Source: Halobacteriovorax marinus
GTDB taxonomy: Bacteria > Bdellovibrionota > Bacteriovoracia > Bacteriovoracales > Bacteriovoracaceae
Reading direction: 5' to 3'
Assembly (NCBI GenBank): GCA_002163155.1
Contig: MAAO01000008.1
Span: 1 to 64,000, forward strand
Length of the DNA: 64,000 nucleotides
Part shown: positions 1 to 64,000 of the stretch, in pieces
Layout: the number at the start of each line of letters is the position of its first letter
How positions within the stretch are numbered: position 1 is the first letter of the stretch
Translations under genes and position numbers: made by a program
Notes under the pieces: generated by a model
Database searches by the model: none
Seen by the model: the letters and a program-made list of their open reading frames with translations, nothing else
What the model was told of the DNA's origin: nothing

Positions 1-158
1 TGAAGATAACAACTTTTAAAACCCAAGAAAACTTGATGAATACTTTTAGTCTGAACAAGAATTTGTATATAACGCTGATAAATAATGTGAAGTAGATCGG
101 AAATTGTTTAATATTAGTTCTATTTTTGGTTTATTCTATTGCATCCACCAATGTCATC

Positions 159-295
159 TATGAAAGAACTCTCAAAACTGACTAAAATTCTGTATTAAAG
201 ATTAGGCAACCTTCTACAGATATGGAAGCCGTTGTATTATCTAATGGCACTTATTTTACAGAAGCGCTTTTCTATTCTCTGTGAGTTCTTTCATA
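159..295. repeat. Inverted repeat in the gene-free left edge
   Basis: A 13-base arm TATGAAAGAACTC at 159-171 is matched by its exact reverse complement at 283-295. The arms are 111 bases apart and two further pairs are possible inside. No convincing gene is visible in bases 1-470. A short open stretch ending in a stop at 281-283 reads like a protein C-terminus, but it is too short to support a call. A smaller hairpin (ATGGAAG at 322-328, CTTCCAT at 340-346) follows. The function is unknown; decayed mobile DNA or an RNA structure are possible. Confidence 0.45.
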
Positions 296-470
296 AAGAT
301 TTCTTGAGCAATGGTTTCGTGATGGAAGTCTTTTCGTTGCTTCCATGTCTAAATTAAAAATAGTGTATAATTTTTGTATGTCGAAAAATGAGTTAAAGGT
401 GTTGAGTATTCAAAATACTATTGCAGATTTAGTTCTGATAACCACAACTTATAGATTTAACGAGATTTTT

Positions 471-1541
471 ATGAAATTGTTTTTATTATCTTTTACTTTA
501 ATTTTTCTGAATAACACAACTATGGGATTTTCTATAGAGCATCCTATGTACCGAAAAGTATCTGGCTTTGGAGAATTGCATATAATTCTCGAGAAACCAG
601 ATTCTAAAATTTACTTTTATGATAATGACAAACTTCTTGGTAATCCTCTAGGACATCTTGGATATGCAGAAGTTGTTATTAATAACGAGGTAGTTTGTAA
701 AGGGAGAGCTCTTTACCGTGTTAAGAAACTAAATCGTGCTTATAAAATATATCAAGATTTATTAAAGTTAAAAAAGAATTTTAGTGGTGATCTTAGTCAT
801 TTAAAGAAAGAGCTTTTTGATGACAGGCGAATGCATTGTACCGATAGGCTATACGCTAACCCTTTTGATGGAGGGGGGCCACCAACTATATTTTACACCA
901 AGAGAATCAATGAAAATACATTCTTGTCGAATTTTGAGGGTCAGGATTTTTATTTTAAAATTGAAGGTGTAATCTCAAGAGAAATCGAAGGACAGGGCTG
1001 GGATTATAATATAGGGAAGCGGGAAGATATGCTTTACACTCATGTTAAACTTCCAAATAAGCAACGGTATAAATACTATGCAGAAAAAAATCCAGAACTT
1101 GCAAAATTTGTAGAAGATCTTAAGGTTGCAATTAAGAAAAATGATCTGAAAATTATTGAGAGTATGTTTGGAACATATAGAACATATATTGGGTTTAGAA
1201 AGATAATGAAGCCTGAATTTGATAGATTTAAAAAGAGTTTTGTTAAGTATCATGGAAAGGTCCTTCCAGAGCATCGTACCAAATTTAGAGAAGAAAATAG
1301 TTATACCTCCTTTTATGACTTCTTCGAAAAAAAGAAAAACGAAGTCTTGGAGCTTCTTGAGTTAGGACCGTTAGTTTATACGAGATATTCTTATACTTCT
1401 GGAACAAACCACCTCTCAAGTATCTCCTTTTTCACGCTAAAGGGAGTAAAGGTAAGTATTTTCATTAGAAGGAAAAATGGCAAGAAAATAGTTAAGCTAA
1501 CTTCATTTGCTCCGTTTGACTATCTAGATAGTGGAGGATAA
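471..1541 (+). CDS. Exported protein of unknown function
   Basis: The product is about 356 residues and I do not recognise a family. The ATG at 471 is preferred because it opens directly into a signal peptide (MKLFLLSFTLIFL, followed by a small-residue cleavage region). The frame stays open upstream to 345, but those 42 residues look unlike a secretion signal. The mature part is rich in Lys, Phe and Tyr with no membrane segment, so it is probably periplasmic or secreted. Its region near residue 250 has a run of charged helices. A hairpin overlaps the stop codon. No operon partner is visible. Confidence 0.6.
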   Translation: MKLFLLSFTLIFLNNTTMGFSIEHPMYRKVSGFGELHIILEKPDSKIYFYDNDKLLGNPLGHLGYAEVVINNEVVCKGRALYRVKKLNRAYKIYQDLLKLKKNFSGDLSHLKKELFDDRRMHCTDRLYANPFDGGGPPTIFYTKRINENTFLSNFEGQDFYFKIEGVISREIEGQGWDYNIGKREDMLYTHVKLPNKQRYKYYAEKNPELAKFVEDLKVAIKKNDLKIIESMFGTYRTYIGFRKIMKPEFDRFKKSFVKYHGKVLPEHRTKFREENSYTSFYDFFEKKKNEVLELLELGPLVYTRYSYTSGTNHLSSISFFTLKGVKVSIFIRRKNGKKIVKLTSFAPFDYLDSGG

Positions 1542-1556
1542 ACCTCTCCACTTCTT
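1530..1556 (+). terminator. Hairpin at the end of the exported-protein gene
   Basis: AGTGGAGG at 1530-1537 pairs with CCTCTCCACT at 1543-1552, leaving a two-base bulge, and is followed by a T-rich stretch. It straddles the stop codon of the upstream gene. The T run is weak, so this is a likely but imperfect intrinsic terminator. Confidence 0.45.
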
Positions 1557-1749
1557 GTTAAATATAAGTACTTGATCCTAGAAATCTCTATTAGATAACT
1601 CCAAAGCAAAACCAAAACCCCTCTATAAAAGATTGGCCATTCTTTCATAAGACGAAAAAATGTGGGTACTTATCAAATAGGCTGAATATAAGAATTTAAG
1701 TAGGGGATTTAAGAGAGTCGAAGCTAATAAGCTTTTAAGTTCTAGATTG

Positions 1750-1778
1750 CCCAGACTCTTACATCGTAAAAGTCTGGG
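1750..1778. terminator. Strong hairpin between convergent genes
   Basis: CCCAGACT at 1750-1757 pairs with AGTCTGGG at 1771-1778. An inner TTAC/GTAA pairing gives a 13-pair stem with one mismatch. It lies eight bases beyond the stop of the minus-strand gene at 1786, which fits a terminator, but neither side has a clear T run. Confidence 0.55.
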
Positions 1779-1785
1779 GATATAT

Positions 1786-2118
1786 TTATTCTGATTCTAT
1801 TTCTTGCATTCCTTCAATTTCACAAGTTTCTGGATTAACTATTATTGCACTACTAAACCAACCACTATGAATCGATCCTGTTAAAACAAAAATTAATTTG
1901 TCTTCAGAGAAAGGTCCAACATCAGCTTGACGACGAATATCATAAATTGATCCGGTCTCTAGGTATGTGGCGTCCTTACTAATTTGTGGCATATAATCAA
2001 ATCTTGTACCTCTGGCGTTGTCTAGGTACTGGTCTGCTACAGATTGATGACACGAAGAAGCGGAGGCAAATGAAATAGATGAAAGTGTAAGAGCAATTAA
2101 AATTAATGACTTTTTCAT
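1786..2118 (-). CDS. Small exported protein of unknown function
   Basis: The product has 110 residues, starting with a clear Sec signal peptide (Lys-Lys, hydrophobic core, Ala-Ser-Ala-Ser cleavage region near residue 20). A strong GGAGG ribosome binding site precedes the ATG. The mature protein of about 90 residues contains two cysteines that could form a disulfide. I recognise no domain. It is probably periplasmic or secreted, like its minus-strand neighbour at 2333, which is a separate unit about 200 bases upstream. Confidence 0.6.
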   Translation of the reverse strand: MKKSLILIALTLSSISFASASSCHQSVADQYLDNARGTRFDYMPQISKDATYLETGSIYDIRRQADVGPFSEDKLIFVLTGSIHSGWFSSAIIVNPETCEIEGMQEIESE

Positions 2119-2332
2119 AGATCCTCCAAGGATGTTTAGTAATTTTCCTGCAAGGTAATCTAATGATTGCTATAAGTCTATCCTTATGTTCAAAAAAGAA
2201 TTTTCTTATTTTTTCTTGTTTAACCAAAGCGGGGTGGCCCTCTAGTTATCGCTAAATAAGTACTATAGACCAACTCTCCAGAACCAAAAAATGGCCCTTC
2301 TCAGGACCCTACTCAATCAGGAAAGAAAAAAA

Positions 2333-2809
2333 CTATTTCTTATGACAAAACACACTGTCTAAGAAAACAACTCTTTGTAATAGGAAATATTCTGAAAATT
2401 GGTCCATGTTCACGATGCTAAATTCTTTATTATGATCAAAGGCAACGATTTCAAAATCATCTTCTAATTCATAAGCCTGGTAAGGAATACTTGTTTGATA
2501 ATGAGAGTACTCTCCAAGATCAGCTGCCTTACAAATTTCAATCGCCATATCCTCTACTGGTTGCCAAGGAGTACTTGAGTAAGGATTCCAAGTTAGACCA
2601 AGATTCAACCCTTCTATATTAATATTCGTCACAACTGATCTAGTTGAACAACATGTTTGTCTGGTCTTAATATCAAAATCAAGAACCGCTGATTCTACCT
2701 CTCCCAAACCAGTTCCAAGCTCCCTTAAAGGAAATGATGAACTTGAATCTGCAGTTGCTGAATGAGCAATCAAAAGTGTTAATACTATTTTGGTTATTGT
2801 CTTAATCAT
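2333..2809 (-). CDS. Exported protein of unknown function
   Basis: The product is about 158 residues. The ATG at 2809 is chosen because a GGAG sits just before it. An in-frame TTG four codons upstream overlaps that ribosome binding site and is unlikely to be used. Residues 1-20 form a signal peptide ending in a small-residue site. The mature part has a Cys-Cys pair near residue 52 and two further cysteines, and is otherwise unremarkable. No family is recognised. The 200-base gap to the next minus-strand gene shows no gene. Confidence 0.6.
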   Translation of the reverse strand: MIKTITKIVLTLLIAHSATADSSSSFPLRELGTGLGEVESAVLDFDIKTRQTCCSTRSVVTNINIEGLNLGLTWNPYSSTPWQPVEDMAIEICKAADLGEYSHYQTSIPYQAYELEDDFEIVAFDHNKEFSIVNMDQFSEYFLLQRVVFLDSVFCHKK

Positions 2810-2925
2810 AATTATCTCCAAAATTAATTAGTGTGTAAGTTGAGTAACTGCAACTTAGAAGATATTTGGATTCGCCGCACTTACATGCAGGTACGTTTTT
2901 AAATGTGAGAATTAATTACAGGGAT

Positions 2926-3669
2926 TTACTGAACTTGCGTGAGGGGAGAGAGTGAAATCAATAATTGATAAATCTCATCGTAGTTCTTCTCTTTAGTATC
3001 ACTCATATGCATGAACTTTCGAACCACATCTCTGAGCTCTTCTTTCATTTCATCCATTCTACTAGAATCAATCGAGAGCACCAGACTAGTAGCGAAAGAC
3101 TTATCTCTAGAAACGTTATAAAGCGCGTCTTTAGCGTTATCAAACGATGTAGAGATATAGTGGAGTTTCATCTCTTCAGTGGCGAGATCACCCACAAAAC
3201 GCTTCTTAGAGGATTCAAATTGTCCCTCTTCGTTCTTTACTAAGAGACCTAATTCAAAGAGTCTTGCCAAGGCCTCTTCGCAAACTTCCACGTCTCTATT
3301 AATCGCCTTGGCGACCCACTCAGGATCATCGCAAAATCCCACAACACTAACGAGATTTAGAATAATACTGTAATGAGGATTATCAATGATCTCTAATTCA
3401 ACTTCCTCTAAACTTTGAAAGTCAGACTTTCCACCGTTATAAGAAATAAGGTTCTCTCTATAATCTGTGATCTCTTCTTCTGTTAATTTAAACTTGTCAC
3501 AAATCTCATCGAACTTCTTAAGCCCTAGATTTCGCTTCTTTCTAAGCACTTCAGAAAAACTTCCAGAATTAATATCTAGATATTGGGCGAAGGCGTTCAT
3601 GGAGTATTTAGCATTACTCTTAAGGCGTTTTTCGAATTCTTGATTTAGATAATCGACAAATTTACTCAT
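2926..3669 (-). CDS. TIGR02147/DUF4423-family transcriptional regulator
   Basis: The product has 247 residues. The N-terminus (about 1-70) reads as a helix-turn-helix, with a segment like MNAFAQYLDINSGSFSEVL that matches the start of TIGR02147-type proteins known from Bdellovibrio and Fibrobacter. The central part (about 90-180) looks like a winged-helix DUF4423 domain, and the C-terminus is helical. No enzymatic motif is present. It is divergent from the exported protein gene at 3818, so the 148-base gap probably holds both promoters and may be its target. The DNA-binding role is inferred from family resemblance. Confidence 0.75.
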   Translation of the reverse strand: MSKFVDYLNQEFEKRLKSNAKYSMNAFAQYLDINSGSFSEVLRKKRNLGLKKFDEICDKFKLTEEEITDYRENLISYNGGKSDFQSLEEVELEIIDNPHYSIILNLVSVVGFCDDPEWVAKAINRDVEVCEEALARLFELGLLVKNEEGQFESSKKRFVGDLATEEMKLHYISTSFDNAKDALYNVSRDKSFATSLVLSIDSSRMDEMKEELRDVVRKFMHMSDTKEKNYDEIYQLLISLSPLTQVQ

Positions 3670-3817
3670 AATGAGTATTTATTTAGACTATCTTAGGGAT
3701 AAGTTCCAGTAATTTGTAGGGATTACACGGCTTAGCGAGTTCGCTACACAGTAAATACTACACAAATATTGAACATTTGGACGCTTTGCGTTATTGTGCC
3801 TTAAATTTGGAGTCACT

Positions 3818-4777
3818 ATGAAAATCAAAACTATCGCCTTAGGGCTACTACTCGCTAGTACTACGCTTACCCAAGCGGCTACGGCCAATATCTGGGCAAC
3901 AATTCCCTTCATTAGAGGAGCGGATCTGTGCGCGTACAAACAGGCCTATTCTCAAACCAGAATGGAATACATGAGAGAGATGACCTATATGGCATCTGAC
4001 TTAATGGAAAGTGGCGCCAAGGGAAGTGAAGCTCTCCAGATGCTTAAAACTTTTGATGCTCTCTACGACAAGAACATACGTCTTGCCACCCAAAATAAGT
4101 ACTTAGATGTCACACTTGAAAATACTCTAAAGGGTTACCTCTCACAGTATTACTCGCAGTATCCAGTAACAGAAAAGAAGATTAACTTTCGTCATATAAA
4201 TAATATTAGAAGCGTCATAAACGCTATCTCCAATGGGCAGAGAATCGGAAATCTTGAGGCCGATGCCTATGAACTGCTAGATTATGTAGCTTATGGCTCA
4301 TATAGTTTAGCGCCAAACTGTCGTGGAAATATTCAAGTGACTCTGACTCTTGTGGGGCCCGATGGATTTACCCAAACTTTTGAAGGGACGGGAAAACCAA
4401 ATGTAGTTATGTCGCAAATAGCTAGTCGCTTATTTGAAGTCTTCCAAAGAACACAATTTCCTTCAACACTTGATCTTGGAAATTACAGTATAAGACTTGT
4501 GGGTGCGCCCAATGGAAATGTGGGAACTACTCACAACCCAAGCCTTGCTGCGAGAACATGTGCGCGCCGTGGAGCCAGACTTCCAAGTGAAGAAGAACTT
4601 GAAGTCATTTCTGAATATGGTGATTGGAATGGTGGCGTCTCAATAGGGCGTTCAGTATGGGCAGTTAGATCTGGAAGTAGTGCTATGGTCTATCATCCAG
4701 GACTTAGAAACCCGTCTCCTGTCAGGCATATGAGTGCAGTAAATACGCGAAAATTCAGATATTACTGCGTGCAATAA
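3818..4777 (+). CDS. Exported protein with an FGE/DUF1566-like C-terminal segment
   Basis: The product is about 319 residues. The ATG at 3818 follows a TTTGGAG ribosome binding site and starts a signal peptide cleaved after an Ala-Thr-Ala region near residue 22. An upstream TTG at 3794 lies before the ribosome binding site and is rejected. The middle (about 30-230) has no recognised family. The last 80 residues contain CARRGARLPSEEELEVIS and later Trp and Cys residues, resembling the RLPTEAEWE signature of sulfatase-modifying/C-lectin-like folds. It is divergent from the TIGR02147-like regulator, which may control it. Confidence 0.6.
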   Translation: MKIKTIALGLLLASTTLTQAATANIWATIPFIRGADLCAYKQAYSQTRMEYMREMTYMASDLMESGAKGSEALQMLKTFDALYDKNIRLATQNKYLDVTLENTLKGYLSQYYSQYPVTEKKINFRHINNIRSVINAISNGQRIGNLEADAYELLDYVAYGSYSLAPNCRGNIQVTLTLVGPDGFTQTFEGTGKPNVVMSQIASRLFEVFQRTQFPSTLDLGNYSIRLVGAPNGNVGTTHNPSLAARTCARRGARLPSEEELEVISEYGDWNGGVSIGRSVWAVRSGSSAMVYHPGLRNPSPVRHMSAVNTRKFRYYCVQ

Positions 4778-4806
4778 GTATAAGAAATGTAAAAGAATTG
4801 AATTTC

Positions 4807-4830
4807 GGGCACTTAACTCAGTAGGTGCCC
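4807..4830 (+). terminator. Hairpin after the exported-protein gene
   Basis: GGGCAC at 4807-4812 pairs with GTGCCC at 4825-4830, with a loop of 12 bases. It lies 30 bases after the upstream stop and separates that gene from the oxygenase operon. No good T run follows. Confidence 0.45.
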
Positions 4831-4917
4831 CTCCAATACTTTCATCTAAACGAAATTCAGTGCATAATTATTTATAGAAGGTCTATCTTCAATGAGGAAG
4901 AGGCCCTAGGGATAAGT

Positions 4918-5925
4918 ATGAAGATTCCAGACCTGTACAATGATCTTGAATTAAAGCGCTATTTAGATGTGCAACAGAAATTCGCCTGGGACCTGGAAGC
5001 TGATTTTAATTGGGCAGGAGGAGTGGATCTCTCCAAACCTCTGGTTCCCCTAAGTAAGAATAATAAACTCTTTGAAGGGTTCGCCAGTGAACAAAAACTG
5101 GTGATCTCGCAAATGCTGGGACTCATAGTAAATGAGGCCTTTAATGAATTTGAAATCTCTCTCGATAAATTTAAGAAACAGTGCTGGGAAGATATTCTCT
5201 TAAAGAATCCTGTGAACCCCGAAATGTGGGATCTAGGAGTTGAATTCTTTGAAGATGAACATAAACACTCGCTAGCTTTTAATCGCTACACTGACATCTT
5301 CGCCAAGTCCGTTGATGTGGAAGCGGAAGAATTAAAACAAATCCTGCCTTCCATGGAAAATAATAAATTAGCAAAACTCTTCAACGTAAACGCCATGGCC
5401 GGTGGTGCTGCTATTTGGTGGCTGGCCGCAGCCGTAGAAGAAGAGTCGATGATGCTCTATCAGTATATTAGAAATTTCAAAGGTGAAATCGATCCGCTCT
5501 ATCACCAATTACATAAGAATCACTTTGAAGAAGAGGCGAGACACGCCTCCTATGCTTTTCTCATGTTGGAGCTCATAGAGAAGAGAAGTAAGACTCCGGT
5601 AGATGTTCTGATGCAGAAGATTGATTTTATTCTCTCCGATGTGTTTCAAATTACTTGGACCTTTACAGAATTATCAAAAGTTAGAAAGGTGAAACATTTA
5701 ACACAGAAGAATGAGTTCTTTAAAATCTTGGCCAGCACAATACCGCTCATGCGAGAGAAAGGACCTATTGAGATTATTCACTCTCTCTTTACCGACACTC
5801 CTTATATCTCCATGATTTTAAATCCTAAAGAAAATAGAAATATCAAAGATGCCATAGAGAAGTTTCGCCCCTGGGCGCTACCTAAGTTTAAGCCCCAGGG
5901 TCATGATCTAACTTGTGAGTTTTAA
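4918..5925 (+). CDS. AurF-like di-iron oxygenase
   Basis: The product is a 335-residue ferritin-like protein. Counting from the ATG at 4918, the metal-ligand candidates are Glu79, Glu114, His117, Glu174/175, His202, Glu206 and His209. They appear in two Glu...(D/E)ExxH units (EDEHKH and HFEEEARH). The spacing closely matches what I recall for the p-aminobenzoate N-oxygenase AurF. This family uses a di-iron centre and oxygen to oxidise amines or other substrates; the substrate here is unknown. The ATG at 4918 follows AGGG, while an earlier GTG at 4825 lies in a terminator hairpin. It is the first gene of a five-gene operon. Confidence 0.75.
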   Translation: MKIPDLYNDLELKRYLDVQQKFAWDLEADFNWAGGVDLSKPLVPLSKNNKLFEGFASEQKLVISQMLGLIVNEAFNEFEISLDKFKKQCWEDILLKNPVNPEMWDLGVEFFEDEHKHSLAFNRYTDIFAKSVDVEAEELKQILPSMENNKLAKLFNVNAMAGGAAIWWLAAAVEEESMMLYQYIRNFKGEIDPLYHQLHKNHFEEEARHASYAFLMLELIEKRSKTPVDVLMQKIDFILSDVFQITWTFTELSKVRKVKHLTQKNEFFKILASTIPLMREKGPIEIIHSLFTDTPYISMILNPKENRNIKDAIEKFRPWALPKFKPQGHDLTCEF

Positions 5926-6795
5926 ATGTACCGCGAAGTGAGAGAAGAAATTCGAAAGTTAGACACCTCTTGGATTCAAGAGGGAGAGGACGATGGCAGC
6001 TCTCCCATTATAGTGCTCTTGCACGGCTTTCCCGACAATGCTAAGAGTTGGTCCAAACAAATAGATTTCTTTAAAGAAGATTACCTAGTGCTTGCGCCCT
6101 ATGTACACGGCACAAGTGAGCGAGATAAGTTCATTCCTAAGCGACGTTACGCTAGTGACTCCTACGCTCTAGATATAATTGAAATCATCAATAGGGTAGA
6201 TAGAGATAAGAATAGATCTATTCTGATCGTAGGGCACGACATAGGTGGCGTAATCGCCGACAAAGTCGCTCAGTTTCTTGGTTCTCGATCCATTGGCATT
6301 GTACTGATTAATAGTTTGGGGCTAGATCAATTCTACTATCGAAAGAAAGACCCCTTTCAGATTTTTAAATCCTACTATATAGGAATCTTTCAAGCGCCAA
6401 TTATCACCGATGGTATTTTCAAGCTCTTTAATAGACGCATGTTAAAATTCATCTACGACACCGGTGGCCTTGATAAGAAGGACGAAATACGAGAACACGG
6501 AAAGGAAGTCTTCCGTGGACTGCAACACTATAGAAATTTCGCCAGAGAAATGCTCTCGCTCAGAAACAATATAAGAAAGACACTCAACACCAATGCGCTA
6601 TACTTATTTGGCGAGCGCGATAAGTTTCTAGAGCTACCTAGTGTTCATGAAGCGAAGAAGTTCTACGCCCATTCAGAAGTCCGAGTAATTAATAGTACGC
6701 ACTGGATGCATAGAAATGATAGCTCCACGGTGAATAGAATTCTATCTAAGACCTTTAATGCTTGGTTAGCTGGCGCAAAGGAAAAACATGTTTGA
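5926..6795 (+). CDS. Alpha/beta hydrolase, epoxide-hydrolase-like
   Basis: The product has 289 residues. HGFP at 33-36 is the oxyanion motif, and GHDIGG around residue 105 puts an Asp at the nucleophile position, as in epoxide hydrolases and haloalkane dehalogenases rather than serine esterases. A His in the STHWMHRN segment near residue 258 is the likely catalytic base. There is no signal peptide, so it is cytoplasmic. The ATG follows the stop codon of the oxygenase directly, so the two are translationally linked. An epoxide or ester intermediate made in the same pathway is a reasonable substrate, but this is inference. Confidence 0.75.
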   Translation: MYREVREEIRKLDTSWIQEGEDDGSSPIIVLLHGFPDNAKSWSKQIDFFKEDYLVLAPYVHGTSERDKFIPKRRYASDSYALDIIEIINRVDRDKNRSILIVGHDIGGVIADKVAQFLGSRSIGIVLINSLGLDQFYYRKKDPFQIFKSYYIGIFQAPIITDGIFKLFNRRMLKFIYDTGGLDKKDEIREHGKEVFRGLQHYRNFAREMLSLRNNIRKTLNTNALYLFGERDKFLELPSVHEAKKFYAHSEVRVINSTHWMHRNDSSTVNRILSKTFNAWLAGAKEKHV

Positions 6796-7657
6796 AATAA
6801 GTAAAATGGCCTCTAAGCTAGAAAGTCTAAAGGCCTCCTATATTCATAAGAATGTTAGTTTCTCTAAAGAGGAGCTGGCCAAGTTTCAAGCTTCCCAGGA
6901 ATTGGCAATGAAGGCCGCTAGGGAAGTGGCTGCACTGATCCAACCGGGTTGGAGTGAAAAGAGAGCGGCGGATCTGCTCAATTCATATCTGCGAGACTGC
7001 GGTGTAAAGAGTTTCTTTCATGAGGCCTTCGTGTGGTTTGGAACGCGTAGCCGCTTCGCTGGAATTAGTCCCGAGGGCGCGCTGAGATATCAAGGTTTCA
7101 TGCCGACAGATAGAGTGTGCCAAGAAGGAGATGTGATCCTCCTAGATGTGGCCCCTATCTTTCAGGGATACCCAAGTGATATTGGAGTGAACTTCATTGT
7201 GGGCGAGAATTCTAAGAACAGCGAAGAGTTTAATAAGGGAAAAGACTTTCTCAATATGCTTAGGTCTGAGATTCCAAAGATGTTTGAGATCTATGGCATC
7301 AAAGGTGGAGAGATCTATCAGCGAGTGAATACTTTGATAAAAGACGCGGGTTTTGATAATTTACATAAGACTTATCCGCTAGGAGTACTCGGACATCGTC
7401 TCTATCCCATTCCCTTTGAAGGAATCGGGTCGCGTTTAAAAATTTGGCAATTTGGCATTCATGCCTATTGGTCGCTACTTAGTCGTGGACTTTTACCCGA
7501 TACACTTAGAGAGAATCATAAAGGGTCCTTAGACGGACTCTGGGCGATTGAGCCCCACATAGGCAGTGAGAACTTCGGAATGAAGTTTGAAGAGATGTTA
7601 CTAGTTGAAAAAGGCAAGGCCAGATGGCTGAGTGAAAAAGGTTTCTATCATGAGTAA
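6788..7657 (+). CDS. M24-family metallopeptidase-like protein
   Basis: The product has 289 residues with the pita-bread fold signature of methionine aminopeptidase/Xaa-Pro peptidase proteins. The five metal-ligand positions can be picked out: Asp120 (DVILLDVAP), Asp131, His203 (LGHRL), Glu255 (WAIEPH) and a Glu near 268-274. The start overlaps the preceding hydrolase gene by 8 bases and the gene sits inside the biosynthesis-like operon. M24 proteins cleave N-terminal amino acids or prolyl bonds, and some act on non-peptide C-N bonds such as creatine. A small-molecule amidohydrolase role would suit this context better than general peptidase work, but that is inference. Confidence 0.75.
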   Translation: MFEISKMASKLESLKASYIHKNVSFSKEELAKFQASQELAMKAAREVAALIQPGWSEKRAADLLNSYLRDCGVKSFFHEAFVWFGTRSRFAGISPEGALRYQGFMPTDRVCQEGDVILLDVAPIFQGYPSDIGVNFIVGENSKNSEEFNKGKDFLNMLRSEIPKMFEIYGIKGGEIYQRVNTLIKDAGFDNLHKTYPLGVLGHRLYPIPFEGIGSRLKIWQFGIHAYWSLLSRGLLPDTLRENHKGSLDGLWAIEPHIGSENFGMKFEEMLLVEKGKARWLSEKGFYHE

Positions 7658-8459
7658 GACAATAGCTATAACCGGCGCCTGTAGTGGTCTGGGTTTAGAA
7701 TTTGTAAAACAATATATTGCACTTGGAAATAAAGTCATCGCCATTGATATGAATGGCGGAGAGTTAGTTCGACTGGAACAAGAGTATCCAGATAACTTCA
7801 AGGGTAAGAAAGCCGATCTACTGGCGATTGAAGACTACAGTGAATTTATCACAAGCTTTCTAGCTGAATTTGGCCCCATTGATCTCTTTATCAATAATGC
7901 CGGAATCGTAAAGGTCGGAGCATTTGATTCTGTAGATGAAGCGGACTTTGACCGCGTGATGAAGTTGAACTTCTCAGTTATGGCGAAGTTTACTCATTAT
8001 CTAATTGGACATATGGAAGAGCGCGGAAGCGGTAGCATTATGAATGTGGCCTCGGTGGCGGGACATGTTCCCTGTCCCTTTACCGCTAGTTATAGTGCTT
8101 CTAAATTTGCCATAGTGGGTCTGACTAAGTCCTTACAAATTGAACTTGAGTATAGAAAGTCTCCCGTTCAGTTACAGTTGGTTTCTCCGGGCTTTGTGAA
8201 GACCAGTCTACATAAGAATCAAGACCTGGGTGTTTTCGCTGCAGGATTTGAAAAGATGGCGGAGAGTGCTTCCAAGTGCGTGAGCGAAGTAATTAAGAAA
8301 CAAGAGAAGGGTGATGATTTCATAGCGCCTACGCTTAATGGAACACTCATGTTAAAAATTGATTGGCTCTCACCTAAGATCTCAAAATTCATGTCACGGG
8401 TGATTAGTTCAAAAAATTATAAACAAATGCTTGGATTAGAAAAGATAGATAAATTATGA
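7650..8459 (+). CDS. Short-chain dehydrogenase/reductase
   Basis: The product is about 269 residues, a classical SDR. From the ATG at 7650, the cofactor motif TGACSGLG is at 8-15, NNAG at 82-85, catalytic Ser135, and YSASK with Tyr148 and Lys152. An Asp at the end of the second strand (IAIDMNG) suggests NAD(H) rather than NADP(H). AAGG stands before the ATG at 7650; an earlier in-frame GTG at 7632 is less likely. It overlaps the upstream gene by 8 bases and the downstream gene by 4, so it is firmly part of the operon. The substrate is unknown. Confidence 0.85.
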   Translation: MSKTIAITGACSGLGLEFVKQYIALGNKVIAIDMNGGELVRLEQEYPDNFKGKKADLLAIEDYSEFITSFLAEFGPIDLFINNAGIVKVGAFDSVDEADFDRVMKLNFSVMAKFTHYLIGHMEERGSGSIMNVASVAGHVPCPFTASYSASKFAIVGLTKSLQIELEYRKSPVQLQLVSPGFVKTSLHKNQDLGVFAAGFEKMAESASKCVSEVIKKQEKGDDFIAPTLNGTLMLKIDWLSPKISKFMSRVISSKNYKQMLGLEKIDKL

Positions 8460-9508
8460 AAAATGTTAATGTGGCCATCATAGGCTTTGGAGTTTCCGGG
8501 AGATACTTTCATGCTCCTTTCTTATTGGCGCATAAAGGCTTCACTATAAAGTCAGTGCTCTCTTCTAGAAAAGATGAAATTGAATCTCTGCTTCCGGGAA
8601 TTACTGTCGTCACTGATTTAGAAGATATCCTAAATGATGAAAGCATTGATCTCGTGATCAACTGCGGCCCTACTCACTTACACTTTGAACACACAAAAGC
8701 GTGTCTCTTAAAAGATAAGCATGTAGTAGTGGAAAAACCCTTTGTGACAAATTCTAGTGATGGGCGAGAGCTCATAGATATCGCCAAGGAGCGTGAATTA
8801 ATCCTAAGCGTTTATCACAATAGACGTTTTGACGGGGACTTCTTAACTCTTAAAGAGCTTATAAATTCAAAGAAGCTAGGAGAGATCAAACAATTTGAAT
8901 CTCACTACGACCGTATTCGCCCAGTTGCAAGACCAGAGAGATGGCGTGAACAAGCTGGTGCCGGATCAGGGATCTTCTTTGATTTAGGATCTCATCTCAT
9001 AGATCAAACACTTTCTCTTTTTGGATCTCCCAAGGAAGTCTTTGCTGATATTTGTAATCAAAAAGATGGCGTTGGTGCTACTGATTACTTTCACGTGATT
9101 TTCTACTACGACAAGTTGAGAGTCATTCTCCACGGATCTTCTTTCACTGATTCTTCTGCGCGTTTTAAACTCTTAGGAGATAAGGGCAGTTATATAAAGT
9201 ATGGGCTGGATCCACAGGAAGACTCGCTTAGAGCAGGGGCCTTACCCACTGATAGTGACTTCGGCCTTGAACCAAGTGAGAGCTTCGGAAAGCTTAAGTC
9301 GTTTGAGAGCGGAGAAGAGATTGCTTTTGAAACGGTGAGAGGTAGTTATAGGAGTTTCTATGAGCTTATTCATGGAAACTTGAGTGGTGAGAGTGATGAG
9401 CTGCCGGTAAGTGCTGCGAGTGCGCTTAGGGTTGTTGAGTTGATTGAGAAATGTTTGGTTAGTTCTAGCGAGAAGAGGATTGTGATTAGCGAGGCTAATC
9501 CCTCATAA
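8456..9508 (+). CDS. Gfo/Idh/MocA-family oxidoreductase
   Basis: The product has 350 residues. The N-terminal Rossmann domain begins VAIIGFGVSGRYFHAPF and carries EKPF at 93-96, the family's characteristic Lys-Pro motif. The C-terminal half is the typical beta-sheet substrate domain, with a His-rich stretch (GSHLIDQ) matching the family's catalytic His region. The start overlaps the SDR stop by ATGA. These NAD(P)-dependent enzymes usually act on sugars, inositols or related alcohols. It is the last gene of the operon and ends convergently with the minus-strand gene at 9519, 10 bases away. Confidence 0.85.
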   Translation: MKNVNVAIIGFGVSGRYFHAPFLLAHKGFTIKSVLSSRKDEIESLLPGITVVTDLEDILNDESIDLVINCGPTHLHFEHTKACLLKDKHVVVEKPFVTNSSDGRELIDIAKERELILSVYHNRRFDGDFLTLKELINSKKLGEIKQFESHYDRIRPVARPERWREQAGAGSGIFFDLGSHLIDQTLSLFGSPKEVFADICNQKDGVGATDYFHVIFYYDKLRVILHGSSFTDSSARFKLLGDKGSYIKYGLDPQEDSLRAGALPTDSDFGLEPSESFGKLKSFESGEEIAFETVRGSYRSFYELIHGNLSGESDELPVSAASALRVVELIEKCLVSSSEKRIVISEANPS

Positions 9509-9518
9509 GTTCATCTGC

Positions 9519-10403
9519 CTATTTTTTCGTAGAACAAATATTGTTCTTAGGAGAAAAGATTAAGGATTTATCTAAAACTAAACTTTTAGGAATTATTGGA
9601 TTGTAAAGTTCAATCAATGTGCGATTGGAAAGGTTCGATTGTTCAATATACTTTCTATTAAATTTACAAAAAACTTTATAAAATATTCCATTCTTAATAA
9701 TTAGTTTAAGGCCCTTTTTAATTCTTTCATTTAAAGCGATATTCTTCTTGGACGTGTAGAGAAAGTTGTAATGCTTATAGTAGAGGGAAATGTTCTTATC
9801 AACAACTAGATCCTTTTGAAGAGAGGGTCTGTCTTGAAGTTCTTTATATGCCTCATTGAGTCCTCGTGAAAAGTAATCAAAGTGCCCATTTCTCAACTTA
9901 AGAAATAATCCTTCGTAGTTATTTCCAAGAGCGATAGGAAGATTATTATAGTTAAAGATGTCATAGTTATTCCACGATTTCATTAAGCCATTTTTTAATT
10001 TTCTAAGATCTTCTATATTAGAAACTTTTTCAAATTTCTTTTTGAATTTTTCTTGCACCAGTAGCACACGATAACCAACGATACCCATTTGCATTGGAAT
10101 CTCTATAGGGAGAAGTTTATTATTTTTTTCTTCAGTTGTATCAAACCATGCGATATTAATGTTCTTTGAATTTTTAAGTTCTCTTTCTTGTCTCTTGATA
10201 TTCATATATTGACTAGATTTCTTCAAAATATAGGGACCGTGTGTATCTTTAGTGGCCTCTAGAGCTAGTTTAATAAGCTCTTTAACCTCAGGTCTCCTTG
10301 TATCTTTCTCTGACTGAGGAGCCGGATAAATTACAACCAGAGGTTTTTGGTCTAAGGCATTTATTGTGAAGGAGAAGAAAAGTAAGAATATTGCTAATTT
10401 CAT
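9519..10403 (-). CDS. Periplasmic solute-binding-like protein
   Basis: The product has 294 residues with a signal peptide (MKLAIFLLFFSFTINA). The mature part resembles type 2 periplasmic binding proteins: an early strand LVVIYPAP, a central GYRVLLVQ...IEDLRKLK pattern like the 'sldDLkGk' hinge region, and LNERIKKGLKLIIKNG, like the C-terminal helix of SBP_bac_3 proteins. No permease or ATPase gene is nearby, so it may serve as a sensor or orphan receptor rather than in transport. The upstream gap of about 290 bases to the toxin remnant holds only an inverted repeat (GTACAGC at 10478-10484, GCTGTAC at 10502-10508). Confidence 0.6.
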   Translation of the reverse strand: MKLAIFLLFFSFTINALDQKPLVVIYPAPQSEKDTRRPEVKELIKLALEATKDTHGPYILKKSSQYMNIKRQERELKNSKNINIAWFDTTEEKNNKLLPIEIPMQMGIVGYRVLLVQEKFKKKFEKVSNIEDLRKLKNGLMKSWNNYDIFNYNNLPIALGNNYEGLFLKLRNGHFDYFSRGLNEAYKELQDRPSLQKDLVVDKNISLYYKHYNFLYTSKKNIALNERIKKGLKLIIKNGIFYKVFCKFNRKYIEQSNLSNRTLIELYNPIIPKSLVLDKSLIFSPKNNICSTKK

Positions 10404-10694
10404 AGCTCCATTATAATAAGAAATTGTGTATTTGGTACAAAGTAATTCATAATTATAGTTTAATTATATATTTCTATGTACAGCTGTGTAGGACGACCAA
10501 GGCTGTACTATTCGTTTAAGTTGTTGGCAAGTATCCTTGCTTCGTTCCACTAATGAAAATCACCAATAAGAAGTAGACACTAATAGTTGGTATATTGAAT
10601 ACAGAGCATTATTGTGTATTTGCATAAATGACTGAATATACGACCTTTTCCAATAAATTTCACAATCATGACATTATCTGTTATATAATATTTA

Positions 10695-10865
10695 ATGTCA
10701 TACATGACGGATGTCGATAGTATGATAAGAGCATATCTATTGTTCTTATATAATAAAGATCAGTTTGATAATATTTCTTCTGCGCATAAAAAGGCCTTAA
10801 AGAAAATTGTTGAAGGAGTAAAATATGAGTGTGACAAAAAGAAAAAAAATAAAAGTAACAAATAA
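10695..10865 (+). pseudogene. C-terminal remnant of a RelE/HigB-type toxin
   Basis: A short frame upstream of the antitoxin gene encodes IRAYLLFLYNKDQ followed by SSAHKKALKKIV. This resembles the C-terminal end of RelE-like toxins of the COG4737 type, where a 'YLLxxYxKxxxDxLt...kkaLkkiv' pattern is usual. The frame is closed by a stop at 10686-10688, so about 60 N-terminal residues of a normal toxin of about 105 residues are absent, and I could not find them in the other frames. The remnant overlaps the antitoxin start by 41 bases, as expected for a toxin-first operon. Confidence 0.6.
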
Positions 10866-11178
10866 AAACTTTGGAGATCTACTTCTAACTAGTGCAGAAG
10901 AAGCTCTTGATCACGCTCGAGGTAGAGTCACTTTAAAAACGGAGACTCTTGATCTTCCAGCGGAGCCACCAAAGTTTTCTAAGTCTCGAATAAAGAAGAT
11001 CCGAGAACAAATCCTTGATGTGAGTCAGCCTATTTTTGCAACAATTCTTGCTTGCTCTCCAAGCGCTGTAAAGTCCTGGGAAAGAGGAGAAAACTCTCCA
11101 AGTGGATCAACGCGAAGACTCTTGCAAATTATTGAAAATGATCCGACACATTTTTTAGAAAGTATTTCAAACTCATGA
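10825..11178 (+). CDS. Orphan HTH antitoxin of the NadS/HigA type
   Basis: The product has 117 residues. A variable N-terminus is followed by an Xre-type helix-turn-helix at about 50-105 (KIREQILDVSQPIFATILAC, then SAVKSWERGENSPSG). The spacing and the end (TRRLLQIIENDP) are typical of NadS-like antitoxins. GAAGGAGT stands before the ATG. The toxin gene it should follow survives only as a fragment, so this protein may now act as a stand-alone repressor. The upstream region contains inverted repeats that could be its operator. Family assignment is by eye. Confidence 0.75.
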   Translation: MSVTKRKKIKVTNKNFGDLLLTSAEEALDHARGRVTLKTETLDLPAEPPKFSKSRIKKIREQILDVSQPIFATILACSPSAVKSWERGENSPSGSTRRLLQIIENDPTHFLESISNS

Positions 11179-11257
11179 TTAACTAGATCCATTACAGAAC
11201 ACTATAAATAAGTGATGCCTATTTTAAAACCGTAGTTTTCTTGCTAAGACATATTCT

Positions 11258-12025
11258 ATGAAAATACTACTACTTATACTTCTCTGTTCAGCTTCTAACG
11301 CGAATACTTTTTATTCAAATGAAGATCTTAAAATTATTCTAGGAAACCTGACTAATCAAAGTCTAAAAGATGAACTTCACTATATTAGTGCTAAAGATCA
11401 AGTAGAAATTCAGTATAGGGAGGCCAGATGGTATCTCTACACGGATGTCTACTTAGAGAAAGACAATGATGATCGCTACTTTGTAGAAGATATCTACTGT
11501 GAAAAGAAAATATACAATAATGCTGGTCCAGACAGTATGCCTAGAGGTAGCAAAACCAATATAGAACATTCATGGCCTCAGAGTAAATTTAGTCCTGAGT
11601 TTCGAAAGCCTCTACAAAAGGGAGATCTTCATCATCTCTTTATAGCAAACTCTAGTGCAAACCACTTAAGAGGACATTTTAACTTTGGTGAAGTTGAAGA
11701 GTTTTTCCACGCTAGAGGAAAATGTAAAAACGCAGGTATTGGTCTTCTTGTGAAGACTCCCGCAGATGTCATTAGAAGTTCTAATGAACACTACCAACCG
11801 CCTAAGCAACATAGAGGAAACATAGCAAGAGCTCTTTTCTACTTTGCGACAAGATATCATAAGAAAATTAATGATACTCAAGAATACTTCTTAAGAAAAT
11901 GGCACAAAGAGGATCCTGTTAATAAGCAAGATAAAGAGCGCAATAACCGGATTATGAAGCTTCAGGGAAATAGAAACCCTTTTATTGATTACCCAAACCT
12001 AGTGAATAGGATTAAAAATTTCTAA
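11258..12025 (+). CDS. Secreted endonuclease I (EndA/NucM family)
   Basis: The product has 255 residues with a signal peptide of about 16 residues. The catalytic block NIEHSWPQS lies at 101-109 and KGDLHHLF at 121-128, the beta-beta-alpha-metal nuclease signature of the endonuclease I family. These are periplasmic or secreted non-specific DNases and RNases. In a predator, such an enzyme would suit digestion of prey nucleic acid, but the sequence itself shows only the nuclease. The length is close to the family norm. The next gene is convergent and 14 bases away. Confidence 0.88.
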   Translation: MKILLLILLCSASNANTFYSNEDLKIILGNLTNQSLKDELHYISAKDQVEIQYREARWYLYTDVYLEKDNDDRYFVEDIYCEKKIYNNAGPDSMPRGSKTNIEHSWPQSKFSPEFRKPLQKGDLHHLFIANSSANHLRGHFNFGEVEEFFHARGKCKNAGIGLLVKTPADVIRSSNEHYQPPKQHRGNIARALFYFATRYHKKINDTQEYFLRKWHKEDPVNKQDKERNNRIMKLQGNRNPFIDYPNLVNRIKNF

Positions 12026-12039
12026 TCCTACTTCAAGGC

Positions 12040-12867
12040 TTAATCAGAGGGGACGTCAGACTCTCGCCCTTGTACCACATGAATATTGGAAAAATTCTCC
12101 AAAGTAAAAACAACTTCATCTTCTCCCTCGGGAGAAGTTAGATATTGACTTAAGAATACCGAAAAACCCTGCATGAGACGCTTAACTTCTTTGAGTTTCT
12201 TTCTAGATGTCATAACTGTAGAGACAACATAGTTTGGTTTTTCACTAATGACCTGTTCCATCTTTCTAGATTTTATGGCCTTTATTAATTCTTCATCGTC
12301 TTTAGCTAACTGAAAAATAATATAGGTATAATTTGAAAAGTAATCTCCATCCTCAAGTCTCATTAACTTCTTTTGAACAAGTTCATCAAGAAAAGTGCTT
12401 AAATCTCCTTTGTCGCACTTAAATGTTTCCTGAATCTGCTTATAGGAAATTCCTTTTTTTTGATTAGTTATGAGCACAACAACTTCAGTAGTGAACCAAT
12501 ATCTTATCTCTATTGTTTCCACAGCAACACTGACTGCTTCCTCTCGCTTTTCAATCTCATTAATACCGCCACTAATTAGATTTAAGAGATTTTTTTCAAT
12601 AGTTCTGGTTTTAATCTTATCTCTAACATCAGAGACGAATCTCTCCATATCTTGTGGTGAGGAGAAAATTGTTTTTGAGATCTTATTGGCCAGTAATACA
12701 TTTAAGTTTCTCTTGCCGCTGATCACTAGAGACAGTCCTCCAGGGGCGGTATCCAAGCTTTTTGCTAGAGATCTTAGGGAATAGAGACTTGAGATCTCTT
12801 TGTTCACGTCAAGAAACTTAACAATATGTCCTATGGGGCTTAACTCTCGATTGTAATCAATTTTCAT
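12040..12867 (-). CDS. TIGR02147/DUF4423-family transcriptional regulator
   Basis: The product has 275 residues, with the same plan as the regulator at 2926. It has an N-terminal HTH (SLRSLAKSLDTAPGGLSLVI), a middle winged-helix region (TEVVVLITNQ, then KQIQETFKCDKGDLSTFLDEL, about 125-190) and a helical C-terminus. There is no signal peptide or catalytic motif. It is divergent from the solute-binding protein gene at 13004, with 136 bases between the starts, so it may regulate that gene. DNA binding is inferred from family resemblance. Confidence 0.72.
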   Translation of the reverse strand: MKIDYNRELSPIGHIVKFLDVNKEISSLYSLRSLAKSLDTAPGGLSLVISGKRNLNVLLANKISKTIFSSPQDMERFVSDVRDKIKTRTIEKNLLNLISGGINEIEKREEAVSVAVETIEIRYWFTTEVVVLITNQKKGISYKQIQETFKCDKGDLSTFLDELVQKKLMRLEDGDYFSNYTYIIFQLAKDDEELIKAIKSRKMEQVISEKPNYVVSTVMTSRKKLKEVKRLMQGFSVFLSQYLTSPEGEDEVVFTLENFSNIHVVQGRESDVPSD

Positions 12868-13003
12868 ACGAGCAATGTAGCAAAACTAAGGAACATATTA
12901 AAAGAAATTGTAACAAAAATACATTTTGGTGTTTCCAATATTGAGAAACACATATTAGTTGAGCATCTTTATTTCTTTCAAATAACATCTATACTTTTTA
13001 TAG

Positions 13004-13846
13004 ATGTTAAAAAATATTCTTAAAATTATTAAGATTACAATTCTTGGATCTCTTTTTCTGTCGAGTTTGACTACTGCTGCGCCATTTCTAGCCACCACAT
13101 GCTCCAACTGTAAGAGACCATTAAACGTCTGGGGCGATAAAGAGAATCCATTTAGAGCAGTTACTATCCTCTGTAATGTATTTAATGAGCCCTCTTGTTT
13201 TGAAAATATAGAGGGTGAGATTGTAGGAGTCGATGTTGAAATTATCAGAGAGGCCTTTAAAAGACTTAAAATACCTATTCAATTCAAATTAGCACCCCTT
13301 AGGAGAGTGCTTAGAAATATTAAAAATGGTTCTGTTGATGGAGCCATCTCTATGTTGCACTATAGTGAGCGTGAACAATTCTATCATTATTCTAATAACC
13401 CTCTTCATAACTCAAAGCTCTTAGTTTACGTAAATAGAAATACTCACTTTGAGTATAAGAGTCTAAGTGACCTCTACGGCAAGCAAATCGGCATAAGACG
13501 AGGCTATAATTTTTCAAAAGAGTTCGACCAGGCCAAGAAAGATAGGTTATTCTCAGTTGTAGAGCTCGAGAACTCAGTCCAGTTGATTAAGATGTTAAAG
13601 AAGAACAGACTTGATCTCATCATAGACAAGCAGAGAACAATAGACTTCATATTAAAGACTTCTCTCGGAGACTTAAAAGCCGTAGGACAGATGGGCCTAG
13701 ATCTACCTGCTTACTTTGTCTTTTCAAAATTATCTAAAATTAGAAACAAAGAAGAACTTATCATGAAAATAGATAATATTTTGAAGACTATGACTCTCCA
13801 GGGGGAAATTTCTAAAATTGTAAGGAAATATGGATCTTATGAGTGA
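13004..13846 (+). CDS. Periplasmic solute-binding protein (SBP_bac_3-like)
   Basis: The product has 280 residues with a signal peptide of about 25 residues. The pattern is that of amino-acid-type binding proteins: LNVWGDKENPF, then GVDVEIIREAFKRLKI, then LRRVLRNIKNGSVDGAISML, then SEREQFYHYS, then SLSDLYGKQIGIRRGY. Two cysteine pairs in the first 70 residues are unusual for the family and may form disulfides. No transporter membrane gene lies nearby. A strong terminator follows the stop. It may be regulated by the divergent TIGR02147-like gene. Confidence 0.75.
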   Translation: MLKNILKIIKITILGSLFLSSLTTAAPFLATTCSNCKRPLNVWGDKENPFRAVTILCNVFNEPSCFENIEGEIVGVDVEIIREAFKRLKIPIQFKLAPLRRVLRNIKNGSVDGAISMLHYSEREQFYHYSNNPLHNSKLLVYVNRNTHFEYKSLSDLYGKQIGIRRGYNFSKEFDQAKKDRLFSVVELENSVQLIKMLKKNRLDLIIDKQRTIDFILKTSLGDLKAVGQMGLDLPAYFVFSKLSKIRNKEELIMKIDNILKTMTLQGEISKIVRKYGSYE

Positions 13847-13892
13847 GCGAGTAAGTGATAAGATAAACGAACCTTACTCGCTGTAATTTTTT
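13846..13892 (+). terminator. Intrinsic terminator
   Basis: AGCGAGTAAG at 13846-13855 pairs perfectly with CTTACTCGCT at 13873-13882, followed by GTAATTTTTT. It begins at the last base of the stop codon of the solute-binding protein gene and faces the convergent gene at 13905. Confidence 0.8.
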
Positions 13893-13904
13893 AAGTTGTC
13901 TTGC

Positions 13905-16103
13905 CTATAACTCAGGAAGATCGTCATCATCCCTAATGTCACGCCCAAGTGTCACTTTCTTAATAAGAGCATCACTCTCATATTCTTTGTAGTAACACTG
14001 GTGCTTATAAGTCTTATCATCCTTCTTGAGAGGAAATTTCTCGTCCGAAGCAATTAGGTAGGGTATACCGCCATTTCTCTTTAATAACTTTTCACACTTC
14101 TTAGCAACTTTCTTCATTCTCTTTCTCTTAAAGAGATTCGTTGAGAGCTCCTTAGCACGCTCTAGCAGCGGAAAGTAAATTGCACATGAATGGATAGCAT
14201 CTCGGTAGATATCGCTCTTAGAACCTTCATCAAGAGCTACCTTGACGTCTTTTTCTAGCATCTTAACTATCTCGTAACCAAAAACCTTTTCAAAACCTTT
14301 TCTCGCAATATTCATAAGCGGAAGATCAGCTGTTCCTTCGCTATCAATATTGAGGATAGTCGCTCTTACAACTCGGTAAATATTTGTAAGGTAGTTATAT
14401 TTCGAGAATTTAAGTGAGGTCTTAGTGTCTGTACCGTTAAGGAAGAAGTCTTCCACGCCAGACATGTAATTATAAAAAGTAGCATCAATCGTCTCTACTG
14501 ATAACACTTCACCACCGGAGAGATTATTCGCCAGGTATGTATAGGCCGCTTGAGCCAGAGATTTGAAATCGTCACATTTATAATCAGTAATATCTAAATT
14601 ACAGTTTTCGTTTCCATTTTCAAACTTAACTAGGTCCCCGTCGTATTTCACAAGAGCATCTAGTGCTTTAATAGCTTTTTTGATTCTAATGGCGAAGAGC
14701 TTATTCGCCTCTGGCCTATTGTCTTTATCTAGATCACTTAGGATAAGCTCTAAGATCTCAGAGAATTTAAAGTCTTTATTTCTCTCGCTATAATTCTCTT
14801 CAGACTTAATAGCGTAGTAGAGTCGTTCAATATTAACCGACTCTCTTAGTTTAGCAGAGAGGCGAGCTAGGTTAGTTTCAAGTTCATCCAATGAAGGTTT
14901 CACTACATTGATAATGAAAAGAGAACGATCTTCATTCTTTAAGAGGTTATTTGGTTTACACTCGTCACTGGACTGCGACCACACAGCGGGAACATCAGCT
15001 GAATACACCTTACAGTAAGTCGCAATATATTCTTTTAGGTACTGAGTCCAATTAAGGTTCTGATTCCATTTTTGCCATGTTTTAATGTTTTGGTATTGAT
15101 CCGTCCAAGAGTCAATGTCATATGGACTAGGACGCAGAAGTCTTAGTCTTGTCATCTCTTTTTGAATACTGGCAATCTCAACAATGGTTTCTTGCTGTTG
15201 CGAAGTCTCATAGATGTCTTTTAATTGTTGTAAGATAAGAGTCACTCTTGGGTAGTGTTTTCTCATATCACTGAGCGCCCTAAAGTCTTTCTCCTCTGTA
15301 TCAAGCTCAAGAATGTCTTTGTAGAGATCTTTTAGCTCGTCTTTAGTCATGGCCGAATCACGCATAGTACAGCTCATGATATTTATATTCTTATAAGCAC
15401 ACTTATAAGACATATAGTAATTCTTAGCACTGATGAGTTCTTGGATGCTCTGACCCTCGTTACTAAACTTGGCCTTGGCATAACTGACAAAACTATCCAT
15501 TAAACTAGAGAGACCGTTAGCGACTCCTGAAGTAATAAGAGAAGAGCCAGGATAAACTGTATTGGCCACTTGTCCCATTAGCAGAAGACTAGGTCTGAGT
15601 AGAGTGTTTCCAAGAGATCCATCACATTCTGAGTTCTCTCTTAAGCTATCTAATAAAAGACCACCAAGAGAGAGAGAATCTAGGAGATGAGTGTCTTTAG
15701 CACTATCTTGATTAGAGTATTCATTCTCTTGTCTCACTAGAGAGAGAATCTCATCTTCTAATTCGTTGTTGTAAGTTCCAGCATTAATTCTTTTATAAAC
15801 TTCTGCTAGGAGAGTTTCTTTATTTGATGTGGCCGCTTTTAAATCACCATCTCTAGAGATGAGTTCGGATGAAATTGTATTTAAGTAGGCCTTGGAATTA
15901 TTGTAAATAGACTGACACTGAACTCTATTGTCTCTAATTTGTTCTAGCGTTGTTCTAAGCGACTCAAGAGTTGTGAGAACATTTTGATCTTTAACAAAGG
16001 GGCAGCTCTTATTAAGAGGTCCATCAAAGGTGATATCAAAATTGAAATCAGCTTTTGAATTGAGACTAAAGACTAGGAGAAATATAGGCCAGATAGCTTT
16101 CAT
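13905..16103 (-). CDS. Large exported protein of unknown function
   Basis: The product has 732 residues with a signal peptide (MKAIWPIFLLVFSLNSKA). The mature protein is strongly helical, with long runs of charged and leucine-spaced residues suggesting coiled coils around 45-110 and 290-320. One short segment (LLRPSLLLMGQVANTVYPGSSLITSGVANGLSSLM, quoted here only as its region, about 165-200) is hydrophobic and glycine-rich and could insert in a membrane. Several scattered cysteines (near 34, 62, 233 and 377) may be paired. I recognise no family. It is a single-gene unit with about 170 bases to the divergent gene at 16280. Confidence 0.6.
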   Translation of the reverse strand: MKAIWPIFLLVFSLNSKADFNFDITFDGPLNKSCPFVKDQNVLTTLESLRTTLEQIRDNRVQCQSIYNNSKAYLNTISSELISRDGDLKAATSNKETLLAEVYKRINAGTYNNELEDEILSLVRQENEYSNQDSAKDTHLLDSLSLGGLLLDSLRENSECDGSLGNTLLRPSLLLMGQVANTVYPGSSLITSGVANGLSSLMDSFVSYAKAKFSNEGQSIQELISAKNYYMSYKCAYKNINIMSCTMRDSAMTKDELKDLYKDILELDTEEKDFRALSDMRKHYPRVTLILQQLKDIYETSQQQETIVEIASIQKEMTRLRLLRPSPYDIDSWTDQYQNIKTWQKWNQNLNWTQYLKEYIATYCKVYSADVPAVWSQSSDECKPNNLLKNEDRSLFIINVVKPSLDELETNLARLSAKLRESVNIERLYYAIKSEENYSERNKDFKFSEILELILSDLDKDNRPEANKLFAIRIKKAIKALDALVKYDGDLVKFENGNENCNLDITDYKCDDFKSLAQAAYTYLANNLSGGEVLSVETIDATFYNYMSGVEDFFLNGTDTKTSLKFSKYNYLTNIYRVVRATILNIDSEGTADLPLMNIARKGFEKVFGYEIVKMLEKDVKVALDEGSKSDIYRDAIHSCAIYFPLLERAKELSTNLFKRKRMKKVAKKCEKLLKRNGGIPYLIASDEKFPLKKDDKTYKHQCYYKEYESDALIKKVTLGRDIRDDDDLPEL

Positions 16104-16279
16104 TGAATTTCCTTAAAATTGTGTTGCGAAAATTTATCAACAAAAACAGGATATGGGCCAATTATTTAAGGGATATGTAAGTTTTTTACTTAGGTATTAC
16201 GCAAATATTACAAAAGCAATGACATTTCGCGTCATTTTGATTATAAACAACTTCTATTACAACCCCACAGGAGTTCGAA

Positions 16280-16945
16280 GTGAAAACACTTAAGTTGTTG
16301 TTATTAAAGCTTATTCTACTAACTACTTGTTTAAGTACATCTACCTTTGCCCTAGAGCAAATCGTAGAGAAGGACACCCGTTTTCCTAGTGATTTTCAAA
16401 TACAAGAATTCAAAGATAAGTTAGACAAAATCTCTAGCGACTTCCCTGAAGAGATGATTCAAGTGGATTTTACAGGTGGATCTAAAGTTAAGTCCGCCTA
16501 TCCGGCCGGTGATCTCTATATCTTGCTTGGAATTGGTAAGAAAGATGAAGAGATGACTAAGACTGAATACACAAAGCTCTGGCGTGTGATGAATTATCTA
16601 AACACCAAAGGTTTTAGAGTCATGATGAACGTCATGGCCAAGATTAAACATCTAGAAGCGGCGATTGATAGTACGGAAACAAGTTTGATTATGTTCTCAG
16701 GACATGGAAATAAGACAGGTTTCTATGATTATGACGGAAAGCGAGTGCCTTCTGATATTTTTAAGAATGCCCACGAAGATCTGTATCAATTCGTTCTAAG
16801 CTCATGTCACGGAAGAATTGCCCTAAACGCTAAATACCATATTCCTAGTCATATGAAGACATACGCTTGGCGTGGACTCACTGATAGTAGTGAATTCGTA
16901 GACTTTCTTGTGTCTAACGATTGGAGTGCCACTGCTGGTCGTTAA
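16280..16945 (+). CDS. Exported caspase-fold (clan CD-like) putative peptidase
   Basis: The product has 221 residues, starting at GTG after AGGAG. A signal peptide covers about residues 1-24. The core shows the caspase/CHAT arrangement: a strand TSLIMF followed by SGHG with His142, then about 30 residues later a strand QFVLSS followed by CHG with Cys176. His and Cys in these positions form the catalytic dyad of clan CD peptidases. The unit is small and lacks an obvious prodomain. Exported caspase-like proteins are known (gingipain and clostripain types), but I cannot place this one in a named family. The enzyme activity is inferred from the motif pair only. Confidence 0.55.
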   Translation: MKTLKLLLLKLILLTTCLSTSTFALEQIVEKDTRFPSDFQIQEFKDKLDKISSDFPEEMIQVDFTGGSKVKSAYPAGDLYILLGIGKKDEEMTKTEYTKLWRVMNYLNTKGFRVMMNVMAKIKHLEAAIDSTETSLIMFSGHGNKTGFYDYDGKRVPSDIFKNAHEDLYQFVLSSCHGRIALNAKYHIPSHMKTYAWRGLTDSSEFVDFLVSNDWSATAGR

Positions 16946-17003
16946 GGGCTGGATTAACTCAAATGACTAGTCTATACTGCGCTTTTAACAGTGAGAGCGT
17001 AGT

Positions 17004-17801
17004 TTGAGTCATTTTAAAGAAGTTAATAAGAAGACAGTTTATGGGCCAGTGAAATCTTGGCGTTTTGGTTTATCACTTGGGATCGATCCCATCTTTAGAA
17101 CATCTATTTGCTCTTTCAATTGCGTCTATTGTCAGCTTGGTCAGATTCAAGAAATCACCGCCAAGCGAGATGAATTTGTTAAAACTGAATCAGTGATAGC
17201 TGATTACAAAGAAGTCTTAGAAAACCATCCTAAAATTGATGTGGTCATGTACTCAGGTTCTGGGGAACCTACACTGGCGACTAATCTAGGTGAGATGATT
17301 GACTCTATTCGAGCAATCTCTCCAAAGACACCACAATATATTCTCACCAACGGAACACTCTTAGGAGATGAGTTTGTGGCCAAGGATCTACTAAAGCTAG
17401 ATAAGGTCACAGTGAAACTTGACGCTGTTAATGAGAAGTACTTTCAGATGATTAATCGTCCTGCCGAGGGAGTGACATTTGAATCCACTTGGCAACAGAT
17501 GGTTGAGTTTAGACCGACTTATCATGGTGAGTTTGAAGTTCAAATCATGCTCATGCCAATGAATAAAGTAGATATTCAAGAATTTGCAAAGAGATTAAGT
17601 GAGCTTAAACCTGACCTGATTCAGGTGAATACGCCCAAACGTCCTTATCCACTTACTTGGCATAGAGAGAATCGTGGTAATCATGAGAAGATTTTTGATT
17701 ACAAAGTGAGCGAGCTCAAGACTATGAATAAGGCAGAGGCGCAGGAAATTGTAGATGAACTTAGAGAGCTAACGAGTCTCGAATTTCAGATGTTCTCTTA
17801 G
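17004..17801 (+). CDS. Radical SAM protein (COG0731-like)
   Basis: The product has 265 residues. The cluster motif is C-x3-C-x2-C at Cys36, Cys40 and Cys43 (SICSFNCVYCQLG), set in the FGLSLGID...CSFNCVYCQLG context typical of COG0731 Fe-S oxidoreductases related to wyosine-type enzymes. GSGEP, a SAM-binding glycine motif, follows near residue 86. The start is TTG at 17004; no ATG or GTG occurs in frame between the upstream stop and the cluster motif. The reaction is unknown. There is no partner gene. Confidence 0.8.
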   Translation: MSHFKEVNKKTVYGPVKSWRFGLSLGIDPIFRTSICSFNCVYCQLGQIQEITAKRDEFVKTESVIADYKEVLENHPKIDVVMYSGSGEPTLATNLGEMIDSIRAISPKTPQYILTNGTLLGDEFVAKDLLKLDKVTVKLDAVNEKYFQMINRPAEGVTFESTWQQMVEFRPTYHGEFEVQIMLMPMNKVDIQEFAKRLSELKPDLIQVNTPKRPYPLTWHRENRGNHEKIFDYKVSELKTMNKAEAQEIVDELRELTSLEFQMFS

Positions 17802-17816
17802 CTAAAATCTACGCAA

Positions 17817-17837
17817 ATAGGGGAGTTTTACCCCTAT
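17817..17837 (+). terminator. Hairpin after the radical SAM gene
   Basis: ATAGGGG at 17817-17823 pairs with CCCCTAT at 17831-17837 around a seven-base loop. It lies 16 bases after the stop. The T run is poor, so it could also be a leader structure of the next gene. Confidence 0.5.
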
Positions 17838-17932
17838 AAATGCTACATGTTTACCCTTCCTAGTCCTGATTTAGTGTATATTACGTCTTGTACACAACTA
17901 CACAACACACACTAAAAAACAGGACACACCTA

Positions 17933-18547
17933 ATGAAAAAGATCTTATTAGCACTCTTTGTAATTTCCCTAAATTCTATGGCCGCAACAGAAACAATTTC
18001 TAAAGTTGAGAAAGTTGAATCTAAGTTAGCAGTAAAGAAGAGAATATCTAGTCGTGAATACCGAAGTGAAAAAACTTTCTCGGTAACAGCTGGTTTTGGT
18101 ATCGCTCTTAGTGAAATGGCACAAAGTCTTAACGGAGAGTATTTCGTCGATGGAGAGTCGCTAGTGTCACTTAGATTATCTTATTATGACGAAGATAGAC
18201 GAAGTTCATATGTGAACGAAGAAAAACAATTCTCGGCCGAACTTGGATTTAAGAGATTTGTTTCTAATAGCTTCTTTTTAAAGCCGATGGTCTATTATAG
18301 AAATTATAAGAAAACTAGAACCTATGATAGCTTCTGGTACAGTGATGAGAATAATGGTGTCGAGAGATACGTAGATGCTGGTATGGGTTTCTCTATTGGA
18401 AACCAGTGGCAATTTAGCACTCTGACTATTGGTTGTGATTGGTTTGGGATTTCTAGTTCAGTAAAAACTTTTACAGATACAACTGATTTTGATTTTAGAG
18501 AGTACTCTTTTAACTTACTTAATTTCTTTGTTGGAATGAGCTTCTAA
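17933..18547 (+). CDS. Outer-membrane beta-barrel-like protein
   Basis: The product is about 204 residues. The ATG at 17933 follows AGGA and opens a signal peptide (MKKILLALFVISLNSMAA). The mature part alternates hydrophobic and polar residues in short strands rich in Tyr, Phe and Ser (for example FSVTAGFGIALSEMA and SLRLSYYDEDRR) and ends in a strand terminating with Phe (FFVGMSF), as expected of outer-membrane barrels of eight to ten strands. An upstream in-frame start at 17888 is rejected because it adds a non-secretory tail. It is followed by the next gene after 21 bases. Confidence 0.65.
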   Translation: MKKILLALFVISLNSMAATETISKVEKVESKLAVKKRISSREYRSEKTFSVTAGFGIALSEMAQSLNGEYFVDGESLVSLRLSYYDEDRRSSYVNEEKQFSAELGFKRFVSNSFFLKPMVYYRNYKKTRTYDSFWYSDENNGVERYVDAGMGFSIGNQWQFSTLTIGCDWFGISSSVKTFTDTTDFDFREYSFNLLNFFVGMSF

Positions 18548-18568
18548 TAGGGTAGATAGGGAAGTAAA

Positions 18569-19018
18569 ATGAAGAAGATTATTATAAGTCTCGCCCTTGT
18601 GGCCACGACTACAACTTACGCTTTTAACTTTGATGTCTTTCCAGGAATGTATCAAAAGGTACAATTGGAAGATCACAATATTGGCTGTCCTGCGACAGTT
18701 AACGTACTTAGAGAGCTCAATTCGATCTATGTGTATTCACTAGATGATGACATTGACATTTTCCCGCCCACGATAGATCTCGATGTTCTTGATAAGGGAA
18801 AGATTAAATTTAACTCTCCAGGAATCAAAGGAACACTCAATACTTATGTGAGTATTAGTGATGAGAGAAATTTAGTTCTAAGAAAATATGTTCGAAAAAT
18901 ATTTCAAAAAAATAAATCTATTTTTTCATTCTTTCAGAGTAAAAGTGGTGATGAATTCATCTACAAACAAATTGGTAACATTGAAACACTAGAATGTTAT
19001 TACGAAAAAAGAGATTAA
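18569..19018 (+). CDS. Exported protein of unknown function
   Basis: The product has 149 residues with a signal peptide of about 18 residues (ending TTTYAF). GGAAG precedes the ATG. The mature part of about 130 residues has two cysteines (near 40 and 144), which could be bridged, and a mixed beta pattern. No family is recognised. It lies 21 bases after the barrel-like protein gene and probably shares its transcript, so the two may work together at the envelope. Confidence 0.6.
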   Translation: MKKIIISLALVATTTTYAFNFDVFPGMYQKVQLEDHNIGCPATVNVLRELNSIYVYSLDDDIDIFPPTIDLDVLDKGKIKFNSPGIKGTLNTYVSISDERNLVLRKYVRKIFQKNKSIFSFFQSKSGDEFIYKQIGNIETLECYYEKRD

Positions 19019-19864
19019 TTAAAAGACATTAATTTAGAGGGAAGCTGGGATATCTAAAATATTCCTACGCTCACCCCATATAATTACCATTATATGGGGT
19101 AGGTCTTGGGGGAGTTGTTTTAGCCTATTTCTAGTATATTAGCTTATCCCCCGCATATATCAAAACGGGCATTAGCTGCCCATGGTCCAATTAACATACC
19201 ATCTTGCTTTCTTTTTCATCATTGTCAGATCCCTAGAATATTCAAACAGTTTTAAAAACTATTCTGTGAATATGGTATTTAAAAAATCTCATAAATAACA
19301 TGCGCCACATATACAGTTGAAAAATACTAACTCTTGCGTGACCCTATAACTGATTTAAATGGGTATCTGATATCTCACCGATTAATGACAATTAAGTTCA
19401 AATTAACCCATGCCTCATACAGCGTGTTTCTTTCAAATATGCACACAAGCAATTCTGAGCATCCCAAAATGTACTATATTTTAAAAAAATCGAGAAATTC
19501 CCTATCAAACTTAACGTCTTATAAAAACTGCTAAAAACACGTAAAAAACGACTGTGTGTATGGCGGTCTAAAATTACATGAATTTTAGTAAAATTGAGAT
19601 CTCACAATTTTACTAATTTCGATGAAGAAAAATATGACAAAACATTTAGGAAAAAAATGAAATTATTTTTTATGCTATTTCTAGTAATTTTACTCACAGG
19701 TTTAGCGTCCAAAAAATACAGAAAATATTCAAAGCTTTTAGTAATCTTACTATACATGAGGGAAAACCTACGAAAATGGACACAGGTCACTAAAAAATTT
19801 ATATAAAATTGAGTCTGTAAATATTCTTATTCCTATAAAATAAATACTATGGATAAGGGGACTT
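19019..19864. other. 850-base region without a convincing gene, rich in hairpins
   Basis: No frame here shows good coding character. Two weak candidates (66 codons from 19334, 70 codons from 19594) start at non-ATG codons without ribosome binding sites. The second could encode a small membrane peptide from the ATG at 19657. Visible structure includes an 11-base perfect inverted repeat at 19073-19100, a small hairpin GGGCA/TGCCC at 19167-19181, and an imperfect stem with arms at 19238-19249 and 19264-19273. Non-coding RNA is a possibility but is not shown. Confidence 0.4.
19073..19100. repeat. Perfect 11-base inverted repeat
   Basis: ACCCCATATAA at 19073-19083 and TTATATGGGGT at 19090-19100 are exact reverse complements around a six-base loop. 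The hairpin is 54 bases beyond the stop at 19018 but lacks a T run, so it is either a weak terminator or a protein-binding site. Confidence 0.6.
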
Positions 19865-20218
19865 ATGATCTTAGTTGTTGATGACGATTTAGATATTTGT
19901 AAATTAGTGGAAACTTCATTCAAAGAAGTAGGTATTCCTTTTCTCTACTGTGAAACTATAGAGCACGCCAAAGCTGAAATCGACAAGAGTAAGTTTGATA
20001 TGATACTCCTAGATATCTCACTAAGCGATGGCAATGGCGGAGAAATTATTCAATATATCCGTGAACAAAACCATGACAATATCGACACACCAATTATCAT
20101 TATGAGCACTTATGTGAACAATGAATTTTCAGAGCGAATAAAAGATAATGTCTTTTCTGTCTTAAAGAAACCTTTTGATTCAAAGCAATTGCTATTAGCA
20201 ATAAACCCTCCGCGCTAA
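19865..20218 (+). CDS. Single-domain response regulator (CheY-like receiver)
   Basis: The product has 117 residues, a receiver domain only. The acidic pocket is Asp6-Asp7-Asp8, the phosphorylation site is Asp50 (MILLDIS), Ser/Thr follows in IIIMSTY, and the conserved Lys is in VLKKPF. No output domain is present, so it must act by protein-protein contact. GGGGA precedes the ATG. No kinase gene is adjacent; the kinases in this window lie at 47.7 and 59.9 kb. Confidence 0.88.
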   Translation: MILVVDDDLDICKLVETSFKEVGIPFLYCETIEHAKAEIDKSKFDMILLDISLSDGNGGEIIQYIREQNHDNIDTPIIIMSTYVNNEFSERIKDNVFSVLKKPFDSKQLLLAINPPR

Positions 20219-20290
20219 TTCTCCCCCATTGACGATGGAAAACCATCAATTCTATAATCATCCAAAGTAAAAAATAATCTAGGAGAAATA

Positions 20291-20902
20291 ATGATTACAT
20301 TATACGGGTCAGCTAAGACGAGTGCGGGCAGATGTTTTTGGTGTTTAGAAGAAGCTGGTATTGAGTATCAAACTAAGTCGATAAACTTCAGAGAAAATGA
20401 ACACAAATCTGCTGAATTCTTAAAGGTAAATCCCAATGGGAAAATACCAGCACTTTTAGATGATGATTATACTATCTGGGAATCAAGTGCCATTAACTTC
20501 TACTTAGCAGAAGCTTATAAACCAGAACTCTTAGGGGCCAATGCCAAAGAAAAAGGTCTAGTACACCAGTGGTCTACTTGGTCTATGGTTGATCTCCAAG
20601 TTCCTATGATTGACGCCTTCATTCAATTGATTTTTGTTCCTGATGAAAGAAGAGATTTCAAGGTTATTGAAAAGGCGCTTGCGAAACTTCCAGCGATGAT
20701 GGATACAATTGAACTTCGCTTACAAGGAAGTGAATACCTAGCTGGATCCGAGTTCACACTGGCCGACTTACACGTAATTTCAGTAATAGATATTTGTGAA
20801 ACTATTAAATTTGATCTTTCTAAGTACGAGAAAATTTCTGCTTGGCAAACAAAGATTAGAAATAGATCTGCTTATAAGAAGTTTAAAGAACTTTGTGTAT
20901 AG
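20291..20902 (+). CDS. Glutathione S-transferase family protein
   Basis: The product has 203 residues. The N-terminal thioredoxin-like domain (1-78) contains NPNGKIPALLDDD (with the cis-Pro) and WESSAINFYLAEAY, the usual glutathione-binding ESxAI motif. The C-terminal helical domain follows and includes FTLADLHV, a conserved capping motif. It is cytoplasmic. GAGAAAT precedes the ATG. The substrate is unknown and the gene stands alone. Confidence 0.88.
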   Translation: MITLYGSAKTSAGRCFWCLEEAGIEYQTKSINFRENEHKSAEFLKVNPNGKIPALLDDDYTIWESSAINFYLAEAYKPELLGANAKEKGLVHQWSTWSMVDLQVPMIDAFIQLIFVPDERRDFKVIEKALAKLPAMMDTIELRLQGSEYLAGSEFTLADLHVISVIDICETIKFDLSKYEKISAWQTKIRNRSAYKKFKELCV

Positions 20903-20919
20903 ATTATAAAAGTATACTG

Positions 20920-20949
20920 GTAGCAAGTAACCTATTCGGTGCTTGCTAC
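20920..20949. terminator. Hairpin between convergent genes
   Basis: GTAGCAAG at 20920-20927 pairs perfectly with CTTGCTAC at 20942-20949. The right arm covers the stop codon of the minus-strand lipase-like gene. It probably serves the plus-strand gene, with TTCTTCC following. Confidence 0.6.
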
Positions 20950-22268
20950 TTCTTCCTAACAATCATTCTTAAAATAGTCGCCTTACCTTTTTCAACTTCT
21001 ACAACTACTCGCCTAGTGGTAATTTCAGGGTGACGAATTTCAAGTTCAATTGAGTTTGAAGGCAGTTTTGATATGAGAGATCCTTTAATCAGAAAATATC
21101 CAATACCTTTATCGAGATCTAGGCTTATGTTCTTATGCTCATTTCCGTTAAAGCGGTAGTTACTTAGATTAATTTCTTTATCTTCTTGGTTTTTAACTAC
21201 TATTTGCGCCTCACTTAACTTGGTAATTCCCTTTGGAAAACCAACCATCACATGTAAGTCAAAACCCTTTATAACTTTTGTAATTTCCTTATCAGTTAAG
21301 ACAACGTCTTTAGTAAGAAAGCTAAATAAGCTATTAAATCCTGGATGATCACAGGCCGAGAGTTCCAGACATTCCTCTGGTGTATCAACGACGCCGTAAC
21401 CTATAGTTCCCGCGTAGACGTCAATATGGGTCCCAATAACATAGGACTGCTTACCAAGCTCAGACTTATGAGTCTTTAAAACTTGGACCAAATCTTCTTT
21501 GTAATTCAATGAGCCGGCCATAGCATTTAAAGTATTGAGAGTCATACTTGGAATGTTGACGATGAAGTCTCCCTCAAAAAATTGTGAACCAATACCGCTT
21601 AAAAAGCTATTTTGAAAAGGGGCCATGCCCGATATATTTAATACCTTAATTTCTGACTTTAAGTAATTTAAGAAACCACGGTTTTTTGGATGAAAGAGAT
21701 TTCTTATTTGTCCTTGAAAGAACTGGCTGCCATACTTCATATCATTTAATTGATTCTTACCAAAAGGAGATATGCCATTATTATCAATGTTGAAATTAAA
21801 GAATACACTCTGTCCCATCATTGCAAAGTCTGAGCCCCAAAATGGTGTCGACATGGAAACAAACTTATTTAATCTCTTTAAATTCTCAGCACTAAAACCT
21901 TCTGTCTTATTATAGGTATTAAACAGATATGTGAGTCCCACTAATCCGCCTTGAGAATGCATAATGAAGTTTAAGTCCTTCTCTTTAGTGACTGGGATAT
22001 TATTTAAAAATGAGTCCAAACTCTTGGCAAAATCTACCGTGCTGAGTTGGCTACTCTTAGTGTTGTATTCAAAGTGATGAGATTTCGTACAAGGAATGTT
22101 CTTTTCTAGGGATCTATCCATGAATCCAAAGGATTTCTTAGAACCACCAATTCCATGAATAATGATATTGTTTTGAATTTTTCCATCACAACTATCGTCT
22201 CCAGCAGCTAGTGCCTTTGGTGTTGTTAGAGCAATTGTCAATAATCCGCACAGTAAGAGTTTCTTCAT
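20946..22268 (-). CDS. Exported lipase-like alpha/beta hydrolase
   Basis: The product has 440 residues with a signal peptide of about 21 residues. IIIHGIGGSKKSF at 36-48 is the oxyanion-side HG motif and MHSQGGLV around Ser105 is the nucleophile elbow (G/H-x-S-x-G type), as in lipases and PGAP1/DUF676-like proteins. The hydrolase domain covers roughly 30-300. The last 130 residues form a beta-rich domain of unknown function. It probably acts on lipid or ester substrates outside the cytoplasm. The upstream gap to 22386 holds short inverted repeats only (around 22332-22375). Confidence 0.75.
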   Translation of the reverse strand: MKKLLLCGLLTIALTTPKALAAGDDSCDGKIQNNIIIHGIGGSKKSFGFMDRSLEKNIPCTKSHHFEYNTKSSQLSTVDFAKSLDSFLNNIPVTKEKDLNFIMHSQGGLVGLTYLFNTYNKTEGFSAENLKRLNKFVSMSTPFWGSDFAMMGQSVFFNFNIDNNGISPFGKNQLNDMKYGSQFFQGQIRNLFHPKNRGFLNYLKSEIKVLNISGMAPFQNSFLSGIGSQFFEGDFIVNIPSMTLNTLNAMAGSLNYKEDLVQVLKTHKSELGKQSYVIGTHIDVYAGTIGYGVVDTPEECLELSACDHPGFNSLFSFLTKDVVLTDKEITKVIKGFDLHVMVGFPKGITKLSEAQIVVKNQEDKEINLSNYRFNGNEHKNISLDLDKGIGYFLIKGSLISKLPSNSIELEIRHPEITTRRVVVEVEKGKATILRMIVRKK

Positions 22269-22385
22269 AGTATTTTCCTTTCTAGTAATTTACACGGAAT
22301 ATTGATCACTTAGAATGGACTTTGAAGTATTTATAGCTGTGTCTAGAAGCTAGACAGCTCCCCTAGCGAAGCTCTAAGAGCTATA

Positions 22386-22604
22386 TTAAGGCCTTGTACC
22401 TTCTCTTTTCGCTTTAATAGACTCGCGTGCCTCTTTAGAAATCTTAGACTTAAAGGCCATAAGCGGTTTAATGGTTCTTTTGGTGAAATCTCTCTTCATT
22501 CTATCAATGTTCTCTTTTGCCCTTAAGTACGTGACTGCTCCTCTAAGTAAAATATTGAAAGTCATTGAGTTACTCATGTTGTTCTGCTTCTTCTTTGTCA
22601 TCAT
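22386..22604 (-). CDS. Small basic protein of unknown function
   Basis: The product is about 72 residues, very rich in Lys and Arg. The start at 22604 is chosen because AAAGGAG lies just upstream; a frame extension to 22655 lacks such a site. It has no signal peptide or membrane segment. The composition suggests nucleic-acid or membrane-surface binding, but nothing specific can be said. It is isolated between the lipase-like gene and the DUF4360 gene. Confidence 0.45.
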   Translation of the reverse strand: MMTKKKQNNMSNSMTFNILLRGAVTYLRAKENIDRMKRDFTKRTIKPLMAFKSKISKEARESIKAKREGTRP

Positions 22605-22707
22605 TTCTCCTTTTATGTATGGGAAGTTTAGACTTTCAAAGAGATTCTTCAACATAAAATTCCATTAAGATTTTTTGAATAGTTTTGATCCCTTTCATTA
22701 TAAGACC

Positions 22708-22738
22708 AAAAAAAGGACACTATTTTTCAAGTGTCCAA
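22708..22738 (-). terminator. Intrinsic terminator (minus strand)
   Basis: GGACACT at 22715-22721 and AGTGTCC at 22730-22736 form a perfect stem. On the minus strand the hairpin is followed by seven T's (A run at 22708-22714). It ends the DUF4360 gene at 22799. Confidence 0.8.
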
Positions 22739-22798
22739 TTCTGCATTACTGCTATTTAAAGATTAGAAAATCTCTAGGAATATACGCACGTACTATAT

Positions 22799-23431
22799 TT
22801 ACCAGTAGAAATCATCCGTTGGTTCCTCGTTTCCACACTTCTTCCATTGCATCTTGTAGACAATTCCTGCGCTGAAATCCGCTGAGTCTACTGTTGCTAA
22901 GGCCTCTGCTTTTCTGCTGTTCGTTTTAACTGTCATTGATGAATTTACTCTTAGGTTCACATCAGCTCCACACTTGCTCCAAACATTGGCCACAACACCT
23001 AACGTGTTTCTAATTGTGTAATCTTCGTCTGTGTAACCTCTGTATATTTTAGAGAATCTTGGTCCTCTCATTCCTGCAAAGAAATACTCTGCTGAAAATC
23101 TTGCTCGTGCTCCTCTTGGTAACATCATATATCCACGGTAATCCACATCGATGATGGAAACACTAAAACCTTGAGGCACATGAACTGGGATAGCTATATT
23201 ACAACTCTTTCTAGCAACTCTCTTTCTAGAGTCACCACCGGCCTCGACCATGAAGTCATCAAAGATAATACTTAGAGACTTACTATCTGGACTAAGAGTA
23301 ACTGAAGCTGATCCTGAGGGACAACCTGATCCACCATATCCTGGAACACCTAGTGAGATATCATTTTGTGATGCTTGAACAGTTGAAGTCATTGAAGTGA
23401 GTAGTGCAATTGTGGCGATAAACTTTTTCAT
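22799..23431 (-). CDS. Exported DUF4360-family protein
   Basis: The product has 210 residues with a signal peptide cleaved after about residue 20. The domain has the DUF4360 pattern: GSGCPSGSASVTLSPDSKSL near the start, IIFDDFMVEAG, then RKSCNIAIPVHVPQGFSVSI, VDYRGY and YFFAGMRG. Cysteines are spaced as in the family. DUF4360 proteins are secreted and of unknown function. A second member lies divergently at 23700, and the 268 bases between them carry two identical palindromes in opposite orientation, suggesting joint control. Confidence 0.82.
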   Translation of the reverse strand: MKKFIATIALLTSMTSTVQASQNDISLGVPGYGGSGCPSGSASVTLSPDSKSLSIIFDDFMVEAGGDSRKRVARKSCNIAIPVHVPQGFSVSIIDVDYRGYMMLPRGARARFSAEYFFAGMRGPRFSKIYRGYTDEDYTIRNTLGVVANVWSKCGADVNLRVNSSMTVKTNSRKAEALATVDSADFSAGIVYKMQWKKCGNEEPTDDFYW

Positions 23432-23539
23432 ATTCTCTCCCTTTGGTTTCTACAAAAACAAAGTCTTTGCGTTAAATCCAATTTATGGGAGGGCTTCTAA
23501 AAAATAAATAGCAAGTCCTGTTTTTGTTTATGTTGTGTC

Positions 23540-23611
23540 CCACGTGGCGCAGGAATAAATGCAATTAAATACTTTAACAGTGTAGAAAGGTTTATTGGGT
23601 GCGCCACGTGG
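23540..23611. promoter_or_regulatory. Paired CCACGTGG palindromes between divergent DUF4360 genes
   Basis: CCACGTGGCGCA at 23540-23551 and its exact reverse complement TGCGCCACGTGG at 23600-23611 face each other 48 bases apart. Each contains the eight-base palindrome CCACGTGG. The element is GC-rich in an AT-rich gap and lies between two divergently transcribed paralogues, about 110 and 90 bases from their start codons. This is the layout expected of a shared operator or activator site. The binding protein is unknown. Confidence 0.6.
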
Positions 23612-23699
23612 AAGACATATCTTACTCCTTATAGTCATTCTCTTTATAACAATATTTTTCTCTGCCATAACTAGTTCAAGGAATTAAGGAGAGAAAAAT

Positions 23700-24569
23700 A
23701 TGAAAACTTCAAAACAACTATTACTAATGACAACACTTCTTTGCTCACAAGCATTCGCCGCCACAGTGCCCATTGAGTTTGATGAGATCACGCTTTCTGG
23801 TTCGGGATGTAAAGAAGGAACCACCAGTACGATTCATTCACCAGACGGAAAGGCGGTATCGATTCTCTTTGATGAGCTCAATGTAGAAGTTCCGCAATTT
23901 GATGGAGATAATGATAACGATGAATCTAGTGCTGATAATGATGAGAGTACAGGAAGATTTGATAAACAAGTGAATAGAAAAGTTTGTCGCATGGGTATTT
24001 CAGCTAAAATTCCAAAAGGATATTTGGTCGAGAGCGTGAATTTAAGTTTTGATTATAGAGGTTCTACTTACACAGAAAAGGGAACGGTTACTACTTTTAA
24101 GGCGAAGATTGTAAAAGTAAAAGGTCCTAGAGGAAGACATTTACAACCGGAGAAATTACTTGGAACGAAACGCTATAGAGGTGAAAATGACTTAGAATGG
24201 AGTTTATCCCAGACTAGAAGTATTGCTTTGAATACAGAATGCTCAACTAGAAAGGCAGATAAAGTTAAGTTCTCTTTAAAGAATATTGTGACAGCGAAGA
24301 TCATGAAACGTTTTGCACATCTAGAACCAGAAGCTTTCATGATGACTGACAGTGCTGATTTGAAGGCCTCAGTTAAGCTCTCACTAAATCTTAAAAAGTG
24401 TTCAGTGGGAAATGACAGAGGAAACTCCGATGACGATTTTTCCGATCATAGAAATTACCAAAGACAGATAAGACGTTGTAATCGCGCTGGTGGACGTTGG
24501 GATCACCGTTTAAACAAGTGTCGCTCTCCTAGAGGGCAAAGACGCAACCGTAGTCGTAGAAGATCTTAG
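23700..24569 (+). CDS. Exported DUF4360-family protein with acidic insert and basic tail
   Basis: The product has 289 residues with a signal peptide (ending CSQAFAA). It is a paralogue of the divergent gene at 22799: GSGCKEGTTSTIHSPDGKAV, ILFDELNVEV, RKVCRMGISAKIPKGYLVES and DYRGS match the same family positions. It differs by an insert of about 25 residues rich in Asp and Asn near 70-90 and by a C-terminal tail of about 50 residues rich in Arg with two cysteines (CNRAGGRWDH...CRSP). The tail could bind polyanions such as DNA or lipopolysaccharide. GGAGAG precedes the ATG. Confidence 0.8.
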   Translation: MKTSKQLLLMTTLLCSQAFAATVPIEFDEITLSGSGCKEGTTSTIHSPDGKAVSILFDELNVEVPQFDGDNDNDESSADNDESTGRFDKQVNRKVCRMGISAKIPKGYLVESVNLSFDYRGSTYTEKGTVTTFKAKIVKVKGPRGRHLQPEKLLGTKRYRGENDLEWSLSQTRSIALNTECSTRKADKVKFSLKNIVTAKIMKRFAHLEPEAFMMTDSADLKASVKLSLNLKKCSVGNDRGNSDDDFSDHRNYQRQIRRCNRAGGRWDHRLNKCRSPRGQRRNRSRRRS

Positions 24570-24662
24570 AGGCCTATATACGGGGATATTTTGACACCGA
24601 TAACCTGTCAAAAAATTACATCTAGGGGAAATGTCTATGATCAGTAAATTATATTTTGCAAA

Positions 24663-24704
24663 TAAGAGACCCTCTACGTATTCATATATATAGGAGGTCT
24701 CTTA
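24663..24704 (+). promoter_or_regulatory. Hairpin that would mask the ribosome binding site
   Basis: The leader from 24663 can fold so that 24663-24676 pairs with 24691-24704: a stem of 14 positions with one mismatch and one G-T wobble, around a 14-base loop. The strong AGGAGG at 24692-24697 lies inside the right arm and the ATG follows at 24706. The start should therefore be hidden when the RNA is folded. Alternatively, the outer nine-base repeat TAAGAGACC/GGTCTCTTA could be a protein operator. Temperature sensing and autoregulation are both possible. Confidence 0.6.
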
Positions 24705-24705
24705 G

Positions 24706-25467
24706 ATGGGATTAAACGATCAATTGTACAATCAGATCGATAGTTATTTGAAGAGAAACAAGCATGCCAGCTTTAACTCTTTGGCCAAGAAATCAAAAGT
24801 CGGGGCCTCAACTATCAGAAGAATTCATTCAAAGACGTTAAAGGGAGATCCGTCTCCCCATACGGTGCTGAACTTAGCTTCAGCGCTTACGAATGAAACT
24901 AACTTTAATAAACTCATCAGTATGTTTGATGGTGAGCTTGGAGATTATTTAAAAGAAGCGTTCTCGCTCTACTCACAGACCGCTACAACTCATGCGTACA
25001 AACATGAACTCAATGAGGTGCTTAAAGATCAGATGAGTTACATGGCCTATAAGATGGCCGCAAATAGGACGGGAGTTTCAAAATTTACTCTCGTCGAAGA
25101 ATTTGGAAACCTGGGCCTTGCGCGAATGCAGAAACTAAGGGACTTAGGTTTTGTATTTGAAGAAGAGGGAATCTTCCACGCCACGGAGAAGAACTTCTCA
25201 GTAGATTACAAAGTGGCCAGCGCTCACCTGCCAGATTTGGTAAAGAGTTATAGGCCGGAAGAATTAGAAAAAGGTAGAAACATTTTCTACACCTTAAGTG
25301 AAACAATAAACGAAGACGGAATTAAGCAGATAAAAGATATACAAAGAGAAGCAGTAGAAAAAATATACGCGGTTTTAAATAGCCCATACTACGAAGGTGA
25401 TTTGCATTATTTCACATTGAACTTAGCAGACACACTTACTCACTCTAGCAAAAAGGTATACCAATGA
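24706..25467 (+). CDS. TIGR02147-like regulator
   Basis: The product has 253 residues. The N-terminal HTH is visible (SFNSLAKKSKVGASTIRRIH, about 22-42), followed by a linker and a second wHTH-like region around 110-165 (RTGVSKFTLVEEFGNLG, then LRDLGFVFEEEG). The plan resembles the other two regulators, but the sequence is more divergent, so the family call is weaker. A strong AGGAGG lies before the ATG within a hairpin. The stop overlaps the start of a small exported protein (ATGA), so regulator and exported protein are made together. Confidence 0.6.
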   Translation: MGLNDQLYNQIDSYLKRNKHASFNSLAKKSKVGASTIRRIHSKTLKGDPSPHTVLNLASALTNETNFNKLISMFDGELGDYLKEAFSLYSQTATTHAYKHELNEVLKDQMSYMAYKMAANRTGVSKFTLVEEFGNLGLARMQKLRDLGFVFEEEGIFHATEKNFSVDYKVASAHLPDLVKSYRPEELEKGRNIFYTLSETINEDGIKQIKDIQREAVEKIYAVLNSPYYEGDLHYFTLNLADTLTHSSKKVYQ

Positions 25468-25832
25468 AACAAATTCTTATATTTCTCTTCTTATGTTTAA
25501 CAGTCCTCTCCATGAAAGTCGGAGCAGGAGAAGTCACTGGCGCAGGAGGCCCTATGATGAAAATGTTAGCTAAGCACGGCTATAGCAAAGAATTTATGCA
25601 GGCACACGGCTTTAAAGTCATCTTAGGTGAAGTTACCGGTGCAGGCAGGACATTACCTACAGAAGATATAGAGGCGTTTCTCACTAGTGATGCAGTTCTC
25701 AATTCACAAGATATTGTTCGCTTTGATTTCAAAAATCCTTCACTTGGAAAATCATTCAAAGATATAAGTAGCGTTGAATTTGTTCAGCATGTTGTTTTTA
25801 AGAAAGATATTCGCGGGGTAGTTTTTAAGTAA
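25464..25832 (+). CDS. Small exported protein with repeated GEVTGAG motif
   Basis: The product has 122 residues with a signal peptide of about 20 residues. The mature protein begins GEVTGAG (22-28), and the same seven residues recur at 55-61. Lys and His follow each copy, and no cysteine is present in the mature part. No family is recognised. The start overlaps the regulator's stop by four bases, so the pair is co-translated. A sensor-ligand relationship or shared regulation is possible but unproven. Confidence 0.6.
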   Translation: MKQILIFLFLCLTVLSMKVGAGEVTGAGGPMMKMLAKHGYSKEFMQAHGFKVILGEVTGAGRTLPTEDIEAFLTSDAVLNSQDIVRFDFKNPSLGKSFKDISSVEFVQHVVFKKDIRGVVFK

Positions 25833-26104
25833 CTCCACCGATTATTCAAACCGAGGCGTTGCCATTATTTTTTAATCTAATGTCTTCGCCTTTCTCATTC
25901 TCTCAACTGTTCATTTCAATTTCTGTGAAATTTAAAAGTAATTTATCTTGCCTTTCCAAAGACCTTACTAAGTAAATTTAAAAAGACTTGTGAATTATCA
26001 AGAAATCTTGAGTCTTCTTTTGTCTGAAATAAATATATTTCGTCTATACAGATATTTGAGTCTCTGTTAAGAAATTTATGCTTTAAATTATTAACGGAGA
26101 GATT

Positions 26105-27502
26105 ATGAAACGAATACTGATTATATTTTTTATACTTTGCACTTCAGTTTTTGCTGAAATTAAAGTACCTGACATTCAAAAGATAGCTACTGCAATTGGT
26201 CAAAATGTTCCAAACACAATTCAAGGTAGTGAATTCAACATCACTATTCCCGTAGAAGGTGATTTTGAGTTATTAATTAAGCCAGAAGACGCTTTTCAAA
26301 TAAATAAAATTAGCTCTAACTCGTTCATTGTTAAGATCATCGAGTCAACTTTACTTTATGATAACCTAGGTGGTTTCTACGAACCAAAATTTCAAACTCT
26401 TGATTACGAAGTAAAACAAGGAGGTGGAATAGATATTATCGTAGATCCTACTATCTTAACTGACTGTGTTCAGGTCTTAGAGTTTAAGAAAGGTCCTCAG
26501 ACAATTAATTTTGATTCCTTATCTCAGTACTACACTTTTAGATTTATTTTTGATTCAAATATTCTTAAAAAGTTATCTGTTGAAGGAACTAAAGCTACTT
26601 TCAAAAGGCTCAAGTCCGGAGAAGCAACAGTTAAACTTGTTATGACTAGAAGATCTAATGGAGTTGAATTTGTTGCAGAGAGTGACAACTTGCAAGAATG
26701 CTCAGTAAACACTCCTAATCCTGTAGACGGAGATTGGTCAGACTACTCTGAGTACGGGCAATGTTCAAAAACTTGCGGTGGTGGAATTCAAAGATGGAGA
26801 AGATCTTGTACGAACCCAGCACCAGCTAACGGTGGAAAGAAATGTTCAGGTTCAACATTTTCAAATACACAATGCAACACGCGTGCTTGTCCTGTTGTAA
26901 TTAACGGCGGATGGTCTGAATGGTCAGCTCCTGGAAAATGTACAGAAATCTGTGGTGGCGGAATACAACTATCAAGAAGAACATGTACATCACCGAGACC
27001 TTCAAATGGTGGAAATTCTTGCTCTGGATTAACTACATTGAGAAGTGCATGTAACGAAATGAGATGTATTCCAAGACATCTATCAAAAAAGCAAAAAGAT
27101 TTCTTCGAAGACAATGCTGTTACAATCAATATTGATGAAAGACATACTAGGTTATTTAGTAAAAAATTCAACTTTGATTACACAGCAACTCTTTCAAATC
27201 CTTATCATTTTGATATTAGATGTGATGTTAAAATCACTAGTTATATGTACGACGGGCATCCTGTAGTGGTTGATTCAAAGTCACATCCTAGTATTACTGT
27301 TCCTGCTGGTGGTAGTAGAAATATGTCTGGAAACATAAAATGTAAACGAACAGATCGTGACTCAGGTGTCTCATGGATTGACCGAGATCACATGCACGCT
27401 TTAAATTGTCGAATATTGAATAGTAACATGCCTGAAACTTCAAATAACAATAGTGACGATGATTATGATGGTCTTGAAGATGACTGGGGTTTAAGGTTTT
27501 AA
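26105..27502 (+). CDS. Exported protein with two thrombospondin type-1 repeats
   Basis: The product has 465 residues with a signal peptide of about 17 residues. Residues 20-200 form a beta-rich N-terminal region. Two TSP1 repeats follow at about 208-262 and 268-321. Each has a Trp motif (WSDYSEYG, WSEWS), CSKTCGGG or CTEICGGG, an RxxC segment and six cysteines at TSP1 spacing (220, 224, 235, 247, 257, 262, and 279, 283, 294, 306, 316, 321). The C-terminus (330-465) is unassigned and ends in an acidic Asp/Asn-rich stretch. TSP1 repeats usually mediate adhesion and are uncommon in bacteria. A terminator follows. Confidence 0.82.
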   Translation: MKRILIIFFILCTSVFAEIKVPDIQKIATAIGQNVPNTIQGSEFNITIPVEGDFELLIKPEDAFQINKISSNSFIVKIIESTLLYDNLGGFYEPKFQTLDYEVKQGGGIDIIVDPTILTDCVQVLEFKKGPQTINFDSLSQYYTFRFIFDSNILKKLSVEGTKATFKRLKSGEATVKLVMTRRSNGVEFVAESDNLQECSVNTPNPVDGDWSDYSEYGQCSKTCGGGIQRWRRSCTNPAPANGGKKCSGSTFSNTQCNTRACPVVINGGWSEWSAPGKCTEICGGGIQLSRRTCTSPRPSNGGNSCSGLTTLRSACNEMRCIPRHLSKKQKDFFEDNAVTINIDERHTRLFSKKFNFDYTATLSNPYHFDIRCDVKITSYMYDGHPVVVDSKSHPSITVPAGGSRNMSGNIKCKRTDRDSGVSWIDRDHMHALNCRILNSNMPETSNNNSDDDYDGLEDDWGLRF

Positions 27503-27517
27503 ATACAACGTATTCCC

Positions 27518-27547
27518 AGAGGCTAGTTAATTTTAGCCTCTTTTATT
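27518..27547 (+). terminator. Intrinsic terminator
   Basis: AGAGGCTA at 27518-27525 pairs perfectly with TAGCCTCT at 27534-27541, followed by TTTATTT. It lies 16 bases after the TSP1 protein's stop. Confidence 0.8.
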
Positions 27548-27569
27548 TAAATCAATTTCTGGAAAAAAT

Positions 27570-29105
27570 ATGAAGAAGTCTATTTTAATTTTAATGTTAT
27601 CTTTTCTTTCAATAGAAAGTGCCCTAACTGCAACGGACTTAAAACCAGCAAGCACAGTGAATAACACTCGAGTTAATGATGCGATCAGAAATTTTGTGGC
27701 CCTGTGTTTTAGCGGAAAAGATCTTGAGGCAATTAAGCTCGCTCTCGCTTCAACAGAATTAGATGTAAATACGAAAAGTCCTACTGGAGACACAGGATTA
27801 ATAATTGCATCAGAAAGAGGAAATATAGAAGTCATAAAACTTCTACTTACCCACCCAAGTATAGATTTAAATCTAAGAAATGAAGACGGAAACAGTGCCC
27901 TTGTAATAAGTATTGCTAAGGGGCAAATTGAGGCCACTAAACTCCTTCTCTCTCAGAAAGAGATTGAAGTAAATGGCAGTCAAGGTATCGATGATATTCC
28001 AATAACTACAGCGGCCGAGTATAATCAAATAGAAGCTTTAAAACTTCTACTCGCCCATAGTGATATCGATGCAAATGGAATTAGACGCCTCGGAAGAACA
28101 GCACTACAAGTTGCAGCCTCCAAAGGTCATATTCAAATTATAAAAATACTACTTTCTAGAGATGAAATTGAAGTTAATAAGGCCGTAAATACTGGTTACA
28201 CGGCGCTCTTAATCGCATCGAGATCCAATTTTCCTAAAGTTGTTGAACTACTTCTCGCCCACGATGATATTTTAGTTAACCTAGTAAACTTTAGAGGGAA
28301 AACTGCTTTAACAGAAGCGGCCACTAAAGGACATATTCAAGTCTTAAAACAATTGATGAATCATCCAAAAATTAATATAAATCAAAACACTGAAGATTCA
28401 AAAGAGAAAACACCACTCATGCTGGCAAGTGAAAATTTTCACCATAAGGCAGTGGCAATATTACTTCGTCATCCAAACATTAATCTAAACCTAATGGATG
28501 CTGAGGGATATCCCCTATTAGTATTCATGGCAAAAAGAGGACAGAATATAATTGTTGAACTCTTAATCAATCACCCTAATCTTGATGTTAATGTTCTTGC
28601 AAGCAGTGGATCAACGGCACTCATTAAGGCCTCCAAGTTCTCCCATTTAAAAATCCTATCACTTCTCTTAAGACATGATGAGATAGACATAAATTTAAAA
28701 AATAAAAAGGGTATGACTGCGTTAATGATGGCGATTCAAAAAGACCAAGAAAGAGTTGCAACCATGCTTCTTGGCCATGAAGGTGTGAATGTTAACTTAA
28801 AGTCGACTAAGTTTGGTTTTTTTCCTTTGAATTTTGCCGCTCGAAAAGGCAAAACGAACTTTGTAGAGATGCTCTTGTCTCATCCTAAAATTTTAGTGAA
28901 TCAAGTTGACACCGCTGGCATGAGTTCTTTAATAGTGTCGTCATATTTTGGATATGCAGATATTGTAAAGCTATTACTCCAAGCACCTGGAATAGATCAT
29001 ACGATAAAAGATTTCTCAGATCATATGACTGCTCTAGAATGGGCACAAAATAGAAGTCGAAATGAGATTGTTGCAATTTTAAATGAAGCAGGAATACTAG
29101 AATAA
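27570..29105 (+). CDS. Exported ankyrin-repeat protein
   Basis: The product has 511 residues with a signal peptide of about 20 residues. Nearly all of the rest is ankyrin repeats, roughly 12 to 13 units of 33-36 residues. They share patterns such as TALxxAsxxGHIqiiKiLLsxxeIdvN (seen, for example, as LGRTALQVAASKGHIQIIKI). The repeats run to the C-terminus without another domain. Ankyrin repeats bind proteins, so this is probably a periplasmic or secreted binding scaffold. The leader TGGAAAAAATATGAAGAA around its start is repeated exactly at the start of the next gene. Confidence 0.85.
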   Translation: MKKSILILMLSFLSIESALTATDLKPASTVNNTRVNDAIRNFVALCFSGKDLEAIKLALASTELDVNTKSPTGDTGLIIASERGNIEVIKLLLTHPSIDLNLRNEDGNSALVISIAKGQIEATKLLLSQKEIEVNGSQGIDDIPITTAAEYNQIEALKLLLAHSDIDANGIRRLGRTALQVAASKGHIQIIKILLSRDEIEVNKAVNTGYTALLIASRSNFPKVVELLLAHDDILVNLVNFRGKTALTEAATKGHIQVLKQLMNHPKININQNTEDSKEKTPLMLASENFHHKAVAILLRHPNINLNLMDAEGYPLLVFMAKRGQNIIVELLINHPNLDVNVLASSGSTALIKASKFSHLKILSLLLRHDEIDINLKNKKGMTALMMAIQKDQERVATMLLGHEGVNVNLKSTKFGFFPLNFAARKGKTNFVEMLLSHPKILVNQVDTAGMSSLIVSSYFGYADIVKLLLQAPGIDHTIKDFSDHMTALEWAQNRSRNEIVAILNEAGILE

Positions 29106-29123
29106 TTTTTCATTGGAAAAAAT

Positions 29124-29483
29124 ATGAAGAAACTAATCTTAACTTTATCACTTTTTATTACTACAAATGTATTTTCTTTTGAGTCTATCTCATATTTATT
29201 AGTTGCTAAAGGAACTATAAATGGAGAGAAAACCTCAGTCTTTTCATCGATATTTATTGCACAGAGAGAACCTCTCTGTTCAAAATATCTTGACTATATC
29301 ATCACTCATGAACTCGACTTCGAACCAGAATTTCCAAAGGAAAATCCAGCCAACTGTATAATTGAAAAATATACAAATATTTCGAGATCTATTCATGCAC
29401 GTAGAATGTTAATTATACAACTTCGCACTAGTGGGTACGATGAAATGTTTATTGAATACCGACCAAACGATCACCGAAACTAA
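29124..29483 (+). CDS. Small exported protein of unknown function
   Basis: The product has 119 residues with a signal peptide of about 18 residues. The mature part contains two cysteines (near 52 and 77) and no recognised domain. It lies 18 bases after the ankyrin protein gene and shares the same 18-base start region with it, so they are likely co-transcribed and translated at similar rates. Its stop overlaps the convergent gene at 29480 by four bases. Confidence 0.6.
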   Translation: MKKLILTLSLFITTNVFSFESISYLLVAKGTINGEKTSVFSSIFIAQREPLCSKYLDYIITHELDFEPEFPKENPANCIIEKYTNISRSIHARRMLIIQLRTSGYDEMFIEYRPNDHRN

Positions 29484-29737
29484 TAGAAACGACTACAATC
29501 GCCACCCTTTTTCACACAAATATCAAAGCGTTCTTTTTGTTTTAGAACGCTTTTAAGGCAACTCTCCTTGATAAAATCGTGTTCAATCTCTTGGCACATT
29601 TTTTCATCAATGGATGAGATGGCCTGCATCTTTAACATATTATCTTTATCAAAATAACTCGATAAAAAGATCGAGAGCACCACAAGAAACAGAATGAAAT
29701 AGAGAAAGACCTTTCCAGTAAAGACCTTCTTAAGCAT
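29480..29737 (-). CDS. Small single-pass membrane protein
   Basis: The product has 85 residues. One transmembrane segment at about 9-27 ([16 protein letters not shown]) is followed by an outward-facing domain with four cysteines (near 48, 59, 73 and 80). The start overlaps asd by eight bases, so it is translated together with asd. No family is recognised. Its role beside asd is unclear. Confidence 0.6.
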
Positions 29738-30848
29738 TTTCTTTCACTAGAATATTCAGCATTCGCCTCACCGGCTCCGCCGCTCCCCAATGAAGTTGAT
29801 CGCCACACGTAAACGCATTTAGATATTCACTACCAAGATTCATTTTTCTAAGACGGCCTATAGGAATCTGAGAAGTTCCACTAACTGCTGCTGGAGTCAG
29901 TTCAGCGCGAGATGCTTCTACAGTATTAGGAACAACTTTCACCCAGTCGTTATGAGAGCCAATCATGGCCTCAATCTCATTCATGGGAATGTCGCGCTTA
30001 AGTTTAATAGTAAAGGCCTGAGAATGGCATCTCATGGTTCCTATACGTACACAGGTTCCGTCTATTGGTATTAAATTACTAGCGTCTCTTCCAAGAATTT
30101 TATTGGTCTCACTAATACCCTTCCATTCTTCTCTTGTTTGTCCTGCATCCACGGCTGAATCAACCCAAGGGATTAAACTTCCCGCCAGTGGCGCTCCAAA
30201 ACAACTTGAATCTAAACTGCCGTCTCTATAAGTATCCGTCACCACTTTATCAACGGCGATGATATCTCTAGCAATATTTTCGTCCATGCTGGTAAATTTA
30301 TTTCCAATCACTTGCATCTGCGTCAGCAGCTCTTTCATATGTCTTGCCCCGCCGCCAGACGCCGCTTGATAAGTCATACTTGTGAGCCATTCAATGGCAT
30401 CATTTTCAAATAATCCACCCAGTGACATCATCATCAGAGAAACCGTACAATTTCCTCCGATATAATCTTTCACTCCAGAGTCCAGTGCCTGATCAATAAC
30501 TTTTCTATTCACGGGATCCAGAATAATGACACTGTCACTTTCCATTCTAAGGGTAGAAGCTGCGTCGATCCAAAAACCTTTCCAGCCATTTGCTCTAAGT
30601 TTTGGGTGAACCGCTTTGGTGTAATCTCCACCTTGGCAGGAAACAATAATATCCATATGGGAGAGCTCATCAATATTGTGAGCATCAATTAAGAGTTCTG
30701 CATTTGAATTTTTTGGCGCTTTCTGTCCCGCTTGGGAAGTTGTAAAGAAGGTAGAATGAATACCTTTGAAGTCTTGATGCTCTTCCATACTACTTATGAG
30801 AACCGAACCAACCATTCCTCTCCAACCAACAAATCCAACACTTTTCAT
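29730..30848 (-). CDS. asd: Aspartate-semialdehyde dehydrogenase
   Basis: The product has 372 residues, close to the E. coli Asd length. It starts [17 protein letters not shown], nearly the enterobacterial sequence, with the NADP-binding GxxGxxG. The active-site Cys lies in [10 protein letters not shown]. It reduces aspartyl phosphate to aspartate semialdehyde, the branch point towards lysine, methionine and threonine. It is divergent from the riboswitch-controlled lysine operon, with about 80 bases to that operon's predicted promoter. A small membrane protein gene overlaps its 3' end. Confidence 0.95.
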
Positions 30849-30928
30849 TATATATTCCTTTAAATTTTTAAAAACTTACGTAATTTGAGCTAATAATGAT
30901 TCTTTTTTCTCTTTTTGTAAAACCGGGG

Positions 30929-30957
30929 TTGAATAATCAGAGCATTTTAGTTACCAT
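30929..30957 (+). promoter_or_regulatory. Predicted sigma-70 promoter of the lysine operon
   Basis: TTGAAT at 30929-30934 and TACCAT at 30952-30957 are 17 bases apart. The expected transcript start (about 30964) falls right at the 5' edge of the riboswitch, which supports the call. Confidence 0.5.
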
Positions 30958-30964
30958 TTTTATA

Positions 30965-31126
30965 TTGAAGAGGTGCGAATTTCAGGCAACTCATGTGAAG
31001 ATTATTGGATCTTGCGAGCATGAGTCATGGGAAATTTGCCGAAACGGAGATCTACCAAAACAGATTTCTTCGTTGGTTGCTAGGGCCGAATCCCTAGGAC
31101 TGTCACAGGCAATGTGGAGCACTTCG
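30965..31126 (+). ncRNA. Lysine riboswitch
   Basis: Conserved lysine-riboswitch blocks appear in order: GAAGAGGTGCG at the 5' end (30967 on), TGGGAAATTTGCCGAAACGG in the middle (about 31028-31047), GGTTGCTAGGGCCG, GGACTGTCAC, and GGAGCACTTC at the 3' end (closing helix GAAG with CTTC at 31122-31125). It lies directly upstream of lysC. It should sense lysine and lower expression of the pathway. No protein need be coded here, although a frame happens to be open across it. Confidence 0.9.
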
Positions 31127-31140
31127 AGGTCAATCTTTTA

Positions 31141-31189
31141 GAAAATCCCATTGCCATTTATTTAACACTTTTTGAAAACGGAGATTTTC
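31141..31189 (+). promoter_or_regulatory. Candidate riboswitch expression platform (start-site sequestering stem)
   Basis: GAAAATC at 31141-31147, followed by CC, can pair with GG and GATTTTC at 31183-31189. This buries the GGAG at 31180-31183 just before the lysC ATG at 31191. No intrinsic terminator with a T run is visible after the aptamer, so translational control is more likely than attenuation. The alternative pairing partner within the aptamer was not worked out. Confidence 0.5.
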
Positions 31190-31190
31190 A

Positions 31191-32540
31191 ATGGATGCAA
31201 TTATTGTCGCCAAATTTGGTGGAAGTTCAATGGCGGATGCCGCTGCGATGAGAAGATCAGCTGGAGTCGCCCTTGAGCACAAGGCAAATATTGTCACAGT
31301 ATCAGCGACCTATGGAACAACCAACAATCTGATTAAGCTCTCAGAACTCGCTATGACCAAAGACTGGTCGGCCTGCGAAGAGATTATTCTTGAAATCAGA
31401 GAAAAGCACTTAAGTATTGCCTGTGACTTAGACCTAGGGAACACCTCTTCACTAGAGCGCTTACTAAATGAAGTAGAAACCCTTTCTAAAGGAATGTTCC
31501 TCTTAAAGGATTGTTCGCCCAAGGCCTTTGATGCCATTCAATCTTTGGGAGAGAGGCTATCTTCACTTCTCTTTACTCGCGCACTAGACCTCGCTTGGGC
31601 CAATGAGCGCAAGGTAGAATGTTTTGACGTTCGTAAAGTCTTGCGTACAGATGATCAATTTGGAAAAGCGACTCCCCTCATAGAAGAGATCAGCACTCTC
31701 TGTGACACTCATCTCATTGATTGCAAATACGACAATGTGGTCTATGTGACGCAGGGATTTATTGGACAAACTGAATGTGGTCATACAACGACTCTTGGGC
31801 GTGGTGGTTCTGATTATAGTGCCGCCCTTATAGCCGAAGGAATCGGAGCTGACATATTACAAATTTGGACCGACGTGGCCGGTATCGCGACTACAGATCC
31901 GCGCATTGTTCCCACAGCAAAACTCATGAATGAAATCACCTTCTCTGAAGCGGCCGAGCTGGCGACTTTTGGAGCAAAAATACTTCACCCCACAACACTT
32001 ACTCCAGCACTTAGAAAGAATGTTTCGGTCTATGTAGGTTCTAGTTATGAGGCCTCTGCACCTGGAACCTGGATTAAGAAATCTTGTTCTGAAACACCAC
32101 TGATTCGTGCCATGGCGCAAAAGAAAGAACAGAGCTTGCTCACTCTCTCAACCCCAAAAATGATTGGGAGCCATGGTTTTCTCTATGAGATTTTTAAAAT
32201 TTTCAACGCCCATAAAGTCAGTATAGACAGTGTGACCACTTCTGAAATTTCAGTCGCTCTAACAATTGAGGATTCAACTCTCTTAAATAGAAAATTGCTA
32301 GGAGAATTAGAGAATTTGGCAGAGGTGAAAGTAGAGGAAAACCTTTCATTAGTGTCCCTAATAGGTAACAATATTAATCACACAGCAGGTCTTGGAAAGA
32401 GAATATTTGAAGCATTAGGTGACATCAACGTTCGTATGATTTGTCTTGGTGCTTCAAGACATAACTTCTGCTTTCTAGTGGACGGCGAAAGAGCAAACGA
32501 CGCCATCATCAGACTTCACGATCACTTCATAGGAGAATAG
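31191..32540 (+). CDS. lysC: Aspartate kinase (LysC type)
   Basis: The product has 449 residues, the same length as E. coli LysC. The kinase domain begins IIVAKFGGSSMADAAAM and includes the nucleotide-binding GRGGSDYSAAL. Two ACT domains fill the C-terminus (about 310-449), the usual site of lysine feedback. It makes aspartyl phosphate from aspartate, the first committed step of the pathway. It is the first gene behind the lysine riboswitch, so both the RNA and probably the enzyme respond to lysine. The next gene starts two bases after its stop. Confidence 0.95.
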   Translation: MDAIIVAKFGGSSMADAAAMRRSAGVALEHKANIVTVSATYGTTNNLIKLSELAMTKDWSACEEIILEIREKHLSIACDLDLGNTSSLERLLNEVETLSKGMFLLKDCSPKAFDAIQSLGERLSSLLFTRALDLAWANERKVECFDVRKVLRTDDQFGKATPLIEEISTLCDTHLIDCKYDNVVYVTQGFIGQTECGHTTTLGRGGSDYSAALIAEGIGADILQIWTDVAGIATTDPRIVPTAKLMNEITFSEAAELATFGAKILHPTTLTPALRKNVSVYVGSSYEASAPGTWIKKSCSETPLIRAMAQKKEQSLLTLSTPKMIGSHGFLYEIFKIFNAHKVSIDSVTTSEISVALTIEDSTLLNRKLLGELENLAEVKVEENLSLVSLIGNNINHTAGLGKRIFEALGDINVRMICLGASRHNFCFLVDGERANDAIIRLHDHFIGE

Positions 32541-32541
32541 C

Positions 32542-33213
32542 TTGAACTACGCCGTCATAGGAAAAGGTAAAACAGGCTCACATGTCATTAGTCTTTTGCA
32601 AAAACAGGGTGCGATTTTTGAAGTCTTTGATTCAAAGAACCAAGCAACCGCGAAGAAGTTAAAGAGCTTTGATGTGGCCATTTGTTTTGTCAATGGACCA
32701 GTCTTTGAATCCCTCATCCCCGCACTTATTGAAGCCAGGATTCCAGTCATTACTGGCGCCACTGGATTTGAGTGGTCACAGAAGTTAAATAGTCTAGTAA
32801 GAGATGGAAAGTGTAAGTGGATCAAGGCCTCAAACTTCTCTATTGGAATGAATCTCATTCATAAAATGATTTCCGACACGCTCTCTAAAGCGAAGCGGCT
32901 CTTTAACGAGTACGACTTTGATATTCATGAAGTTCATCACACTAAGAAAATGGACGCCCCCAGTGGAACGGCCATTAAGTGGCAGGAATGGACTCAGGAA
33001 CATTTCCCCATAACTTCTGAGCGCACAGGAGATGTTGTGGGAGATCACACCATCACTTTAAAAACAGGTAATGAGAGAATAACTCTGCGCCACGAAGCAC
33101 TTGATAGAAGTATCTTTGCCAGCGGCGCCCTAAAGGCCTGCGACCTCTTATCAGAGATAGATTTTGGAATCTCTGATTTTGAAGAACTCACACTAAAGAA
33201 ATTATTAAACTAA
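32542..33213 (+). CDS. dapB: 4-Hydroxy-tetrahydrodipicolinate reductase (short form)
   Basis: The product has 223 residues, shorter than the 260-270 of typical DapB. The signature EVHHTKKMDAPSGTA (about 133-147) contains the catalytic His pair and Lys. The N-terminal NAD(P) motif is reduced to VIGKGKTGS. The start is TTG at 32542, with AGGAG seven bases upstream, inside the lysC stop region. It reduces hydroxy-tetrahydrodipicolinate to tetrahydrodipicolinate. The short central region means some loops are missing, not that the catalytic motif is damaged. Confidence 0.92.
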   Translation: MNYAVIGKGKTGSHVISLLQKQGAIFEVFDSKNQATAKKLKSFDVAICFVNGPVFESLIPALIEARIPVITGATGFEWSQKLNSLVRDGKCKWIKASNFSIGMNLIHKMISDTLSKAKRLFNEYDFDIHEVHHTKKMDAPSGTAIKWQEWTQEHFPITSERTGDVVGDHTITLKTGNERITLRHEALDRSIFASGALKACDLLSEIDFGISDFEELTLKKLLN

Positions 33214-33222
33214 GGAAAGAAT

Positions 33223-34104
33223 ATGAGCCTCAATGATTATCCCCTATGGACTGCCGTCATCACACCTATGAATGAAGACGGATCTGTCAATTACACAGAC
33301 CTTACAAATATCTTAAAAGCACAGGACGAAGCAGAGAATGGAATACTCATTCTTGGAAGTACTGGAGAAGCTCTAAACTTGGACGAAGACGAGAAGAGAA
33401 AAATTCTTGAACACACTATCGCGCAAGATCTTAAAGCTCCTATTATGGTGGGTGTTGGTGGCTCAAATCTCACTGACACTAGAAATTGGATCAAGTATCT
33501 TGAAGAGCTCAAGGTTCAGGCTTATCTACTTGTTACTCCTCTTTACGCAAAACCTGGAACAATTGGCCAGTACGAATGGTTTAAAGACTTAATGGATTTA
33601 AGTACTCGCCCTTGTATGCTCTACAATGTCCCAAGTAGAACAGGGATTAAAATGAGTTTTAAAGCAGTTGAAATGCTGAAAGATCATAAGAACCTTTGGG
33701 GAATTAAAGAAGCTTCAGGATCCACTGAAGATTTCGCCAAGTATGTAGCGGCCGCACCGAGTGCGCGCGTTTACAGTGGCGACGATGCTCTCATGCCTGA
33801 GTTCTCAGCAATAGGGGCCAAGGGATTAGTTTCTGTTGCTTCCAATGTGTGGGCGAAACAAACACATAGATACGTGGAAAAATGTTTAGATAGCTCGCTA
33901 GAAGAGAAGGCGCTTTGGGCCGAGAGTACCAACAATCTCTTTCTCGCTTCAAACCCAATTCCCGTAAAAGCACTCATGGTCCACGACAAACAAATCTCAT
34001 CCGTTGTGCTAAGAGCTCCGCTCACTCACAAAGACCTAGAAGACATAAGTGAGCTTGTAAGTTCACACGCAAAAATAAATGAATGGTACCAGTCGAATAA
34101 GTAA
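33223..34104 (+). CDS. dapA: 4-Hydroxy-tetrahydrodipicolinate synthase
   Basis: The product has 293 residues, the usual length. Family motifs are GSTGEALNLDEDE near residue 45, YNVPSRTGI with the catalytic Tyr near 138, and GIKEASG with the Schiff-base Lys near 163. It condenses pyruvate with aspartate semialdehyde. It lies nine bases after dapB, with AGGAAAG before the ATG. The order lysC-dapB-dapA-dapD makes a single lysine-responsive unit. Confidence 0.95.
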   Translation: MSLNDYPLWTAVITPMNEDGSVNYTDLTNILKAQDEAENGILILGSTGEALNLDEDEKRKILEHTIAQDLKAPIMVGVGGSNLTDTRNWIKYLEELKVQAYLLVTPLYAKPGTIGQYEWFKDLMDLSTRPCMLYNVPSRTGIKMSFKAVEMLKDHKNLWGIKEASGSTEDFAKYVAAAPSARVYSGDDALMPEFSAIGAKGLVSVASNVWAKQTHRYVEKCLDSSLEEKALWAESTNNLFLASNPIPVKALMVHDKQISSVVLRAPLTHKDLEDISELVSSHAKINEWYQSNK

Positions 34105-34135
34105 ATAATTAAACAAACAAATAAGGAATATAAAT

Positions 34136-34900
34136 ATGTCAGAATTAAATTGGAAAGAAACTTTTGATCTCCTAGAAACTGGAGAAGTAAGATCAGCTGA
34201 AAAAGTTGATGGTAAATGGGTAGCTAATGTTGCTGTAAAAAAAGCAATTCTCTCTTCTTTTAAAGATGGAAATCTCGTGGACTTTGGTAATGAAGGATTT
34301 CCTGGATTCATTGATAAGCACAATCTTCCGCCACAGAAATTTACTCCAGAAAGAGGAGTTCGCATGGTTCCAGGTGGATCAAGTGTGAGACGTGGAGCTT
34401 ACGTGGCCAAAGGCGTGATCATTATGCCTCCGGCCTATGTAAATGTTGGTGCTTACGTAGACGAAGGAACAATGATTGATTCACACGCTCTCGTTGGATC
34501 GTGTGCGCAAATTGGTAAGAATGTTCATCTTTCTGCTGGCGTGCAAATTGGCGGGGTCTTAGAGCCCGTAGGACTAGCACCAGTAATTATTGAAGACAAT
34601 GCTTTCATTGGTGCCGGAGCGGTAATAGTAGAAGGTATACAAGTTTTAAAAGGTGCCGTAATTGCTCCTGGAGTGATCCTCTCTAAAGGTGTTCCCGTTT
34701 ACGACTGTGTAAATGAGAGAACTCTTGAGCGCGGAGAACCCATTCCTGAGAACGCTATTGTAGTTCCAGGAACAAGACCTGTGAACGATAAGCTTGCTTG
34801 GGCAAAGAATATGGGACTAAGCATGAACTGCGCTCTCATTGTTAAATATAGAGATGAGAAAAGTGACGCTTCATTAGAGTTAGAACAATTTCTTAGATAA
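34136..34900 (+). CDS. dapD: Tetrahydrodipicolinate N-succinyltransferase
   Basis: The product has 254 residues. The left-handed beta helix is clear from hexapeptide repeats around 90-200 (for example GSSVRRGAYVAKGVIIMPP, VNVGAYVDEGTMID and GAVIVEGIQVLKGA). The sequence matches DapD rather than the acetyl-transferring DapH. It is about 20 residues shorter at the N-terminus than E. coli DapD. It transfers succinyl from succinyl-CoA to tetrahydrodipicolinate. The presence of dapD implies a succinylase route, which needs DapC and a desuccinylase. Confidence 0.93.
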   Translation: MSELNWKETFDLLETGEVRSAEKVDGKWVANVAVKKAILSSFKDGNLVDFGNEGFPGFIDKHNLPPQKFTPERGVRMVPGGSSVRRGAYVAKGVIIMPPAYVNVGAYVDEGTMIDSHALVGSCAQIGKNVHLSAGVQIGGVLEPVGLAPVIIEDNAFIGAGAVIVEGIQVLKGAVIAPGVILSKGVPVYDCVNERTLERGEPIPENAIVVPGTRPVNDKLAWAKNMGLSMNCALIVKYRDEKSDASLELEQFLR

Positions 34901-34926
34901 ATAAAACTACAGCAAAGAGAGTAAAG

Positions 34927-36132
34927 ATGCATTTAAGTCCATCCCATAAAGAAGAATTAAAACGAGTCATTAAAAGACTCGACTCTTCTTTCTACTTCTA
35001 TGATCTAGATGGACTTAAAGATCATCTAAGCTATATGAATGATCAGCGCGATGAGTCCGTTAAACTCTGGTACGCCTGTAAGGCCAATCCCATGTCGGCC
35101 ATCTTGAAAATTTTTAGAAATTTAAACTTTGGTATCGACGTGGCCTCACAAGGGGAATTGGAACAAGTCTTAAGTAGTGGTGTAAAACCAGAAGACGTTC
35201 TCTCTACTGGACCTAGTAAGTCCCGCAAGTATCTTCGCTCCATGATTTTAAACGAAGTAGACGTGATTGTTCTTGAGAGTTTAAATCAGGCCTATTGGTT
35301 AGATGAAATCGCCAAAGAATTAGGAGCAACCCCTAAAGTCTTACTAAGAGTTCAACTCTCCTGGGATGAAGGAAAATCAGTCCTAGGCGGAGATGACATC
35401 ACCCCTTTTGGATTAGACCAGAAAGAATGGATGAAGTTAGATCTCGCAAAATGTTCAAGTCTAAATTTTCAAGGTTTCCACGTTTTTCAGTGGGGAAATA
35501 TCTTAGACCTTAGTAAACTTGAAATAATTTGGGAGAAAACTATTCTCGCCCTTAAAGAGCTCTCTAGTGAAATTAAGATTGAAATGAAGGTCATTGACCT
35601 TGGTGGAGGATTAGGTATTCCCTATCAAGACCAAGAGAGAACCATCGATTTTAAAGATGTGAACACTCTCCTGATGAAATTAAAAACAAAATATGAATTG
35701 CAAACGATTTGGATGGAACTTGGTCGTTACTGTACTGGCCCTTATGGTCATTACTTAACTCAAGTCATCGATAGAAAGACGGTGCGTGGAAAAGAGTTAC
35801 TGGTACTAGACGGTGGAATAAATCACATTGCTCGTCCCGCCCTCACTAACCAGAATTTCCCCTGTGAACTCTTTAGAGAGAGCACGGCCTCTAGAACTAG
35901 TTACACTGTTCATGGACCTCTGTGTACGGCACTAGACAAGCTGGGAACTTTTGATTTACCAAATGATATCAAAGAGGGCGATTGGCTCGTTTTCTCCCAA
36001 GCGGGCGCATACGGTTTCACAGAGGCAATGCCATTTTTTCTCTGCCACAACCTACCGGCAGAAGTGATTCTCTATAATGGAGATCTCATGACTCCAAGAA
36101 CAATTAAATCCTCCTCCGATTGGTTAATATAA
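34927..36132 (+). CDS. lysA: PLP-dependent decarboxylase, likely diaminopimelate decarboxylase
   Basis: The product has 401 residues of the fold III ornithine/diaminopimelate decarboxylase family. The PLP-binding Lys is Lys52 (YACKAN). Phosphate-binding GGGLG lies near 230, and GPLCTALDKLG near 335 is the expected Cys-containing dimer motif. AGAYG follows near 360. Sequence details (FHVFQWGN) are a little unlike classical LysA and closer to decarboxylases in peptide or siderophore clusters. Its place after dapD makes the lysine-forming step the most economical reading. No other lysA was seen in the window. Confidence 0.78.
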   Translation: MHLSPSHKEELKRVIKRLDSSFYFYDLDGLKDHLSYMNDQRDESVKLWYACKANPMSAILKIFRNLNFGIDVASQGELEQVLSSGVKPEDVLSTGPSKSRKYLRSMILNEVDVIVLESLNQAYWLDEIAKELGATPKVLLRVQLSWDEGKSVLGGDDITPFGLDQKEWMKLDLAKCSSLNFQGFHVFQWGNILDLSKLEIIWEKTILALKELSSEIKIEMKVIDLGGGLGIPYQDQERTIDFKDVNTLLMKLKTKYELQTIWMELGRYCTGPYGHYLTQVIDRKTVRGKELLVLDGGINHIARPALTNQNFPCELFRESTASRTSYTVHGPLCTALDKLGTFDLPNDIKEGDWLVFSQAGAYGFTEAMPFFLCHNLPAEVILYNGDLMTPRTIKSSSDWLI

Positions 36133-37250
36133 TGAATACAATAACAAGTTCAAAAGTCCCCGTTGTAGAACTTCCCAGTGGAGAAGTACTCTCTTTAAAA
36201 GTGATCGATATTGTTGGTAAGAAGAAAGGTCCCATGTGCTACTTGCAGGCCAGTGTTCACGGAGCTGAACACCAGGGAAACGCAGTCATCTACCAACTTT
36301 TAAAATACTTAGAAAAAAATGAAATTGCAGGCAGTATCCGTCTTGTCCCCATGGCGAATCCCATTGCCTTAAATAATAAAATTGGCACCTATACTCACGG
36401 GCGCTTCAATTCCAACACAGGTGACAATTGGAATCGCCTCTACCATGACTTCACAAAAGACAATGATCAGGTATTAGAGTTTGCCAAGAAATATCTAGGT
36501 TATGACGAGCTAGACATAGACAAGCAGTACAAGTTATTACTCAGTAAACTCATAGAAGATAAGAAGAATGAAAACTCAAACTACGGCATAGACCGCAACG
36601 GTCACGTGAATATCCTCTTACAAGAACTCGCCCACAATGCCGACTATGTACTCGATCTTCACACCGGTCCCGTGGCCACACGTTACCTCTATGTACCTGA
36701 GTACCTAGAAGAGAAGTGCGCTGATCTACAATTTCCCCACAATCTCATTATCCCTAATAATTTTGCTGGCGCCATGGATGAAGCGAGCTTCATGCCGTGG
36801 ATAAACTTGCAAAGAGCATTTAAAGAACTTGGAAGAGATTATGATATTGCCTTTGAAGCCTACACAGTTGAACTGGGTAGTGAGGAGAGAATCTCTCTAG
36901 AAGAAGCACAACTTGATCTACGCCATATCCTCCACTACTTATTCCTAAGAGGTATTGTCACTGAAGAAGACAACCCTATCACTACAACGATTAAGAAGTG
37001 TAAGCTCAAAGACTACAAGACTTACTACGCCCCAAGAGGAGCTCTCTATGAATATATGGTGCAACCAGGTCAAGCGGTTAAGAAGGGCGAGGTTTTAGCC
37101 GTGGCGCTAAATTTTGAAAATCACTTTAAAGAAGAAGAAATAAAAATAGAGCTAAGAGCGAACCAAGATTGTATCGTGATCAATCACTATCCAAGTAGCA
37201 GTGTTCCAAGTGGAGCTGAACTCTTTCAAGTTATGGAGTCCATCTATTAA
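36132..37250 (+). CDS. AstE/aspartoacylase-family zinc hydrolase, candidate DapE substitute
   Basis: The product has 372 residues of the M14-like AstE/AspA family. Zinc ligands are His43 and Glu46 (SVHGAEHQGN) and His177 (VLDLHTGP). The catalytic Glu is Glu247 (YTVELGS). A C-terminal barrel-like part (GALYEYMVQPGQAVKKGEVL) is typical. The ATG at 36132 shares a base with the lysA stop. AstE removes succinyl from succinyl-amino acids, so as the last gene of a dapD-containing operon it could desuccinylate succinyl-diaminopimelate, normally done by the unrelated M20 enzyme DapE. That role is inference. Confidence 0.8.
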   Translation: MNTITSSKVPVVELPSGEVLSLKVIDIVGKKKGPMCYLQASVHGAEHQGNAVIYQLLKYLEKNEIAGSIRLVPMANPIALNNKIGTYTHGRFNSNTGDNWNRLYHDFTKDNDQVLEFAKKYLGYDELDIDKQYKLLLSKLIEDKKNENSNYGIDRNGHVNILLQELAHNADYVLDLHTGPVATRYLYVPEYLEEKCADLQFPHNLIIPNNFAGAMDEASFMPWINLQRAFKELGRDYDIAFEAYTVELGSEERISLEEAQLDLRHILHYLFLRGIVTEEDNPITTTIKKCKLKDYKTYYAPRGALYEYMVQPGQAVKKGEVLAVALNFENHFKEEEIKIELRANQDCIVINHYPSSSVPSGAELFQVMESIY

Positions 37251-37618
37251 TTAAGTTCACAATCAAAATCAATCTTCTTATCAGTCCCCGTCAGTGTATC
37301 TAGTCCCTCAAAGGAAACATTATCATCACTGTCGATAAGAACAACTATGGCCGACTTATCAATGTCCGGTAAGTGGAAGGCCACTCCATTTGGAACTGAC
37401 TGTACAGTGACAGTTTCTATGAGATTATAAATATCTCCACCTTGAGTTGAGAAAGTATGGAGAACATTATCATTTTGAATGAATTCTAATTCAATATCAG
37501 AATCATTAGAGAAACAATAAATTCTCTCTATGCCAAAATCACTGTAAATTCCCTGCGCTAAGACGGAACTTTGGAATAAGAAGGCACAGGCCAAAATCAA
37601 TTTATGGATACATTTCAT
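37247..37618 (-). CDS. Small exported protein of unknown function
   Basis: The product has 123 residues with a signal peptide of about 21 residues (ending SSVLAQG). The mature part has two cysteines (near 35 and 120) and an Asp-rich beta pattern. The stop overlaps the convergent hydrolase gene by four bases. AGGAG stands before the start. No family is recognised. Confidence 0.6.
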   Translation of the reverse strand: MKCIHKLILACAFLFQSSVLAQGIYSDFGIERIYCFSNDSDIELEFIQNDNVLHTFSTQGGDIYNLIETVTVQSVPNGVAFHLPDIDKSAIVVLIDSDDNVSFEGLDTLTGTDKKIDFDCELN

Positions 37619-37707
37619 ACTTCTCTCCTATCCGAATAGAATAGGAGGAAATAGCACGGTTATTTTAGAAGTAATGTGAAGATATCTTCACACTTTAGAA
37701 TTTTTAA

Positions 37708-38811
37708 TTACTCACCTGTATATTCAAAAACTTGGATTTTATACATTTGTACTTTTTCTTTAGCTATTAGATCACTATACTTTGGTGATACATCCACAAA
37801 GCCTGCCAGATCACTCTCAGGCACCCTTAAATAACTTCTAAGCACAAGAACTGCACCCACGGCGAGCGAAGGTTTAAGTTGCTGTAGATAGTCCCGCTCT
37901 AGGTCTCCACCAAAGTAACTAGGTACATCACTTAAGCTCACAAAGTTAAGACTCTTTGCTTTCACCTTTGAAGAGGCAGAGATTAAATCATGATTGAGAA
38001 AGTGTACTTTACTCTTTGAGTTAAGTGACTTCTTCATTTGTTCAAAACATTCCTCTTTCGCTTCAATCGTATTGCCATCTTCATGTTGAATTCTGCCAAA
38101 GAAACAAAGATTTAAAAAGAAACTCGACCTAGTTAGAGAATGAGTAAAGAGCCTCTCAAAAGCATTGTAGTAGTATTCAAAATGACTTTCAGGTTGATTC
38201 ATTTTAATGAAATCACCTTTATAGAGAAGAGCATTGAAGACACTCTTATTTCCTAACATAAAGAGCACCACTTTCCATTTCCTCATAGGGAAATCATTGT
38301 GATAATAGTGCACTTGATCTGAAACATTATGATACTTAAAACTTTGATCAAAGTTTTTACCGATGATTTTTTGAACAATTTTTGCAAAGACCGCAAATGT
38401 TCTCTCCCACTTCCCAATATAGAGAATAGAGCCCCACTTTAACTCACCAAAAACTCGCGTAAAATATTCAACACATTCAAAACTTAAATCTAGCGACTCA
38501 AAGATCTCTCTTCTCTTTATTGCATAGTCATAGGCCGCGTAGGGAGGAAATCCCCAAAAGGCCAGGTAATCGTGGTGACTAAGAGACTTAATACTTTCTT
38601 TTCTAAGCTCGGTTAAGAGCAACTGAGGTCTAGAGACATCAACGCAGTAGAGATTATCACATTTCTCATGAAGTAGTGGCATCGCCCTAGAACCGGAACC
38701 AGCAATGGTTAAAATATTCTTAGGTTTAAGAGCATTAATCATTCTAAACTCTAATTCAGTATCTTCATTACCTAAGGTGTAATTTAAATCTGAAAAATAC
38801 TTCTTAACCAT
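37708..38811 (-). CDS. DUF3419/BtaA-like aminocarboxypropyl transferase
   Basis: The product has 367 residues. NEDTELEFRMI (about 15-25), LTIAGSGSRAMPLL with a SAM-binding glycine motif, and VDVSRPQLLLTELR (near 60) match DUF3419, which includes BtaA, the enzyme that moves the aminocarboxypropyl group of SAM to diacylglycerol in betaine-lipid synthesis. There is no methyltransferase (BtaB) domain, so a methylated betaine head group is not implied. It is the last gene of a four-gene minus-strand operon and overlaps the preceding gene by eight bases. The substrate is inferred from the lipid-related neighbours. Confidence 0.78.
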   Translation of the reverse strand: MVKKYFSDLNYTLGNEDTELEFRMINALKPKNILTIAGSGSRAMPLLHEKCDNLYCVDVSRPQLLLTELRKESIKSLSHHDYLAFWGFPPYAAYDYAIKRREIFESLDLSFECVEYFTRVFGELKWGSILYIGKWERTFAVFAKIVQKIIGKNFDQSFKYHNVSDQVHYYHNDFPMRKWKVVLFMLGNKSVFNALLYKGDFIKMNQPESHFEYYYNAFERLFTHSLTRSSFFLNLCFFGRIQHEDGNTIEAKEECFEQMKKSLNSKSKVHFLNHDLISASSKVKAKSLNFVSLSDVPSYFGGDLERDYLQQLKPSLAVGAVLVLRSYLRVPESDLAGFVDVSPKYSDLIAKEKVQMYKIQVFEYTGE

Positions 38812-40846
38812 TACTATTCCTTTTTTTTAGGGCGTGTCCACGACAAAGAGCAAACTCTTCATCTGTAATAAAACCATTATGACCCATAATTGCAGAAAGT
38901 CTAACCCCATGAACTTTCGCCATACGATCAATTTCTAAAACTTTCTCATAACTAATATTTCTTCCAAGAGTAAAACTCTCCAATTTCCCATCCATCGCTA
39001 GAAGTGCAGTCTCAGCTAAGCAGGCGTAGACTATATTTCCCTCAAGACCTATATCAACGTTTGACTTGATTTCACCTGGAAGTTGCACTTCACCGCTGGC
39101 TATGACCATCACATCTGGTCTCTTCACTGCATCTTCTTGACTAATATCAAAAGGTCTAGAAACGTCACAGATCACACAACCAGGTTTCACAAGATCAATA
39201 TCGAGAATCTTCTTTCCCTGCGCTGAAGTCGTAGTGACAATGAGATCACAATCAGCACTATGCAAATCTGCATGAGTGGCCACTGTGATTTTACAATTAG
39301 GTGCAATTTCTTTAATGGTATCTTTTAACTCTAAGAGTTTATAGGGTCTAGGCGCCACAAGAATAATTTCTTTCCAAGTAGTCGCTAGGATCTTTGCACT
39401 CACTGAACCTATGGCACCAGTAGCACCAACAATCATAACTTTCGACTGTGTGATTCCATCAACAGTTTTAACAAGGCCCAATTTTTCAATAGCAAACTTA
39501 GCCGCCCAAATAGTTGAACAAGCAGAGAGAGCATTTCCCGTGGTGACAGGAATGGGAGAGCGCTGATCAACACTGATTCCAGCGTCCCCTACAATCTTAG
39601 TAAAAGCACCAAGGCCTATAATACCTGCATTATGAGAACTGGCGTCCTTACAAATATTTACTAGCTTCTTGTAAACTGTTTCTGGGTTTTGCTCTAAGAG
39701 CATTTTAGGCGTATCAGTTACAGTATAAATTAACCCTTGCACTTCCTTACCAGTTTTCTCTGATTTAATTCCGCTTATATTTCCATAGAAGAAACCAGGC
39801 GTGAGAGAGAAAACTTTTTCAAATATTGGACCTAGGTGTTTTTTAAAGCGTTTTGTTTTTTTAAGTAGAGGATGTTTAAACAATTGATCCTTACTTAGAG
39901 GATGAATGATAAAAGCAAATTTAGAAACTTCATCACTACCGTTTTCGTCAATGAGTTTATGATGCTCAACTTTCATATTGAGCACATCCACCCAGTGTAA
40001 AATATCATCAGCTGTGAGAGGTTCATTTTGAAAGGCCTGCATGAGCGCTTCTAATACAGAGAAATTCACATAACGGCTCTTCACCACTTTAGGCATACAA
40101 GAAATAACGTCCTTAGCACCGTCTTTTATAAGTTTCTTCTTCATGAGAGAACCCATGAAATCAAGCACAACAGTTTTTCCCTTCAAGTGTTCACGGTCAA
40201 TAATTTGTACTGTCCCTTCATTACCTACAAAGACATCACTTTTGAAGAATTTTTTTAGTCCCTTGTGAACTTTTGCATCTTCTATTTTAAAGGTAGCGAG
40301 ACTAGATTGACTAACTTTCTTTAACCCAATAAAGGGAGATACTGTATTTAAAAACTTCTCAAGTTGTTTATTGGAATTTAAATTATAGGGAAGTCTTAAA
40401 AAAGAATAAGGATCAGCAAGACATAACTTCCCATCTAATTCTTCAATAATATCGACTAGGTTCTTTTGCAGAGAACCAGTATACATCCCGACTCTCTTAC
40501 CTTTTAGAGTATTCTTATGAGTGAGGTAGAATTGTCTAAAGGCCCAAGGAATATAGACATCTTTTAAGAGCTGCCCATCAACCATAACTGTTTGTCTGGG
40601 GAGGCCCTTTAATTTTTGAGTCTGAGGGTGCTCAAGCACTTTCTTCTTAGTTTTTATTTTTGGAGGGACACCACTAAGACAGATGACATCACAAATGCCG
40701 TCAAACTTCTTAATTAAACTCTCCGCCAAGTCCATATCAAAACCAATAGCGTATTGGGTAAGCCTTAAGGACTCACCATTAAACTCTATGATCTCATCAA
40801 AGTTCTTATTATTTTGTGCAAAGGCTATAGAGACAACATGTTTCAC
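38804..40846 (-). CDS. Two-part protein with C-terminal acyl-ACP reductase-like domain
   Basis: The product has 680 residues. The C-terminal third (about 405-650) resembles the cyanobacterial long-chain acyl-ACP reductase AAR: NAGIIGLGAFTKIVGDAG, TTGNALSACS, the Rossmann motif VMIVGATGAIGS, and ACLAETALLAM with Cys609, matching the acyl-carrying Cys (Cys294 in the Synechococcus enzyme, from memory), followed by FTLGRN. It should yield fatty aldehydes. The N-terminal part (1-300) recalls an uncharacterised family often labelled quinate 5-dehydrogenase. It overlaps both operon neighbours by four to eight bases. Confidence 0.75.
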   Translation of the reverse strand: MKHVVSIAFAQNNKNFDEIIEFNGESLRLTQYAIGFDMDLAESLIKKFDGICDVICLSGVPPKIKTKKKVLEHPQTQKLKGLPRQTVMVDGQLLKDVYIPWAFRQFYLTHKNTLKGKRVGMYTGSLQKNLVDIIEELDGKLCLADPYSFLRLPYNLNSNKQLEKFLNTVSPFIGLKKVSQSSLATFKIEDAKVHKGLKKFFKSDVFVGNEGTVQIIDREHLKGKTVVLDFMGSLMKKKLIKDGAKDVISCMPKVVKSRYVNFSVLEALMQAFQNEPLTADDILHWVDVLNMKVEHHKLIDENGSDEVSKFAFIIHPLSKDQLFKHPLLKKTKRFKKHLGPIFEKVFSLTPGFFYGNISGIKSEKTGKEVQGLIYTVTDTPKMLLEQNPETVYKKLVNICKDASSHNAGIIGLGAFTKIVGDAGISVDQRSPIPVTTGNALSACSTIWAAKFAIEKLGLVKTVDGITQSKVMIVGATGAIGSVSAKILATTWKEIILVAPRPYKLLELKDTIKEIAPNCKITVATHADLHSADCDLIVTTTSAQGKKILDIDLVKPGCVICDVSRPFDISQEDAVKRPDVMVIASGEVQLPGEIKSNVDIGLEGNIVYACLAETALLAMDGKLESFTLGRNISYEKVLEIDRMAKVHGVRLSAIMGHNGFITDEEFALCRGHALKKRNSNG

Positions 40847-41883
40847 TTGCCCTCCCTAAGTAACTTCTTAGCTTTCTTAAAAATGGCCTCATGATAAGTA
40901 TCAAAACTAGAAAGCTCTTTTAAACCTAAGTCTTTTTTAGCATTCTTATTTCCGTAATTCACAGGAGTGGTCATGTAATGAATGATTTCACTGGGAATTC
41001 CTAAGAGATCGAATGATTTTTCAATCAAGGGATGATTATCCATAGAGACAATCTTTGTTTGGATATTAAAAGCTGCTAAGCTCCGATAAATAAGCTCTTC
41101 TACTTTTGGAGCTTCCCTATCTACCAGCTGATAACACTTTATCTTCTCTTCACTCTCTTCGCCTGCAACACCAAGAGCTATCATTTTTGCTACATGATCA
41201 ACTGAGACAACTGGAAGTGTGGCCTTAGAATTTAGTGGCAGAGGAAGAAATGGTAAGTGAGTGATGGCAGGGGCGACACTTTTAAACTTCGCCATCCTTT
41301 CCCAAAAATAATAAGGACCATCAATTTTTTCAAATTCACCAGTCTCGCTGTGACCAATGATAATTCCTGGTCTATATATTTTAATTTTAAAGTCACCTTT
41401 AACATTTCTCACAATTCTCTCGGCCTCATATTTAGTGGAAGAGTAAGGATTGGAAAAATTCTGAGACGCATAGAAATCGTCCTCATTAAACTCTCCCCCA
41501 TGATCACCACTCACAGCTATGGTGCTGACATAGTGAAAAGTCTTTAATTTCTTACAGAGTTTTGCAAAGAAGAGAACATTCAGTGTTCCTAGGACATTTT
41601 GCATATAACAAGTGGGATGGTCGCCTTTTAAATCATAGAAGGCCCCCATGTGGAGAATACTTTCAACATTTTCTAGAAATTCTAAGACACTGCCCTCGAT
41701 GAGATCGGGTTCAGTCAGGTCCCCTTTCACAAGGGTAATATTGTCGTATTGAGAATATAAGGCACGCGCTTTTTGTAGACTATTTTTTCTAACTAATAGA
41801 TAGAGATGATCCTGTGATTTTGCTAAAAGTGGAATCAATTCTTTACCTAAATAACCAGTGCTACCGGTTATGAAGAGCTTCAT
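40843..41883 (-). CDS. Extended SDR, fatty-acyl-reductase/thioester-reductase-like
   Basis: The product has 346 residues. It begins MKLFITGSTGYLGKELI (NADP-binding TGxTGxxG), with the catalytic YSSTK (Tyr and Lys) near 147-151 and the preceding Ser in HYVSTIAVSG. The family (NAD_binding_4) includes fatty-acyl-CoA reductases and NRPS thioester reductases. In this operon a step of aldehyde or acyl reduction to alcohol is likely. It overlaps the preceding gene by ATGA and the next by four bases. No acyl-carrier domain is present. Confidence 0.8.
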   Translation of the reverse strand: MKLFITGSTGYLGKELIPLLAKSQDHLYLLVRKNSLQKARALYSQYDNITLVKGDLTEPDLIEGSVLEFLENVESILHMGAFYDLKGDHPTCYMQNVLGTLNVLFFAKLCKKLKTFHYVSTIAVSGDHGGEFNEDDFYASQNFSNPYSSTKYEAERIVRNVKGDFKIKIYRPGIIIGHSETGEFEKIDGPYYFWERMAKFKSVAPAITHLPFLPLPLNSKATLPVVSVDHVAKMIALGVAGEESEEKIKCYQLVDREAPKVEELIYRSLAAFNIQTKIVSMDNHPLIEKSFDLLGIPSEIIHYMTTPVNYGNKNAKKDLGLKELSSFDTYHEAIFKKAKKLLREGK

Positions 41884-42857
41884 GACAAAGTGACCTCGTT
41901 TCTATGGTTTATAAGAGACTTTTCGTCATCTTTTGAATAAACCTTTAACGAAGAAGGGTTGATTTCTATGTCCCAAATGTTCTTGGAATCTGCGCTACTG
42001 TTAAGGACTTCCCCATCTCCAAAGAAGAAAACTTCCTTTTCTGGCATGAGGTTCTCAATTTGCATTTTATCTGTTTCAAAAGATATCACATCCGGGTCAC
42101 CGTAGGGATATTGATTCATGGCCATTTTATAGCAGCATCTAAGAAACTTCTTATGGTCAGTATGTTTGAAAATAGTGACGTTGAACTTACCGTCCTGATT
42201 GCTGGTATCTGGTGCCACATTAAATGTGCCCGCCAAGTGAGATTGATTATTAATCAATAAGAGCGGTGTATCGACAATTCCTGAGAATTGTTCGGATTCA
42301 ATCTTTAATTTATAGTTTGGAAATTTTAGACCCTTGAGCTCACTTAGAATAAAGAACGAGTAAATACTCTTTCCTGTGAGGTTCATTAATTTCTTAAATC
42401 TAGGAAATTTAGCTCTAAGTTCATTTATCTTTTGAGAAACTTGGGCACCAAGACCTAGTCCTCCGTTAGTGGCCATATAGAGTCCGTTCACTTTTATAAG
42501 ATCAATATACTTGTATTCGTTATTTCTAATGAAGTGAGTGATATTTTTCACACTCTGCTTATTACCAAGCTCTGTCGCCAGATCATTTGCCGTTCCTCCG
42601 GCCATAACCAGAAGACCAATGTCCTGTCCCGCTAAAGATTGGATCAAGGTATTCACTGTTCCATCACCACCAACAGAAACGATGGCATCACATTTTGCAT
42701 CAATATCATTAACAAGATTTTCTTTTAATTCGACTAGATTATTAGGTGTTCTATAAGTGATATCACTTCTAAAGAGCGATTGATCAATTTGTCTCTTCCA
42801 GTAGTGGAATGACGTGTGACTGGCCCTCTTATTTAGATATACACTAATATTTTGCAT
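41880..42857 (-). CDS. Diacylglycerol/lipid kinase family protein
   Basis: The product has 325 residues. The DAGK catalytic core is clear: CDAIVSVGGDGTVNTLIQ with GGDG near 63-66, and AGGTANDLATELG near 85-97. The second domain (about 140-310) has the YegS-like beta sandwich and the GDGE metal-site region (FFGDGEVL). It should phosphorylate a lipid alcohol such as diacylglycerol. It is the first gene of a four-gene operon with the acyl reductases and the BtaA-like protein. GAGG precedes the ATG. It is divergent from the methyltransferase gene at 42992. Confidence 0.87.
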   Translation of the reverse strand: MQNISVYLNKRASHTSFHYWKRQIDQSLFRSDITYRTPNNLVELKENLVNDIDAKCDAIVSVGGDGTVNTLIQSLAGQDIGLLVMAGGTANDLATELGNKQSVKNITHFIRNNEYKYIDLIKVNGLYMATNGGLGLGAQVSQKINELRAKFPRFKKLMNLTGKSIYSFFILSELKGLKFPNYKLKIESEQFSGIVDTPLLLINNQSHLAGTFNVAPDTSNQDGKFNVTIFKHTDHKKFLRCCYKMAMNQYPYGDPDVISFETDKMQIENLMPEKEVFFFGDGEVLNSSADSKNIWDIEINPSSLKVYSKDDEKSLINHRNEVTLS

Positions 42858-42991
42858 GGATTCCTCTGTTATTTCGATTCACCAAAGTATAAACTGACCA
42901 AGTATGAACAAGGGGATCTTTGTACTTTTTTCAAAGGCCGTCACGATTCGAACACCCCTTAACTATCTAAAATAACTACAGGAATAAACAT

Positions 42992-43666
42992 ATGGAAGCA
43001 AGTTTTTGGAAGAATGCGTGGGTTGATAGAAATATAGGTTTTCACTTAACTGAGTACAACTCCTTTCTACTAGAGGCCATAAAGGTCAAAGAGATAGCAA
43101 CTAAGGGTGCGTGTCTCGTTCCACTTTGCGGCAAGACTCTAGATATGATTTATTTACGAGATCAGGGATTCTCAGTCATAGGTTTTGAATTGGCCAAGCA
43201 AGGTGTCTTAGAATTCTTCGAAGAGAACAAGATTGAGTACACCCTTACTAAAGATGAGTTCTATGAAATTTTCCAAAGTCAGGGGCTCACTATTTATTGT
43301 GGAGACTTCTTTAACGCTAAGAAAGCCGACCTACCAAGTTTTGACCTAATCTATGACCGTGCTTCAAATATTGCACTACCGAGTGAAATGCGAACTAAGT
43401 ACTACGCAAAAATTAAAGAGCTGAGTTCTCCTAAGAGCGAAATGATTCTTATGACAATGATGGGAGAGAAAACGAGTGACGGTTCGGAAGATTTAATCGG
43501 CCCTCCTTTTAGTATTTCAAAAGAAGAAACAATAGAGGCCTACCAAACAGAGTGCGAATTTTTTGAAATCCTAGAAGAGAGAAAAATGAAGATCAATTCT
43601 AAACGTCTAAAAGACGCAGGCATAATTTCTAGAAAATTTCTTGGGTACTATTTGAAATTTAAATAA
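42992..43666 (+). CDS. tpm: Thiopurine S-methyltransferase
   Basis: The product has 224 residues with the TPMT signature: FWKNAWVDRNIGFHLTEYNSFL at the start (given as a region, about 5-26), LVPLCGKTLDMIYL near 42-55 (SAM loop), and YDRASNIALPSEMR near 117-130. Bacterial Tpm methylates thiopurines and selenite or tellurite compounds. The length is normal. AGGAA lies before the ATG. It stands alone between divergent and convergent neighbours. Confidence 0.87.
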   Translation: MEASFWKNAWVDRNIGFHLTEYNSFLLEAIKVKEIATKGACLVPLCGKTLDMIYLRDQGFSVIGFELAKQGVLEFFEENKIEYTLTKDEFYEIFQSQGLTIYCGDFFNAKKADLPSFDLIYDRASNIALPSEMRTKYYAKIKELSSPKSEMILMTMMGEKTSDGSEDLIGPPFSISKEETIEAYQTECEFFEILEERKMKINSKRLKDAGIISRKFLGYYLKFK

Positions 43667-43670
43667 AAAA

Positions 43671-43703
43671 AAGGGGACACACGCGTCGTCTCCCCTTCTT
43701 TTT
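43671..43703. terminator. Bidirectional intrinsic terminator
   Basis: AAGGGGA at 43671-43677 pairs with TCCCCTT at 43691-43697. It is flanked by A's on the left and TTCTTTTT on the right, so it can serve both the tpm gene and the convergent subtilase gene at 43723. Confidence 0.75.
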
Positions 43704-43722
43704 GGCAATTTACTCTAATACT

Positions 43723-45048
43723 TTAGTATTTATATACAGAAGGTAGAGGTAAAACTAAGTTTAATTCATATTGAGAGGCACTAAGTGCTGTTTTCTCTAC
43801 AGGAATATCAGCAACACTAATCTTAGCAGTTGCAATCGCACCAGCTACAGATTGAGTTCTTGAAAGGATACCGGCCTTAATTGCACGTCCTGGATTTACT
43901 AATCCACTCGTCACAACTTTTGCTTTTAAGTATTCTTTTAAGTCTACTGTTCCCATAATAATTTTCTTAATCTCACCAGGACCAAGGGCTGGATTCGCAT
44001 CCTTAACTCTCGCTGCAATATTAGCAACAAATGGAGCGGCCTGAGAAGTTCCAGAAACTTTTAAGTAGTTGTCCCCTGGAACAGCTGATCTAATTCCAAC
44101 ACCAGGAGCAGCTACGTCAACCATAGTCTTTCCGTAATTTGAAAAGGGAGCAATTGAAGATCTTCCAATTGTCGCTGCTACAGAAATTACGTTGTCCGCT
44201 TTAATATTCGTTGGTGAAGTTGGAAATTTATCATTGTTAAGACCATCGTTACCGGCAGCAAATACAAAGAGAGTCTTTGGAGCGGCTTCAGTCATTCTGG
44301 CACTTTCTTTAACTGCAGTTTCTAAGAAGAGAACAGCAAGTTCATGAAGTAATTCAGGAGTTGGATCTTTTCTAAAAAGAGTTTTATAAAGCATTCCCAC
44401 AATTCCTTGTGCCTGCGGGTAACCTGTTCCAAAAGAACCGTTAGCAACATCAGCTTTATGTCCGTCTACGTAGAAACCAATCTCTTCCATAAGTACTGCT
44501 TGTTGAGTCGCAAGAAGAATAAGTCCCTTCTTAAATAGCTCAAGCCCTACACCCTTATCTTGTCCTGGAAGTTTAACTTCAGTAGGGATAAGTTTTACAG
44601 CAAGTATTTTTGCAGAGTTTGCTTTCTTAGCAGCAATTCCCGCCACGTGAGTTCCGTGCATGAAGTTACCGTAAATAGTAATTCTCTTAATGAACTTCTC
44701 ATCTTGAAGAATTGTTCTCACCCACTGAACATCTTCTTCAGTAGCAGAACCAAGCATCATTTTTTCTTGAATAGTGAAGAATTTTCTAATGTCATCATTT
44801 AAAGTACCAAGGTACTTATAATCGATAACTTTATTATTACTCTCAGCGAAGTTCCACCCATGAATATCGTCTTGATAACCATTTCTATCTTCGTCTCTAT
44901 TGTTTCCTGGAATCTCAACAGTGTTGATCCACGCTTTAGCAACGATATCGATATGCTTCATATCTGTACCAGAATCGATGATAGCAACAGTTGAAGCTAA
45001 ACTAGCTGTAGATAATATAAGTCCTAGTCCTAGGGCCATTGTCTTCAT
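43723..45048 (-). CDS. Exported subtilisin-family protease without a propeptide
   Basis: The product has 441 residues. The catalytic triad is Asp25 (VAIIDSGTD), His131 (FMHGTHVAG) and Ser335 (VSGTSQAAP), with oxyanion Asn203 region (VANGSFG). The signal peptide spans about 1-19, so the Asp motif starts almost at the mature N-terminus and no room is left for the usual I9 prodomain. A long insertion separates Asp and His. The C-terminal tail (about 390-441) is unassigned and ends in hydrophobic residues. It is exported to the periplasm or outside; function in prey digestion is plausible but not shown. Confidence 0.87.
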   Translation of the reverse strand: MKTMALGLGLILSTASLASTVAIIDSGTDMKHIDIVAKAWINTVEIPGNNRDEDRNGYQDDIHGWNFAESNNKVIDYKYLGTLNDDIRKFFTIQEKMMLGSATEEDVQWVRTILQDEKFIKRITIYGNFMHGTHVAGIAAKKANSAKILAVKLIPTEVKLPGQDKGVGLELFKKGLILLATQQAVLMEEIGFYVDGHKADVANGSFGTGYPQAQGIVGMLYKTLFRKDPTPELLHELAVLFLETAVKESARMTEAAPKTLFVFAAGNDGLNNDKFPTSPTNIKADNVISVAATIGRSSIAPFSNYGKTMVDVAAPGVGIRSAVPGDNYLKVSGTSQAAPFVANIAARVKDANPALGPGEIKKIIMGTVDLKEYLKAKVVTSGLVNPGRAIKAGILSRTQSVAGAIATAKISVADIPVEKTALSASQYELNLVLPLPSVYKY

Positions 45049-45192
45049 GTGAACCTCCTTGTTAGCACATGAAATAATCTCTAAATAAGAGAAAACTTGA
45101 AATTTAATATAACAACGTTAATATTATCGAAATTATTGTCACTTAAGTCTTTTGAAAAAGTCTTTCATTTGCTGACATATGGAGAAAGTGTT

Positions 45193-46164
45193 GTGAAAAT
45201 CTTTGTTACTGCAGAAATTTTACCCCAAGGAATTGAAGAATTGAAAAATGCGGGGCATCAAGTAGAGGTTTGGAATCAATCTCACCAAATCCCCTATGAA
45301 CAATTACTACAAAAGGCCAAAGACTTTGATGCGCTCATAACGATGCTCAGTGATCAAATAGATCGCAACTTTCTAGAAGTAAACAAACACTTAAAAGTGA
45401 TCACCAACTACGCCGTTGGTCATAATAATATAGATTCTAAAGCGGCCACAGAGCTAGGTATTGCCATCGGCAATACACCAGACGTCCTCACTGAGGCCAC
45501 AGCAGACCTGGCCCTAAGTCTGCTACTCAATGTCTCAAGACAAATTACTCACGCGCAAAAACAAATTGAAGCAGGTCATTGGACGAAATGGGGAGCAATG
45601 GATTACTTAGGTCATAGCTTGCGCGGCAAGACTCTGGGAATCTTTGGCGCTGGACGAATTGGAAGATGTTTCGCAACAACCTGCGCTCGCGCATTCTCCA
45701 TGAATATACTCTACTGCGCAAGATCACCTAAGACTGACTTTGAAAATGAACTAGGCGCCAAGCGTGTTGAGTTTAAAGAACTACTTGAACAAAGTGATGT
45801 GGTAAGTGTGCACTGTGATCTCAATGATTCCACAAAAGAGCTCTTTAATGCGGAAAGTTTTTCCCTAATGAAACCCTCATCCATCTTCATAAATACTGCC
45901 AGGGGTGGTGTTCACAATGAAAGTGACCTCATTTCTGCTCTTTCGAACTCTAAAATATGGGGAGCAGGTCTCGACGTAACAAACCCAGAGCCCATGAGTG
46001 CAAACTCCCCGCTACTCACAATCCCCACAGTTGCGGTCTCTCCTCATATAGGCTCTGCCACTATCACTGCAAGGAATGCCATGAGTTCAATAGTGGCCCA
46101 AAATATCCTCAAGGCCTTCGAACAGAAGGAACTCATAGGAGATGTCAATAAACTCTATAGTTAG
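45193..46164 (+). CDS. D-2-hydroxyacid dehydrogenase (glyoxylate reductase-like)
   Basis: The product is about 323 residues, starting at GTG at 45193 with GGAG eight bases upstream. Continuation to 45097 would add 32 residues with no ribosome binding site. The NAD motif GIFGAGRIGRCFA lies near 150. Catalytic residues are visible: Arg in NTARGG, Glu in NPEPM, and His in SPHIGSAT, as in the glyoxylate/hydroxypyruvate reductase branch. The substrate is not certain. It stands alone. Confidence 0.85.
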   Translation: MKIFVTAEILPQGIEELKNAGHQVEVWNQSHQIPYEQLLQKAKDFDALITMLSDQIDRNFLEVNKHLKVITNYAVGHNNIDSKAATELGIAIGNTPDVLTEATADLALSLLLNVSRQITHAQKQIEAGHWTKWGAMDYLGHSLRGKTLGIFGAGRIGRCFATTCARAFSMNILYCARSPKTDFENELGAKRVEFKELLEQSDVVSVHCDLNDSTKELFNAESFSLMKPSSIFINTARGGVHNESDLISALSNSKIWGAGLDVTNPEPMSANSPLLTIPTVAVSPHIGSATITARNAMSSIVAQNILKAFEQKELIGDVNKLYS

Positions 46165-46286
46165 AGTCATGTATTTTTAAAAGCTTAGACACAGTAAAAT
46201 CTTAAACAAATCTAAAAGTGATTTATTTGAAATAAGGAATAAAATTAATTTATAAGTATTAATAAAAAAATGTGTCCGGAGTGCCT

Positions 46287-46967
46287 ATGATAAAGTCAAA
46301 AATCTTAATCGTTGATGATAACGATGATGTGAGAATCTTGATCAAGAAAACATTATCAGATAAATATATCATAGAAGAGGCAGCATCTAGTGAAGAGGCC
46401 ATGACGAAGGCCTTTGAATTTGATCCTGAACTTATTATCTTAGATATTATGTTACCCGACACTAGTGGTTATGAAATCTGTAGTCAGTTAAAATCTAAAG
46501 AAGAATTTAAAAATACTCCCATAATTTTCTTGTCCGTCAAGGCCGGCAGCAATTCAAGAATTACAGGTTATAAGTTAGGGGCCATTCAATATCTTGAAAA
46601 GCCCTTTGAACCTGAAGAGTTGCGCGAAGTCATCGCCTCAATTTTAAAGAACGTTAGCCTAGTGGACACTAATGAAGTGCAAAACTTCGAAGACATTGTG
46701 CTCAATATTCCCTCACAAGAAGTGACGGTCATTGGAGAAAAAATTCATTTCACCAGTAGTGAATTTAAAATCATTCACCTCTTGTTAAAAAATTCAAATA
46801 GAGTTCTTAGCCGTGAAAAAATTCTCAATCATATAGCACCGGGAAATTTCTCTGCAAATGATCGCATGATTGACACCTACATCTCTGCCCTTCGCAGAAA
46901 AATTAGGAACTCACACTTCGTCATTAAATCTGTTTACGGAGAGGGATATAAAATAATCGCTGCTTAA
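46287..46967 (+). CDS. OmpR-type response regulator
   Basis: The product is about 226 residues. The receiver domain (1-118) has Asp10-Asp11, phospho-acceptor Asp53 (LIILDIMLP), and LEKPFE with the conserved Lys. The C-terminal winged helix (about 130-226) shows LTSSEFKIIHLL-like (FTSSEFKIIHLLLKN), NRVLSREKIL and DTYISALRRKI, the OmpR/PhoB DNA-binding signature. GGAG stands before the ATG at 46287. It is followed by a second receiver protein and a receiver-kinase gene, forming a signalling cassette. Confidence 0.92.
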   Translation: MIKSKILIVDDNDDVRILIKKTLSDKYIIEEAASSEEAMTKAFEFDPELIILDIMLPDTSGYEICSQLKSKEEFKNTPIIFLSVKAGSNSRITGYKLGAIQYLEKPFEPEELREVIASILKNVSLVDTNEVQNFEDIVLNIPSQEVTVIGEKIHFTSSEFKIIHLLLKNSNRVLSREKILNHIAPGNFSANDRMIDTYISALRRKIRNSHFVIKSVYGEGYKIIAA

Positions 46968-47053
46968 GAAGTATAATAAATATTCATACTCTTTTCATAA
47001 TACTTGCTGCTTCTTTGGCTTTAATAATAAGAGAAAGGAACAAGAGGTTTGTG

Positions 47054-47704
47054 ATGAGAAAGAAAAAAATTCTCCTAATTGAAGACAGCAGCGACTACTC
47101 AAGTCTTCTAAATATAAGCCTTAAGAGAGAAGGATGTGTCACCAAAATCGCAAGAGATGGTCAAGAGGCCCTCGCTCTCATCGAAGATGGTAAATACAAA
47201 CCGGACCTATTACTACTCGATCTAATGATGCCAAAAATGAACGGCATCGAGTTCCTAGAAAATCTCGATAAAGACAATCTTGCTAAGAATTCAAAAATCT
47301 GTGTGCTCACGGCTAAACATGACATGAAAGATATTGAAAAGGCCTTTGACCTTGGGGCCCATGAGTACTTTCTCAAATCTGATAATCTCGTAGTGTTACT
47401 AGAGAAGCTCTACGAATTAATGGAAATCGAAAAGCGACCTATTCCTGAAAATTCCAATGAATTTATAAGCGTCTTAGAGGTCACTAACGTTATTCATGAT
47501 TTTAATATTATCGACTTCAATGAAAATACAGTGAAGCTCTATTCTTCTGAAGAGTTACCACTAAAGTCTAGAATTCAAATAAAGAGCGACAAATTAAAGA
47601 AATTTAAAAAGTCCAAGAATATCATCAACTGCATAGTAGAAGGTTGTGAACTTGTGGATGATCAAGTTCTTATAACTTGCAATTTTCTAGATAAAGTAAG
47701 CTAG
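47054..47704 (+). CDS. Response regulator with unassigned C-terminal domain
   Basis: The product is about 216 residues. The receiver (1-125) has Glu10-Asp11, phospho-acceptor Asp56 (LLLLDLMMP) and Lys in FLKSDN. The C-terminal 80 residues form a small beta domain (VTNVIHDFNIIDFNENT, then LPLKSRIQIKSD) whose pattern is PilZ-like, but it lacks a clear RxxxR...DxSxxG c-di-GMP motif. AGAGG precedes the ATG at 47054; a frame extension to 47015 is less likely. It lies 10 bases before the hybrid kinase gene and is probably co-expressed with it. Confidence 0.75.
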   Translation: MRKKKILLIEDSSDYSSLLNISLKREGCVTKIARDGQEALALIEDGKYKPDLLLLDLMMPKMNGIEFLENLDKDNLAKNSKICVLTAKHDMKDIEKAFDLGAHEYFLKSDNLVVLLEKLYELMEIEKRPIPENSNEFISVLEVTNVIHDFNIIDFNENTVKLYSSEELPLKSRIQIKSDKLKKFKKSKNIINCIVEGCELVDDQVLITCNFLDKVS

Positions 47705-47714
47705 GATAAGAACA

Positions 47715-48860
47715 ATGATTAATAATGTTCTATTTTTAGATGACGATAGAGATATTTTAGATATTTTTAAAAGTTTTATTGACCATAATAACTTATCAAA
47801 TCCAGGTGTAAGAGAAGAACATCAAATCAACTCAAATAATTATCTCATAAAACCACTCTATTGCTCATTAGGTGAAGAGGCCTTGTCGATGTTCAAACAA
47901 CAAGAAATAACTCAGTCCCCTATCAAAGTGGCCTTCTTAGATATCACTCTTCCTAAGGGAGACGATGGAATTATGATTGCAAAGAAAATAAGAGAAATGA
48001 GCCCTTACACTGAAATTGTAATTGTCACTGGACATGATGTTGACCATATAGAAAGAATAGGAAAAGAAATAGGAAATACAAGTAAGCTACTTTTTCTAAA
48101 AAAGCCTTTTGCTAAAGATGAAGTGTTGCAGATGATAAAAAATCTCTGCTTAAAATTTGATCTTGAAACAATTAAAGAAGAATTAGTCACCAACGTTAGT
48201 CATGAATTGAGAACTCCCCTCTCCTGTTTACTAGGTTTTAGTAATCTTCTCCTTGAAGATAAAAAACTCTCCAAAGAACATAAGGAAACAGTGGGTATAA
48301 TTCTTAGAAATGCGCAAACCATGAACAGAATGATAACAGAATTGATTGATACGATGGAACTAGAGGGGAATTCATTAAAAGTAAGAAAGAGCGATATCAA
48401 TAGCCTCGATCTCATTCAAAATATATTTCAAAAATCACGACCTCTGTCAGTGAAGAATGGTATCAATATAAAAGTTAACGAAGAGAGTGATAATTTTAAC
48501 TTCAACTCTGACGAATTTAAATTAGAACAGTGTTTATTAAATCTCATCTCAAACGCCATAAAGTTTACAGACAATGGTGAAATCACCATCTCCTGTAAGA
48601 GAACTAATAAAGAAATTATTATAAGTGTCACTGACACTGGCATTGGCATTAAAGAAACAGAACTTAGAACAATCTTCAATCCCTTTATGAGAATTGAAAA
48701 CACCCACCACAACGTTCAAGGATTAGGACTAGGTCTTAGTCTCTGTAAGAATCTCGTAAATCTTCTAGGAGGGGAAATTAAGGTCAAAAGTAATCTAGGC
48801 CTTGGATCCCAATTTACTATCTTACTGCCAAACCATGAAACAAACTATAACGCTGCGTAA
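47715..48860 (+). CDS. Receiver-histidine kinase hybrid, cytoplasmic
   Basis: The product has 381 residues. An N-terminal receiver (1-145) has Asp10-Asp11 and Asp76 (AFLDITLP) and Lys in FLKKPF. The HisKA domain follows (NVSHELRTPLSC, His163) and then HATPase_c with LNLISNAIKFT, DTGIGI and GLGLGLSLCKNL. No membrane segment or sensor domain is present, so its input is the N-terminal receiver itself. This layout suits a phosphorelay in which the kinase is tuned by phosphorylation. It probably works with the two regulators just upstream. Confidence 0.9.
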   Translation: MINNVLFLDDDRDILDIFKSFIDHNNLSNPGVREEHQINSNNYLIKPLYCSLGEEALSMFKQQEITQSPIKVAFLDITLPKGDDGIMIAKKIREMSPYTEIVIVTGHDVDHIERIGKEIGNTSKLLFLKKPFAKDEVLQMIKNLCLKFDLETIKEELVTNVSHELRTPLSCLLGFSNLLLEDKKLSKEHKETVGIILRNAQTMNRMITELIDTMELEGNSLKVRKSDINSLDLIQNIFQKSRPLSVKNGINIKVNEESDNFNFNSDEFKLEQCLLNLISNAIKFTDNGEITISCKRTNKEIIISVTDTGIGIKETELRTIFNPFMRIENTHHNVQGLGLGLSLCKNLVNLLGGEIKVKSNLGLGSQFTILLPNHETNYNAA

Positions 48861-48891
48861 TCACTAATAACATCCTCTATAAAATCTTCTT

Positions 48892-48912
48892 AGTGAGACA
48901 TATCTCACTTTT
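48892..48912 (+). terminator. Intrinsic terminator
   Basis: AGTGAGA at 48892-48898 pairs with TCTCACT at 48903-48909 around a CATA loop, followed by TTT. It ends the signalling cassette. Confidence 0.65.
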
Positions 48913-48968
48913 CATACCGTGCTCCCTGTCGTAGGATTTATTCATTAATCATTTTAACGGAGATCAAT

Positions 48969-49601
48969 ATGAAGAAGATTCTACTTCTAGCTGCGCTAGT
49001 TAGTTTTACCTCATGTAAAGACCTAGACGGGACTTTCAAAGTAAAAAAAGACTTAGTATTTAAAACTAAGAAGAGACCATTCTCAAGCAAGTACGTAAAA
49101 GTAAAAGTTCCAGCGAACGAGTACAGTGCAACATTCAAGTTTACTTCTTCATCTAAAATGAAAATTATCATTGCTGGAATTGATAAGAAAATTAAAATCA
49201 AATTTCCAAAAGAACTTGATGTAAATCCTAGAAATGACAACTTCTATATAAATGGATCTGACATAAAACAAAACTATGATTTTGATGGAAGAATTAAAAC
49301 TGACGTAACTCGTACAGATGATCGTCATGGATCAGAAACTTGTTCATACACAACTTATGAAACTGTTTGTCATAGAGAATGTCATACAGGTGATAACGGA
49401 AGAGTAAGATGTCATAGTGTTTGTAATCAAATGCCTAGAACTCACTACGGTAGAAGAAATGTTGAGTACTACTACGAAACAAGTGACACTGTTATGAAGT
49501 TAAAAGTGCTTGAGCCTTCAACTTCTGAAGTACTTGGACTCTTTAAAGGTAAAGATCACAAAACAAGAAAAGTTATTACTTATTCTTCTATGTGTAGATA
49601 G
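48969..49601 (+). CDS. Cysteine-rich lipoprotein of unknown function
   Basis: The product has 210 residues. The lipobox is FTSC at about 13-16, so this is probably an outer-membrane lipoprotein. Residues 20-115 are Lys-rich beta strands. A cluster of five cysteines and several histidines around 122-155 (CSYTTYETVCHRECH, then CHSVCNQ) may bind metal or form disulfides. No family is recognised. Its GGAG ribosome binding site is good, and a strong terminator follows. Confidence 0.65.
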   Translation: MKKILLLAALVSFTSCKDLDGTFKVKKDLVFKTKKRPFSSKYVKVKVPANEYSATFKFTSSSKMKIIIAGIDKKIKIKFPKELDVNPRNDNFYINGSDIKQNYDFDGRIKTDVTRTDDRHGSETCSYTTYETVCHRECHTGDNGRVRCHSVCNQMPRTHYGRRNVEYYYETSDTVMKLKVLEPSTSEVLGLFKGKDHKTRKVITYSSMCR

Positions 49602-49613
49602 AGTTTATCTAAG

Positions 49614-49644
49614 GGCAGAGAGTTTATCTCTGCCTCATTTTTTT
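49614..49644 (+). terminator. Intrinsic terminator
   Basis: GGCAGAGA at 49614-49621 pairs perfectly with TCTCTGCC at 49627-49634, followed by TCATTTTTTT. It ends the lipoprotein gene and overlaps the 3' end of the convergent protease gene. Confidence 0.82.
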
Positions 49645-51141
49645 ACTTGTAGCACTTAACAGAACTAAGAAACCAAATAGAACAAAGAAGAATGAGCCTG
49701 GGCCCTTGCCTGCTTTATCATCACCTATATAAGTAATACTTCCGCACAATCCACCAGATGTTTGCATAGTTCCAAGAGTTGGGTTTCCATTAAGCGGAGC
49801 TGTTCCGGACAGAACGTCTTCTTCATCTCTAAAGTTTGGATCAGGAGTTTCAGCTTGCGCCAATTGAATCGCACGCCAAGCAAGGGCAACTCCATCCCCA
49901 CAAGTCTCATCAGAGCATCCACTAAAACTTGGAAAACTCTTTGCCGCCTCTTTTACTAACGCCATTAATTGATCTGGATAGAGTCCAGAATTCACTCCCT
50001 TCATAAGAGAAACAATTCCTGCCACATGAGGAGCGGCCATACTTGTTCCGGACTGATAGACGTAACTCTCAGAACTAGGAGTAGTTGAACCTGTATTACC
50101 TAGACTTAGAACACTTGAGCCATTTCCACCACCGGGGGCAGAGACATCAACGATTTTTCCGTAATTTGTAAAAGTCGACTTATATCCATTTTGCGTATTG
50201 GAACCTACTACTAAAACCCCTTGGCAATTTGCCGGAGTAAATTGTGAAATATCTAAATTCGCAGAACTATTTCCCGCAGCAACAACAACTACCGCTCCTC
50301 GTGCCTTTGCCTGATTAATAGCATCTTGCATATAGGCAGAACAACTTCCCTGCCCTCCGAGACTTAGATTAATCACATGGGCGGGATTTTGATTGGTAGC
50401 GACACCGCTGACAGGAATTCCCACTGACCAGCGAATAGCATCAGCAATATCAGAGGTAAAACCTCCACACTTTCCAAGTGCTCTCACGGGTAGAATTTTT
50501 GCATTCCAATTCACTCCCGCTACGCCTTTTGAATTATTAGATTTTGCAGAAATAATTCCCGCCACGTGAGTTCCGTGCCACGAAGAGTTTCTAGAGTAAC
50601 CCTGATAACAAGAATCCCCAGATGCGACCCAATCTCCCGGGTCACTAGGGTCATTATCACGCCCTCCACCATCGTTGGCATAACTAGCATCACTTATAAG
50701 GTCTGCCCCTGGAAGTAATTTAGAATTGATATCAGAGTGGGAAACAATACCCGTATCTATAACCGCCACGATAACTGAACTCGTCCCTACACTTATATTC
50801 CACGCTTGTTGAATCTCAATGCCACCGTCTCCTGTACCAAGCGCCCATTGCTCATTGAATCTAGAGTCGTTGGAGGTAAGTTGTGGATCAATTTGTTGGG
50901 TATTTAAAAGAGTGTCGACTTCTGCGTACTCTACAATAGAAGAGTCTCTTAAGGCCTCTAGTTCATCTTGCATCTTTTTCTTGCTTGCGAATTTCTTTTT
51001 AAGAATGCGAGGTGCCGGGCGAAAATTTTCAGTTTGAATTAAGGGGCGATATTTAATGATAAGTCTGTTCTTTGCCAAAACAGTGTAGTTCATTACCAGT
51101 AAACAACAGACAACTGACCATTTAGTTAAACTTTCTCTCAT
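49624..51141 (-). CDS. Secreted subtilisin-family protease with prodomain and C-terminal anchor
   Basis: The product is about 505 residues from the ATG at 51141 (AGGAAG upstream). A signal peptide is followed by an I9-like prodomain (LIIKYRPL...YAEVDTLL, about 25-85). The triad is in VIVAVIDTGIVSHSD, SSWHGTHVAGI and YQSGTSMAAPHVAG. The C-terminus carries a hydrophobic segment (SFFFVLFGFLVLLSA) ending in SKKMRQR, after a Gly-Lys-Gly stretch. That resembles a sorting tail of the GlyGly-CTERM or similar type, though a plain membrane anchor is also possible. The frame extends upstream to 51237 without a ribosome binding site. Confidence 0.88.
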   Translation of the reverse strand: MRESLTKWSVVCCLLVMNYTVLAKNRLIIKYRPLIQTENFRPAPRILKKKFASKKKMQDELEALRDSSIVEYAEVDTLLNTQQIDPQLTSNDSRFNEQWALGTGDGGIEIQQAWNISVGTSSVIVAVIDTGIVSHSDINSKLLPGADLISDASYANDGGGRDNDPSDPGDWVASGDSCYQGYSRNSSWHGTHVAGIISAKSNNSKGVAGVNWNAKILPVRALGKCGGFTSDIADAIRWSVGIPVSGVATNQNPAHVINLSLGGQGSCSAYMQDAINQAKARGAVVVVAAGNSSANLDISQFTPANCQGVLVVGSNTQNGYKSTFTNYGKIVDVSAPGGGNGSSVLSLGNTGSTTPSSESYVYQSGTSMAAPHVAGIVSLMKGVNSGLYPDQLMALVKEAAKSFPSFSGCSDETCGDGVALAWRAIQLAQAETPDPNFRDEEDVLSGTAPLNGNPTLGTMQTSGGLCGSITYIGDDKAGKGPGSFFFVLFGFLVLLSATSKKMRQR

Positions 51142-51340
51142 TCCATCTTCCTTGATGAAGTTTAATCTCTCACGACCCCATCCTAGGATCACACTCACCA
51201 CTCTATAAGCAGAATCTGTGCCAACAAAGGCCCACATATTACGGGCAGATAGGTTAAGGAATTCTCAAGTGGTGTCACAATAACGGTGGAATTTTGACGC
51301 TTAACGACAGAGTTTCTGGATCAACTACTCATTTTAAACC

Positions 51341-51365
51341 AAAAAAAGCCCCACATAAGTGAGGC
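51341..51365 (-). terminator. Intrinsic terminator (minus strand)
   Basis: GCCCCAC at 51348-51354 and GTGAGGC at 51359-51365 pair around ATAA with one mismatch. On the minus strand the stem runs into seven T's (A run at 51341-51347). It ends the trypsin-like gene at 51390. Confidence 0.8.
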
Positions 51366-51389
51366 CTAATTTTATAATTTAAATTTTAA

Positions 51390-52268
51390 TTAGTTTTGAA
51401 AGAAGCCAATAGCAGTTGTTCTAGTAACATCTTCTCCACGACAACCGTCCATTGAACAGTACTCAGGAGCTCTACAGCTGTTTCCGTCTGGTCCTCTTCT
51501 GTAAGTATAGTCATTGTGACCTCTTACTAGGATCCCTTCTACTTCACCAGTTCTTGCGTTAAATACAGCAGAACCAGAGTTTCCACCAAAAGTATCTAAG
51601 TTAGAAGCGAAGTAAACACTGTTGCTGTTATTTCTAACAAAAGCATCACCAGAAATCTTCGAAGGAAGTCCTGAAGGATGACCAATAACAACAATTTCTT
51701 CACCGTTATTTACTTTTCCAGAAGTTCTAAACTTAAGAGGAGTTCTTCCAGTAACTTTTCTATCAAGCTCAACAACTGCATAGTCGTTAGAAGTTGATCT
51801 ACTTAGTTTTTGGTCAACAATTCTCTTACAAGAATAAACACTGTCTTTATTGATTTTGTGTTCAGTCTGATCAGCTGAAGTCATTGTGTAATCAAATACC
51901 CACTTGTATCCATTACAATCAGATTGAGAAGTCATACAGTGACCTGCAGTTACAAGGTATTGCTTACCTTTGTGCTCTACTAGGAAACCTGAACATCTAC
52001 CGGCCGTTAATTGACCATCAAATTTTTCATCAGAACAAACATTTAATTTGCTACCTGATAATTTTACCTGACCATTTCTTAGGTCTTCTACGTTACGATT
52101 AGAAACGTGTGCTGCCGTAGCTTTCGCTAGGTTTAAAAGGTTTGTATCAGAAACTTCATAGATATCTAATCTGTTGTCGTCTCCGTAAACTACCTTGTCT
52201 ACTGATGCAGTTGCTGTTAGCGCAGTCAATGTCATTGCTGCTGTTGCTAGGATCATCCTTAATGTCAT
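51390..52268 (-). CDS. Exported trypsin-like (S1) serine protease
   Basis: The product has 292 residues with a signal peptide of about 21 residues. The catalytic triad is in VTAGHCM (His), NDYAVVELD (Asp) and FGGNSGSAV (Ser). Residues 22-75 form a propeptide-like region that includes VVYGDDNR. Cysteines flank the active site, suggesting disulfides. It is a paralogue of the protease at 52872, sharing VYGDDNR, CSGFLV, DYAV and the GILVRG region. It is likely secreted. AGGAAGG precedes the ATG. Confidence 0.87.
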   Translation of the reverse strand: MTLRMILATAAMTLTALTATASVDKVVYGDDNRLDIYEVSDTNLLNLAKATAAHVSNRNVEDLRNGQVKLSGSKLNVCSDEKFDGQLTAGRCSGFLVEHKGKQYLVTAGHCMTSQSDCNGYKWVFDYTMTSADQTEHKINKDSVYSCKRIVDQKLSRSTSNDYAVVELDRKVTGRTPLKFRTSGKVNNGEEIVVIGHPSGLPSKISGDAFVRNNSNSVYFASNLDTFGGNSGSAVFNARTGEVEGILVRGHNDYTYRRGPDGNSCRAPEYCSMDGCRGEDVTRTTAIGFFQN

Positions 52269-52354
52269 GTGTACCTTCCTTGTGTAAATTGCCGTTTAAG
52301 GTAAAAGCATTAAACCGATCCCATTACTTTATGTACACTTACAACTTCTTACAT

Positions 52355-52774
52355 CTATTTTACAAAGGGATTGACAAGGGGCGCCTTCGCTGCGCGCCAA
52401 GAGAATTTCCAACGACGGCCATCTGTGTCACTAAGGAAGAAATAGTGTAAGTGACCAACATTATGTATTTTGACATCATCCAGCACTTTACCTTCGTTAG
52501 TGACGAAAGTTATGCGGTAGCGATATTTTATAAATTCAACTTTCTGAATAAGACCCTTTAATTCGTTAAAAGAGTCTGTGAAAAAGTCCACAACCATACT
52601 AGTTGATAAACTCATATTGGGATCTTCTATAATTATAAGATTAAATTCATCGTTCTCGAGACGAATAGCTTCCCCTGAGAGGGACATTTCCATATCGAGC
52701 AACTCGCTAAGAAAGGAAGCAAGGGTATTTTTATCACGTGAATGGAGGGCCAATTGTCCTATTCTTAAACTCAT
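52355..52774 (-). CDS. VOC/glyoxalase-superfamily-like protein
   Basis: The product has 139 residues. It begins LRIGQLALHSRDKNTLASFLSELLDMEMSL, the usual start of a VOC module (strand, helix, 'LGle' turn), and ends near VGHLHYFFLSDTDGRRWKFS, like the second module's metal-site strand. The metal ligands are not clear, so function is open. It sits between the two S1 protease genes on the same strand but has its own spacing and no overlap. Confidence 0.6.
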   Translation of the reverse strand: MSLRIGQLALHSRDKNTLASFLSELLDMEMSLSGEAIRLENDEFNLIIIEDPNMSLSTSMVVDFFTDSFNELKGLIQKVEFIKYRYRITFVTNEGKVLDDVKIHNVGHLHYFFLSDTDGRRWKFSWRAAKAPLVNPFVK

Positions 52775-52835
52775 AGAACTATTTTAAATGATTTCTTAAT
52801 TTTCTGAAAGGTTTAATTGGGAGTTGAAGAAATTA

Positions 52836-52853
52836 AGCCTCACAGAAGTGAGG
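52836..52853 (-). terminator. Intrinsic terminator (minus strand)
   Basis: GCCTCAC at 52836-52842 and GTGAGGC at 52847-52853 form a perfect stem around AGAA, followed on the minus strand by TTAATTTC. It ends the protease gene at 52872 and is nearly the same hairpin as that behind the other paralogue. Confidence 0.7.
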
Positions 52854-52871
52854 CCATTGATTTAAATAGGA

Positions 52872-53894
52872 TTAATAATTGAAAGGGAATACGCCCCCGT
52901 GATCAGGATCTCCCCAAGGAAATGAAATAAAATTATCATCGTAATTTCTTGTCTCTGTGACTTCTGGTGCAACAGGACCAGGTCTTCCTGTAAGAAAAGA
53001 AATATTTGTAATTCTTGTCACGTCTTCACCGCGACAATCACCTTCTTTACAAGAATTCACTTCATAACAACTCTTTGTTTCATCAAGAGATACATAGTTA
53101 TAATCATCTTCACCGCGAACTAGAATTCCTTCTACAACACCGGAGTTTGCATTCATCACAACAGAGCCTGAGTTACCAGCGAAAGTATCTAAATTGGCCA
53201 CAAGGAAGAAGTCGTTGTCGTTCTTTCTAATTGATCCCTTGTCGTCAATGATTGACGGGAGTCCCGACGGATGACCAATAACGACGAGCTCGTCACTCTT
53301 GTCAATTTTTCCTTCTTTTCTAATACTAAGAGGAGTCACTCCTTCAACTTTTCTATCGAGACGAATAACAGCGTAATCATCTTTTGAGTTTTCATCTAAT
53401 GTCTGTTCCATAATCTCCACACAAGAGTAGACCTGTGAAGTTGTAAAGTATGGAGTTTTAGAATTTGTTTTTGTATCTTGAAAACCAAAGACCCATTTGT
53501 TGCTAGAACAATCCGTCGAACTTCTCATGCAATGTCCTGCGGTAACAAGGAATTGTTCACTTCCTTTTGCCACTAGGAAACCACTACAAATAGCAGGAGA
53601 GAGTGATTGTTCAAATCGTTCTCCATCACAGAGGTTCATCTCTACTTTAAGCGTGTCAGAGAAAACTTTCACGCTCTCAGGATGACGATCATCAACTTGA
53701 GGAAAACGAAGCTTATTCTTTGGGATCATGGCAGCAGTGGCCGTTGCCCAAGACTTGTATTCACTATTTTTTGAAAGTTCTGTAAGCACTCTATTATCGT
53801 CTCCGTAGACGACTTTATCAATATTGGATGAGGCACTAGAAACACCTACACTAATAACAAACGTACTGATCACACCAAGTAGTGCTAACTTCAT
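52872..53894 (-). CDS. Exported trypsin-like (S1) serine protease, longer paralogue
   Basis: The product is about 340 residues. The ATG at 53894 follows AAGGAG and opens a signal peptide (MKLALLGVISTFVISVGVSSASS). The triad is in VTAGHCM, KDDYAVIRLD and FAGNSGSVV. It differs from the 51390 protease by insertions before the triad and a Pro-rich C-terminal tail of about 45 residues (GRPGPVAPEVTE, then FPWGDPDHGG). Pairs of cysteines surround the active site. Both enzymes share VYGDDNR and HPSGLPS, pointing to duplication. Confidence 0.87.
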   Translation of the reverse strand: MKLALLGVISTFVISVGVSSASSNIDKVVYGDDNRVLTELSKNSEYKSWATATAAMIPKNKLRFPQVDDRHPESVKVFSDTLKVEMNLCDGERFEQSLSPAICSGFLVAKGSEQFLVTAGHCMRSSTDCSSNKWVFGFQDTKTNSKTPYFTTSQVYSCVEIMEQTLDENSKDDYAVIRLDRKVEGVTPLSIRKEGKIDKSDELVVIGHPSGLPSIIDDKGSIRKNDNDFFLVANLDTFAGNSGSVVMNANSGVVEGILVRGEDDYNYVSLDETKSCYEVNSCKEGDCRGEDVTRITNISFLTGRPGPVAPEVTETRNYDDNFISFPWGDPDHGGVFPFNY

Positions 53895-53999
53895 AAATTC
53901 TCCTTTATAATTCGTGCTCATTCATACGAAACCCTCTGTAATGACGCAAGAAGTTTAACAAAATCAACAAATTACACTTAGAAAACTGAGTATTTTTTA

Positions 54000-54026
54000 C
54001 GGTACGGGGGTACCTATCGTGATTAC
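54000..54026 (+). repeat. Left 27-base inverted repeat (REP-like)
   Basis: The sequence starts CGGTACGGGGGTACC and ends GTGATTAC. It is the reverse complement of 54753-54779. The hairpin core has a five-base stem with a GGGG loop. It lies seven bases beyond the transposase stop codon. Confidence 0.85.
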
Positions 54027-54032
54027 AAGAAC

Positions 54033-54656
54033 TTAATCTCGTGGTTTCTCTAAAATATTTCGGAGATATTTTGAAACTGAGTTACTTGCTTTAAAATTTG
54101 TTTTAGACAAAGAACTTTTCATCACCTTGTTGAACTCATTTCCAAAAGATCTCTCTAATAGTGATTTTTCTCTACTGTACTGAATATGGGGAACGTAATT
54201 TAAGAGTTTCGCTTCAAATCTAGAAAAGTGTAGCGAGCTATATGGATAACTAAAGCAATCACTAGTTATTTTGGCCCTTACTGGGTTCTGGTAAATATAT
54301 CTATATACATTGAATAAGTGGCCCCTGTGCTCAACGATACTCCACTTGTATCCATTGCTAAACTTATGATTAATATGGCCTGATTTCTTAGTAATTAGTT
54401 GGCTTAAGCGCAAGTTGAAATACATCATGAACTGATCTATGTCTTCGTTTGGAGTGGTAACAAGCAGGTGATAATGATTGGACATTAAAACAAAGCTATT
54501 AATTTCAACTGGCCTTTTTTTTAAAGCATAAATTAATGAAAGCTTGCAGATATCCCACACTTCGAAAATGGGAATATCAAACCAAGATTTATTATTAGTC
54601 CTCGTTGTTACGTGATAGGGAAATGTACTTTGGCGTATGAGTTTTATTCTCGGCAT
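54033..54656 (-). CDS. REP-associated tyrosine transposase (RAYT, Y1-Tnp/IS200-like)
   Basis: The product is about 207 residues from the ATG at 54656 (MPRIKLIRQSTFPYHVTTR). The HUH motif is HYH at 61-63 (LMSNHYHLLV) and the catalytic Tyr candidates are at 120-122 in YRYIYQNPVRA. These are single-strand DNA transposases that work on REP hairpins. An in-frame extension runs upstream through the repeat to 54824 but is hydrophobic and unlike the family. The gene is intact and bounded by its inverted repeats, so it may be active. Confidence 0.87.
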   Translation of the reverse strand: MPRIKLIRQSTFPYHVTTRTNNKSWFDIPIFEVWDICKLSLIYALKKRPVEINSFVLMSNHYHLLVTTPNEDIDQFMMYFNLRLSQLITKKSGHINHKFSNGYKWSIVEHRGHLFNVYRYIYQNPVRAKITSDCFSYPYSSLHFSRFEAKLLNYVPHIQYSREKSLLERSFGNEFNKVMKSSLSKTNFKASNSVSKYLRNILEKPRD

Positions 54657-54752
54657 GGGACTATCTATGCAACTTAAAATCACTAGTGACAAGATTATGA
54701 GAAAAGCTTGTTTGAAAAACTTCACAAATGAATAAAGACAAATTAACTTCTC

Positions 54753-54779
54753 GTAATCACGATAGGTACCCCCGTACCG
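54753..54779 (-). repeat. Right 27-base inverted repeat (REP-like), encodes the end of FolP
   Basis: This is the exact reverse complement of 54000-54026. Read on the minus strand it codes the last folP residues (VRGYLS) and the TGA stop, so the element borders or interrupts folP. Confidence 0.85.
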
Positions 54780-55581
54780 CCGTTTGAAAAACACGAGGAT
54801 CGTGTAGCCGAATAGTGATATCATAATTTGGAAATTCGTCCATCCATTGTCTTAACAGATGAGAATGAATGAGTTCACTATGCATTATTCTTTGCGACTT
54901 TTCCTCCTCTTGAGATAGTGCCTGTAAGAATGATTTTCTAGAGATTCCTATTAACCATCTATACTTGTCACTGCACCACTTATCTATGGACGTTAGCAGC
55001 TGGTAGTTTTGCTCCTTAGACTTTGCAAAGCCAAAACAAGGATCAAAGATCACCCTATTCATGACACCGGCCTGACTAAAGATCGCATGTGCTTCGCTAA
55101 AGTAGGAAACCAAGTCTATTTTCTCGCTCACGTAATTCATGTGATGACTTGTTTCATCTCTTGAAGGCACAAGGTTATGGGAATAAACATACGTGAAGGA
55201 ATACTCATCCATTAGGTCAAAGAGAGCTGAATCGATCACTCCGGAGACGTCATTCCAAATGATGTCTCCTTTAAAAGATGAACCTTTTAAAGATTCCAAA
55301 ATGAAGCGCATGGTTTCTATTTTATAGGTATCAAAGGAGAGGGTATCAGAACTTGAGAAGATATCACCGCTCTTAATTAGCTCTAAGAAAGGGACAAGCC
55401 TTTCAAGCTCAACCTGGTTGGATATGGCCTCATTAAAAGGTGCTGTTGATTCAGCTCCGAGATCAAAGATCTTAAGGCCATAACTTTTTAAATATTGAAT
55501 TTGTTTTTTAAAGGACTCGACGTGGTTAAACTCTCCACCGTCGGAGAAAGAATTAGGGGTGATATTAATCACCCCCATCAT
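54757..55581 (-). CDS. folP: Dihydropteroate synthase
   Basis: The product is about 274 residues from the ATG at 55581. The signature MMGVINITPNSFSDGG lies at the very start, with DPCFGFAKS, GISRKSFLQ and IRLHDPRV downstream, as in DHPS. It joins hydroxymethyl-dihydropterin diphosphate to p-aminobenzoate in folate synthesis. The frame extends to 55728 inside ftsH, so starts at 55653 or 55677 are possible; 55581 avoids the overlap but has a weak ribosome binding site. The last residues are supplied by the RAYT repeat, so the native C-terminus has been replaced. Confidence 0.85.
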   Translation of the reverse strand: MMGVINITPNSFSDGGEFNHVESFKKQIQYLKSYGLKIFDLGAESTAPFNEAISNQVELERLVPFLELIKSGDIFSSSDTLSFDTYKIETMRFILESLKGSSFKGDIIWNDVSGVIDSALFDLMDEYSFTYVYSHNLVPSRDETSHHMNYVSEKIDLVSYFSEAHAIFSQAGVMNRVIFDPCFGFAKSKEQNYQLLTSIDKWCSDKYRWLIGISRKSFLQALSQEEEKSQRIMHSELIHSHLLRQWMDEFPNYDITIRLHDPRVFQTAVRGYLS

Positions 55582-55606
55582 CTTGAAATTATTTTTTTTT
55601 GACTTA

Positions 55607-57547
55607 TTAAGAAGCGGAAACAGGATCTTTGCCTTCAGATGGTTTGTCACCATTCTTTTCTTCGGGCTTGTCACCATTATTTTCTTCGCTGGCCTTAGTT
55701 TCTGCTTTGGTCTCAACTGGCTTTTCACTTATGATTGGAACACCAATATCTTCACCAGCTACAAGAGCTTCAATTTGAGGAAAGTCTAGAGTTTCCCATA
55801 GGATTAACCCTTCAGTGATACGATCTAGCGCTTCTCTATTATCAGTGAGAATTTTTAAAGCAATCTTATAATTCGTATCAATGAAATTGTGAATTTCAGC
55901 ATCAATATCATTGGCAGTTTTTTCTGAGTAATCTACAGAGTCAGACGGTGGCCCTCCAAATGGTGAAGATCCTGGTCTTGAAAAGTTTCTTGGTCCCATC
56001 TTCACGGACATTCCCCAAGAACAAACCATACTGTGAGCAAGTTGAGTGGCCCTTTCAATATCGTTTGAGGCACCATTTGTTATTTCATTGAAGACAAGTT
56101 CTTCAGCACAACGTCCACCCATGAGAAATGAAATTAAGTTTTCAGATTTTGAAAGAGTAAGATTAAGCATATCTTCACTTGGAAGAGTTTGCGTTACACC
56201 CAAGGCACCACCTCTAGGCATAATTGATACTTTATGAATTGGATCTGTGTGTGGAAGCATCATTCCAACAAGTGTATGACCTGCTTCATGATAAGCAGTC
56301 ACACGCTTTTCCTTATCCGAGATAACCATCGATTTTCTCTCAGGCCCCATTAAGACCTTATCTTTCGCTGATTCAAAATCACTCATGTCTAGTTTAGATT
56401 TTCCAAGTTTTGCAGCAGTTAGGGCCGCTTCGTTTACAAGGTTTGCTAAATCAGCACCTGTAAATCCGGGAGTTCCCTTTGCGATAACTTCGAGATCAAC
56501 AGCTTCATTAAGAGGTGTTTTCTTAGAGTGAACTTTTAAGATTCCTAGACGTCCACGAACATCAGGAGAACCTACCATCACTCTTCTATCAAAACGACCT
56601 GGACGAAGAAGTGCAGGATCGAGAACATCAATTCTATTGGTAGCGGCCATAATGATGACGCCTTCATTAGATTCAAAACCATCCATTTCAACGAGTAACT
56701 GGTTTAGAGTTTGTTCACGCTCATCGTGTCCTCCACCCATACCGTGTCCACGGTGACGTCCAACAGCATCTATCTCATCAATAAAAATAATACAGGGAGC
56801 TTGTTTCTTACCTTGCTCAAATAGATCACGTACTCTTGAAGCACCTACACCTACAAACATTTCAACAAAGTCAGAACCTGAAATTGCAAAAAATGGCACA
56901 TCCGCTTCACCGGCCACGGCCCTTGCAAGTAAGGTTTTACCAGTACCAGGAGGTCCAACAAGGATACAACCCTTAGGAATTTTTCCTCCGAGTTTTGTGT
57001 ATTTCTTAGGGTCTCTGAGAAAATCAACAACTTCAAAAAGCTCTTCTTTCGCCTCTTGAACACCACTAACATCATCAAATGTCACTTTCTTGTCTTCAGC
57101 GGTAAGGAGTTTTGCCTTAGACTTTCCAAAACTCATGGCCTTTCCGCCACCTGATTGTAATTGCTTTAGGAAGAACCAAAAGAGAACAAAGAGAATGAGC
57201 ATCGGGGCCCATTGAACGAGAAGAGTCGTAAAAAGACTTCCCGATTGTTCCTTTTGATATTTTAAGCTGACACCATTTTCTAAGAGAAACTTCTTAGTGT
57301 ACTCATCAGTCTTAGCTATAACTGTAAAATTACCACCGTTTTCATAACTCTCCTTGTACTTACCTTTAATAGCAAGGTCTCCAAGAAAGGTTACGTCTTC
57401 GATGAACTTTGATTTTACTTGATGTAAGAAAGTTGAGTAATCAACGACCTTTTCTTTATTCATAGATTGGTTAGTGGCCTGCCATATTAGAACCATAGCA
57501 AGAAATAGGAAAATCCAAAGGGTCCAAGTTTTTTGTTGTTGTTTCAT
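55607..57547 (-). CDS. ftsH: ATP-dependent zinc metalloprotease FtsH
   Basis: The product has 646 residues. Two membrane segments lie at about 8-24 and 107-127 with a periplasmic loop between. The AAA domain has Walker A GPPGTGKT at 198-205, Walker B IIFIDE at 253-258 and the SRH. The zinc site is HEAGH at 420-424. The C-terminal tail (about 605-646) is Glu, Lys and Asp rich with a repeated NGDKPEE/NGDKPSE unit. FtsH degrades membrane and unstable soluble proteins. It lies between tilS and folP on the same strand, a conserved arrangement in many bacteria. Confidence 0.96.
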
Positions 57548-57703
57548 TCTCTTCCTTAAAAAGTTTGTCTAAATCAGTCCGCTCGGTGGACGTCATACTC
57601 ATGTGATCTATTTTAGTAAGCATAAATCAATCATTCAAGTATCTTAACTCGAAAAGTGAATTAAGTTTATCAAATTCTAGTTTTGTCACATAGCATAGGG
57701 AAA

Positions 57704-58990
57704 TTAATTATAAAATTGAAGATCTTGACGCGACTGATCAAGGACGTTTGATAGGCTTGAAAACCAAATATCGTTCTCTAAACAATAGGTCGTAGTCTTG
57801 GGTAACAAGGGATGAGAGGTCTTTAATCCCTTCATTTTCATCTGATTACTGCTTGGACCAAACATCATAGAGGGAAAAACGACCTCTTTATTATATAAGA
57901 GCTTACTTTTCAGACCACCCACAGAAATCTGCGAAGCTATATTCCTATCCTTTAATTTTCTAAGAACTTCCTCGTCCAATACTTTTAAACTCTGTTCACC
58001 TTCTTCATGAACTATGAAGAGCACTCCTTTTAAAGCATAACCTTTTACTTTGCCGGAGAAAATCATCGGTCCTTTACGACCTGACTTTGCCATCTCAATA
58101 TACTTTAGAACTTGTTTGTGAAGACTTCCTCTATTGGAGCTAGATAGCTCTTTAATCGCTTCTGAGATGAGAGGTGCTAATCCTTCAAAGTTTGATTTGT
58201 AATCTAGATTTATAAAGGAGACTCCTCCCCTATGCCATTGCTTCTTTAAAACACGACTGACTTTCTTTGGGAAAATACTTTTTCCATAGTCCTGGGCCAT
58301 TTGATTAGACCTATTCACATAGTGTTTTAAAAGTTTTGGATAACGTTCTTTAAGAGGGCCCCCAATGACCTGTCTTAGAAAATTTCTATCATAACGAGTG
58401 TCTAAATTGCTCGCGTCCTCCATCCATACGAGACTTGCGTTCACAGCAAATCTCTGTAAATGTGCTTTAGTTAAGCACATGAGTGGTCGAGTAATACGTC
58501 CATTTCTAACCGGAATGCCGAGACTTGATTCAATACTAGAAGAGCGCAACTGCTGCATGAGACTCCACTCAAATGAGTCATCTATATGATGAGCAAGCAC
58601 GAGGTCTTCCTGTTTAGAAAGATTCTTAAAGAAGATTTCATGTCTCTGCTTTCTGGCATTATTTTCAAAATTACTCTGCTCTAAATCCATCTTTATTTGA
58701 AAGACTGTAAGATCAACATCTAAATTCTTACAGTACTTATGAATGAACTCTTCTTCGAGCTTAGTCTCTGCTCTTGTGCCATGATTAATATGAATAGCGC
58801 GCACCTTTGGAGCACCTCTATTCACCTCAAGCCACTTCAAGATATAAAGTAAAGTTATCGAGTCCACGCCAGCAGAGAGCCCTAGACACAAGGCTTTTGA
58901 TTCAAAGAGTTTTGCACTCTGAGCAAAGCTCAAAACATGCTCTAAAACTTTGTAATTAAATTTATTTTGCGTAGTATCTAAGAGATTCAT
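57704..58990 (-). CDS. tilS: tRNA(Ile)-lysidine synthase
   Basis: The product has 428 residues. The PP-loop ATP site is GLSAGVDSITLL at 37-48, with Ala in the place of the more common Gly of SGGxDS. HINHGTR and RITRPLMCLTK-type segments follow, as in TilS, and C-terminal domains match the family by position. It makes lysidine at C34 of the CAT tRNA-Ile. It lies upstream of ftsH on the same strand. A CAT tRNA gene is 200 bases away on the other strand. Confidence 0.92.
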   Translation of the reverse strand: MNLLDTTQNKFNYKVLEHVLSFAQSAKLFESKALCLGLSAGVDSITLLYILKWLEVNRGAPKVRAIHINHGTRAETKLEEEFIHKYCKNLDVDLTVFQIKMDLEQSNFENNARKQRHEIFFKNLSKQEDLVLAHHIDDSFEWSLMQQLRSSSIESSLGIPVRNGRITRPLMCLTKAHLQRFAVNASLVWMEDASNLDTRYDRNFLRQVIGGPLKERYPKLLKHYVNRSNQMAQDYGKSIFPKKVSRVLKKQWHRGGVSFINLDYKSNFEGLAPLISEAIKELSSSNRGSLHKQVLKYIEMAKSGRKGPMIFSGKVKGYALKGVLFIVHEEGEQSLKVLDEEVLRKLKDRNIASQISVGGLKSKLLYNKEVVFPSMMFGPSSNQMKMKGLKTSHPLLPKTTTYCLENDIWFSSLSNVLDQSRQDLQFYN

Positions 58991-59035
58991 ATTTATAACT
59001 TATAGAAAATTATAGAGTTTTTCTACAATTATCTG

Positions 59036-59064
59036 TTGACTGTATTAATTTGCTCTATTACTAT
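59036..59064 (+). promoter_or_regulatory. Predicted sigma-70 promoter for the tRNA-Met transcript
   Basis: TTGACT at 59036-59041 and TACTAT at 59059-59064 are separated by 17 bases, close to consensus. It precedes the tRNA-like remnant at 59088 and the intact tRNA at 59189, so both would be on one transcript. It is divergent from tilS. Confidence 0.65.
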
Positions 59065-59087
59065 GGCCTACACTTAAGACAATATAT

Positions 59088-59126
59088 GGCCTGGTAGCTC
59101 TGTTAATAAGAGCATCGGAATCATAA
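59088..59126 (+). pseudogene. Decayed 5' half of a CAT tRNA
   Basis: The spacing of a tRNA is kept: a seven-base acceptor-like arm GGCCTGG, TA at positions 8-9, D-stem GCTC/GAGC around a nine-base loop, one linker base, a five-base arm TCGGA, and a seven-base loop ATCATAA with CAT in the anticodon place. The 3' half (anticodon, T and acceptor strands) cannot be found, and the D loop has lost the GG pair. It is therefore a remnant upstream of the intact tRNA. Confidence 0.6.
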
Positions 59127-59188
59127 TGTAAAATAAGATATTGATGTTGACGCTGCAAAGTTGAAACATTATATATAAAAAAGTAGTA

Positions 59189-59265
59189 CGCCCATTAGCT
59201 CAGTTGGTTAGAGCGCAGCATTCATAACGCTGAGGTCACAAGTTCAAATCTCGTATGGGCGACCA
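59189..59265 (+). tRNA. tRNA-Met (CAT anticodon, elongator type)
   Basis: The 77-base gene folds fully: acceptor CGCCCAT/ATGGGCG, D-stem GCTC/GAGC, anticodon CAT at 59223-59225, variable AGGTC, T-loop TTCAAAT, with CCA encoded. Like E. coli elongator tRNA-Met it carries GGTCACA and an A-C mismatch in the T stem. It is not initiator type (C1-G72 is paired and the anticodon stem lacks three G-C pairs). Because pairs C4-G69 and C5-G68, which I recall as favouring TilS, are present, tRNA-Ile2 is a minor alternative. Confidence 0.88.
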
Positions 59266-59372
59266 CTTTTTACCTATTCAATTTCAAATCCCTTAAAATT
59301 CTCATAAATTCGTCATAACTAGCAAAGTTTTTCAGCAGAGAGATTTGGATGGCAGATTGTAATCTAAAGAAA

Positions 59373-59852
59373 TTATTTTTTGATAAGGTATTTATCCATA
59401 CTCTCACCTTTCTTCGGAGAAACTTCTTTGGAAAATTTTAATTCTTCTTCTGAAAGTGGCAAGTACCCTCGATCATAGTTCCAACCAAAGCCCCATCGAT
59501 AACTCGTTTTATAATTCGGTTTTCCCCAAAAACGTACTCCCATATACATGAGAATCGCTAAAGTATTTGAAAAAGTATCTCTAAGGCAAACTTTTAGTGA
59601 ATCATCTGCAATATCTCTTTCTTTTTCAGTACCACCACGCCAATAAGCTAAATCATGGTTAAAACAACACTTTAACCAGGCCTTTGGTTTTGCTTGAGTA
59701 CCGTCTGGCCAGGCGGAGCAACCATCGGACATGAAAGGATTGAGTTGTTTAGATAGAGGAGCGCTTGAGAAGTCAGAGATCTCATCTCGCGAAGTTGGAT
59801 TATGAGCGCAAGAGAGAACTAATAGAGAAAGAAATGGTAGTAAGTATTTCAT
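59373..59852 (-). CDS. Lipoprotein with phospholipase A2-like motif
   Basis: The product is about 159 residues. A signal ends in the lipobox LVLSC (Cys15). The motif CCFNHDLAYWRGG at 62-74 matches the PLA2 CCxxHDxxY active site with His66 and Asp67. DGCSAWPDG near 43-51 is the probable calcium-site region. It thus looks like a small secreted phospholipase A2 tethered to the outer membrane, but activity is inferred. The upstream intergenic region holds only the tRNA gene. Confidence 0.6.
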   Translation of the reverse strand: MKYLLPFLSLLVLSCAHNPTSRDEISDFSSAPLSKQLNPFMSDGCSAWPDGTQAKPKAWLKCCFNHDLAYWRGGTEKERDIADDSLKVCLRDTFSNTLAILMYMGVRFWGKPNYKTSYRWGFGWNYDRGYLPLSEEELKFSKEVSPKKGESMDKYLIKK

Positions 59853-59894
59853 CACTACCAATTTATAATATGTTGAAAGAAAAATATAGTGAAT

Positions 59895-61055
59895 TTAATT
59901 TACAACAGGGAACTCTATAGAAAACGTTGTACCCATGTGATTCGTTTTGAGAAGATGAAGATTGCCATTCATATCTTCTAAGATACTCTTAGAAAGAGAA
60001 AGCCCAAGACCAGTTCCTTTACCAGCAGGTTTTGTTGTATAAAATGACTCAAATATCTTTGATACATGTTGATCACTAATACCTGGTCCATTATCTGAGA
60101 CCAATATTTGAATTTTATCTTTTATTTTTTGTGTTTGAATTTTAATAACATTTTTCTGATGATTTTTAATGAAAGCATCCTTGGAGTTATAGAGAAGATT
60201 GAGAATGACCTGTTGAAAACCACCTGTACTTCCATGAGTTATAACATCATCAGAATGAAGCTCGAGCACTATATCAACCCCATCATTTTTAAAAATATTT
60301 TCAACTAGAACAGACGACTCTATTACGGACTTATTGATTTCAAAGTTTTGATAATCAAGTTCATCAATACGTGAATAAGTACGAAGACCTGTGACAATTT
60401 TTGTTATTCGTTCAAGACTCTTCTTTTGAATATTATAAAGCCTCTCGTGTTGATCATCTAAAGAAGTCAACTTTGAGAGCTTCTTAGAAGTCGCAAATAA
60501 AATAGTGAGAGGATTATTTATTTCATGAGCAACACCAGCGGAAATTTCCCCTAACGTGGCCAATTTGGCTTGATGCAGTTTTTCAACAAGCCCATTTTTC
60601 TCATCAGTAATGTCTTTGCAGGTTCCCAACATTTTAAAAGGTTTCCCTGCCGTATCAAAGTATATTTTTGCATTATTGTGAAGAGTTCTAATTTGCCCAT
60701 CTGCACGTCTAATTTTATAGGTAATATCATAAGGCGTATTAGAATTTTCAGTACGCGTGGAAATAGCTTTAATGAGCTCACGGTACTCAGGAAGAACGGC
60801 CTTATAGAAATCGATGGACGTGATTCTCTTCTTCAGTGGATTTAAGCCAAATATTCTGTAAGTAAGCGGTGACCAGTGGAGTTTATTAGTACCAAGGTTT
60901 CTATACCAAGTCCCAATTTGCGATATATCTTCCAATTCATCATGAGATTCTCTAAAGACTTTAAGTTCATCTTTAAAAGATTTATTCTTGCTGTAGATAA
61001 AGTTCACCAGCACGAAAATGACAAATATATTAGCAATGATTAGCAGCAGATCCAT
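59895..61055 (-). CDS. Membrane PAS-domain histidine kinase
   Basis: The product has 386 residues. One membrane segment lies at about 2-22, then a PAS domain (about 45-152) ending in GTCKDITDEK. The HisKA phospho-site is His177 (AGVAHEINNPL), and HATPase_c follows with LLYNSKDAF, DNGPGI and GKGTGLGLSLSKSIL. The dimerisation type is NtrB-like. No response regulator gene adjoins. It is followed in the same direction by the phospholipase-like lipoprotein, 40 bases on. Confidence 0.9.
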   Translation of the reverse strand: MDLLLIIANIFVIFVLVNFIYSKNKSFKDELKVFRESHDELEDISQIGTWYRNLGTNKLHWSPLTYRIFGLNPLKKRITSIDFYKAVLPEYRELIKAISTRTENSNTPYDITYKIRRADGQIRTLHNNAKIYFDTAGKPFKMLGTCKDITDEKNGLVEKLHQAKLATLGEISAGVAHEINNPLTILFATSKKLSKLTSLDDQHERLYNIQKKSLERITKIVTGLRTYSRIDELDYQNFEINKSVIESSVLVENIFKNDGVDIVLELHSDDVITHGSTGGFQQVILNLLYNSKDAFIKNHQKNVIKIQTQKIKDKIQILVSDNGPGISDQHVSKIFESFYTTKPAGKGTGLGLSLSKSILEDMNGNLHLLKTNHMGTTFSIEFPVVN

Positions 61056-61141
61056 AAGCGAGAGAACTTACTACAGGATGATCTATTTATCTATCTAACT
61101 CTTTAGACATGAATAAAATTGAGGTTTTCTTTAGAATTGAA

Positions 61142-61285
61142 TCAATTCACATATTCAATCTTATCAACATTCGCTTCATTGAATTCTTTAGGAGAATACT
61201 TGAGATAGGTTGCAAGTATGACAAGAAGAATAATAATCCCAAAGAGAAATTGCATGACTAGTTTAATCGTATCATTCGTATCCAC
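61142..61285 (-). CDS. Small single-pass membrane protein (47 residues)
   Basis: The frame starts at GTG (61285), with AAAGG eight bases upstream, and encodes about 47 residues. One strong hydrophobic helix is visible (FLFGIIILLVILATYL), preceded by an acidic and followed by a charged tail ending at TGA. A shorter start at ATG 10 codons in would still keep the helix. It lies between the kinase and the small membrane protein gene at 61371. It resembles a genuine short membrane peptide but has no recognised family. Confidence 0.5.
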   Translation of the reverse strand: MDTNDTIKLVMQFLFGIIILLVILATYLKYSPKEFNEANVDKIEYVN

Positions 61286-61370
61286 TACACTAACCTTTAA
61301 AGATGAATTCTTAGGCCACAATTGAGATGCCTGTGGCCAAGAAAGAAATTATTCCTGTTACTATTGTACA

Positions 61371-61685
61371 ATGTCTTCAAACCAAATAAAAGAATTAGAA
61401 TTAAAATATAAATTGATCAGTAAATTCATGGGTGTCTTCATTGTCGTCAATTTGAGTTTATTTGTGACAACTGGGCTCATCTCAGACTATGGCTACTACT
61501 TCCCACTCATTGCCTTAGGAATTTTCCTATTGTGTCTACTCTACTTAACTTTTCCCACAACAACTCTCTACTCAAACAAGAGCTATATAGCGCTCTTTAT
61601 TGCCCTTTGGATCGGGATCTATTTTACTGGGGCCTCAATTGTGTACATGGTTCAACATGATCATTTTAGAAAGTTAATGGAGTAG
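61371..61685 (+). CDS. Small membrane protein of unknown function
   Basis: The product has 104 residues with about three hydrophobic segments (near 18-36, 42-62 and 70-92). The N-terminal 12 residues are charged. No recognisable family or motif is seen. The ribosome binding site is weak. It ends seven bases before the convergent lipoprotein gene. Confidence 0.55.
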   Translation: MSSNQIKELELKYKLISKFMGVFIVVNLSLFVTTGLISDYGYYFPLIALGIFLLCLLYLTFPTTTLYSNKSYIALFIALWIGIYFTGASIVYMVQHDHFRKLME

Positions 61686-61692
61686 TAATGAG

Positions 61693-62514
61693 TTATTTCA
61701 AAAGAGTGAACTTCTGTATGACACTCTGACAGTTACCATCAGTAGTTTTATTTATGAAGTTCAGTGCCTGAACACCTCTAAAGCTATTTTTTTCAAAGTC
61801 CCACTTGTCTCTAGAGTTATGCATAGTCTCTAGGAAGTCTTCTTCAGTTAAAGCTTGATCCAAGATTTCTCTGACCATGTGAAGTTTATGCTTATCAAAG
61901 AACCACTGCTCATAAGATTTAGGATCATAGACTGTTCTCTTCTTAGGTAAATCGTAGTAATTCTCATATTGATTATAGGTCTTACCAAGCCATAATATAT
62001 TTCTCTTATACTTATTACTTATGAGAAACCTCTTATCATCATCGATGAGAACCACTCGGCTTAAATCACTATTAATCAATCTCACATCTTTTTTATAGCG
62101 CTCTGTAAAAGATAAACTGGCCTTAGTGCTAACTACCGTTAGATCACTCTTGCTTAAGACTTTATGGGCCAGATCATAAGCGTTGGTATCACCTACACGA
62201 ATTTGCTTTAAAACAGAGGTGTTTCTCTCACGTCCTCCGCCGCTAAAGAAACTAATCCTTACGTTCTCTCTACTAGCTACACTTGCCAGTAGCTCAGAGG
62301 CACCCTCTTTTATGCGATAAACTTCGCCTTCAAAAGTTGCGTACTTTGACTTATCACTATGCTCAATTGAACTTTCAACTTGTTTAATAAGGGTCCAATC
62401 GAGGTCAAAAATCAGATCGATCGGTGCTTTATCGTTTAAAGCTGTAGGTTTGCGCCCAATATTTTGGCAGGAAACGAGATTTAGAAATATGAGTATAAAG
62501 GACAGGATTCTCAC
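61693..62514 (-). CDS. Lipoprotein with HAD/NLI-phosphatase-like domain
   Basis: The product has 273 residues. The signal ends in the lipobox LVSC (Cys16). The HAD motif is DLDWTLIK with Asp37 and Asp39, motif II is ISFFSGG near 90, and the acidic motif III is VLIDDDKRF near 160, followed by helix-rich residues. This resembles NLI-interacting-factor-type phosphatases (DxDxT), here in an exported form. The substrate is unknown. About 290 bases upstream to the next gene hold no other gene. Confidence 0.7.
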   Translation of the reverse strand: MRILSFILIFLNLVSCQNIGRKPTALNDKAPIDLIFDLDWTLIKQVESSIEHSDKSKYATFEGEVYRIKEGASELLASVASRENVRISFFSGGGRERNTSVLKQIRVGDTNAYDLAHKVLSKSDLTVVSTKASLSFTERYKKDVRLINSDLSRVVLIDDDKRFLISNKYKRNILWLGKTYNQYENYYDLPKKRTVYDPKSYEQWFFDKHKLHMVREILDQALTEEDFLETMHNSRDKWDFEKNSFRGVQALNFINKTTDGNCQSVIQKFTLLK

Positions 62515-62802
62515 CCTAACTCATCGTAAGAACTCCCCCTTTGCTTAAGTAATTTACCCCGTTTTTCATCAATATAACTACCTAGAATTACGTTAAAGGG
62601 ATCGTACAATAAAGTTTATCACTAAGTGTAAAAGTTATGGTCACCTGCAGATAAATAGTCAAAATCTTTGATAATCACTACGCTAGCCAACTGAAATCAC
62701 ATTGAAAATCACCGATCTCGTGTTGATAAACTTGGAGCGAATCTTGCTTTAATATAGCTACTAATTAAAAAACACAAAGAATTATCTTTTGGGAGAAGTA
62801 TA

Positions 62803-63939
62803 ATGAATAGTCGTTCAAATAAGCTCTTCATTCTTAGTCTAGGCCTCTTATTGAGTTCTGCTGCACTATCGGCTGAAGTCTCGACTTTAAAAAACTCTCT
62901 AAAGAAAGAAACAACAGATTTGAAGATCAACCTTGGTATTGGTGGTGGGAAAGTCGACAGTACGCTTAATACTGCCAGTGTTATGGGAGTTAATATAGGC
63001 GCAGAAGCAGTTCACGACCTTTCTGATAACCTAAAAATTAAAATCAACGGTGGAATGAAAGTTCAAACAGGATCCAGCTCTAGTGCTAGAGACAATAATA
63101 TCTACGCTCCAAAGAATACAAACTACTTAAAAGAGGCACTGGCCTCTTATACACCAATAAATTATGTGAACATAGAAGCAGGTGTTATTGATCAATCTTA
63201 TTTAAACGCTCCACTACTAGTTGGTAGAACAGGTTTTATAGCTGCTAAAGAAGCACTTAACTTTAAAGTAAAAGACACTAAGATTACTCTTGTAGCAACA
63301 CAGGCGATTCCAAACAATAGAAACCTTTCACAGAAAATTAACGTACAAGATGAAGGTGATCCGAGATTCTATGCTGAATCTATTATCTTAGAACAAGAAT
63401 TATTCGTAGGAAATCTTAATCTTGCGGCCACTCACTTTGCATTTGACGATATTTCAAATGCTGTTGCTTATAGATCAATTCTACTCGGAAATAGCGGGTC
63501 AGTTATAAATAATGAAAATGGGAAATTATCAAACGACTTCCAAGGTTGGCATGGAAACCTAGGGTATGCAGTGGATATCAACAATAACCACAACCTTGCT
63601 TTTAACGGAAGCTACCTTACAAATTCTGGAGCCAGCGAAAATAATACAGGAAAGATCATTGGCACTACTTATACCTACAATATTAAACAACATAGCCTAG
63701 CACTTGGATTAGAGAACTTCTCTATCGGATCAGATGCATCAGTGGCCTACTATAACTCTTCTAAGTATGGACTTGCTAATAAGAAGGGAAATAGAGTTCA
63801 AGTTGAATATAACAACTCTGATCAAGACTTAAGAGTAAGAGCAGCCATCACTCAAAACGAAGTTATAAATAAGAATATATATCAGTCAGATGAAACAGTA
63901 TTTACTTTAAGTTTAAGGAAAATCTATGATCTTTTCTAA
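62803..63939 (+). CDS. Porin-like outer-membrane beta-barrel protein
   Basis: The product has 378 residues with a signal peptide of about 24 residues (ending SAALSAE). GGGAG precedes the ATG. The mature protein is a long series of short alternating beta strands with Gly, Asn and Ser turns (for example KINLGIGGG...LNTASVMGVNIGAEAV) and ends in Phe (IYDLF), as in trimeric or single barrels of 14 to 16 strands. It probably forms an outer-membrane channel. It overlaps the next lipoprotein start by 14 bases, suggesting an operon. Confidence 0.72.
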   Translation: MNSRSNKLFILSLGLLLSSAALSAEVSTLKNSLKKETTDLKINLGIGGGKVDSTLNTASVMGVNIGAEAVHDLSDNLKIKINGGMKVQTGSSSSARDNNIYAPKNTNYLKEALASYTPINYVNIEAGVIDQSYLNAPLLVGRTGFIAAKEALNFKVKDTKITLVATQAIPNNRNLSQKINVQDEGDPRFYAESIILEQELFVGNLNLAATHFAFDDISNAVAYRSILLGNSGSVINNENGKLSNDFQGWHGNLGYAVDINNNHNLAFNGSYLTNSGASENNTGKIIGTTYTYNIKQHSLALGLENFSIGSDASVAYYNSSKYGLANKKGNRVQVEYNNSDQDLRVRAAITQNEVINKNIYQSDETVFTLSLRKIYDLF

Positions 63940-64000
63940 GAGACTTTTATCTCTATTACTCACTTTGGCCTTTGTCGCAAGTTGTTCTTTTGGAACAAAA
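63926..64000 (+). CDS. Start of a lipoprotein gene, cut by the window end
   Basis: The first 25 codons are visible: ATG after AAGGAA, a hydrophobic signal and the lipobox VASC at about 15-18. The gene continues past the window edge, so its function cannot be named. It overlaps the porin-like gene and probably shares its transcript. Confidence 0.6.
   Translation, partial: MIFSKRLLSLLLTLAFVASCSFGTK

Follow-up and report, generated by a model that had tools for sequence, protein, structure and literature searches.

In a 64,000-nt window of Halobacteriovorax marinus (contig MAAO01000008.1, positions 1 to 64,000), four overlapping genes probably make up the central operon of a pathway conserved in Bdellovibrionota, in which an acyl-derived, lipid-like molecule would be formed via a fatty aldehyde and tailored by a SAM-dependent enzyme. 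The evidence for the pathway consists of gene content, gene order, residues and co-occurrence. The families are known, but their combination is new: in agreement with the first-pass annotation, our literature search revealed no pathway in which these families are combined. A comparative genomics paper on Bdellovibrionota mentioned none of the searched pathway terms, and nothing on these genes was found in the literature on Bdellovibrio membrane lipids.

Organisation and conservation of the four genes

All four genes lie on the minus strand. In the order of transcription, they encode a DAGK_cat/YegS-type lipid kinase (LK, 325 aa, 41880-42857; PF00781, E 1e-14; PF19279, E 4e-11), an NAD_binding_4 extended SDR (NB4, 346 aa, 40843-41883; PF07993, E 2e-40), a fused acyl-thioester reductase of the AAR/PigE type with a GTG start (AAR, 680 aa, 38804-40846) and a DUF3419 SAM-fold protein of a non-BtaA clade (367 aa, 37708-38811; PF11899, E 1e-30). 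Adjacent ORFs overlap by 4, 4 and 8 bases. The ORF coordinates and profile matches confirmed the overlapping arrangement and the families named in the first-pass annotation; the curated NCBIfam cut-offs were reached by none of the four proteins. A read-through or frameshift artefact was ruled out, as all four ORFs are intact in tens of genomes. A promoter/terminator scan gave 27 promoter-like sites (17.2 expected) and 2 terminator-like sites (4.1 expected), with no clear operon signal.

In all 56 Bdellovibrionota loci with enough room to judge the order, LK, NB4 and AAR were contiguous and identically ordered, whereas the flanking TPMT, ODC and AstE-like genes were recognised beside the operon in the genus only. 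For this reason, a chance neighbourhood was ruled out. The DUF3419 gene was located directly downstream of AAR in 35 of 67 loci and somewhere within the fetched locus in 54 of 67; in some genomes (e.g. L104, L106) it is encoded elsewhere, away from the core, and in L044, L083 and L107-L109 it is inverted. It was present in 103 of the 110 genomes bearing AAR versus 21 of the 259 genomes without it (Fisher 1.5e-60, kinship ignored). Adjacency of the four families across Bdellovibrionota, which had been proposed as a check on the operon, therefore holds. The four genes are the fixed core of a larger pathway kept across much of the phylum.

Reductases, lipid kinase and the second cassette

LK scored 54.2 bits against DAGK_cat (gathering score 23.6) and 43.4 bits against YegS_C (gathering score 27). 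Its GGDG (residues 63-66) is found in 61/61 homologues, as are the D and G of the DGE motif. NB4 scored 139.2 bits against PF07993 (gathering score 20.1), and GxxGxxG, Ser120, Tyr147 and Lys151 (YxxxK) are present in all 70 homologues. The best NCBIfam match of NB4 was PRK07201 (222 bits, cut-off 549), and the OleD models NF042422 and NF042423 gave 44.1 bits each, below the cut-off of 580. Because the substrates of YegS-type kinases and NAD_binding_4 reductases are diverse, the label "lipid" is based on family tendency and on the AAR and OleC-like partners.

The catalytic domain of AAR, with GATGAIG and Cys609, spans residues 306-676 (38819-39931, minus strand). This C-terminal half is related to the N-domain of PigE (E 3.5e-44) and to the long-chain acyl-ACP reductase TIGR04058 (E 1.5e-20). 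The protein scored 73.8 bits with TIGR04058 (cut-off 449.7) and 151.3 bits with NF053554 (cut-off 850), and judged by these scores it is a relative, not an equivalog. Among PDB entries, it matched 4ppm (E 1e-25; labelled aminotransferase, matched residues 2-336) and 6jzq (E 3e-13). The motif at residues 474-480 reads GATG[SA]IG in 73/73 homologues. Cys609 (numbered by counting back from the aligned end; codon at 39020-39022, minus strand) is present in the same 73/73 and aligned with C294 of cyanobacterial AAR, which bore out the retained acyl-Cys position of the first-pass annotation. The acyl sites of AAR and PigE are C294 and Cys296, respectively (PMC9594044, PMC8341465); the PigE N-domain has been shown to be involved in thioester reduction, and the TR domain of TamH is classed as an AAR (PMC8341465, PMC9594044). 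Based on residues and relatives, the AAR domain very likely transfers the acyl group of a fatty acyl-ACP or acyl-CoA to Cys609, where NAD(P)H-dependent reduction yields the aldehyde.

Residues 1-300 of AAR (39947-40846, minus strand) have no Pfam match and lack both the catalytic Cys and GxxGxxG. The best VIA matches of their AlphaFold model (pLDDT 84) were AAR 6jzy (Z 12.0, rmsd 4.6, 242 aligned) and the carmabin TAD 9e56 (Z 11.6), followed by an unrelated match at Z 9.8. Employing hhalign with 73 diverse homologues, we found the N- and C-terminal halves to be co-linear, with P only 0.029; with close relatives only, the comparison gave no signal. As the profile comparison is weak, a domain duplication rests mainly on the structure match. 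The fused half is probably a second, degenerate AAR-like domain and not a further activity.

The four genes do not make up the whole pathway. A second conserved cassette, encoding a formyltransferase-like protein, an OleB/OleC-like protein, UbiA and a PEP-type dikinase, adjoins the core in most relatives and belongs with it, which makes it premature to deduce a product from just the four enzymes. The window's own genome carries this cassette apart from the operon (G000:C1, ~678-685 kb). The OleB/OleC-like fusion (798 aa) scored 239 bits with the olefin beta-lactone synthetase model, and equivalog cut-offs were not reached. A LolD/LolE/LolA-like set and a probable outer-membrane protein are encoded beside the core in Bdellovibrio-type genomes and some other families; searching the window's own genome for this set gave no orthologue (E 8e-6 for LolA, no match for the permease).

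Instead of a structural membrane lipid, the product might be a specialised metabolite resembling prodiginines, tambjamines or beta-lactones, either secreted or bound to the cell, which we consider rather unlikely. AAR is nearest to PigE, the dikinase is related to PigC/RedH (382/391 bits), the ligase is OleC-like, and a P450 and a metallo-hydrolase are inserted at the locus in one genus (L106). However, the dikinase fits the NF004881 equivalog far better (1022 bits, cut-off 883) than PigC or RedH, and the AAR domain, unlike that of PigE, is not followed by an aminotransferase domain. Moreover, the genes are strictly conserved and almost universal in several families, as would befit a core product more than an optional metabolite.

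The DUF3419 protein and BtaA

BtaA is a SAM:diacylglycerol 3-amino-3-carboxypropyl transferase that makes diacylglyceryl-homoserine. The DUF3419 protein had been described as BtaA-like, with a homology placement outside such transferases named as a result that would count against the proposal. The placement was obtained in part: the protein belongs to the superfamily (PF11899, 107.7 bits, gathering score 28.2) but falls outside the BtaA clade. It is only 15-16% identical to five BtaA proteins with BtaB adjacent (the Rhizobiaceae examples L162, L164 and L175-L177). In the DUF3419 tree, the operon clade (support 99/99) is apart from the BtaA clade (100/99), and two outside rows are long-branched. 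LLDAQDWM of BtaA is replaced in the operon clade by SLSDxxSY. The sequence here is SLSDVPSY, with LSDVPSY (37915-37935, minus strand) at the position of LDAQDWM; S, D, S and Y of LSDVPSY are invariant in 60/60 operon homologues. As the first-pass annotation had noted, BtaB is absent: no such N-methyltransferase was found next to the DUF3419 gene or at the operon locus. The nearest methyltransferase, of the TPMT type, is encoded past the operon on the opposite strand and retained there only within the genus.

In a sequence search, the DUF3419 protein matched no solved structure. Its model (pLDDT 89) matched class I SAM-dependent Rossmann folds; among the Foldseek/VIA matches, SAM-dependent methyltransferases were numerous, alongside a single aminocarboxypropyl transferase, that of nocardicin (8zhu, Z 10.6), and methyl and aminocarboxypropyl transferases are not separable by these fold matches. 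In three Bdellovibrionota genomes (G292, G242, G225), other DUF3419 proteins scored 379-393 bits, versus ~107 here, and would be better candidates for BtaA.

These data bear on a betaine-lipid variant of the pathway, in which a true BtaA would produce unmethylated diacylglyceryl-homoserine, with an ether or alcohol backbone provided by the other genes. The protein does share PF11899, the N-terminal ED motif and SAM motif I with BtaA of the BtaA-BtaB (DGTS) pathway, but its low identity, separate clade, substituted motif, lack of a BtaB partner at the locus and the higher-scoring proteins elsewhere make the variant improbable. Being outside the BtaA clade and without its motif, the protein does not indicate a diacylglyceryl-homoserine product; from sequence comparison, it appears to represent a separate, uncharacterised branch of the family. 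In the literature, DUF3419 was found only in work on eukaryotes, by title. The family, often read as BtaA, would split into at least two functional groups, and DUF3419 alone is therefore unfit as a betaine-lipid marker.

Proposed pathway and relation to known systems

In the lipid-like pathway that we favour, NB4 may reduce the chain at an aldehyde or keto group, and the YegS-type kinase may phosphorylate a hydroxyl of the lipid. By its family, the DUF3419 protein may perform SAM-dependent lipid tailoring, most likely 3-amino-3-carboxypropyl and possibly methyl transfer. The second cassette would supply or join the other half of the product: the OleC-like ligase would activate an acid, UbiA would transfer a diphosphate-linked chain, prenyl or similar, and the dikinase would catalyse ATP-dependent phosphorylation or condensation, as do the related Rph and PigC/RedH. 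Capping of an amino group may be the role of the formyltransferase-like protein. Where the Lol-like set and the probable outer-membrane protein are encoded, as in Bdellovibrio-type and certain other genomes, they would deliver the product to the outer membrane. That the enzymes serve catabolism or salvage of prey-derived fatty acids and lipids is highly improbable, for although the hosts are predators and the aldehyde/alcohol reductases and lipid kinase could handle imported lipids, UbiA, the SAM-dependent transferase, the dikinase and the LolA-like export genes are of biosynthetic or export types, and the fetched loci show no recurrent genes for hydrolases, beta-oxidation or uptake, the OleB-like portion of the fused ligase excepted.

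More tentatively, the system could represent an undescribed lipid class, built by about eight enzymes from two cassettes, with a dedicated Lol-like exporter to the outer membrane in some lineages. The trait would be conserved in a large part of Bdellovibrionota, intraperiplasmic predators among them, and the SAM-dependent enzyme of the system would found a second, non-betaine DUF3419 function. Life in the periplasm of another bacterium demands an unusual envelope of the predator, yet little of the predator's lipid chemistry is gene-assigned. Here, a phylum-wide, strictly ordered gene set has its active sites intact, and we found no product described for it in the literature; it narrows the search for the product to the lipid profiles of a few single-gene mutants.

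LK has GGDG(T), GGTxND, DGE motifs and the C-terminal YegS_C in common with YegS/DgkB-type lipid kinases but is below the TIGR00147 cut-off (80 vs 118.65 bits). AAR shares the catalytic Cys at the C294/C296 position, GxxGxxG and a domain of ~340 residues with PigE (prodigiosin), TamH (tambjamine) and cyanobacterial AAR, and the same conversion of acyl thioester to aldehyde would be expected of it. PigE has an aminotransferase in the fusion, whereas the operon AAR has a degenerate AAR-like N-domain; the operon locus has no aldehyde-deformylating oxygenase. With the Ole olefin/beta-lactone pathway (oleABCD, oleBC fusions), the system shares the OleB/OleC-like fusion and, in NB4, an extended SDR as is OleD, but it has UbiA, the dikinase, the kinase and DUF3419 in addition. 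No OleA-like thiolase recurs at the fetched loci; the window's own genome has nine KASIII-type genes elsewhere.

A plasmid of Roseinatronobacter sp. S2 (L161) carries, in a single operon, UbiA, a PEP/pyruvate-binding protein (PPDK_N/PEP-utiliser enzyme), DUF3419, two unnamed genes and an AMP-binding ligase in this order. It thus unites UbiA, dikinase-type enzyme, DUF3419 and AMP-ligase as in the Bdellovibrionota system but is without the lipid kinase, NAD_binding_4 and AAR (by Pfam). Its DUF3419 protein reads NLSD and forms a long branch nearer BtaA, with an uncertain place. As an independent association of these families in another phylum, this alphaproteobacterial plasmid speaks for the proposed pathway.

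Organisation and conservation of the four-gene operon

The four overlapping genes described in the first-pass annotation were borne out in all points by ORF analysis and family matches. All lie on the minus strand of the window: LK, a DAGK_cat/YegS_C lipid kinase gene (42857-41880); NB4, an NAD_binding_4 reductase gene (41883-40843); AAR, whose 680-aa product carries an acyl-ACP-reductase/PigE-type domain as its C-terminal half (40846-38804); and a DUF3419 gene (38811-37708). Successive ORFs overlap by 4, 4 and 8 bases. On one side of the operon are an ornithine-decarboxylase-like gene and then an AstE/AspA-like gene (34927-37250), and on the other a TPMT-type methyltransferase gene (42992-43666). 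These flanking genes lie beside the operon in most genomes of the genus; outside the genus, none of them was recognised beside it in the fetched loci.

Three sets were searched for relatives of the 680-aa protein: 59 relatives, named genomes (which gave 16 loci, for the most part from MAGs under the labels Halobacteriovorax, Bacteriovorax or Bacteriovoracaceae) and 369 genomes belonging to the phylum. The fetched neighbourhoods were mapped with profiles made from close relatives. This gave 67 distinct loci, with gene order scored in the 56 that had at least 3 kb of upstream sequence. Adjacency across Bdellovibrionota had been proposed as a check on the operon, and it held: LK, NB4 and AAR were contiguous on the same strand in 56/56 loci, and DUF3419 was found in 54 of the 67 fetched loci, immediately downstream of AAR in 35. 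Of the 369 genomes, 110 had AAR and 124 had a strong match to DUF3419; the two occurred together in 103 (Fisher p 1.5e-60, relatedness ignored). The complete 2.7 Mb genome G041 (family f6, genus g38) showed no AAR match; a second genome of that genus, G207, contains DUF3419, with AAR not among the matches listed.

Relationship of the DUF3419 protein to BtaA

The fourth protein had been taken as BtaA-like, an assignment weakened by comparison with BtaA from Rhizobiaceae replicons carrying a BtaB-type methyltransferase gene directly downstream of btaA (BtaB recognised by annotation in L162 and by reading the next ORF in L175, L176 and L177; L164 joined the set by similarity, its BtaB not read). 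The window protein shared only 15-16% identity with these BtaA proteins. In a maximum-likelihood tree, the operon proteins of Bdellovibrionota and one Deefgea protein formed one group (99/99) and the BtaA proteins a separate one (100/99); two outside rows on long branches were of unsure placement. Where BtaA reads LLDAQDWM, the motif in the operon proteins is SLSDxxSY; its S, D, S and Y are retained in every one of 60 homologues. The model of the DUF3419 protein has a class I SAM-dependent fold, so use of SAM is likely. High-scoring DUF3419 proteins (379-393 bits) in three genomes of the phylum (G292:C319:7217-8347, G242:C98:6932-8080 and G225:C5:112791-113924) are candidates for real BtaA.

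Non-BtaA DUF3419 proteins also occur in other biosynthetic clusters, and the family is one with several biosynthetic roles. A Rhizobium locus (L159 1820-8158) has the order KASIII, OleD-like, metallohydrolase, F390-synthetase-like, DUF3419; DUF3419 accompanies a haem-oxygenase-like iron enzyme in Deefgea (L158 19258-21487, also with SpeD) and Mycobacterium riyadhense (L173 5043-7760, also with GNAT). On a plasmid of the alphaproteobacterium Roseinatronobacter sp. S2 (NZ_CP121116.1; L161 523-8507), genes for UbiA, a PEP/pyruvate-binding protein, DUF3419, two unnamed proteins and an AMP-binding protein form one operon, likely a relative of the pathway outside Bdellovibrionota. This association of DUF3419 with UbiA, a PEP-type enzyme and an AMP-ligase recurs in another phylum and gives independent support for placing DUF3419 in a pathway of this kind.

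Catalytic residues and the two halves of the AAR protein

Over 60-73 diverse homologues per protein, GGDG of the kinase, GxxGxxG, Ser, Tyr and Lys of NB4, and GATGxIG and Cys609 of the AAR domain were kept without exception. In an alignment with cyanobacterial AAR, Cys609 falls on C294, the acyl-accepting residue (PMC9594044). The counterpart in PigE is Cys296, and the PigE protein has been shown to be required for reducing a thioester intermediate (PMC8341465). Judged from these residues, conversion of an acyl thioester to an aldehyde is the best founded step of the proposed pathway.

Pfam gave nothing for residues 1-300 of the AAR protein. An AlphaFold model of this region, built from 16 sequences (pLDDT 84), was closest to AAR itself (6jzy, Z 12.0, rmsd 4.6 over 242 residues), followed by the carmabin TAD domain (9e56, Z 11.6) and, from Z 9.8 down, unrelated dehydrogenases. 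Profiles of the two halves were co-linear over 254 columns, at a P of only 0.029, and in this alignment the N-terminal half lacks the catalytic cysteine and the glycine motif. The modelled region is likely a degenerate AAR-like copy, probably with a structural, regulatory or docking role. Free-standing N-domains, separate from the catalytic domain and outside the operon, were seen at L047 5592-6545, L048 5887-6843, L118 4980-5918 and L120 2995-3951.

Second cassette, export genes and the proposed pathway

A second cassette adjoins the four genes in most Bacteriovoracaceae, and in genomes of the Bdellovibrio type as well. It encodes a Formyl_trans_N protein, an alpha/beta-hydrolase and AMP-ligase fusion (OleB plus OleC-like; two separate genes in some genomes), a UbiA prenyltransferase and an 890-aa PPDK_N/PEP-utilisers enzyme. 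The last scores above the NF004881 cut-off (1022 vs 883 bits) and is a relative of PigC/RedH and rifamycin phosphotransferase. In the genome of the window the cassette lies outside the window, at about 678-685 kb of G000:C1 (L147 10029-16736). The UbiA-dikinase pair recurs in Actinomycetota: on a Streptomyces clavuligerus plasmid (L174 2936-6759) a PEP/pyruvate-binding protein gene adjoins a UbiA-like one, near AfsA-like and NADP-dependent oxidoreductase genes. In one genus (L106 8063-12545), AAR is followed by genes for a protein with a metallo-beta-lactamase fold and for a cytochrome P450, and an AMP-ligase is fused to a UbiA-like part; these extra genes are lineage-specific tailoring.

The Bdellovibrio-like family f6, f19 and some other lineages have an export set at the locus (LolD-like ATPase, LolC/E- or MacB-like permease, LolA_like carrier and predicted outer-membrane protein). 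Since no orthologue of this set was found in the genome of the window, export is either a lineage-dependent addition or carried out there by other proteins.

We infer the order of steps, the substrates and the product as follows. AAR would most likely convert an acyl thioester to a fatty aldehyde; NB4 would contribute a reduction, LK a phosphorylation and DUF3419 a SAM-dependent tailoring step. The ligase, UbiA and dikinase would build the second part of the product, possibly with N-formylation. The pathway is rated as lipid-type biosynthetic. A specialised metabolite is an unlikely though credible product; a BtaA-type lipid, as the first reading of the DUF3419 protein implied, is improbable, and catabolism of prey lipids more improbable still. 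All families of this putative lipid-type pathway are already known. What appears not to have been described, in the open-licence papers searched, is the way they are combined, the conservation of this combination throughout the phylum, the arrangement of AAR domains in tandem and the DUF3419 clade distinct from BtaA.
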